A DNA stretch of 30,043 nucleotides from a virus, in IMG/VR virus record IMGVR_UViG_3300032053_005270, positions 1-30,043 of that record; one strand, 5' to 3'. The notes below the pieces were generated by a model. That model was not told where the DNA came from. It worked only from the letters and a program-made list of their open reading frames with translations, and ran no database searches. The position numbers were made by a program, and so were the translations under genes. Below are positions 1 to 30,043 of this stretch, piece after piece. Positions within the stretch are counted from its first letter, which is position 1. Each line of letters opens with the position of its first letter.

Positions 1-1
1 G

Positions 2-2140
2 ATGTATAAATTATGGAGAAATGCTTATCCTCTTTATACAGAGAATGTTATTAAATCTAGAGGTAATTATGACGTATTATATGGAATAGTGACTAATTTT
101 AATTGGAGTATGGAAGGTAGTAGAATTGTGTGTTCTACAGAAATAACTTCTAAAGATAGATTATATGCAGGTATTTCTAAAGATATGGGATTAACAGTAA
201 ATGATAATTCTGATAAAGATGCACCGCGACCAATTTTTCAAGCATTGAGAGATTTTATTGGTAAAAATGATACTTTATTAAATTTAAAATCTATAGCAGA
301 GTCAGAATTAAGTTCGGAATTAAAAAATATTGTAGATACTCCTATTTCAGGAAGTTCTAATTCTACAAAAAGGGGAATACAATCTCAAAATTTAATTTGG
401 TTAGATATTTTACGGCCTATATTTTCAGAACCAGATCCTAAAATTAGAGGAATGAAAGTTCCTTATATACACGGTGTATTTTCTGGAAGACCAAAAAAAT
501 TCTATAATGATCCTATCGGTCTTGGTCAACCATCTACAAATGATTTTGATTTTTCTACTACGGTAGATGCAAAAAGAGTTTGGATTAATATGGGAATGAT
601 TGTTGAGATTTTGAATTATTTTTCTGGATTAGATGGTGGAAAAGGGGAACCAATGTTTCAGGTTGATATTATGAATTCTGTAATTGGTGGACATCCCAAT
701 TTAATTTCTTGTAATAGAGACGTTTTAATTCCAAACGCTGGTGCTCCTAAATTTCATTTTGGTCTTGTAGGATTGCAAAAGTATGGTCTTAATCCAGACG
801 ATCCTAATTCGACAAAATATGAAACTCAATATATAGAACCACAGGAAGCACAAACTATAGCCGATAAAATACTAAGAAGAGTTTGTTATCAACGACAAAC
901 TGTGTGTTATAGAAACGATTTAGATTGGCCAATAAATTTTTTACGTTATAAATTTCAATCTTCTCCAAAAGGAGAAGATGGATACTTGGGTCATTCTAAT
1001 TATACAAATTTTTTCGCTTTTCCATCAATAGAAGATGTTAGATTACCTGTAAGTTCTACTGGGTTAACATATCCAAGAGGTGGATTTGTAGAATCAGGAA
1101 CATCAGGATTATTAAGTAATATTTATATAAGTTATTCAGCATTTAAAGAGACTATAATGGATCCGGATCCAAAAACAGCATCATATGTTGATGTTTACAA
1201 AAAAATATTAGGTATTTTAAATAATGCTGTGGATGGTTTTTGGGATTTAATATTAGTGGAAGTAGATCAAATAATGACAATTACCGATAAAAATTATCTT
1301 CCGACACAATCAAATTTAGGTCAAGATGATAATCCAACATATACATTTGATTATTTTGATGCTGATAGTATTATACGTTCTCTTAGATTTCGTCCTACTT
1401 TAACTGACGCTCAAGCAACAAGAGCAATATATGGAGAAGTTAATAATCCAAAATCAAAATATGTGTATGTAGATAAAAATGATCTTCTTGATTATAAGTT
1501 TAAAGATGCTATAGTTTATAATAGAAAAGATAGAATAGAAGGTGACAAAAATTCTGATATGGATAAACGAACTACAGCTGCACAACAGATAAAAGATGTT
1601 TTGGAAAATGCTCAAAAATTATCTACTTCTGAAGATGATGATAGTATTCAGATGACTATTAATAGAGGTGGTGTAAAAATCACAGGCGGCGTCGCTGCGG
1701 GTGAAAAACGCATAACAACTTTCATGAGTCCAACTAAAGAAATTCCACAAGGTCCATTTGAATATTTAAAACTTTGTTTACCTAATTCTGTAGGTAAACA
1801 GTTATTTAGATTATTAATGAATGATAAAGATTTCGAAAATAATCCAAGATATTGTGCTGTTCAACCAGGTATTACTCTTGAATTAACTATACAGGGATGT
1901 GGAGGATTAAGAACGTTTCAATATTTTTTAGTCAAAAATTTGCCAGAACCATATAGTCATCGTAATATTATTTTTAGAATACAAGATGTGAGACATGTGG
2001 TATCTCAGGAGGGATCTGGATGGGATACAATTATAACTGCTGGTATATTACCGTTAAGAAAATATATTACAAAACGATTAAAAGAACCAGTTGGTGGTTG
2101 GGCTCCAGAAGTTACAAAATCAACTATTCCTGATTCATAA
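2..2140 (+). CDS. Probable phage baseplate/tail structural protein (likely 5'-truncated by the window)
   Basis: A 712-residue reading frame is open from the first bases of the window. The ATG at position 2 may be internal, because no upstream sequence is available to judge it. The last 100 residues (about 600-695) hold beta-rich sequence of the type LELTIQGCGGLRTFQYF, then a strand ending in a conserved Trp (GSGWDTIITAGILPLRKYI). This resembles C-terminal domains of phage baseplate-hub and other tail proteins, where a protein oligomerises on the tail tube. That assignment is by impression of fold and motif, not by a database match. No signal peptide or membrane segment is visible. A short GC-rich patch near 1684-1712 encodes TGGVAAGEKR in otherwise very AT-rich DNA. 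The next gene (polymerase) starts 40 bases downstream. It is very likely a virion protein; the exact role is uncertain. Confidence 0.55.
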   Translation: MYKLWRNAYPLYTENVIKSRGNYDVLYGIVTNFNWSMEGSRIVCSTEITSKDRLYAGISKDMGLTVNDNSDKDAPRPIFQALRDFIGKNDTLLNLKSIAESELSSELKNIVDTPISGSSNSTKRGIQSQNLIWLDILRPIFSEPDPKIRGMKVPYIHGVFSGRPKKFYNDPIGLGQPSTNDFDFSTTVDAKRVWINMGMIVEILNYFSGLDGGKGEPMFQVDIMNSVIGGHPNLISCNRDVLIPNAGAPKFHFGLVGLQKYGLNPDDPNSTKYETQYIEPQEAQTIADKILRRVCYQRQTVCYRNDLDWPINFLRYKFQSSPKGEDGYLGHSNYTNFFAFPSIEDVRLPVSSTGLTYPRGGFVESGTSGLLSNIYISYSAFKETIMDPDPKTASYVDVYKKILGILNNAVDGFWDLILVEVDQIMTITDKNYLPTQSNLGQDDNPTYTFDYFDADSIIRSLRFRPTLTDAQATRAIYGEVNNPKSKYVYVDKNDLLDYKFKDAIVYNRKDRIEGDKNSDMDKRTTAAQQIKDVLENAQKLSTSEDDDSIQMTINRGGVKITGGVAAGEKRITTFMSPTKEIPQGPFEYLKLCLPNSVGKQLFRLLMNDKDFENNPRYCAVQPGITLELTIQGCGGLRTFQYFLVKNLPEPYSHRNIIFRIQDVRHVVSQEGSGWDTIITAGILPLRKYITKRLKEPVGGWAPEVTKSTIPDS

Positions 2141-2144
2141 TAAA

Positions 2145-2173
2145 TTGACATTTAGTTTGAAAAATGTTAATTT
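2145..2173 (+). promoter_or_regulatory. Possible promoter before polA
   Basis: TTGACA at 2145-2150 is a perfect -35 box. A 17-base spacer leads to TAATTT at 2168-2173, a poor -10. The polA start codon lies only 6 bases after the -10, so a transcript would be leaderless or nearly so. The -35 fit is strong and the -10 fit weak. Confidence 0.3.
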
Positions 2174-2179
2174 CTATAA

Positions 2180-3538
2180 ATGATAGAGTCGCAGGCAGAT
2201 TATAATAATTTCTTAAAAGAAACAGATAGTCACGATATTATTTTGTCTGTGATTGCTGTAGATGATAAGGAAATTCATTCTGCAATATCAAAAATATCTG
2301 CGGTTTTGATAAAAGATTTAGAAACGGATAAAATTTATATTTTGTCTGTTAATCATCCAGATTGTGTATATTCTATAGAAATAAATCAATTTATTTCTGA
2401 TATCCAAAGACCACGGAATTTATGGTGTTTTGATAAAAAATCAACAATTCAACTCTTACCAATTAAAAATCTTCTTGATATAGATTTATATACTCATTTA
2501 AAAGATGGATGGATTATAGATTTAAATTCTCATGAAACCACTGCTCATAAATTGATTAAAAGGAATTATCAAAAAGAAAGAAATATAAATTTATCTATTC
2601 CTCTTTTAAAACATAAAGAATTGTTTGAAAATGTTTGTGATGAATTGAGAATTAAAATTCAATTATCTGATTTAGATGTAGGATATTTAAAAGAAAATGA
2701 AATTATAATTGAAACTTTATCAGAATTAGAAATAAATGGAATTCATGTAAACCCCATTTATTTTAAAAATTATTTTAATGCAGAAATTTATGATAATAAT
2801 TTAGTATATAGTCAGTATAATATTTATTCTTCTACAGGACGATCTAGTAACCATTTTAATAATGTAAATTATGCTGCTTTAAATAAAAGTGATGGATGCC
2901 GAAAATGTTTTACTTCTCGTTACGGAGATGAAGGAAAGATGGTTTTAATAGATTATTCAGCATTTCATCCTCGTATAATCAGTTATCTTATTAAATTTCC
3001 TTTGGATATTGATACTGACATTTACACATATTTAGGAGAATTATACTTTCATCGTAAAGTTACAGAATATGATATGAATGAAGTTAAAAGTATAACCATG
3101 AGGCAGTTATATGGAGGTGTAGAGGAAAAGTATCAACATATCAAATATTTAAGTTATGTTAAGGAATTTATAGAAAAATATTGGGTAGATTTTAAGAAAA
3201 ATGGATATATAAAAACTCCATTGTTTGGAAGGTTTATTACAAATAAACATTTGTTAGATCCAAATTCATATAAATTACTAAATTATATTTTGCAAGCCAC
3301 AGAAACTGAAATTGCTGTTACGGCTTTAATGTTGGTTAATCGTTATCTAAAGACAAAGAAAACTAAAGCGGTATTATATACTTATGATTCTATTTTATTT
3401 GATTTTCATAAATCAGAAGGAAATGAGACATTAAAGGAAATTATTCGAATTATGAAGATGAAAGATAGATTTCCCATTAAAATATATGAGGGAGATTCTT
3501 ATGATTCGTTAAAAGAAAGCCTCAGTCCTTTAGGATGA
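2180..3538 (+). CDS. polA: Family A DNA polymerase, compact form
   Basis: Template-directed DNA synthesis for phage replication. All polymerase-core motifs of family A are visible in order: TGRSSN (219-224), motif A around the catalytic Asp in LIDYSAFHPRI (D258), motif B KSITMRQLYGG (303-313), the NYILQATETEI helix (368-378) and motif C YTYDSILFDF (400-409, D403). At 452 residues it is far shorter than T7 polymerase (about 700). The first 200 residues do not show a convincing three-motif 3'-5' exonuclease, so proofreading may be absent or supplied by another protein. The usual Glu of motif A (DYSxxELR) is replaced by His263 here. The C-terminal tail ESLSPLG and the stop codon lie inside a hairpin that resembles an IS605 right end. 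The start ATG has no clear ribosome binding site. Confidence 0.9.
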   Translation: MIESQADYNNFLKETDSHDIILSVIAVDDKEIHSAISKISAVLIKDLETDKIYILSVNHPDCVYSIEINQFISDIQRPRNLWCFDKKSTIQLLPIKNLLDIDLYTHLKDGWIIDLNSHETTAHKLIKRNYQKERNINLSIPLLKHKELFENVCDELRIKIQLSDLDVGYLKENEIIIETLSELEINGIHVNPIYFKNYFNAEIYDNNLVYSQYNIYSSTGRSSNHFNNVNYAALNKSDGCRKCFTSRYGDEGKMVLIDYSAFHPRIISYLIKFPLDIDTDIYTYLGELYFHRKVTEYDMNEVKSITMRQLYGGVEEKYQHIKYLSYVKEFIEKYWVDFKKNGYIKTPLFGRFITNKHLLDPNSYKLLNYILQATETEIAVTALMLVNRYLKTKKTKAVLYTYDSILFDFHKSEGNETLKEIIRIMKMKDRFPIKIYEGDSYDSLKESLSPLG

Positions 3539-3550
3539 GGATGAATTTCC
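3515..3550 (+). repeat. Solo IS605-type right-end-like hairpin (copy A) overlapping the polA 3' end
   Basis: A stem at 3520-3528/3533-3540 has a TTTA loop, one bulged A and one G-T pair, followed by GATGAATTTCC. The CCTTTAGG core and the trailing GATGAATT match the right-end hairpin of the nearby tnpB element and copy B at 4420-4454. The polA stop codon (3536-3538) lies within the stem. No tnpB is attached to this copy. Confidence 0.6.
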
Positions 3551-3613
3551 ATTACATTCCATTATACAAATGAACATATAGTTTGGGTCTTTTTCGACAT
3601 ATTTATTTTTATT

Positions 3614-4411
3614 ATGTTGAAGGATAGAATAATTGAAAAGGTTTTAAATGATGTCTTTGTAGATCCTCGAATAAGTGATGGTATCTTCGATATCAAAAAT
3701 AATGAACACGTAGGGTATTTGTGTGAATATCTAATAAATAAGGATATTGAACCAGAAATTGTGTATGAATTTTGTGATTTGCTTTTAGAAAAAGGTAAGT
3801 ACCCGCGCAGACAGGCGTACAACGCGAATGGCATCCTAGTAACATTTCCGACTCCTGAGTATAAAACAAGAGCTATACGTGCTGGCACTCATTTTGAAAA
3901 TGATCCAACGAGGGGACACCCAAATGTTTTTAATAATGAAACTCCGCCAGCAACAGAACCATCTTCGGCGGCACATATTGCTCAAGCATCACCAACCAAA
4001 ACGAATCTTCCTGTATCGACTTCTACTGCTTCTCCTCCTTCTTCAGAAAAAAGTGGAGAAGATACTTCTTCGGAACCAGCACAACAAATGCCTAATGCTT
4101 TTACTACAGCAGCACCACAACAATCTCCACAGGAAGAACCATCAGAACCAACTAAATTACCTTTACCTGCACCAACTCCTCCAGAAGAAAAGGATGCCAA
4201 TAAAAATGTAATCAAAAAAATGTTGAAGGGTGATGATTATATGCTGGAAACTAACGAAATATCTAAAACGTTAACCTTACAGCAACAAAGAGATTTAGCT
4301 AGTTATGTAAAAATTATCAGAGGAAAGTTGCGTCAAAATCCTGACGCACCATTAAGTTCTGCTTCATATGAAATAGAGTTGATGTATGGGATTATGGATA
4401 ACTTAACCTGA
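3614..4411 (+). CDS. Unknown phage protein with a Pro/Ser/Thr-rich central linker
   Basis: A 265-residue protein with three parts. Residues 1-100 are folded-looking and end in a run rich in conserved-looking residues (YPRRQAYNANG, then TFPTPEYKTRAIRAGTHFEN). Residues 105-195 are a low-complexity linker rich in Pro, Ser, Thr, Glu and Ala. Residues 195-265 are a predicted helical C-terminus. The architecture suits a protein joining two assemblies, but I do not recognise the family and assign no function. DNA encoding YPRRQAYNANG (about 3798-3836) is unusually GC-rich for this genome. It sits between polA and the tnpB element, with a right-end-like hairpin on each side (3515-3550 and 4420-4454). 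No strong ribosome binding site precedes the ATG. An antisense frame over its 5' half is considered a shadow. Confidence 0.7.
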   Translation: MLKDRIIEKVLNDVFVDPRISDGIFDIKNNEHVGYLCEYLINKDIEPEIVYEFCDLLLEKGKYPRRQAYNANGILVTFPTPEYKTRAIRAGTHFENDPTRGHPNVFNNETPPATEPSSAAHIAQASPTKTNLPVSTSTASPPSSEKSGEDTSSEPAQQMPNAFTTAAPQQSPQEEPSEPTKLPLPAPTPPEEKDANKNVIKKMLKGDDYMLETNEISKTLTLQQQRDLASYVKIIRGKLRQNPDAPLSSASYEIELMYGIMDNLT

Positions 4412-4419
4412 CGGAGCAA

Positions 4420-4454
4420 GAAATCCCCATCCTTTAGGTAGGGATGAATTGACC
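4420..4454 (+). repeat. Solo IS605-type right-end-like hairpin (copy B)
   Basis: ATCCC (4423-4427) pairs with GGGAT (4441-4445). An inner CC/GG clamp closes a TTTA loop (4433-4436), and GATGAATTGACC follows. It shares GAAA, CCTTTAGG and GATGAATT with copy A. It lies 9 bases after the preceding stop codon and upstream of tnpB, on the side where a left end would be expected, yet it has right-end character. Confidence 0.55.
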
Positions 4455-4474
4455 CAATAAAATAATAATGAAGA

Positions 4475-4502
4475 TTTAGAAAATAATATGACGTTTTCTA
4501 AA
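4475..4502 (+). repeat. Perfect 9-bp hairpin just upstream of tnpB (candidate left-end hairpin)
   Basis: TTTAGAAAA (4475-4483) pairs exactly with TTTTCTAAA (4494-4502) around a 10-base loop. It ends 14 bases before the tnpB ATG. IS200/IS605 elements carry a subterminal hairpin at the left end that their TnpA transposase recognises, so this is a candidate. It could also be a terminator or a hairpin that limits tnpB translation. Confidence 0.4.
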
Positions 4503-4516
4503 AATAAGTGATATGT

Positions 4517-5749
4517 ATGAATGTGATAAGAGCATTCAAATATAGATTAGTTCCAAATCAAGAACAAAAAGTTCTTTTGGAAAAACATTTTGGATGTACA
4601 CGTTTCATTTGGAATTGGGCATTGAATAAGAAAATGAAAACTTATCAAACATTGAAAAAGAATGTTTCACGATATGAACTTCAAGCAGAATTGCCAAAAA
4701 TGAAGAAAGGTGAACAACCTTGGCTTGCTGAAGTTGGTTCGCTTTCTATTCAATCCAAACTTGAAGATTTGGACAAGGCATATACTTCATTTTTTCGTCA
4801 TAAGAATGATTATCCAAAATTCAAATCCAAAAAGAATAGACAATGCTTTAGAGTCCCCCAAAATACCAAAACAGATTTTGATAATGGAAAAGTAGTAATT
4901 CCGAAGTTTCTTGATGGAATCAAATGTATTTTTGACCGAACATTTAAAGGAGATATTTCTTCGTCTTATATTTCTAAAACACCGACAGGAAAATATTTCA
5001 TTTCTATTTTAGTAGAAGATGGAAAAGAATTTCCAACTAAATCATTAGTGGAAGAAAAGACAACCATTGGAATTGATTTGGGGTTGAAACACTTTGCCAT
5101 ATTAAATGATGGATCAAAGATTGAAAATCCGAAACTATTGAAGTGGCATTTGAGAAAACTCAAAATACAACAACGAAGATTAACAACAAAAACAAAGGGA
5201 AGTAACACCAGAAAAAAACAACGAATTAAAGTGGCGAAAGTTCATGAACGGATAACTAATATCCGAAAAGATTTTCACCATAAACTCTCATACAAATTGA
5301 CTCACGATAACCAAGTGAAGTCCATCTGTATGGAAACTCTATCGGCAAAGGATATGTTAAAGAACATTTCGTTTGACGAAAGGGATGAAACCAGAAAACA
5401 AGAAAGAGCAAGACACAAGGCAATTTCTGATTCTGGTTGGATTTCCTTCCAAAACATTTTGAAATATAAATGTAATTGGTATGGGAAGAACTTCATCCAA
5501 ATTGGAAGATATGAACCATCATCCAAGTTATGTTCGTGTGGATATATTAATTACGAATTGACAATGGCAGATAGAGAATGGAAATGTCCTAACTGTGAGA
5601 CAACTCATGATAGGGATATTTTAGCAGCAAACAACATAAAATTTATAGGGTTGGAACAACCCGAATCTAAAGCCTCTGGACTGGAGAAATCTGGGATGAA
5701 AGAGGAAACTCCTGCCTTTAGGGGGGGTAGTTCAAAACAATATGAATGA
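4517..5749 (+). CDS. tnpB: TnpB RNA-guided endonuclease (IS605 OrfB)
   Basis: A programmable DNA nuclease of IS200/IS605 elements. It uses an omega RNA made from the element's right end to cut DNA beside a short target motif, which helps the element persist. The start chosen is ATG 4517, giving the family-typical MNVIRAFKYRLVPN; a GTG three codons upstream is less likely. The N-terminal helix-turn-helix region contains FGCTRFIWNWALN. All three RuvC acidic residues are present: D187 in GIDLGLKHFA, E273 in ICMETL and D367 in HDRDILAANNI. Zinc ligands are C339, C341, C357 and C360 (CSCG...CPNC). The protein appears complete and catalytically competent. Its last residues (PAFRGGSSKQYE) are encoded by the right-end hairpin plus flanking phage DNA, and the stop codon overlaps the start of the next phage gene. 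Confidence 0.93.
   Translation: MNVIRAFKYRLVPNQEQKVLLEKHFGCTRFIWNWALNKKMKTYQTLKKNVSRYELQAELPKMKKGEQPWLAEVGSLSIQSKLEDLDKAYTSFFRHKNDYPKFKSKKNRQCFRVPQNTKTDFDNGKVVIPKFLDGIKCIFDRTFKGDISSSYISKTPTGKYFISILVEDGKEFPTKSLVEEKTTIGIDLGLKHFAILNDGSKIENPKLLKWHLRKLKIQQRRLTTKTKGSNTRKKQRIKVAKVHERITNIRKDFHHKLSYKLTHDNQVKSICMETLSAKDMLKNISFDERDETRKQERARHKAISDSGWISFQNILKYKCNWYGKNFIQIGRYEPSSKLCSCGYINYELTMADREWKCPNCETTHDRDILAANNIKFIGLEQPESKASGLEKSGMKEETPAFRGGSSKQYE
5600..5736 (+). ncRNA. Predicted omega RNA scaffold at the tnpB 3' end
   Basis: In characterised TnpB elements the guide RNA derives from the 3' end of tnpB and the right end, with the guide copied from DNA beyond the element. Position and orientation fit here, and the terminal hairpin is present. 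The 5' boundary is a guess. The guide would begin about 5737 and read into the next phage gene. Confidence 0.35.
5704..5736 (+). repeat. Right-end hairpin of the tnpB element (copy C)
   Basis: GGAAACTCCTGCC, a TTTA loop and a GGGGGGG arm are followed by GTAGTTCAAA. Several pairs are G-T and one position is mismatched. GGAAACTCCT is shared exactly with copy D at 28965-29010. Confidence 0.65.
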
Positions 5750-6140
5750 TAAGAGGCAGTTGCTATGCACGTTCTCTTCCGTAAAAAATTACAAAACAGT
5801 CATTGAAGAAATAAAAAAGTTCTACAATGTATATAGCGGAAGGTTTTTTGTATTCTCAAATATTAATACTCCCGAAGAAGTATTTGTAACGTATAATATT
5901 GTTAATGATAAAAAAGAATTTCCAAAATTTACTAATACCATTAGTATTCATCGAAAAAAACAGTATAATGTTTTATACAGTTTAAATGCGATGAATAAAA
6001 TAATTCAAGATGAAAATAATGGTATATTTGATAAAACTTTTAATGTTGATTGGTCTTTATATTCTAATTCGTTTATTATAACTGGAGATCCATCAATACG
6101 TGTTATTCCAATAAAATTATTAGAAATTATAAATAATTAA
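5742..6140 (+). CDS. Unknown small phage protein
   Basis: A 132-residue protein of mixed alpha/beta appearance with no signal peptide, membrane segment or metal-binding pattern. Visible landmarks are GRFFVFSNINTPEEVFVTYNI near residues 36-55 and GDPSIRVIPIKLLEI near the C-terminus. I do not recognise the family. The start ATG lies inside the last codons of tnpB (8-base overlap), at the junction between the IS element and phage DNA. The transposon insertion may therefore have replaced the gene's original upstream region and ribosome binding site. It is followed by the gp32 promoter, so it probably ends the preceding unit. Confidence 0.7.
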   Translation: MNDKRQLLCTFSSVKNYKTVIEEIKKFYNVYSGRFFVFSNINTPEEVFVTYNIVNDKKEFPKFTNTISIHRKKQYNVLYSLNAMNKIIQDENNGIFDKTFNVDWSLYSNSFIITGDPSIRVIPIKLLEIINN

Positions 6141-6253
6141 TGTTGTTTTTATAAGTTGAAAATAGTGGAAAACGCTGTTATAATACTACTTATAGTAAGT
6201 TAAGATTTAACATTCACTAGTTAATGATTAATTTATAAATTATAAATAATTAA
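6124..6253 (+). repeat. Two copies of a 17-bp direct repeat containing TATAAATA
   Basis: AAATTATAAATAATTAA occurs at 6124-6140 (the end of the preceding gene) and again at 6237-6253 (just before the gp32 ribosome binding region). Each contains TATAAATA, identical to the T4 late-promoter core. In DNA this AT-rich the motif alone is weak evidence, but an exact 17-base repeat around one promoter is less expected. Confidence 0.4.
6156..6184 (+). promoter_or_regulatory. Sigma-70-like promoter for the gp32-like gene
   Basis: TTGAAA (6156-6161), a 17-base spacer and a perfect TATAAT (6179-6184). Transcription would start near 6191 and give a leader of about 75 bases. Confidence 0.75.
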
Positions 6254-6266
6254 AGAAAGAAATTAT

Positions 6267-7217
6267 ATGCTTAATATGTCAAAAATTAAAGAGCAACTCG
6301 CAGCGGCTAAAAAGACTGTGAAAAAATCCTCAAACACCACTTCTAGAGCAAAAGAACTTGTTTGGAAACCAGAAGAAGGAGAACAAACTGTTCGAATTAT
6401 ACCTCGTCCCGAAGAACCTGATAATCCGTTTATAAAACTTCTTTTCCATTATCAATTTAATGGTTCAGAGGGTAAACCAGTTACATATTTTAGTCCTGCT
6501 AATGTTGATAAAAAAGATCCTGTTATTGAATTATCAGAACGACTAAAGGCTTCTGGGGATCGTAAATTGTGGGGAAAAGGTAAATTTCTTGAACCAAAGG
6601 CAAGAACCTATGTTCCAGTCGTTGTTCGTGGTAAGGAACACGAAGGAGTTAAATATTGGGGTTTTGGAGTAACGATTTTTGATCAACTCGTTGCTGCTAT
6701 GGATGAATTAGATCTAGCAGGTGAAACTATCACCGATTTAAATAATGGATATGACATTAAGGTTATTTTTACTCCTGCTGAGAAATCCAATAAAACTTCT
6801 CTAGATGGACGTAAATTTCCTGAAACTGCTATAACGGTAAAGAGAAAGTCTTCTCCTGTAATTGATCCAACAAATCCTAGAGCTAAGGAGATTATGGAAA
6901 AAATTACGGCTAAACAACCGCTTCTAACAGAAGCTTGGGAATGTCCGGATTATAATGTCTTAGCAAAGGCATTAGAAGATTATTTAAAGAAAAGTGAGAA
7001 GGGTCGGGCTGTAGCCGATGGGCAGATAGTAGAAAAAGAAGACGAAACTATTATTCTTCCTACCGAAGATCAAATTGAAGCAGCAATTTCTCCAGTACCA
7101 GCTAATGTAGTTTCACCATCAGCTCAAAAGGCCGTTGAAAATGTAAAACCATCAACAGCACAACCAAATGAAATGGAAGCTGTTCTAGAGGAACTTTTTA
7201 ATGGAGACGGTAAATAA
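6267..7217 (+). CDS. gp32-like single-stranded DNA binding protein
   Basis: Coats single-stranded DNA and organises the replisome and recombination. The 316-residue length, a basic N-terminal segment (KEQLAAAKKTVKKSS), a central OB-fold-like core (residues 27-200, with WKPEEGEQTVRIIPRP and FHYQFNG) and an acidic C-terminal tail (EMEAVLEELFNGDG) follow the T4 gp32 plan. The acidic tail in gp32 recruits partner proteins. The zinc-binding Cys cluster of T4 gp32 is not visible. A purine-rich AAAGAAAG sits upstream of the ATG; a second in-frame ATG three codons later is possible. It has a strong promoter, a hairpin terminator after its stop, and the recombinase downstream, all consistent with an abundant replication protein. 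Confidence 0.85.
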   Translation: MLNMSKIKEQLAAAKKTVKKSSNTTSRAKELVWKPEEGEQTVRIIPRPEEPDNPFIKLLFHYQFNGSEGKPVTYFSPANVDKKDPVIELSERLKASGDRKLWGKGKFLEPKARTYVPVVVRGKEHEGVKYWGFGVTIFDQLVAAMDELDLAGETITDLNNGYDIKVIFTPAEKSNKTSLDGRKFPETAITVKRKSSPVIDPTNPRAKEIMEKITAKQPLLTEAWECPDYNVLAKALEDYLKKSEKGRAVADGQIVEKEDETIILPTEDQIEAAISPVPANVVSPSAQKAVENVKPSTAQPNEMEAVLEELFNGDGK

Positions 7218-7241
7218 TAAAACAAAATAAGTTAAAATAAC

Positions 7242-7270
7242 TTGAGTACTACCCCAAACAGGGGTAGTAT
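7242..7270 (+). promoter_or_regulatory. Candidate recombinase promoter built into the terminator hairpin
   Basis: TTGAGT (7242-7247), a 17-base spacer and TAGTAT (7265-7270) fit a weak promoter. The spacer is most of the terminator stem-loop. The recombinase ATG follows at 7293. Confidence 0.35.
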
Positions 7271-7275
7271 TCTTT
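7247..7275 (+). terminator. Terminator hairpin after the gp32-like gene
   Basis: A perfect 9-bp stem TACTACCCC/GGGGTAGTA (7247-7255 with 7261-7269) with loop AAACA is followed by TTCTTT. The T run is short, so termination may be partial. Confidence 0.7.
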
Positions 7276-7292
7276 ACATACATTATAAATTT

Positions 7293-7607
7293 ATGTCAAA
7301 AACAAAATCTATTCACATAGAAGAGACGATTGATAAAGTCAAAAAAGTAGAACGAGATGAACTTGCTGATCTTATTGTTGAAATAGCAAATAAATCTCAA
7401 AAAGATGGGGCTAGAGTCGCTTATTATTTGGATGAACACGAAGATCCATCCAATGTTTCAGATTGGGTATCTACCGGATCAACTCTTCTCGATCTCGCTA
7501 TTTCAAATCGAAAAAATGGTGGTTTACCTTCAGGAAGAATTATTGAATTAAATGGACTTGAAGGATGCGTTACCGAAGATACAAAAATTGAAGTTATTAT
7601 TGAATAG
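7293..7607 (+). CDS. RecA/UvsX recombinase, N-terminal half fused to a 13-residue N-intein
   Basis: Encodes residues 1-91 of the recombinase, then the first 13 residues of an intein. The extein includes the RecA N-terminal region (DWVSTGSTLLDLAIS, GGLPSGRIIELNG) and stops in the middle of Walker A at G-L-E-G. The next residue is Cys92, starting an intein block A (CVTEDTKIEV), and a TAG stop follows at 7605-7607. Joined to the downstream half, Walker A becomes GLEG+TGKS, a perfect GxxxxGKS. Trans-splicing would give a 384-residue protein, the normal size for UvsX. The start is ATG 7293; a TTG at 7242 would run through the terminator and is rejected. It acts in homologous recombination and recombination-dependent replication. 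The short N-intein recalls the atypically split inteins known from phage metagenomes. Confidence 0.88.
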   Translation: MSKTKSIHIEETIDKVKKVERDELADLIVEIANKSQKDGARVAYYLDEHEDPSNVSDWVSTGSTLLDLAISNRKNGGLPSGRIIELNGLEGCVTEDTKIEVIIE

Positions 7608-7704
7608 TTTTCCTATCCATATATTTATCTTGAAAAATTAATTAAAGGTGGATCTATTATTATAGATGATAAAAATTTAAAAAAATTGAAAAGAAGTTTT
7701 ACAT

Positions 7705-8961
7705 ATGGAAAAAACAAATATTATAAAAATTAAAGAGGTAAAAAACTTTTTAAAAATAGGAAAAACTATTAAAGTTAAAACAAAAGATGGAAAATTTACA
7801 AAAATTAAAAGATATGTTGATAAAGGAATTTTAAAAACTTTTAAAGTAGATCTTCAAAATGGATATACTATAAATGTTAGTAAAGATCATAAATTTTTTA
7901 CAAATGCTGGGTGGGTAGAATGTAAAAATTTAATACTTGGAAATCATAAGGTGTTTTGTGATGATGGAAAGTATTATAGTGTGATAAATATTACATTTAT
8001 AGGAAAATATAGAATTGTAGATATCGAAGTTGATTGTGATGATCATTGTTATTTTGGAAATGGTATGTTAAATCATAATACAGGAAAAAGTCTTATTGCT
8101 GCTCATATTCTTGCTAGTACACAAAAGATGGGTGGAGTTGGGGTTATGATAGATACGGAGAATTCCGCTGCTCCTGCATTTTGGACTGCTGTTGGTGTGG
8201 ATCTAACTAAAATTCCTTATATTCAACTCGTGACCGTCGAGGAAATTTTTAATCAAATTGAAAAGTTTATTGGTATTGTCCGTAAAAATAGTAAAGACCG
8301 TCTTCTTACCATTATAGTAGATTCTCTTGCTATGGCTTCTTGTGAAACCGAAATGGAATCAGAACACGGTAAAGATGGTTATAATACTTCAAAAGCTATT
8401 ATTATTAGTAAGGCTCTTCGTAAGATTACTGGACTTATTGGTCGTCAAAGAATTCTCTGTGTATTCACTAATCAACTTCGTATGAATATGAATGCTATGG
8501 CATTTGGTGATAAATTTGTAGTACCTGGTGGTAAGGCAATGGGATTTGCTGCTTCTGTTCGTGTTCGTTTAAATACGACGGGCCAATTAAAGAATTCTCA
8601 TAAAGATACCATAGGCAGTTCTTGTAAAGCTGTCGTAACAAAGAATCGTATGGGTCCGCCTAAGAGAATGGCAGAATTTGATATTCATTTTGATTCAGGA
8701 ATTCAAGATTTACAGAGTTGGTTGGACTTTTTGAAAAAGAATGAATTGATTTCTGGAACAGCTGCTAAGTATACTTTTAAATTAAATGCTGGAGAAATTA
8801 AATTATCAACAAATGAGTTTGTTGAAAAAGTAAATGCTGATCCTGTTTTTAAAGAAGAAGTATATAATTTAATTGCTGATAAATATGTAATGACATACCG
8901 TGATCCAAATAGTAAAATCGTTGAAGATTTAATTGTAGATGATACTTCGGAAGAGGATTAA
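7705..8961 (+). CDS. C-intein plus RecA/UvsX recombinase C-terminal half
   Basis: Residues 1-125 are the large part of the split intein, and residues 126-418 are the recombinase. Intein block B is visible at 58-76 (VSKDHKFFTNAGWVECKNL) and block F at 102-125, ending in the splice residues His124-Asn125, with Thr126 as the +1 nucleophile. The extein starts TGKSLIAAH, completing Walker A. It continues with GVMIDTEN, a Walker B-like LLTIIVDSLA, the FTNQLR region and GGKAMGFAASVRVRL, all typical of RecA/UvsX. It lies in a different frame from the N-half and starts with its own ATG, 97 bases after the N-half stop. AAAAGAAG about 9 bases upstream may serve as a ribosome binding site. The flap endonuclease gene starts 2 bases after its stop. 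Confidence 0.9.
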   Translation: MEKTNIIKIKEVKNFLKIGKTIKVKTKDGKFTKIKRYVDKGILKTFKVDLQNGYTINVSKDHKFFTNAGWVECKNLILGNHKVFCDDGKYYSVINITFIGKYRIVDIEVDCDDHCYFGNGMLNHNTGKSLIAAHILASTQKMGGVGVMIDTENSAAPAFWTAVGVDLTKIPYIQLVTVEEIFNQIEKFIGIVRKNSKDRLLTIIVDSLAMASCETEMESEHGKDGYNTSKAIIISKALRKITGLIGRQRILCVFTNQLRMNMNAMAFGDKFVVPGGKAMGFAASVRVRLNTTGQLKNSHKDTIGSSCKAVVTKNRMGPPKRMAEFDIHFDSGIQDLQSWLDFLKKNELISGTAAKYTFKLNAGEIKLSTNEFVEKVNADPVFKEEVYNLIADKYVMTYRDPNSKIVEDLIVDDTSEED

Positions 8962-8963
8962 AT

Positions 8964-10031
8964 ATGTCTGACAATACATCCAGTAAATTATGGTCTTTTT
9001 TTGATACTATTAAAGATGAGAAAACTTTAATAGAAACACAGGGGATTATGGAATCTAAACAAAAAGAGGTATTAATAATTGATGGATATAATACCTACCT
9101 TCGCGCTTTTTGTGTAATTCCTACCTTAAATGAAGATGGATTACATGTTGGAGGTATATCTGGATTTTTTAAAAGTATAGGATATGCTATAAAATTATTT
9201 AGACCAGATAAATGCGTTATTGTATTTGATGGGGTAGGTGGATCTGTAAAGAGAAGAAAAATATATAGTGAATATAAAAATAAAAGAAGAACAAAAATTA
9301 GATTAAATAGGATATATGATGAAGATATATCGTTGGGAAGTGAAGAAGTAAGTTTAAAAAAACAGTTAGAAAGAATCGTTAGATATTTACAATATCTTCC
9401 TGTATATGTTTTAAGTATAAATGGTATAGAAGCAGATGATACCATTGCATATTTGGCTCTTGATTATTATAAAGATTATAAAACGACGATAATGAGTTCA
9501 GACAAAGATTTTATACAGCTGGTTAACGATAATATTAGAGTTTGGTCTCCCACAAAGAAGAAAATATACATTTTTCAAGATGTTTTGAATGAATATGGAT
9601 TAATTCCTATAAATTTTGTTTATTTTAAATGTTTAATGGGGGATGTATCTGATAATATTGCCGGTGTTCGTGGATGTGGTCCAAAAACGATAATAAAGGC
9701 TCTACCTCTATTATCTACTGGTCCGACTAATCTAAATCAAATTAAAGAGTATTGCCAGAAGAATAAAGGGGGTTTAAAAGTATATTCAACCATTTTGGAT
9801 AACTGGGATATAGTAGAAAGGAACTATTCTCTAATTCAATTAACTGATACGTATGTAAATACCATTTCTCAATTAAGTATCAAAGAATTATTAGATAAAA
9901 ATCCTTCAAAATTTGATTCTTTTGCTCTATCTAAATTGATTTTAAATGATAAATTATGGAATTCTTTTCCAAATTTTAGAAATTGGGCTGATGACGTATT
10001 TGGAAGAATGGATAAAATATTGAGAGGATAA
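8964..10031 (+). CDS. 5'-3' exonuclease / flap endonuclease (FEN family, T4 RNase H-like)
   Basis: Removes RNA primers and 5' flaps during lagging-strand synthesis. The acidic residues that bind the two metal ions are visible along the chain: D40 (LIIDGYN), D89 (VFDG), E156, D158 and D159 (GIEADDT), D180 and D182 (SSDKDF), and D227 and D230 (GDVSDN). The helix-hairpin-helix DNA-binding motif GVRGCGPKTII follows at 234-244. Lys/Arg-rich KRRKIYSEYKNKRR (96-109) matches the arch region. The start is supported by GAGGA before ATG 8964; an internal ATG at codon 30 is possible but has poor spacing. It is tightly linked to the recombinase, with 2 bases between them. The family A polymerase here lacks its own 5' nuclease domain, so this protein probably supplies that activity. 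Confidence 0.92.
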   Translation: MSDNTSSKLWSFFDTIKDEKTLIETQGIMESKQKEVLIIDGYNTYLRAFCVIPTLNEDGLHVGGISGFFKSIGYAIKLFRPDKCVIVFDGVGGSVKRRKIYSEYKNKRRTKIRLNRIYDEDISLGSEEVSLKKQLERIVRYLQYLPVYVLSINGIEADDTIAYLALDYYKDYKTTIMSSDKDFIQLVNDNIRVWSPTKKKIYIFQDVLNEYGLIPINFVYFKCLMGDVSDNIAGVRGCGPKTIIKALPLLSTGPTNLNQIKEYCQKNKGGLKVYSTILDNWDIVERNYSLIQLTDTYVNTISQLSIKELLDKNPSKFDSFALSKLILNDKLWNSFPNFRNWADDVFGRMDKILRG

Positions 10032-10032
10032 T

Positions 10033-10317
10033 ATGAAAAGACGATATAGAGAAAAACCAAATCCTAATCAGATCGTAATTGCTTCTGTTAATGGAAAACG
10101 TATACATGATTTTTTAAAAGGATGGGGCACAATATGCAAAGATGGTTCTATTTTATGGGATTGGTGGAAACCTGTTACAAAACGGCAGCAAAAGAAATTT
10201 GAAAAAAAGTGTAAATTTGATAAATTTATCTTTCCTGTTATTAATAAAATTTTGCCAGAATGGAATGTTGAAGATTTTATAAATTGTCAATCTATGACAG
10301 ATAAAAAGAAAGAATAG
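10033..10317 (+). CDS. Unknown small basic protein
   Basis: A 94-residue protein rich in Lys, Arg and Trp (LWDWWKPVTKRQQKKFEKKCKF). It starts 1 base after the flap endonuclease stop, with GAGAGG upstream of the ATG, and ends 2 bases before the SET-domain gene. The basic, aromatic composition would suit nucleic-acid binding, but no known motif is visible. The family is not recognised. Tight packing in a replication operon suggests co-expression with the exonuclease. Confidence 0.7.
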   Translation: MKRRYREKPNPNQIVIASVNGKRIHDFLKGWGTICKDGSILWDWWKPVTKRQQKKFEKKCKFDKFIFPVINKILPEWNVEDFINCQSMTDKKKE

Positions 10318-10319
10318 TT

Positions 10320-10700
10320 ATGCTTGTAATTAAAAATTATATAGAAAAAAGTGAAATTAATGGACTTGGTTTATTTGCTGGACAGGATATAAAAGAAGGA
10401 GATATTGTGTGGTTTTTAGATCCTGTTACAGATAGTATTTTTACCAAAGAAGAGTTTGAAAAACTTTTAAACTCAATGGATGAAGATAACAAAGAAAAGT
10501 TTGAAAAATGGTCATATATAAGAAAAGATACCACAGTAGTTTTATGTGCTGATAATGCTAAGTTTATGAATCATTCTAATAATCCAAATATAAAATGTAA
10601 TGGACAATATGATATAGCACTTGGAGATATAAAAGTTGGAGAAGAGATTATGTGTAATTATAATGAGTTTCATATTGAATTGAATAATAAAGAAAAATAA
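10320..10700 (+). CDS. SET-domain protein (possible lysine methyltransferase)
   Basis: A 126-residue single-domain protein with the SET signature in order: KSEINGLGLFAGQDIKEGDIV (10-30, the G-x-G cofactor region), FMNHSNNPNI (82-91, matching the NHSxxPN catalytic/cofactor motif) and GDIKVGEEIMCNYNEF (102-117, matching GEExxxxY, with Tyr114 at the catalytic position). SET enzymes transfer methyl groups from S-adenosylmethionine to lysines of proteins. The C-terminal Cys-rich post-SET segment of eukaryotic enzymes is absent, as is usual for small bacterial and viral forms. The substrate is unknown; host nucleoid proteins, RNA polymerase or phage proteins are all possible. It sits in an operon with replication genes. 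Confidence 0.82.
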   Translation: MLVIKNYIEKSEINGLGLFAGQDIKEGDIVWFLDPVTDSIFTKEEFEKLLNSMDEDNKEKFEKWSYIRKDTTVVLCADNAKFMNHSNNPNIKCNGQYDIALGDIKVGEEIMCNYNEFHIELNNKEK

Positions 10701-10704
10701 GTAT

Positions 10705-10896
10705 ATGAAAAAGAAAAATATTAAGGCAACAAGAATTGAACGTCATATTGTTAATTCGGAACTTAAAAAGGTGATAGATCAGAATAAAATACCTGAAATT
10801 GTTTCAGAAGAATCTACACTTGATATTTGTCAAAAGAAAGATGGTGGAAATTGGGAAATGGTGAAGGTTCCATACAAAAGGATTAAAAAATTATGA
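10705..10896 (+). CDS. Unknown 63-residue basic protein
   Basis: A short Lys/Arg-rich protein (MKKKNIKATRIERHI) with a predicted helix in the first 30 residues and CQKKDGGNWEMVKVPYKR near the end. It starts 4 bases after the SET gene and its stop overlaps the next ATG by 4 bases (ATGA), arguing for translation as part of the operon. The family is not recognised. Confidence 0.6.
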   Translation: MKKKNIKATRIERHIVNSELKKVIDQNKIPEIVSEESTLDICQKKDGGNWEMVKVPYKRIKKL

Positions 10897-11042
10897 GTTT
10901 AGCAGATTGTCCTAAATGTTGGGATAGCCCGTGTACGTGTGGTAATGATTATAAAGGTTGGGATGAAGAAATGATAGAAGAACAAATCAGAATGCTTGAA
11001 AGAGTATTAGAAGAAATTAGACAAAAGAAAAATAAAATTTAA
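10893..11042 (+). CDS. 49-residue zinc-ribbon-like protein with a helical tail
   Basis: The start ATG overlaps the upstream stop (ATGA). The N-terminus reads MSLADCPKCWDSPCTCG, a compact CPxC...CxC cluster that could bind one zinc ion. It is followed by an acidic/basic helix (EEMIEEQIRMLERVLEEIRQ) with coiled-coil character. Small proteins with this CPxCW...CxCG start are common in tailed phages and are usually uncharacterised. It ends the operon; a promoter follows. Confidence 0.65.
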   Translation: MSLADCPKCWDSPCTCGNDYKGWDEEMIEEQIRMLERVLEEIRQKKNKI

Positions 11043-11051
11043 TTTCGATAG

Positions 11052-11080
11052 TTGACAGATGTTGTATATTAGAGTAATAA
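11052..11080 (+). promoter_or_regulatory. Promoter for the helicase region
   Basis: A perfect TTGACA at 11052-11057, a 17-base spacer and TAATAA at 11075-11080. It would give a leader of about 125 bases before the helicase start. Confidence 0.55.
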
Positions 11081-11210
11081 AAACATTGTTTTTGTTGCTC
11101 TATTTTGTTATATTATATAACGCAAATGAAATAAAATAAGTATATAATCATATAAAAAATTTACTCCTGAGGTCCGTAGTATATAGTACACAACAAAATG
11201 AAAGAAAATT
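11081..11210 (+). promoter_or_regulatory. Helicase 5' leader with a 15-base palindrome
   Basis: The leader contains the perfect dyad GTTATATTATATAAC (11107-11121) and AAAAACATTGTTTTT just downstream of the -10. Either could be an operator or a small RNA hairpin. GAAAG before the ATG at 11211 is the likely ribosome binding site. Confidence 0.35.
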
Positions 11211-12011
11211 ATGGAAGACAAAGACACACTACGCATTTACGGAGCTGAATTTCAAATAAAATGTATTGTATCTTTATTAACAGATAAATCTTTTTTAGAA
11301 CGAATATATGATTTATTAAATGTTGAATATTGGGATACCGATGCAAATAGATGGATAGTTGAGAGAATAAAGGAATATTTTATAAAATATAAATCCCTTC
11401 CTACATCTACAGCATATAGAGTTATGATTAATGATGTAGAAAATGATGTATTAAAAACGTCGATTAATGAACAATTAAAAATTATTGCTTCCAAAGTAAA
11501 AGATACAGATCTTCCTTATATTAAAGAACAATTTCTTGAATTTTGTAGAAATCAAAAACTTAAGAATGCTATTATTAGTTCGGTTGACTATTTGAAGTTG
11601 GGTCAGTATGACCAAATTAAACACGTGGTTGATGAAGCAATGAAAGCTGGTATGGAAAGAAATCTCGGACACGAATATCTGGTTGATATGGATAAAAGAA
11701 TGTCTGAAATGGCTCGTAATTGTGTCAAAACAAACTGGCCTTTAATTGATGATTTATTAGATGGTGGGCTTTCTGGAGGAGAATTAGCATTTGTGTGCGG
11801 TGGGCCGGGTACAGGAAAGTGTGTTGGCTCAAATACAAAAATAGAAATTCAATATACTGAAATAGGAATACCAATTGTTGGAAATTCCGGTAAAGAATAT
11901 ATTATTTGGATCAATCCTTTTAAAAAATATGATTTCGGAAATAATTTGGGGGAATTATATGGTTGGCAAGTATCACAATTGCTGGATCCGGTAAATATAC
12001 CTAAAAAATGA
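11211..12011 (+). CDS. gp41/DnaB-like helicase, N-terminal half fused to a 63-residue N-intein
   Basis: The replicative helicase unwinds the fork and works with primase. Residues 1-203 are the helicase N-terminal domain and the start of the RecA-like motor (WPLIDDLLDGGLSGGELAFVCGGPGTGK), ending exactly at the Lys of Walker A. Cys204 begins the intein (CVGSNTKIEIQ), and the frame runs 63 residues before its stop. The missing Ser of GGPGTGK+S is the first extein residue of the downstream half. Trans-splicing would give 462 residues, close to T4 gp41. A homing endonuclease gene follows after 32 bases, so the gene is fractured into three frames. The N-intein carries block A only; block B lies in the C-half, so the split is earlier than in classic split inteins. 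Confidence 0.9.
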   Translation: MEDKDTLRIYGAEFQIKCIVSLLTDKSFLERIYDLLNVEYWDTDANRWIVERIKEYFIKYKSLPTSTAYRVMINDVENDVLKTSINEQLKIIASKVKDTDLPYIKEQFLEFCRNQKLKNAIISSVDYLKLGQYDQIKHVVDEAMKAGMERNLGHEYLVDMDKRMSEMARNCVKTNWPLIDDLLDGGLSGGELAFVCGGPGTGKCVGSNTKIEIQYTEIGIPIVGNSGKEYIIWINPFKKYDFGNNLGELYGWQVSQLLDPVNIPKK

Positions 12012-12043
12012 GTTTTTTATGTTTTGATTAATATTTATTTTAT

Positions 12044-12976
12044 ATGAATGAAAATAAACTTAAATGTCAAATTTGTGAATTTGAAGGGAAAAATTTAGTA
12101 GCTCATATAATTCATAAACATAAAATAACAATAGATGAATATAGAAATAGATTTGGTGATGTATTATTTGTTATAATGCCTAAAGGTTGGTCTGAAAAAA
12201 GACAAGTGTATATGAAACAATATTGGGCAAATAAAGATAATATAAAAAAAGTATCTGATATACAAAAAAATGGATCGTCGATTTTTACTATTAAATATTG
12301 GATTAAAAAAGGATTGACAGAAGAAGAAGCAAAACAAAAAGTATCCGATATACAAAGAAAAAATGGGCAAAAATATTTGGATAAAGGAAATGTAAGAGAA
12401 AATTCTCGGTTTTGTGTCGAATATTGGATAAAAAGAGGAAAATCTGAAATTGAAGCAAAATCAATTATTAGTGAAATACAATCAAAATTATCTGCAAAAT
12501 CTCCGAAATTTACTGGTCACAAAAGGACAGATGATCAAAAACAAAGAATATCTTCTTCATTAAAAAAAATGATAGGTAAAGTTGGTAAAGGAAAGTGGGC
12601 ATCTCACTTTGGAACATTTAATGGAAGAAGTAAAATAGAGATTGAGTTTTACAACTATATAAAGGAAAATATTGATAATGAAGTTGTTGCTAATTTTTCA
12701 ATAGGTAATTATATTGTAGATGTTATTAAAAATAAAAAAATAATAGAATTTTATGGAGATTTTTGGCACGCTAATCCATCTATTTTTTCTTTGAATGAGT
12801 CGTTAAAAGGTTATGAAAAAGAAGAAATTAGATTGGTAGATGATATTTGGAAAAAAGATGAAGTAAGAATTTCGTGGTTAAAAAATAATGGGTATGATGT
12901 AATGATAATTTGGGAAAGTGATTGGAATAAAAATAAACAAGAATGTATTGAAAAAGTTAAAAAATATTTGTTATGA
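12044..12976 (+). CDS. Vsr-like (EDxHD) homing endonuclease inside the split helicase gene
   Basis: A selfish endonuclease expected to cut intein-free helicase alleles and spread the intein by repair. The N-terminus has a zinc-finger-like CQICEFEGKNLVAHIIHKH (C8, C11, H21, H24 or H26), followed by ITIDEYRNRFG as in MucR/Ros-type fingers. Two tandem repeats follow (residues 80-104 and 123-147) of the form F-x-[IV]-[KE]-YWIK-x-G...EAK...[DE]IQ, then a NUMOD3-like RTDDQKQRISSSLKK. The C-terminal nuclease domain (195-310) shows SKIEIEFYNYI, YIVDV, IIEFYGDFWHANP and WLKNNGYDVMIIWESDW, the Vsr-like fold of endonucleases found in fractured genes with split inteins. Its stop overlaps the C-half start (ATGA), so expression is coupled. 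Confidence 0.85.
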   Translation: MNENKLKCQICEFEGKNLVAHIIHKHKITIDEYRNRFGDVLFVIMPKGWSEKRQVYMKQYWANKDNIKKVSDIQKNGSSIFTIKYWIKKGLTEEEAKQKVSDIQRKNGQKYLDKGNVRENSRFCVEYWIKRGKSEIEAKSIISEIQSKLSAKSPKFTGHKRTDDQKQRISSSLKKMIGKVGKGKWASHFGTFNGRSKIEIEFYNYIKENIDNEVVANFSIGNYIVDVIKNKKIIEFYGDFWHANPSIFSLNESLKGYEKEEIRLVDDIWKKDEVRISWLKNNGYDVMIIWESDWNKNKQECIEKVKKYLL

Positions 12977-14157
12977 TATATAAAAGAGAAAAAACAGAAG
13001 TAATTAAAATTAAAGATTTATTTTTTAAACTTGGTATAGAAAATAAAGAAAATGCTATATGTGATATAAAATTTCCATTAAAAGTGAAAACACCATATGG
13101 ATTTAAAAAAATAGTTACTGCTTTTAGAACAGAAAAACAAACATCAGTAACATCATATTTTAAAAACAATAAAACTCTCAAAACATCTAAGAATCATTTA
13201 TTAAAAGTTAATGGTAATTGGAAAAAAGTTAAAGATATAACTAAAAATGATATTATAGAAACAAAAACAGGAACTACTTCTATTATTAGAAAGCATATAG
13301 GAAAAGAAGAAATATTTTATGATATTTCTGTTGAAGATGTAAATTGTTATTATTCTAATAATATTTTATCACACAATTCTTGGATTTTAACAAAAATGGG
13401 AGTAGAAGCAATGAAACAAGGAAAAAATGTATGCCATTTTACATTAGAATTAAACGAAAATTATGTAGGACTTAGATATGATGCTTGTTTTACAGGAATT
13501 GAATTCCAAGATATTAGAAAAAATATTGAAATAGTTAAGAAAAAAATAGAACCAATTAAGGGAAAACTTTTTATTAAGTATTTTCCAATAAAAACTGTTT
13601 CTGCACAAAATCTTAAAATGCATATAGAACGAATACAAATGATTACAGGTAATAAAATTGATTATGTAGTAGTAGATTATGCTGATTTATTAAAACCTAT
13701 AAATGCTGATAAAAATTCTAATTCTTATACTGAAGCTGGAAATGTTTATGAAGAACTGAGAACAATGGCAGGAGAATCACAAATTCCTATTATTTCTGCG
13801 AGTCAAGCAAATCGCGGCAGTGCTCATGCTGATACTGTACAAGGACATGATGTGGCAGATTCATATAGAAAAGTAATGATCGGAGATTTTGTATTTTCTT
13901 TATCTAGAAAACCGGATGATAAAATGAGCAATACTGCTAGAATACACATTATTAAAAATCGATTTGGTCCGGATGGAAAAACTTTACCTACATTTTTCAA
14001 CGCTTCTAATGGTGATATTAAAATATATGAAGAAAATTCTCCTCAAGGTATAGAATTAAAACAAAAAATGAATGATCACGAAGATCGAACCAAAGATGTA
14101 ATGCGTGAACATTGGAATAAAATCAAAAAAGATAGAAATTTTTCTGAAGATGAATAA
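12973..14157 (+). CDS. C-intein plus gp41/DnaB-like helicase C-terminal half
   Basis: Residues 1-135 are the C-intein and 136-394 the helicase. Intein block B is at 71-93 (TSKNHLLKVNGNWKKVKDITKND) and block F at 115-135 (YDISVEDVNCYYSNN...), ending ILSHN with Asn135 as the last residue; the +1 residue is Ser136. The extein starts SWILTKMGVEAM, continuing directly from Walker A. It has the helicase motor motifs CHFTLELNENYVGLR (H1a-like), Walker B IDYVVVDYADLL and IISASQANRG (H3-like), then a Lys/Asp-rich tail typical of gp41. The ATG overlaps the endonuclease stop by 4 bases. The intein region is complete, so the protein pair should be able to splice in trans. Confidence 0.9.
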   Translation: MIYKREKTEVIKIKDLFFKLGIENKENAICDIKFPLKVKTPYGFKKIVTAFRTEKQTSVTSYFKNNKTLKTSKNHLLKVNGNWKKVKDITKNDIIETKTGTTSIIRKHIGKEEIFYDISVEDVNCYYSNNILSHNSWILTKMGVEAMKQGKNVCHFTLELNENYVGLRYDACFTGIEFQDIRKNIEIVKKKIEPIKGKLFIKYFPIKTVSAQNLKMHIERIQMITGNKIDYVVVDYADLLKPINADKNSNSYTEAGNVYEELRTMAGESQIPIISASQANRGSAHADTVQGHDVADSYRKVMIGDFVFSLSRKPDDKMSNTARIHIIKNRFGPDGKTLPTFFNASNGDIKIYEENSPQGIELKQKMNDHEDRTKDVMREHWNKIKKDRNFSEDE

Positions 14158-14183
14158 TATATGTTAGTATTCTTTTTTAATAC

Positions 14184-14212
14184 CTGACAAAACTCAAAAA
14201 TCAAAAAATATT
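14184..14212 (+). promoter_or_regulatory. Weak candidate promoter before the HNH gene
   Basis: CTGACA (14184-14189), a 17-base spacer and AATATT (14207-14212). Each box departs from consensus. The surrounding 120-base gap is very AT-rich and shows nothing else. Confidence 0.22.
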
Positions 14213-14277
14213 TTTTCTAAAACGTTACTTTACAAATAATAATTTCTAATTATTCACATATAAAAGCAAATGATTAT

Positions 14278-15147
14278 ATGAATAGTATTTTATTGAGTTT
14301 AAATAAGAAGTGCTGGCACCAATCAGAAAAACAACCAACCGATTTTTTAAAAAATTATTGGTTTAATAAGTGGTATGACCATTATTGTAACCTAATAAAA
14401 AGAAATAAACTTAATAAAGATGATTTTTTAAACTGGCAAAAAAATGGGATATCAAAAGAAAAAATTTCCTACTTATTAAAATGTAGTAGAAAAGATGTAA
14501 ATTTTTTAATATCTTTGTTTTCTGTTAAGGTGGATTCTTTTAATACAAAATCTAAGCATATTACTAAAAAAGAATTATACAATCTTTATATTATAAAAAA
14601 AGTTCCAACAACTGAAATATCAAATTTATATAAAATATCTTTTTGTACTATTATTGCGTTATTAAAAAAATACAATATACCCATAAGAAATACAAAAGAG
14701 TGGTGGTTAGTATTTGATGAATTAAAAAAATACAAAATATCAAAGAAAATATTTGAACACGGATTATATTCTAATGGAAAAAAATATGAAGACCATATAA
14801 AAAATAGGGATGAGTATAAACATTATAGAAGAAAAATTGAAAAGAAAAGTTTAAAAAATGCTATAATGTTTGATTTAAATGATATAAATAAAAGAGGCCA
14901 TCAATCTATTTTCAATAGTATGTGTATAGACCACGTAATTCCTATTAAATTTGGTTATATCAACAATATATCTCCTGATAAGATGTCAGACATATCAAAT
15001 CTTATTATGATTTCCCATACAAAAAATTCTAAGAAAAATTCAAAAATAACTAAATCTTCTATTAAGTTATATAAATGGTGGGTGAAGTCTGGATTTTTAA
15101 ATAAAACAGAAATGATGAATAAACCGATTTTAGGAAAAATATTATGA
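14278..15147 (+). CDS. HNH-type freestanding homing endonuclease candidate
   Basis: A 289-residue basic protein. Two helix-turn-helix-like segments lie at about 57-80 (GISKEKISYLLKCSRKDVNFL) and 108-136 (KVPTTEISNLYK...KKYNIPIR), suiting DNA recognition. The C-terminal part contains CIDHVIPIKFG (216-226; D218, H219), then DISNLIMISHTKNSKKNSK (238-256; N241, N250), which fits the DH...N...N-x-K plan of degenerate HNH nucleases. Its stop overlaps the start of the ribonucleotide reductase (ATGA). In T4-like phages freestanding HNH genes often sit beside the gene they cleave in rivals, so the reductase gene is a plausible target. No ribosome binding site is clear. Codon use is even more A-rich than the neighbours, suggesting acquisition. 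Confidence 0.7.
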   Translation: MNSILLSLNKKCWHQSEKQPTDFLKNYWFNKWYDHYCNLIKRNKLNKDDFLNWQKNGISKEKISYLLKCSRKDVNFLISLFSVKVDSFNTKSKHITKKELYNLYIIKKVPTTEISNLYKISFCTIIALLKKYNIPIRNTKEWWLVFDELKKYKISKKIFEHGLYSNGKKYEDHIKNRDEYKHYRRKIEKKSLKNAIMFDLNDINKRGHQSIFNSMCIDHVIPIKFGYINNISPDKMSDISNLIMISHTKNSKKNSKITKSSIKLYKWWVKSGFLNKTEMMNKPILGKIL

Positions 15148-17261
15148 CAGAAGTAAAACAATTATCAGTAAATTTTTTAGAAGAGATTTCTAAGTTCATA
15201 TTTACAAGTAAATATGCAAAATATAATTCTCTTTTTTCTCGTAGAGAAACGTGGGGTGAATGTGTTTCTCGTGTAGAAAAAATGCATTTAGATAAATTTA
15301 AAAAGTTATCAAAAGAAGATGTTGATGAAATTAAATGGTCGTTTGAGCAAGTAAAAAATAAAAAAGCGGTCCCATCTATGCGTTCTATGCAATTCGCTGG
15401 GAAAGCTATTCAAGCTCATAATAGTAGAATGTATAATTGTGCAGTACGTCATATAGATAGTGTTAGGTCTTTTTCTGAATCGTTTTATTTACTTTTATGT
15501 GGTTGTGGTGTTGGGTTTGGATTATCCGACCGATTTCTAAATCACCTTCCTAATTTGGTGGACAGTCGTGATAAATCTGGTACAGTAATAACGTATGTTA
15601 TTGATGATGACATTGAAGGCTGGGCAGATTCTATTGAAGCATTATTAAATTGTTATTTTAAAAATACAGCATATACAGGAAGAAAAATTGTATTTGATTA
15701 TAGTAGAATTCGACCAGAGGGTGCGCCATTAAAAACCGGTGGTGGTAAAGCACCCGGTTATAAAGGACTAAAAAGATGTCATCAAAAAATAAAATCTATT
15801 TTCGATTATATTATTGAGGAAAAAAATCAAAATAGACTTAAAACCATTAATGCTTATGATATTTTAATGCATTGCGCTGATGCTGTATTAAGTGGCGGTA
15901 TTCGTCGTTCTGCATGTTCTGTTATTTTTGATAAGAATGATATGGATATGATGAATGCAAAAACTTATTTTGATGTATCCCGCTATACTAAGGGTGGTTT
16001 TGATGATGATATAAAAATTTATTATTCTAAAGTTACTGTTGATGGTAGAAAATATGAAGTAGAACTTAACGGAGATGAGTATAAACAGTTGGAAAAGAAA
16101 AAAATAATTGGATGGACACACATCGAACCTCAAAGAGCAAGAAGTAATAATAGTGTTTTATTATTAAGAGATACTACTATAGAAGAATTTTTTAATATTG
16201 TGGAGAAAACTAAACAGTTTGGTGAACCGGGATTTGTTTGGTCTGATGATATAAAAACATTATATAATCCCTGTTTTGAAATATCTTTCATTCCTGTGAC
16301 TGATGATGGTCAGTGTGGAGTACAGTTTTGTAATTTAACATCGGTTAATGGAGCAAAAGTAAAAACAAAAGATGATTTTTTAAATGCGATTAAAGCAGCA
16401 ACAATAATAGGAACCCTTCAAGCATCTTATACTTCTGATATGAATTATTTATCACATATTTGTAAGAATTTAACAAATGATGAAGCATTGTTAGGAGTTT
16501 CTATAACAGGTATTATGGACTCACCGGATATTTTACTTAATAAAGAAATTTTAAGAGAGGGGGCTAAATATGCAGTGGAAGTTAATAAAATTTGGGCAAA
16601 AAAAATAAATATAAATCCAGCAGCAAGAGTTACATGTATAAAACCAGAAGGAACTTCGAGTATTGTTTTGGAAAGTGCTTCCGGTGCTCATCCACATCAT
16701 GCCCACAGATATTTTCGACGAATACAATGTAATAAACTTGATAATGTTTATCAATATATGAAAAAATATAATCCACATTTATGTGAAGAAAGTGTTTGGA
16801 GTGCAAATAATAAAGATGATGTTATCACATTTCCAATTGAAGTGCCATCACAATCAATTATTAAAGATGATTTATCAGCTCTTAAACATCTGAGTTATAT
16901 TAAACTTATACAAGAAAATTGGGTAAATGTTGGTTCTCATATTGATACGAACAAGAAAAAAATTACTCATAATGTATCATGTACCATTTTGGTAAAAGAT
17001 GATGAATGGAAAGATGTTATAAAATATATTTATGATAACCGAACTCGTTTTTCTGCTGTTGCTTTATTACCGTATGTTGGAGATAAATTGTATAAACAAT
17101 CTCCGATGGAGTCTATTACAACCAATGAAGATGAAATTAAATGGTTAGATATAGTTTCTAAATATAAACCGGTAGATTATAAAAAACTTGATGAATCCGG
17201 CGACAATACAGAATTGATACAAACATCTGCGTGTAGTGGTGGCTTGTGTGAGATAATTTAA
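15144..17261 (+). CDS. Class II (adenosylcobalamin-dependent) ribonucleoside-triphosphate reductase
   Basis: Converts ribonucleotides to deoxyribonucleotides using a cobalamin-generated thiyl radical, feeding phage DNA synthesis without oxygen or an R2 subunit. The length (705) matches the monomeric Lactobacillus-type enzyme. Key residues are visible: C99 (YNCAVRHID), N375-P376-C377-F378-E379 (the active-site N-x-C-x-E loop carrying the thiyl Cys), C396 in CNLTSVNG as the redox partner of C99, and the C-terminal shuttle pair C697/C702 (ACSGGLCEII). PEGTSSIVLESASGAHPHHA is the substrate phosphate-binding loop. No intein or insertion interrupts it. The start overlaps the HNH gene stop. The upstream region is coding, so no cobalamin riboswitch is evident. 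The phage would depend on host cobalamin. Confidence 0.93.
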   Translation: MTEVKQLSVNFLEEISKFIFTSKYAKYNSLFSRRETWGECVSRVEKMHLDKFKKLSKEDVDEIKWSFEQVKNKKAVPSMRSMQFAGKAIQAHNSRMYNCAVRHIDSVRSFSESFYLLLCGCGVGFGLSDRFLNHLPNLVDSRDKSGTVITYVIDDDIEGWADSIEALLNCYFKNTAYTGRKIVFDYSRIRPEGAPLKTGGGKAPGYKGLKRCHQKIKSIFDYIIEEKNQNRLKTINAYDILMHCADAVLSGGIRRSACSVIFDKNDMDMMNAKTYFDVSRYTKGGFDDDIKIYYSKVTVDGRKYEVELNGDEYKQLEKKKIIGWTHIEPQRARSNNSVLLLRDTTIEEFFNIVEKTKQFGEPGFVWSDDIKTLYNPCFEISFIPVTDDGQCGVQFCNLTSVNGAKVKTKDDFLNAIKAATIIGTLQASYTSDMNYLSHICKNLTNDEALLGVSITGIMDSPDILLNKEILREGAKYAVEVNKIWAKKININPAARVTCIKPEGTSSIVLESASGAHPHHAHRYFRRIQCNKLDNVYQYMKKYNPHLCEESVWSANNKDDVITFPIEVPSQSIIKDDLSALKHLSYIKLIQENWVNVGSHIDTNKKKITHNVSCTILVKDDEWKDVIKYIYDNRTRFSAVALLPYVGDKLYKQSPMESITTNEDEIKWLDIVSKYKPVDYKKLDESGDNTELIQTSACSGGLCEII

Positions 17262-17398
17262 TTCTTAGTAGCTGAAGTGAATGTTCTTAATAATTCATTT
17301 TGTCTAAATAATTTTTATATTCACATAATTTACATTTTATACATCCTTATTGATTAAAAATAAATGAATATATAGAATAATTTTTATATTTATATAAT

Positions 17399-17806
17399 AT
17401 GAATAATGTATCAACATTACTTGGAAAATATGGTGAATGGACTTTTCGAATATTATTGATTACGGGTATCACCATTAATCTTTGGCTTACAAGTAAATTT
17501 ATAACTCGTAATGAATATGAGATTAATAATACGCAAATTAAGTCGTCATTAGAAACAGGAACAAAGGATGTAAAATTGGATATTACTACTTTTGTAAGGG
17601 ATAATATTGCGGCTCATTTGACGATTTCAACAGCAATTGCTGATATCAGTATAGCAGTTAAACTTTTAGCGGCCAATCAACTACGACTTGACGATCACGA
17701 AACCCGACTTAGAATCGTAGAACGGAATCAGATTAATGTAATGTCACGACTTGATGCGGTGGAACATAGTATAGACCGTGGTACCATTCCAAAAAATACT
17801 CCATGA
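17399..17806 (+). CDS. Single-pass membrane protein with coiled-coil domain
   Basis: A 135-residue protein. Residues 14-33 (WTFRILLITGITINLWLTSK region) form one transmembrane helix. The remainder is helical with heptad-like leucine/valine spacing (RLDDHETRLRIVERNQINVMSRLDAVEHSI) at 95-128. One N-terminal membrane anchor plus a coiled coil resembles inner-membrane spanins and several other phage membrane proteins, but no partner lipoprotein gene is seen. The gene stands alone between the reductase and a promoter, after a 137-base AT-rich gap with no recognisable signal. Confidence 0.7.
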   Translation: MNNVSTLLGKYGEWTFRILLITGITINLWLTSKFITRNEYEINNTQIKSSLETGTKDVKLDITTFVRDNIAAHLTISTAIADISIAVKLLAANQLRLDDHETRLRIVERNQINVMSRLDAVEHSIDRGTIPKNTP

Positions 17807-17816
17807 AGTTTATATC

Positions 17817-17845
17817 TTGACGGTTTTCAAAAAATAAGTTATATT
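17817..17845 (+). promoter_or_regulatory. Promoter for the Mom-like gene, giving an almost leaderless mRNA
   Basis: TTGACG (17817-17822), a 17-base spacer and TATATT (17840-17845). The ATG follows at 17851, where transcription should start. TATATTTG at 17840-17847 also fits the TAnnTTTG element of Bacteroidota promoters. Confidence 0.6.
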
Positions 17846-17850
17846 TGGTT

Positions 17851-18630
17851 ATGTTTATAGAGGAGTATTTTGATAAATCTAAAGTTATAATTCGTAAAAT
17901 AGACAAATCTACTGCAAAAGAAATGATAATAAAATATCATTATTCGCATACTTTCTCTCTTTGTACTGTAGCATATGGAGTTTTTTATATTACGGATAAT
18001 ATTGACTTATTTTTTGGAGGAAATGAAGAAAAATTGATCGGTGCCGTTATATATGGCGGCCCGGTAGGGCGAGGAACAGCATTATCAATATCACCATTGG
18101 TGAAAATAGATGAAGTTATAGAACTTGTTCGTTTATTTATTTTTGATGGTTTTGGTCGAAATATAGAAAGTTTTTGTATTTCAAAATCACTATACCTTCT
18201 TAGACGGGATTTTCCTAAAATAAAGGTGGTAATTAGTTACTCAGATACAGAACAAAATCATAATGGTGGTATTTATCAAGCATCAAATTTTTTATTTACA
18301 GGGTTGAATTCAGATATAAATCTTATGCCCAATTTTTCGATAAGTCTCATATGTTTTCCATATAAATGGATACATAGTAGAACTGTATTTTCTCGATATG
18401 GCTCCCATAATATCACCCATTTAAAGAAGAAAATTGGTCACACTTTTTGGAGGAAAAAAGAAGCTGGTAAATTAAGATATATTTATATTATTTCAGATAA
18501 AAAAACAAAAAAAGAAATAATGAAAACACTGAAAATGAAAATTTTACCATATCCAAAAAGTACTTTGTTTGTAGAAGATATCGAAGAAATCGAGGTCAAT
18601 TCACCTATAGAAAATCGATTTTTTGGATAG
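17851..18630 (+). CDS. mom-like: Mom-like DNA adenine modification protein
   Basis: Phage Mu Mom converts adenines of phage DNA to a bulky acetamido form that blocks many restriction enzymes. Visible family signatures are IIKYHYSHTF (26-35), LIGAVIYGGPVGRG (62-75), ELVRLFIFDGFGRN (91-104), SKSLYLLRRDFP (111-122) and VVISYSDTEQNHNGGIYQASNF (127-148), the GNAT-like core of the Mom family. The basic C-terminus (HLKKKIGHTFWRKKEAGKLRY) suits DNA binding. The start chosen is ATG 17851; a TTG two codons upstream lies in the -10 box. It has its own promoter, as expected of a tightly controlled, potentially toxic enzyme. The family assignment is strong; the exact modification and target sequence are unknown. 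Confidence 0.8.
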   Translation: MFIEEYFDKSKVIIRKIDKSTAKEMIIKYHYSHTFSLCTVAYGVFYITDNIDLFFGGNEEKLIGAVIYGGPVGRGTALSISPLVKIDEVIELVRLFIFDGFGRNIESFCISKSLYLLRRDFPKIKVVISYSDTEQNHNGGIYQASNFLFTGLNSDINLMPNFSISLICFPYKWIHSRTVFSRYGSHNITHLKKKIGHTFWRKKEAGKLRYIYIISDKKTKKEIMKTLKMKILPYPKSTLFVEDIEEIEVNSPIENRFFG

Positions 18631-18672
18631 ATGATACATATTTATAAATGATACAGTATTTATAGAAATAAA

Positions 18673-19893
18673 GTGTTTAAATTAATTGATGCATCATATA
18701 TGAAATATATTAAAGAGGCCGTTGGTGGACCGTGGGAAAAGTTTTATCATAATGATAGTGGTATTATCATAGATAGAGAAACTTTAAAAGGATTTAGAGT
18801 TGTATCGATATTATCAAGTGCTTTAACTTTTAGTGAAGCTATGAATATTTTAAAACAACAGCCTTGGTTCGATGTTGTAGTTCAAATAGTTGATCCAAAA
18901 ACAGGAAAAACGGTAAAAGGTCCAAAATATGATACTACAGAACAAGAAGTTAAAGGTAATACAATAGAAAATGTTTTAAAAGGTATAAAACAACAGCCAC
19001 CACATGAACCAATGCAGGTTGAACCCAGAGATAGATTTCAGGAGAATAAAAATATGAAAATTACAAGAGAAAAATTTCAATCACTTATAAAAGAATGTCT
19101 TTTAGAATTAAAAGAAAAAAGTCCAAGAGAACGGTTGAAAGAATCTCTTAGACCTATGGTAGATAAAATTTTAAAAGAAATTGCAAATGTTAAAACTCCT
19201 GAACCAGATAAAGAAGAAAAAGAAAAGGTTCGTAAAGGATATAATAAACAATTTATTCATCAAAAAGATGGAAGTAAAGAAAGATTAGACATTACTAATG
19301 ATGAAAAGGCTGAAGAACTAGATAAAATTGTAAAAGATATTGATAAAAGTTGGAATGTATATTGGGATGATCGTGGAGATTTAGTTGTTGATGCTAAAAA
19401 TCTTTTAAGAGTCAGAATCACTCCTAAATTTGAAAACAATTTTGATATTGATGCAATGGTTAAGTTGGTAGATAGAGTTCGTGCAATTGCTTTAACGTGG
19501 GAACAAGTAAAAGAGTTTGTAAAAGCAAACTTTAAGGATTTAAAAAATAAAACTAATACTGATCATTTAAAAGAAAAGTCTTTGGCAAATAAAGTTGATC
19601 AGGATAAAAATATTAAAGCAGCAGGTCCAAAAAATGATATTATAAAGAATCGTCTTGAAGATCCAGATAATACAAAATTGAAGACCACTCATAAAAAAGA
19701 TATGGATTATAAGAAAGATGATGTGGAAAAAGAAGAAGATCAACCAGATCAACCAATGAAAGATGTTGGAGAGATTAAGAATAAAAATAAAAATATTGAT
19801 AAAACGTCTAAGGTTAAGGCACCAAAACACGAAGATAATAAAACTCTTCGACTGTCTGATAAGAAAACCCCAAGATTAAGATCTAGAAAATAA
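18673..19893 (+). CDS. Unknown charged protein with a duplicated domain; possible virion or scaffold protein
   Basis: The long frame (406 residues) begins at GTG 18673; ATG 18700 is an alternative. Two similar segments are visible: WEKFYHNDSGIIID (21-34) and WNVYWDDRGDLVVD (227-240), each followed by an Arg-Val strand and a helix, suggesting a duplicated small alpha/beta domain. Between them is MKITREKFQSLIKECLLELKE (128-148), a motif seen at the N-terminus of many phage proteins. That Met has its own strong ribosome binding site, so a shorter 279-residue product is likely too. Residues 300-406 are low complexity and very rich in Lys and Asp, as in prohead core proteins. No function is assigned. 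Confidence 0.65.
   Translation: MFKLIDASYMKYIKEAVGGPWEKFYHNDSGIIIDRETLKGFRVVSILSSALTFSEAMNILKQQPWFDVVVQIVDPKTGKTVKGPKYDTTEQEVKGNTIENVLKGIKQQPPHEPMQVEPRDRFQENKNMKITREKFQSLIKECLLELKEKSPRERLKESLRPMVDKILKEIANVKTPEPDKEEKEKVRKGYNKQFIHQKDGSKERLDITNDEKAEELDKIVKDIDKSWNVYWDDRGDLVVDAKNLLRVRITPKFENNFDIDAMVKLVDRVRAIALTWEQVKEFVKANFKDLKNKTNTDHLKEKSLANKVDQDKNIKAAGPKNDIIKNRLEDPDNTKLKTTHKKDMDYKKDDVEKEEDQPDQPMKDVGEIKNKNKNIDKTSKVKAPKHEDNKTLRLSDKKTPRLRSRK
19040..19056 (+). promoter_or_regulatory. Strong internal ribosome binding site and ATG
   Basis: AGGAGA at 19040-19045 sits 8 bases before ATG 19054, in frame within the gene at 18673-19893. It is among the best Shine-Dalgarno sequences in the window, whereas the upstream GTG has none. 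Confidence 0.6.
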
Positions 19894-19894
19894 T

Positions 19895-20167
19895 ATGGAA
19901 AAATCTGGATTGAAAAAAATTATTATTGAGGCAATTCTTGAAAAATTAAATGAAGATGATTCTCACGATTATAAATTGGGGGTAAATATGGCCGGTGTTC
20001 ATAGAACAAAAGGAAGAAAATTTAGTAAAGAAGAGTTGAGTCAATTTTCTCCTGCTTTTATTAAGGGATATAAATATGTTATGGGAGATAGTTTATATAA
20101 TAAAATAAATGATTTTGCCGCTGACTTTTTTTCAAAACTTGGTTCCAGTAGAGCGAAAGAACTTTGA
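19895..20167 (+). CDS. Small unknown protein linked to the upstream charged protein
   Basis: A 90-residue protein starting 1 base after the upstream stop. The N-terminal helix MEKSGLKKIIIEAILEKLNE resembles the MKITREKFQSLIKECLLELK segment of its neighbour, suggesting both share a recruitment helix. The rest includes GVHRTKGRKFSKEELSQFSPAFIKGYKYVMG and ends SSRAKEL. No known family is recognised. A terminator follows 22 bases after the stop, so it ends this operon. Confidence 0.65.
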   Translation: MEKSGLKKIIIEAILEKLNEDDSHDYKLGVNMAGVHRTKGRKFSKEELSQFSPAFIKGYKYVMGDSLYNKINDFAADFFSKLGSSRAKEL

Positions 20168-20189
20168 TTTATATTATTAACCAAAGTCA

Positions 20190-20216
20190 CCCTTCGAAAA
20201 ATATCGAGGGGTTTTT
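20190..20216 (+). terminator. Rho-independent terminator
   Basis: An 8-bp stem CCCTTCGA/TCGAGGGG (one G-T pair) with a 6-base loop AAAATA is followed by TTTTTC and a further T run. It is the clearest intrinsic terminator in the window. Confidence 0.85.
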
Positions 20217-20226
20217 CATTTTTTGC

Positions 20227-20255
20227 TTGACTATTATAAAAGAAGATGTTATATT
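20227..20255 (+). promoter_or_regulatory. Promoter for the isolated gene at 20353
   Basis: TTGACT (20227-20232), an exact 17-base spacer and TATATT (20250-20255), placed 10 bases after the terminator. Confidence 0.7.
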
Positions 20256-20263
20256 ATCTCCAT

Positions 20264-20311
20264 AATCAAAGTTGTGAACAAAGAAAGATTCGAGTAATAT
20301 CAACTATGATT
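20264..20311 (+). promoter_or_regulatory. 5' leader stem-loop
   Basis: AATCAAAGTTG (20264-20274) can pair with CAACTATGATT (20301-20311) with a single mismatch around a 26-base loop. It begins right after the predicted transcription start and ends 41 bases before the ATG. It may stabilise or regulate the message. Confidence 0.4.
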
Positions 20312-20352
20312 CTTCAAAAAAACAATTAGTTCTCAAAGGAGAGACATAAATT

Positions 20353-20754
20353 ATGAATGACAAAAAAACTGAAAGAAAAAATAAAACCAATCAAGTAGTT
20401 TCGTGGCCTGCTCATGACGAGTATTTCACGATTGAAACTTTGAAACAGAAAAATGCACATATGTTGACTTCTTCTGGATCAGATATTACATTAAGAGTTC
20501 GTCTATCTGACGCTATTACCAATAAAAAGACTGTTGTTGCTATAGGTACTAAAAATCTTGGCAAAGGGCGTCCCAGATTGGTATTCGTTATGACTCCCGT
20601 AAATCAAATTGCTTTAAATAAAGCAAAGGCTGACGATATTATGTTAGTAGATGAAAGTAAAATTGTACAAATTGTGGAAGTTACTCCAATAGTTGAACCA
20701 GTTGGAGTTATTCCTATAAAAACTCATGATAATGTTAATAACGTTATGGTGTAA
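20353..20754 (+). CDS. Unknown protein in its own strongly marked transcription unit
   Basis: A 133-residue protein with a strong ribosome binding site (AAAGGAGAG, 9 bases before the ATG), its own promoter, a structured leader and a hairpin after the stop. The signals point to high or specially timed expression. The N-terminal 15 residues are basic and polar, followed by EYFTIETLKQKNAHMLTSSG, which looks like the helix and turn of a small DNA-binding protein, then VRLSDAITNKKTVVAIGTKN and RPRLVFVMTP beta strands. A valine-rich C-terminus (IVQIVEVTPIVEPVGVIPI) follows. Codon use is less A/T-biased than in its neighbours. I do not recognise the family; an early regulator or an abundant accessory protein are both possible. 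Confidence 0.75.
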   Translation: MNDKKTERKNKTNQVVSWPAHDEYFTIETLKQKNAHMLTSSGSDITLRVRLSDAITNKKTVVAIGTKNLGKGRPRLVFVMTPVNQIALNKAKADDIMLVDESKIVQIVEVTPIVEPVGVIPIKTHDNVNNVMV

Positions 20755-20763
20755 ATAAGAAAT

Positions 20764-20818
20764 TTGAGATTCCGTGTATATGGAAAATAAGTGAAATTCC
20801 ATATATACGGATTCTTAA
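20764..20818. terminator. Long hairpin between convergent genes
   Basis: The arms 20768-20785 and 20797-20814 form an 18-position stem with one mismatch and one G-T pair around an 11-base loop; AT pairs extend it outward. It separates the plus-strand gene ending at 20754 from the minus-strand gene ending at 20815. The T runs are poor on both sides, so it may act as an mRNA 3' end stabiliser as well as a terminator. Confidence 0.6.
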
Positions 20819-21078
20819 GTGGTTGTATTATTTACTCTTGTTTTCATAGGGTTTTTCTTAAATGATAATTTTGCTTTATCTGTGATATCTCTATCATAAT
20901 AGAATATGAAAATTCCTGGTATATGTTTTTTTAATGATGTTATGGCGGCATCTATTTTATTTAAACTTCCATATTGTATAGGCATATCCATTTCATCGTC
21001 ATATAATGCATATAAAACTGTTGATAGTTTAAATAAATGGTAATTTTTTTGATTTTTATCTATTGATTTTAGTGTCAT
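20815..21078 (-). CDS. Small unknown protein on the minus strand
   Basis: An 87-residue protein using ATG at 21076-21078; an alternative start lies 11 codons upstream but would overlap the divergent gene. The sequence has a plausible folded composition: NYHLFKLSTVLYALYDDEMDMP, then KIDAAITSLKKHIPGIFIFYYDRD and a basic C-terminus. It runs convergently toward the long hairpin and divergently from the DruA-like gene, so it forms its own short unit among plus-strand genes. No known motif is seen. Confidence 0.55.
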   Translation of the reverse strand: MTLKSIDKNQKNYHLFKLSTVLYALYDDEMDMPIQYGSLNKIDAAITSLKKHIPGIFIFYYDRDITDKAKLSFKKNPMKTRVNNTTT

Positions 21079-21089
21079 ATAACATAAAT

Positions 21090-22298
21090 ATGGATAACTT
21101 ATCACAAACATTTTTTGATGTTTCTTCTGAATTTGATGAAGCCGCTGAAAAAAAGGTTTTAATTGAAAATATGAATTATTTAAAAAGTTTAGATGTACGT
21201 CTTTTAACTTTTAGAAAAAAATGGGATGAAATTCAAAGTTTGGAAGATGCTTTTATAAATAACTCTGGTACTATAAAGGCTAAAATTTGGTATCCGACTG
21301 ACATAAATAATGAATTTTCTACAATAGAAGAAATACAAAATCTTAATCCCCATATAAAAATAGTATCTACTCCTCAAGATGAAGAGGATTGGTTACAACT
21401 TCGAACATTTTGTCATTCTGCTGAATACGAACAAACTCCTGGACGATATGTTAAAATTCTTGTTTTTCATGAAGATAGAATATTAGGATTTTGTGCTATT
21501 GCTAGTGATATTCCATCATTGAAGCGTCGGGATGAATGGATCGGTTGGAATAAAGATGTAAGAATGGCCAGAAATGGAGAAGGAACATTATTAAATTCTG
21601 CAGTAGGAACCACGATTGCTCCAACTCAACCACTAGGATATAATTTTATAGGTGGCAAATTAATTTCTGCAATGTTGACAACTAGTGTAGTCAGAGATTG
21701 TTGGTTTAATAGATACAATAATGTATTATCAGGCATAACCACAACTAGTCTTTATGAGAGCGAGAAGAAAAACCAAGGTTCTCAGTATGATGGTATGGAG
21801 TGGTGTTGGAAAAAATGTGGTGTATCGGCTGGAAAAGTTCCAATTAAACCAGATGAATATATTTATAAAAAGTGGCATGATTGGATTAAAGATAATAGAT
21901 ATGAAGAGTATATTAAAATGATGACTCAAAAAGAAGGAGTTTCGGGCCCTGTTACTAGTTCTAAAATGAGAGTTTTAAATATGATTTTTAATTCTGTAGG
22001 AATTAGAACTCAAGATTATAATCACGGATTTCAAAGAGGAATTTTTTATTCATCTTTCCATAAAAATACTAAAGAATTTTTATGTGGAAAAATAAAAGAA
22101 TCAGATTTAATATTAAAAGATAGATTTAAAAAAGATATAGATGGAATATTAGAATGGTGGAAATCTCGTGCCATTAATAGATATAAAAAACTTAAATTGG
22201 AAGGAAGATTAAAACCTAATAAGTTATTCTATAATAAAATGTATGGTATGTCTTATGAAGATGCTAAAAAAGAGTATTTTCAGGATATAGGAAGATAA
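21090..22298 (+). CDS. DruA-like (DUF4338) protein 1
   Basis: A 402-residue protein. Residues 121-200 show the DUF4338 hallmark: a short beta strand pair ILGFCAIASDI, then LKRRDEWIGWNKDVRM (144-159) and GYNFIGGKLISAMLTTSVVRDCW. Later KKCGVSAG corresponds to the loop before the family C-terminus. DruA is a component of the bacterial Druantia anti-phage system, and DUF4338 proteins also occur in phages, where their biochemical activity is not established to my knowledge. The start chosen is ATG 21090; an earlier in-frame start overlaps the divergent gene. A second, shorter family member lies at 23707. A role in DNA modification or counter-defence is inference only. Confidence 0.65.
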   Translation: MDNLSQTFFDVSSEFDEAAEKKVLIENMNYLKSLDVRLLTFRKKWDEIQSLEDAFINNSGTIKAKIWYPTDINNEFSTIEEIQNLNPHIKIVSTPQDEEDWLQLRTFCHSAEYEQTPGRYVKILVFHEDRILGFCAIASDIPSLKRRDEWIGWNKDVRMARNGEGTLLNSAVGTTIAPTQPLGYNFIGGKLISAMLTTSVVRDCWFNRYNNVLSGITTTSLYESEKKNQGSQYDGMEWCWKKCGVSAGKVPIKPDEYIYKKWHDWIKDNRYEEYIKMMTQKEGVSGPVTSSKMRVLNMIFNSVGIRTQDYNHGFQRGIFYSSFHKNTKEFLCGKIKESDLILKDRFKKDIDGILEWWKSRAINRYKKLKLEGRLKPNKLFYNKMYGMSYEDAKKEYFQDIGR

Positions 22299-22340
22299 AT
22301 ATTTTATATATAAACGAAATAAACTAAAACATATAACACA

Positions 22341-22529
22341 ATGGGTAAAACATATAAATATAATGAAAGATGGAAGAAAGATCAACGAGATAAAAATTTT
22401 CAAAAGAGTAAAAAATATAAAAACTCTCAATATGAAAAATATAAACCCACTGATGTCTCTCAAGTAGAACCTTTAATTGATGACGATGATGCTCATTGTT
22501 CATCTTTTGAAAAAAACGAAGATTATTGA
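22341..22529 (+). CDS. Small basic protein
   Basis: A 62-residue protein with a basic, Tyr/Lys-rich N-terminal two thirds (MGKTYKYNERWKKDQRDKN) and an acidic tail (LIDDDDAHCSSFEKNEDY). Similar tiny MGKTY-type proteins occur in large phages without known function. Its stop lies 2 bases before the next ATG. Confidence 0.55.
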   Translation: MGKTYKYNERWKKDQRDKNFQKSKKYKNSQYEKYKPTDVSQVEPLIDDDDAHCSSFEKNEDY

Positions 22530-22531
22530 TA

Positions 22532-22804
22532 ATGATTTTTATTATAAGTTTTAATATATTACTTTTTTCTATTTGGAATTGGTGGTTACATCTATCTCAT
22601 AATATACTTAAAAAAGAGTGTGCAGATATAAGACAAAAAATAAATCTAAATAATCGTGATATAAATACTTTACATTTTAATCAAAAAGTATTACAATCTA
22701 CTGTTAGAGAATTACATAAAGAATTAAAAATTTATGGCGAAATTAAAAGATCTAGAGTTAAAAGACTCGTCGGAGAAAAAGAAGAAGAGAAAAAAGAAAT
22801 ATAG
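22532..22804 (+). CDS. Small membrane-anchored coiled-coil protein
   Basis: A 90-residue protein from ATG 22532; a TTG two codons earlier is rejected. Residues 1-18 form a strongly hydrophobic helix (MIFIISFNILLFSIWNWW), and the rest is a charged helix with coiled-coil spacing (DIRQKINLNNRDINTLHFNQKVLQ), ending in a Lys/Glu-rich tail. It overlaps the next gene by 71 bases in another frame, an unusually long overlap. The tail is very basic because both frames read the same A/G-rich DNA. It could be a spanin-like or other membrane protein. Confidence 0.55.
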   Translation: MIFIISFNILLFSIWNWWLHLSHNILKKECADIRQKINLNNRDINTLHFNQKVLQSTVRELHKELKIYGEIKRSRVKRLVGEKEEEKKEI

Positions 22805-23264
22805 TTCTCAAAATTTAGGTTTATTTGATCACGTAAATCAAATTACAAAATTTAGAGATCCAGATTATTTTGATAATTTAACTGATGGAGATAAAAAGTC
22901 ATTTGATCATTTTATAATCCTAAAAGCATTAAGTATGAATCCAGCATTACTGGATCGAGTTAAAGTATTATATCAATATTTTGATATAATTTCTCCTAAA
23001 ATCTTTTATAAATTATTGATTTCTTATATTCCCGCAGATTCAACATATTATCCGTGGATAAAATCTAAAAAACGATATAAAGAAGAGTTAATAAAAATGG
23101 TATCTAAAAGATTTGAAGTATCTAATAAAGATGCTAAAGAATATATTTTTCTTTTATCTTTAACAGAAGAAGGTATTAAATCTTTAGTTTATATTTGTCA
23201 AGAATTTGGCAAATCTGAAAAAGAAATAGAAGAATTACTATCTAATAACAATGATAACGAATAA
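22734..23264 (+). CDS. Probable clamp-loader small subunit (gp62-like)
   Basis: T4 gp62 works with gp44 to load the sliding clamp for the replicative polymerase. At 176 residues the size fits gp62 (187). The pattern FIILKALSMNPALLDRVKVL (60-79), KIFYKLLISYIP (89-100), YYPWIK (105-110) and LIKMVSKRFEVSNKDAKEYIFLL (119-141) follows the gp62 layout as I recall it: an ALS-x-x-P helix, then a YLM-AVP region, then a LLAKRYQVN-DA-Y helix. This is recognition from motif order, not an alignment. The gp44 and clamp genes are not in this window. It overlaps the membrane-protein gene upstream and ends 16 bases before the next start. Confidence 0.62.
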   Translation: MAKLKDLELKDSSEKKKKRKKKYSSQNLGLFDHVNQITKFRDPDYFDNLTDGDKKSFDHFIILKALSMNPALLDRVKVLYQYFDIISPKIFYKLLISYIPADSTYYPWIKSKKRYKEELIKMVSKRFEVSNKDAKEYIFLLSLTEEGIKSLVYICQEFGKSEKEIEELLSNNNDNE

Positions 23265-23280
23265 TAAAGGTTTGAAAAAT

Positions 23281-23691
23281 ATGAAAGAAAAACCAAAAAA
23301 GAAAAAAATTAAAGGATGGAAACAAGTTAAAGATTCCGGAGTAAGAGAAAATTTCGAGACAGGATCAAAACGTGATAGTAGAAATGGAAAGGGAAGATTT
23401 GATCTATTACCTTTTTATGCTATTCAACGATTGGCTAGAGTTTATGAAAATGGAGCAATAAAGTATGGTAATAATAATTGGAGATTGGGACAACCATGTA
23501 GTAGATATTTAGATTCAGCAATAAGACATTTATTTAAAGCTGGCGGCGGGTGGAAAGATGAAGATCATTTTGCTCAAGCAATATGGAACATAGCAGCAAT
23601 CATTGAAACTCAAAAAATGATTGAATTAAATAAAGCACCAGAAAATTTGGATGATTTAACAGAATATACTCCTGTGTGGGAGGAAGGATAA
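23281..23691 (+). CDS. dATP/dGTP diphosphohydrolase-like protein (DUF5664, MazG-like fold)
   Basis: Proteins of this family hydrolyse purine dNTPs. The cyanophage S-2L relative MazZ supplies nucleotides for a diaminopurine genome, while other members are uncharacterised. Visible signatures are GKGRFDLLPFYAIQRLARVYENGAIKYG split over 36-63, NNNWRLGQP (64-72), SAIRHLFKAG (79-88) and DEDHFAQAIWNIAAI (93-107), where acidic residues and His would bind metal and phosphates. The start chosen is ATG 23281, with AAAGG upstream; an ATG 10 codons earlier lies inside the preceding gene. The neighbouring reductase suggests a shared role in the dNTP pool. No PurZ-like adenylosuccinate synthetase is seen, so a Z-genome is not supported here. 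Confidence 0.8.
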   Translation: MKEKPKKKKIKGWKQVKDSGVRENFETGSKRDSRNGKGRFDLLPFYAIQRLARVYENGAIKYGNNNWRLGQPCSRYLDSAIRHLFKAGGGWKDEDHFAQAIWNIAAIIETQKMIELNKAPENLDDLTEYTPVWEEG

Positions 23692-23706
23692 TATTATATA
23701 TTTTAA

Positions 23707-24462
23707 ATGTTAAACGATGGGGAACCAAAAAAATTCTTTGATTATTCTGGATCGATAGAAAATCGATATCCTGTATTTTTGGATTTGGTTAATTCTCCAT
23801 CAAAAATGAAAATATTTGTAAAGAATATAAATGATTTTCATAGTTATAAAAAATTCGCGTCATCCCCGACTCGCAACCTGAGATTTAATATCTACGAAGA
23901 AAAAAGTGGTAATAATATAGGATCGATAGGATTGTCAAGTGCCACTATTGCTATTAAATGTAGAGATGATTATATTGGTTGGAATAAAGATCAAAGATTA
24001 AAAAATCTTGGTATGATAGCGAGCAATTCCAGATTTGTACTTGTTAAAGATAGAATTACTATTAAAAATGTTGGTAGTATGACATTGAAAAGATTAGAAA
24101 TTGATGGTGGTAAATATTGGAAAGAAAGGTATGGCCAAATTCTGACGTTGATTGAAACTTTCATACAAATGGAAAGAGACAAAGAATATAATGGACAACA
24201 AAAAAGATCTGGTTCTGTTTACAGAGCAAGCAACTGGACCGAGGTTGGTATGACCAGTGGAGTATCTATAAAAAAGTCGCCTGATGCCCTCTGGCGCAAA
24301 GAAAAGGGTATAAGAGGTGAGTTGGCTAGGAAGGATCTAAAAGCAGCAAGAGAAAAATATGGTTATGCTGATGGACAAGAATATATTGTTTCTAAATCTT
24401 TACCTAAAATAATGTTTATTAAACCGTTGATAATTGATTGGAGAGAAAAATTAACGGTTTAA
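23707..24462 (+). CDS. DruA-like (DUF4338) protein 2
   Basis: A 251-residue protein matching the DUF4338 core closely: IGSIGLSSATIAIKCRDDYIGW split over 71-92, RLKNLGMIASNSRFVLV (97-113), VGSMTLKRL (122-130), WKERYGQILTLIETF (138-152) and GSVYRASNWTEVGMTSG (169-185). The [RC]D-x-[YW]IGW, N-x-RF, ETF and YRASNW motifs are the family's most conserved points. It is shorter than the paralogue at 21090 and closer to cellular DruA in motif spacing. Two GC-rich patches (about 23849-23878 and 24276-24298) stand out. Its end overlaps by 12 bases the end of the convergent minus-strand gene. The function in a phage is unknown. Confidence 0.75.
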   Translation: MLNDGEPKKFFDYSGSIENRYPVFLDLVNSPSKMKIFVKNINDFHSYKKFASSPTRNLRFNIYEEKSGNNIGSIGLSSATIAIKCRDDYIGWNKDQRLKNLGMIASNSRFVLVKDRITIKNVGSMTLKRLEIDGGKYWKERYGQILTLIETFIQMERDKEYNGQQKRSGSVYRASNWTEVGMTSGVSIKKSPDALWRKEKGIRGELARKDLKAAREKYGYADGQEYIVSKSLPKIMFIKPLIIDWREKLTV

Positions 24463-24738
24463 AGTAACGACGGATTGATTATCAACAGCAAGAATTAAGT
24501 AATTATCTGCTACTTTTGATAATAGAATATCTTTATATTTGCCTGATCCGTGTATGAAATTAACGTATATAGCCCTACATTGATTCATTTTTGTATTTCT
24601 TGCTGCCGGTGGATCACAATTACACATCCTACCAAATTCTTCTATACACCTTCCCAATGATCCAACTTCAGGACTAAGATTCATTAATCCGTGAGAACTC
24701 ATGAAATGGTAAAATTCAATTTGGTTATTAATTTTCAT
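24451..24738 (-). CDS. Small unknown protein, Cys-containing
   Basis: A 95-residue protein with HFMSSHGLMNLSPEVGSLGR, then EEFGRMCNCDPPAARNTKMN and a C-terminal beta segment (NYLILAVDNQSVVTL). The CNCDPPAARNTK loop could bind metal with nearby Cys residues, but this is not a known motif. Its start overlaps the membrane-protein gene by 11 bases, placing it at the 3' end of the minus-strand cassette. The family is not recognised. Confidence 0.6.
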   Translation of the reverse strand: MKINNQIEFYHFMSSHGLMNLSPEVGSLGRCIEEFGRMCNCDPPAARNTKMNQCRAIYVNFIHGSGKYKDILLSKVADNYLILAVDNQSVVTLNR

Positions 24739-25096
24739 CTAACAATTTGGATATAACACCAAACATAAATAATGAAATTATACATAAAATACATGTATAA
24801 GAAATAAAACTAAAAATTGAATATGAAATAAAGATAGAAAATATTCCTGATAACCAAATATTAAAACATAAACGACATCCAATTAATTTAAAAAAGAATT
24901 TATTATATTTCATTTTTAAAAAGAGAGGATAACTTATTAATGGATTAATAAGTCGTTCATCTTTAAATTCTTTTTCTTTTATAAATTTATTTAAACCAAA
25001 TAAATTGGCATAATCTACAAAAGCATCTGATTTAAACCAGATTAACATTATAACTGATATAATAAATGGAAAAATGAATAACAACGGTGAAATCAT
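24728..25096 (-). CDS. Polytopic membrane protein
   Basis: A 122-residue protein with a hydrophobic N-terminal helix (LLFIFPFIISVIMLIWF), a polar middle and two more hydrophobic helices at about 75-115 (WLSGIFSIFISYSIFSFI, ILCIISLFMFGVI). GCRLCFNIW just before the second helix is a C-x-x-C pair at the membrane edge. The start overlaps the upstream glycosyltransferase stop (ATGA), implying coupled translation. It might anchor or assist the glycan enzymes; no function is assigned. Confidence 0.65.
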   Translation of the reverse strand: MISPLLFIFPFIISVIMLIWFKSDAFVDYANLFGLNKFIKEKEFKDERLINPLISYPLFLKMKYNKFFFKLIGCRLCFNIWLSGIFSIFISYSIFSFISYTCILCIISLFMFGVISKLLDEN

Positions 25097-26349
25097 TGGT
25101 TTTTAGATTTTATTTGTTCAAATACTCTAAATAATTCATCCGTGCAATAAGGATCTCCATCGATAACTTTCATTTGATTTTTATACCACTCAGAAGAAGA
25201 ATTAATTAAATTGGAAGATAAATCTATTAATTTATTAATTTTGATATTAAAGATATCATATTCCATCTCTCCTTCTTCTCCACTATCTTCGATCATTGTG
25301 GGTAATAAAGTAAGAGTTTTAAGTCGTTCGTTATTTAATTGATTTCCATCTAATGTAATAATTATATCATTTATTGGAAAGTCAACGTTTATCTTTTTTA
25401 TTCTTTGATGTATATTAAATGGTGTTCCCGGCTGAACCTGTTCAATATAATGTTCTGTAGGACAGTCTACATAAATTGTAGAGAACCACGGTTCAATGGT
25501 TGAAATTATTTGTTGAGGACAATTATTAATTACAACGCCTACATCAAATTTTTTGTGTATGATTGGATAACAGTTTTCATCATTTTGAATCCAATGTCCC
25601 CACTTACGAATAAAGTGGACCATATTTTTAGCACAACATAATTTATAAAATAAATCATTTTCTTTTTGTTTATTCCAATTCTCTCCTCTACATCCTCTGC
25701 ATGTAAAATGATACACAAATGAATCTCTACTTTGTTTAATATTATAACCTGCTAATATAAATCTTTGAAATAAATCTGAATCTTCGTATTGCTGTGGTGA
25801 CAGATATTTATCATGACCTCCTATAGATAAAAAATCGTCTTTATGAATTAACCAAGGAGCAAAAATTCCTTTTGTGATTTTATTAGTTTCTTCCTGTTGT
25901 TTTTTGTGACAAAAATCTAAAAATTCTTTTTCTTTAAATTCTGATATATCTTCTCCAAAATTTTGAATAATTTTTTCTTTTCCTATTGGATGTAAAGGAG
26001 GTTCAATTCTAGTTGCTGATATCACTGATTTTGGACTCCAGTATTTTAATAAATTTTCTACATAATTTGGACCGCACCTCATATCGGCATGAAATATTGA
26101 AACAATGCTGTTTTTTGACATTTTTATTCCTATATCATAAAGAACAACGTGTCCTACGTGGTTGTTATTTTTATGATAATATGTAGTTAAATTATTATCT
26201 TTTAATGTAGATAACCAAGTTTTTGTTCCATCTGTAGAATTATCATCTAATATAATTATTTCATGTTGAGAATAATATTTTCTAATACTATTATATGCAG
26301 ATTTTATATATTTTTCGTTATTTCTGGTAGGTATAACAAATGTAATCAT
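25093..26349 (-). CDS. Family 2 (GT-A) glycosyltransferase with C-terminal extension
   Basis: Transfers a sugar from a nucleotide sugar. The GT-A start MITFVIPTRNNEKYIKSAYNS, the DDNSTDGT loop (35-42), GHVVLYDIGIKMSKNSIVSIFHADM with a metal-binding HADM (87-90), and later GGHDKYLSPQQYEDSDLFQRF (acidic catalytic region) are typical of GT2. Residues 270-418 form an extra domain beginning FDVGVVINNCPQQIISTIEPW, which I do not recognise. It may be a degenerate second transferase or an acceptor-binding part. It belongs to a minus-strand glycan cassette. The target could be phage virion proteins, modified DNA bases or host surface sugars. Confidence 0.85.
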   Translation of the reverse strand: MITFVIPTRNNEKYIKSAYNSIRKYYSQHEIIILDDNSTDGTKTWLSTLKDNNLTTYYHKNNNHVGHVVLYDIGIKMSKNSIVSIFHADMRCGPNYVENLLKYWSPKSVISATRIEPPLHPIGKEKIIQNFGEDISEFKEKEFLDFCHKKQQEETNKITKGIFAPWLIHKDDFLSIGGHDKYLSPQQYEDSDLFQRFILAGYNIKQSRDSFVYHFTCRGCRGENWNKQKENDLFYKLCCAKNMVHFIRKWGHWIQNDENCYPIIHKKFDVGVVINNCPQQIISTIEPWFSTIYVDCPTEHYIEQVQPGTPFNIHQRIKKINVDFPINDIIITLDGNQLNNERLKTLTLLPTMIEDSGEEGEMEYDIFNIKINKLIDLSSNLINSSSEWYKNQMKVIDGDPYCTDELFRVFEQIKSKNQ

Positions 26350-26410
26350 ACAGATTTAGATTTTAATAAATAATAAAACAATATATTATCATAAAAATTA
26401 TATTTTAATT

Positions 26411-27028
26411 TTATAGCGTAATTACTTTAGATTTTTTCCGAAGAATTGTCAAACCATTATTTACTGGAATGGTTGACCATTCCCATTTTTGAGGGTCAAG
26501 TTCATTGACAGCACGATATGGTCCACCGCCTTCCCAAACTTGATTATTGTAATGATTTGATATGGGTAGAAAATAATTAGGATGATTCCACTCTCCCATT
26601 AAATCATGAAGAAAAATAATACTATTAACGTTTGTTAGAGAATCAATCAATTCCAATTCTTTTTTAACATGTTCATATTTATGAAAATCATCAATAAAAA
26701 TAACATCAAATTTTTTATTTTCTACAATACAATTATTTAAAAATTGTATAGCATCAATTTGAATAAATTGCCATGTTAGAGCAAAATCTTGTGGTGGTGT
26801 CCAATGGGTTGGTTCTATATCAATAGATGTAAGTTTTCCATTATTCATAAATGCACCTAAAAGTAATGGTTCAGTTGTATTACCATTACATACTCCTAAT
26901 TCTAAAATATTTTTTGCTTTTATTTGCAAAACAATAGAAAAAAGTGTTAAAACATGTTGATCACTATCACATTGCCCAATCATTGTTTTTCTAATTAAAT
27001 TATTTAAAGTTGTATCAATTATATTCAT
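26411..27028 (-). CDS. Class I SAM-dependent methyltransferase
   Basis: A 205-residue Rossmann-fold methyltransferase. Motif I is ILELGVCNGNTTEP (41-54), the acidic residue ending strand 2 is in LTSIDIEP, and FDVIFIDDFHKYEHVKKEL (107-125) with IIFLHDLMG (137-145) resembles the small-molecule/sugar methyltransferases grouped as Methyltransf_24. In phages and bacteria these often sit with glycosyltransferases and methylate sugars. The start ATG has no Shine-Dalgarno sequence, and the 53-base region before it contains a degenerate hairpin related to the IS605-like repeats. Confidence 0.8.
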   Translation of the reverse strand: MNIIDTTLNNLIRKTMIGQCDSDQHVLTLFSIVLQIKAKNILELGVCNGNTTEPLLLGAFMNNGKLTSIDIEPTHWTPPQDFALTWQFIQIDAIQFLNNCIVENKKFDVIFIDDFHKYEHVKKELELIDSLTNVNSIIFLHDLMGEWNHPNYFLPISNHYNNQVWEGGGPYRAVNELDPQKWEWSTIPVNNGLTILRKKSKVITL

Positions 27029-27032
27029 ATTT

Positions 27033-27080
27033 TTAGAAGAAGGAAACCATCAATGACTTTAATTTAGATGTTGTTGACAT
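27033..27080. repeat. Degenerate right-end-like hairpin (copy E)
   Basis: Plus-strand GAAGGAAACCATC, a CTTTA core and GATG (to 27070) resemble copy D. CATC (27048-27051) can pair with GATG (27067-27070). Reading minus, the flank GTTTCCTTC..TC..AA..A.TATGAAT is nearly the same as at copy D. A 15-codon minus ORF (MSTTSKLKSLMVSFF) spans it; I doubt it is a gene. Confidence 0.35.
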
Positions 27081-27081
27081 A

Positions 27082-28008
27082 TCATATTCCTCTTACGTTT
27101 GGATAGTGATTTAAGAACCATTCAACGGAATTTATTAAAGCAGTATTAAAAGGAGTAAATTTAAATTTTGGAAGAATCATTCTTAAAAGAGAATTATCAG
27201 TTGGTCGTCTGAGTTGTCCATTTGGTTTATCGGTCAACCATATTACATTATGATAATTGAATATTTCACATAGTTTTTCAACTACTATTTTGATGGGAAT
27301 TTCCTCTTGACCCGAAGCAATCATTTTTTGAGGTATAGTATCTAAATTAAGTAAATCAAAGCAAATTTTTGATAAATCCTTAGAATAAATAAACTCTCTT
27401 TGGGCGGTTCCATTACCCCAAACTTCAAATGGTTTATTCAATTTCTTGGCTAGATAACATTTATGTATCAAACTAGGTAATACATGTCCACCTACTAAAT
27501 CATAATTATCACATTCTCCAAAAATATTAACCGGAATAATAGAACAATAATTTACACCATATTGTTTTTTATATGCTTCAATTTGAACATCAATCATTCT
27601 TTTAGAATATGCATATGCACCATGTGCGAAGTATGCTTTTCCATCGTGAAGATATTCCTCCTTAACAATTTCTAAATCTTGAGGGAATGCACAAATGGAA
27701 GAAAATGCTATAAGCTTTTTAACACCGTGTTTGTATGATTCATCTATAACATTGGTATTCATCAACATATTATTGTAAAATAATTCTGCTGGATGAGCTA
27801 GATTTTTTCCAATTCCTCCAACCATAGCAGCTGTATGAATTACAAAATCAGGATGATATAATTCTATAATATCTTTTACATCTTGCTGCTTAGTTAAATC
27901 TCCATCTTTTCTATTTACACTAAAAACTTCAAATGAAGGATAATCTTTAGCAACTGATTTTATAGCATTACCAACCATTCCATCTCCTCCTGTAACTAAT
28001 ATTTTCAT
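27082..28008 (-). CDS. GDP-L-fucose synthase-like NAD(P)-dependent sugar epimerase/reductase
   Basis: An extended short-chain dehydrogenase. GDP-L-fucose synthase makes GDP-L-fucose from a GDP-4-keto-6-deoxymannose precursor. The cofactor loop TGGDGMVG (6-13), HTAAMVGGIGKN (58-69), LIAFSSICAFP (99-109, catalytic Ser), the catalytic pair in YAYSK (Y132, K136), IIPVNIFGECDN and EVWGNGTAQREFIYSKDL are characteristic of this branch. At 308 residues it is complete. The start overlaps the upstream STELLO-like gene stop by 4 bases (ATGA). It suggests fucose or a related deoxysugar is added by the neighbouring transferases. No GDP-mannose dehydratase is seen in the window, so the precursor would come from the host or elsewhere in the genome. 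Confidence 0.85.
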   Translation of the reverse strand: MKILVTGGDGMVGNAIKSVAKDYPSFEVFSVNRKDGDLTKQQDVKDIIELYHPDFVIHTAAMVGGIGKNLAHPAELFYNNMLMNTNVIDESYKHGVKKLIAFSSICAFPQDLEIVKEEYLHDGKAYFAHGAYAYSKRMIDVQIEAYKKQYGVNYCSIIPVNIFGECDNYDLVGGHVLPSLIHKCYLAKKLNKPFEVWGNGTAQREFIYSKDLSKICFDLLNLDTIPQKMIASGQEEIPIKIVVEKLCEIFNYHNVIWLTDKPNGQLRRPTDNSLLRMILPKFKFTPFNTALINSVEWFLNHYPNVRGI

Positions 28009-28958
28009 AAATTTTTAATAATCTCTTTCCATTCACGGAACGATTTAGAAGATTGTTCCGATAAATACTTATGTATGAATTCTGGATTAATCATTAAATC
28101 TTCCAATAATTTTTTATTATATTCCATTCCACAATATTCTTTTTTCATATCAGTGATTACTGAGTATCTTCCCATAGTTCCCAACGAGCGGTCGCTTAAT
28201 ACTCCTGGTTTTGTATAAATGATTTTATATCCTTTTGATTGAATATAAAAACTTGCCCATATATCTTGTTGTCTTTCAGTTTGAGGAAAAAGAAAATAAT
28301 CAGAAATTATTTTTCGGGACAAAATAATATTTTGTCCATTACACGGACCAAATCTATCACTTGCTATTGGAAATTTAAGAGGGTCAAATATACATCGTGG
28401 TTTATAAATCATTCTACAAATAGCATCCACATCCGGATCACCATTCCATAAAATTGCCTGTAGATCAGGGACAATAATAACATCTTTAATGAATTTGTCG
28501 TATTTTCTATCAGGTAGAAGTTCTAGAGGAAATCCACGGTGCCACAAATGACTATATTCTTTAAATGATCCGATAGGATCAAAAGCTATATCATTTTCAT
28601 TTTGTTTTAGATAAAGAGTAGTTTTAGTTTCTTTTCCCACACATAAATCCTCTCCCCAATTATCATATGGGATATTGTCGTCATCTATAAGTGCAATATA
28701 ATCAGCTCCACGACTATAAGCTTCTAATATTGCCATATTTTTTCTTTCCATACAATTCCATCCAATTAAATCACTCAATTTTTTATATTTGGATTCTTGA
28801 TAATTTGGATGAATATAAGTTACGTTTGGTATATTTTGAAATAAATTATGTTGAGTTTTTAAATCTCCAGCAACTATAACTTCCATACCAAAGGAAGCAT
28901 ATTTTAATAATGCTTCTGTTGGTGGATTAATTGTAGTAGTAGCTATTTTTAAATTCAT
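28005..28958 (-). CDS. STELLO-like (DUF288) glycosyltransferase
   Basis: The N-terminus LKIATTTINPPTEALLKYASF, VIVAGDLKT (28-35), GWNCMERKNMAILEAYSRGAD split over 67-86 and YIALIDDDNIPYDNW (87-101, metal-binding DDD) match the STELLO/DUF288 family, whose plant members affect cellulose synthesis and whose bacterial and viral members are presumed transferases. FDPIGSF, LWHRGFPLELLPDR and SDRFGPCNGQNIILSRK continue the pattern. It is complete at 317 residues. Donor and acceptor are unknown; the adjacent fucose synthase suggests a deoxysugar. It is preceded on the minus strand by right-end-like hairpin D. Confidence 0.8.
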   Translation of the reverse strand: MNLKIATTTINPPTEALLKYASFGMEVIVAGDLKTQHNLFQNIPNVTYIHPNYQESKYKKLSDLIGWNCMERKNMAILEAYSRGADYIALIDDDNIPYDNWGEDLCVGKETKTTLYLKQNENDIAFDPIGSFKEYSHLWHRGFPLELLPDRKYDKFIKDVIIVPDLQAILWNGDPDVDAICRMIYKPRCIFDPLKFPIASDRFGPCNGQNIILSRKIISDYFLFPQTERQQDIWASFYIQSKGYKIIYTKPGVLSDRSLGTMGRYSVITDMKKEYCGMEYNKKLLEDLMINPEFIHKYLSEQSSKSFREWKEIIKNL

Positions 28959-28964
28959 AATCTT

Positions 28965-29010
28965 GGAGGAAGGAAACTCCTTCGGCTTTAGCCAAGGGGA
29001 GGAATTCCAA
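28965..29010 (+). repeat. Solo IS605-type right-end-like hairpin (copy D)
   Basis: GGAAACTCCTT, then GGC (28984-28986), loop TTTA and GCC (28991-28993), then AAGGGGAGGAATTCC. GGAAACTCCT is identical to the tnpB element's right end 23 kb away. No tnpB is attached. It lies between two minus-strand glycosyltransferase genes, opposite to their direction. Confidence 0.6.
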
Positions 29011-29029
29011 CCACTACCAACATCTTATA

Positions 29030-29884
29030 CTAATCATCATAATCTGTCAATGTGCCAATCGTATCTGACAACGTAAGTTTAATAACATTTGGTTTAATTT
29101 GTTCTATAATTGCATTAGAATATCCCCAAGTTGGTCGATTTATATATCCTCCACAATTTCTCTCCGATGCTGGTGTGTTTTTGTGATATGACTTATCGTG
29201 AGGATGTTGTAAATGTCTATAATATCCTTGTAAATAATAAACAGGCATTGAATTCAAATTGAATTGATATAATATTTCTACATCCATATGAATTTGATGT
29301 TCTTCGTGTTTGTGAACTAAACTAACCTCATTATAGGCTCCTATTTTTTGAAAATCATTCTTGGTAGCAATAATAAAATCTCCAGGAGTACAATCACCTA
29401 AATTATATTCATTTATTTTATCATAATGTGTATATTCATCACAATTAGGCCAACAAGCATTAATTCTAAGTGTTGGTCTTCCATATACTCCATTTATATT
29501 TTCTTTTACCATTTTAACTATAGAATCTGATAATTCTTCATCATTAAGAATATCTGAATTTTCTACTAATGTATATTTTCCTGTAGAATGACGAATACCT
29601 ATATTTTTAGCAAAATATTCTAAAAAATAGTTCGGGTTGATACCATCTTTTTTTGGTATAGATTTATCTATAACCAAATGATTAACCAAAACATCTATTT
29701 TACAAATTTCATCATTTAGATAAAATGGATCATCTGAACACCAATCTACTAATAGAGTTTCTACATTTAATCCTCTATCAATCAATTGTTTAACATTTTC
29801 GTTAATAGTTAATGCTAATTTTTTTATGTTATCAGGATCATAATCATCATTCCTGCTTACTGTAATATATGATATATCACTCAT
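29030..29884 (-). CDS. Family 2-like GT-A glycosyltransferase
   Basis: A 284-residue protein with the GT-A fold start ISYITVSRNDDYD (4-16), ETLLVDWCSDDP (42-53), KNIGIRHSTGKYTLVENSD (93-111, with the NSD metal site) and HEEHQIHMDVEILYQF, an acidic helix as in GT2-like enzymes. It starts with an ATG that overlaps the stop of the upstream zinc-ribbon gene by 3 bases. It ends before right-end-like hairpin D. It probably acts with the other transferases of the cassette. Confidence 0.78.
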   Translation of the reverse strand: MSDISYITVSRNDDYDPDNIKKLALTINENVKQLIDRGLNVETLLVDWCSDDPFYLNDEICKIDVLVNHLVIDKSIPKKDGINPNYFLEYFAKNIGIRHSTGKYTLVENSDILNDEELSDSIVKMVKENINGVYGRPTLRINACWPNCDEYTHYDKINEYNLGDCTPGDFIIATKNDFQKIGAYNEVSLVHKHEEHQIHMDVEILYQFNLNSMPVYYLQGYYRHLQHPHDKSYHKNTPASERNCGGYINRPTWGYSNAIIEQIKPNVIKLTLSDTIGTLTDYDD

Positions 29885-30043
29885 AATTTCTTTTCTTGAT
29901 GTGCTACACCATATTCCTTCAATGACATTTCATGTATCATATCCATTCTTTCTGCTAAACAAGTAGGACATACTTCTCGTTCCGGATCTTTGGGGTATCT
30001 TCCTCTTATTTTTATCAACTTTCCTCCACATATAGAACATCCA
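29881..30043 (-). CDS. Zinc-ribbon protein, 5' end outside the window
   Basis: A minus-strand frame of 53 residues open to the window edge: GCSICGGKLIKIRGRYPKDP, then VCPTCLAERMDMIHEM and a stop (29881-29883) overlapping the next ATG. Two C-x-x-C pairs (CSICG and CPTC) about 22 residues apart form a classic zinc ribbon. Too little is visible to name it. Confidence 0.6.
   Translation of the reverse strand, partial: GCSICGGKLIKIRGRYPKDPEREVCPTCLAERMDMIHEMSLKEYGVAHQEKKL

What the first reader, a model, noticed from the sequence alone, without database searches (positions are those of the whole stretch)
7293..8961. Recombinase gene fractured inside Walker A by a split intein with a 13-residue N-part
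The N-half ends GLEG + CVTEDTKIEVIIE and stops. The C-half carries intein blocks B and F, ends HN, and resumes with TGKS. Joining the exteins restores GLEGTGKS and a 384-residue UvsX. Natural atypically split inteins with short N-parts are known from phage metagenomes (AceL-TerL about 25 residues, VidaL about 16). Thirteen residues would be at or below the natural minimum I know of, and of practical interest for protein ligation.
Basis: partly seen in the sequence, partly recalled or inferred. Interest (0 to 1): 0.92.

Follow-up and report, generated by a model that had tools for sequence, protein, structure and literature searches.

The report
Phage recombinase split by tiny intein
A phage DNA-repair gene is broken in two inside its ATP-binding site and is very probably rejoined at the protein level by a split intein whose first piece is only 13 amino acids, shorter than any natural one I found described; the same arrangement recurs in many other phages, so it is real and of use for protein-joining chemistry.

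Summary
The window's UvsX/RecA-like gene is interrupted exactly in its P-loop (GLEG|TGKS). The N-half ends with CVTEDTKIEVIIE and TAG (7566-7607). After 97 nt, a second ORF (7705-8961) carries a 125-residue intein C-part ending HN, then TGKS. Joined exteins give 384 residues and align to intein-free relatives without a gap at the junction. Searches of viral contigs found the same split, with a 13- or 14-residue IntN, in about 15 further lineages. Unsplit relatives sit at the same site; in one, residues 13 and 14 are simply continuous. In its predicted structure they form the turn of a beta-hairpin (the known 'S1' split site), and the best structural match is VidaL. Other loci carry a complete ~360-residue endonuclease ORF between the halves, or shrinking remnants of it; the window's 97-nt spacer holds the last ~28 codons of that ORF. 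Best reading: a fractured gene made by a homing endonuclease, since nearly lost, leaving a trans-splicing intein. Published natural IntN minimum is 15. Splicing itself was not tested here.

The parts
7293..7565 (+). UvsX N-extein, 91 aa, ends GLEG (first half of Walker A)
   Evidence: RecA match E 3e-4
7566..7604 (+). IntN, 13 aa: CVTEDTKIEVIIE (Cys1, block A)
   Evidence: conserved in relatives
7605..7607 (+). TAG stop of the N-half (TAA or TGA in relatives)
7608..7704 (+). 97-nt spacer between the halves
7614..7697 (+). Remnant of the endonuclease C-terminus (YPYIYLEKLIKGGSIIIDDKNLKKLKRS)
   Evidence: aligned ungapped to L105 endonuclease, score 75 vs shuffled mean 32, z 8.7
7705..8079 (+). 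IntC, 125 aa: block B SKDH, block F, ends HN
8080..8961 (+). UvsX C-extein, 293 aa, begins TGKS, with its stop codon
   Evidence: RecA E 6.5e-35, PHROG UvsX-like E 1.1e-47

Best explanation
The uvsX gene is a fractured gene carrying a naturally split class-1 mini-intein at the Walker A P-loop. Two proteins are translated separately: UvsX-N with a 13-residue IntN, and a 125-residue IntC with UvsX-C. IntN inserts as the missing N-terminal strands of the HINT fold; Cys1 makes the N-S shift, Thr+1 accepts the N-extein, the terminal Asn cyclises, and a 384-residue UvsX with GLEGTGKS results. The split lies at the tip of the beta2-beta3 hairpin (S1 site) and was most likely made by insertion there of a free-standing PD-(D/E)xK-looking endonuclease ORF, presumably a homing enzyme. 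In this phage that ORF has been deleted down to its last ~28 codons while the split stayed. Shown: sequence anatomy, the family, empty sites, cis relatives, the endonuclease series, split position in a predicted fold. Inferred: that splicing occurs, that the endonuclease homes, the order of events.
For: Complete intein with Cys1, block B S-x-x-H, block F and terminal His-Asn followed by Thr+1. Gap-free spliced product. Empty sites in close relatives. Same split after residue 13 or 14 in about 15 other lineages, with different stops and with spacers of 9-1137 nt in all three phases. Cis relatives whose residues 13 and 14 are continuous. Predicted hairpin turn at 13-14; VidaL top structural match, TM 0.89. 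Endonuclease ORF intact in L105, L117, L128 and graded remnants elsewhere, window included. Purifying selection on IntN codons 7-13 (pN/pS 0.30) and on both exteins; short window branch in the extein tree.
Against: No experiment. Pfam and NCBIfam intein matches are below their curated cut-offs. The IntN + IntC complex could not be folded as two chains here. The endonuclease's catalytic type rests on a motif read by eye and homing is unproven. The record covers 30 kb only, so a second recombinase elsewhere in the genome is not excluded.
Confidence: 0.91

Rival explanations
1. Assembly or sequencing error in a continuous (cis) intein.
For: Reads were not available; cis inteins do exist at this site.
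Against: It would need both a false TAG and a false indel, and independent contigs from other metagenomes have the same break after residue 13 with other stop codons and an endonuclease ORF in between.
Confidence: 0.02
2. A decayed, non-functional intein: the split is pseudogenisation and UvsX is lost or replaced by another recombinase.
For: The endonuclease has decayed; only 30 kb of the genome is seen.
Against: Both exteins are open, conserved and evolve no faster than in intein-free relatives (end branch 0.13 against 0.29 for L004); all splicing residues are kept; the same layout recurs in many lineages.
Confidence: 0.05
3. The halves are joined during translation by stop readthrough (TAG suppression) and frameshifting.
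For: The N frame stays open after TAG for 42 codons.
Against: IntC is in another frame here, and the phase between IntN and IntC is 0, 1 or 2 in relatives, with TAA and TGA as well as TAG; no suppressor tRNA in the window; the open stretch is explained by the endonuclease remnant.
Confidence: 0.01
4. The insert is an RNA intron rather than an intein.
For: Similar endonucleases also live in introns (established knowledge).
Against: No Rfam match in the window; the insert is conserved as protein with intein residues and matches intein folds.
Confidence: 0.005

Closest known systems
VidaL split intein (PDB 6vgv/6vgw)
   Same: Top structural match of the cis relative L104 (TM 0.89, 1.5 A); split at the same S1 hairpin (PMC13014065); Cys1; its PDB chain is flanked by ESG and SGK and its closest relative here is the P-loop intein of Salicola phage SCTP-2, so probably the same insertion site.
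   Different: IntN 16 residues against 13; only about 21% identical over the structural alignment; no endonuclease remnant known to me.
PolB16 OarG split intein
   Same: Natural split at the S1 site with very short IntN (15 aa; PMC10189870).
   Different: In a PolB-type polymerase; Ser1/Ser+1 chemistry; two residues longer IntN.
AceL-TerL and GOS-TerL split inteins
   Same: Natural atypically split phage-type inteins with short IntN (AceL 25 aa; PMC13014065).
   Different: Split later, after helix alpha1 (S2 site); in terminase genes.
Fractured genes with split inteins and free-standing endonucleases (Dassa et al. 2009; from memory, paper not held)
   Same: Gene halves with split intein parts and an endonuclease ORF between, mainly in phages.
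   Different: As I recall the endonucleases there are largely Vsr-like and the splits lie at the usual place; here the break is at S1, the nuclease is of another, unlisted family, and many members keep only its remnants.
M86 (artificially split Ssp DnaB intein), 11-aa IntN
   Same: Shows that an IntN this short can work (PMC13014065).
   Different: Man-made split of an engineered cis intein.

Membership tests
Class 1 intein | Cys/Ser at position 1, block B with conserved His, C-terminal His-Asn, Cys/Ser/Thr at +1 | tested here: met
   C1, SKDH, LNHN, T+1 read directly and invariant or nearly so in the family
Class 1 intein | HINT fold | tested here: met
   AlphaFold2 of cis relative L104, pLDDT 94.4, matches many intein structures; window IntC matches intein sequences. 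The window's own two-chain complex was not folded.
Class 1 intein | Insertion in a conserved site with intein-free alleles | tested here: met
   GLEG|TGKS uninterrupted in L004-L008 and nearly all of 80 further loci
Class 1 intein | Protein splicing activity | not testable with these tools
   needs co-expression
Natural atypically split intein (S1 type) | Intein encoded in two ORFs, broken right after beta-strand 2 | tested here: met
   two ORFs; break at residue 13/14 between predicted strands 7-12 and 15-20
Natural atypically split intein (S1 type) | IntN in the described natural range of 15-37 residues | tested here: not met
   13 here, 13 or 14 in relatives; a described range, not a defining limit (PMC13014065)
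Fractured gene with free-standing endonuclease | Endonuclease ORF between the gene halves | tested here: inconclusive
   Only a ~28-codon remnant in the window; intact ORF in L105, L117, L128; nuclease type by motif only
UvsX/RecA recombinase | RecA core with Walker A and family similarity | tested here: met
   RecA E 6.5e-35, PHROG UvsX-like E 1.1e-47, gp32-like gene just upstream

The most novel reading that the evidence does not exclude
An undescribed endonuclease family invades the S1 hairpin of P-loop recombinase inteins in phages, making active natural split inteins with 13-14 residue IntN; the split stays after the endonuclease is lost, and intact, eroded and unsplit states all still exist, so the making and keeping of split inteins can be followed step by step.
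Probability: 0.72. Interest if true: 0.74.

Novelty: new variant of a known kind. Interest (0 to 1): 0.66.

Why it matters
A natural IntN of 13 residues is easy to make by peptide synthesis and lies below the published natural range, so this family (about 15 lineages) is a ready set of candidates for semisynthetic protein ligation. For evolution, it lines up unsplit inteins, inteins split by an intact endonuclease ORF, and split inteins with ever shorter endonuclease remnants, all at one site in one gene, which makes the proposal that endonuclease insertion creates split inteins directly testable. It also suggests that VidaL belongs to the P-loop recombinase site.

Tried and rejected
The search for related loci with the bare window IntC found nothing, and the one genome-contig scan found no relative: the family was reached only through extein profiles and degenerate DNA patterns. 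Rejected: assembly error, TAG reassignment, frameshift or readthrough, RNA intron (see rivals). The A AAA AAC run near 7711-7717 was considered; a -1 slip there does not lead into the IntC frame (reading of the sequence). Promoter and terminator scans of 7200-8200 gave no more than shuffles. The intein tree resolves poorly: it forces at least two split/cis changes but not their direction. Pooled pN/pS over the whole IntN (0.16) is biased by the search pattern, so only codons 7-13 (0.30) are used. dS is near saturation, so ratios are rough. The endonuclease found no match among annotated phages. L115 and L118 have the 13-residue IntN but their C-halves lie outside the DNA held.

Full report
OBSERVATION. 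The sequence is as described. ORF 7293-7607 ends ...NGLEG CVTEDTKIEVIIE TAG; ORF 7705-8961 begins MEKTNIIKIKEVKNFLKIGK..., ends its intein part ...DDHCYFGNGMLNHN at 8079 and continues TGKSLIAAHI. The two ORFs are in different frames and separated by 97 nt. The exteins (91 + 293 aa) join to 384 residues, which align to intein-free UvsX proteins of 383-385 residues with no gap at the junction. RecA/UvsX identity: Pfam RecA E 6.5e-35 for the C-half, PHROG UvsX-like E 1.1e-47; a gp32-like gene lies just upstream.

EMPTY SITES. Close relatives L004-L008 (65-79% identical) and nearly all of 80 further UvsX loci have the P-loop uninterrupted, GLEG|TGKS or a near variant. So the insert lies exactly inside Walker A.

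THE FAMILY. One of those 80 loci, L053, carries the same thing: GLEG CVTEDTIIEVIID TAA, 219 nt, then a 124-residue IntC and TGKS; the two are 60% identical over IntC and the first extein residues. A profile of the two found L104 and L105. A degenerate DNA pattern for GLExCVTEDT, which fixes only the first six intein residues and says nothing on length, hit 22 contigs: 16 are split, 14 with an IntN of exactly 13 residues and two with 14 (L117, L134); six are unsplit. A pattern for the C-terminal motif added others, among them L135 (14) and L136/L137/L141 (13). Some contigs are near-copies; about 15 lineages other than the window are distinct by my count. For L115 and L118 the C-half is outside the DNA held. 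TAA, TGA and (in the window) TAG all serve as the stop. Spacers run from 9 to 1137 nt and place IntC in any phase to IntN, which speaks against recoding and for two separate proteins.

SPLIT POSITION. Cis relatives at the same site (L104, L121/L122, L125, L130/L132, L140, and Salicola phage SCTP-2, L013) give the unbroken intein. L104 reads CVTEDTIIDVIIE|MKKEKIKISEIKSLL: the split versions simply break after residue 13, and 13 + 125 is a whole mini-intein. AlphaFold2 on L104 (pLDDT 94.4) has strands at 7-12 and 15-20, so the break falls on the hairpin turn. That is the S1 site named in PMC13014065 for VidaL and PolB16. The best solved structure is VidaL, TM 0.89, 1.5 A. The window IntC alone is predicted with lower confidence (pLDDT 81) and a low-confidence C-terminus, compatible with a partner that lacks its IntN.

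VIDAL. The VidaL chain in the PDB runs ESG...SGK and is closest to the SCTP-2 intein, which sits in the P-loop of a RecA/UvsX-like protein (GDSG|C...HN|SGKS). I infer that VidaL comes from the same insertion site. The sequences are distant (21% over the structural alignment with L104).

THE ENDONUCLEASE. L105 (in a 353-kb record), L117 and L128 have an ORF of 361-368 residues between the halves; in each its end overlaps the IntC start codon. It shows SSLE...PDIV...YEIKP, a PD-(D/E)xK-like motif by eye; the L105 protein matches no Pfam or PHROGs family and nothing among 50,697 phage records, and the family profile matches T7 endonuclease I only weakly (E 0.09). Others keep only C-terminal pieces: L119 163, L127 92, L053 74, L131 58, L134 47 residues. 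The window's spacer, read after TAG, gives YPYIYLEKLIKGGSIIIDDKNLKKLKRS, aligned without gaps to the L105 C-terminus with score 75 against a shuffled mean of 32 (z 8.7); the DNA of the spacer is likewise similar to those of L053, L105, L117 and L124 (z 6-9, same call). So the window is a fractured gene whose endonuclease has been almost wholly deleted.

SELECTION AND DESCENT. IntN codons 7-13, free of the search bias, show pN/pS 0.30 pooled over split members. Both window exteins are conserved against intein-free relatives (0.26-0.38 against L004, L021, L022; near saturation, so rough). In the C-extein tree the window groups with intein-free L004, L021 and L022 (support 96/95), with an end branch of 0.13 against 0.29 for its sister L004: no sign of a decaying protein. 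The intein's nearest relatives by path are L124 and L053, not the owners of the nearest exteins, which fits horizontal movement. Split and cis states are mixed (cis L104 groups with split L126 and L127, 100/99); at least two changes are forced, direction unknown.

LITERATURE. Natural atypically split inteins are stated to have IntN of 15-37 residues, VidaL 16, PolB16 15, artificial M86 11 (PMC13014065); PolB16 is called the shortest characterized to date (PMC10189870). No held paper mentions both split intein and UvsX. Many intein papers are not held, so priority cannot be settled here.

VERDICT. Splicing activity is the untested step.

Noticed in passing
window 11211-14157 (+): Second fractured gene: a DnaB/gp41-like helicase broken at its P-loop (GPGTGK|C...HN|S). 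IntN of 63 aa (11820-12008), an ORF with a Vsr/DUF559-like end (12044-12976, likely endonuclease), then IntC (12973-13377) and the helicase C-half. A relative, L144, has the same intein unsplit.
   Followed up: partly
L144 1-5182: One phage contig carries three apparent inteins: two in its UvsX (P-loop and a second site further on) and one, unsplit, in its DnaB-like helicase.
   Followed up: no
L011 (Vibrio phage Va1 terminase) and L012 (LR756500, P-loop gene): Endonuclease-like sequence lies upstream of the intein C-part near the same early position: within the intein ORF in Va1, in another frame in L012.
   Followed up: no
L105 1907-2992, L117 2573-3676 (-), L128 1802-2887: Endonuclease-like family of 361-368 aa; L105 member has no Pfam or PHROGs match and no relative among annotated phages.
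   Followed up: partly
L123, IntC 8400-8774 (-), N-half 8787-9095 (-): Minimal spacer: IntN stop, then 9 nt with AGAGG and the IntC start, in the same frame with a second stop between.
   Followed up: partly
window 21063-22298 and 23707-24462 (+): Two genes with DruA domains (PF14236, E 3e-17 and 4e-19) in one phage fragment.
   Followed up: no
window 4508-5749 (+) and 14278-15147 (+): An IS605 OrfB/TnpB-like gene, and an ORF matching an HNH endonuclease PHROG just before a ribonucleotide reductase gene.
   Followed up: no
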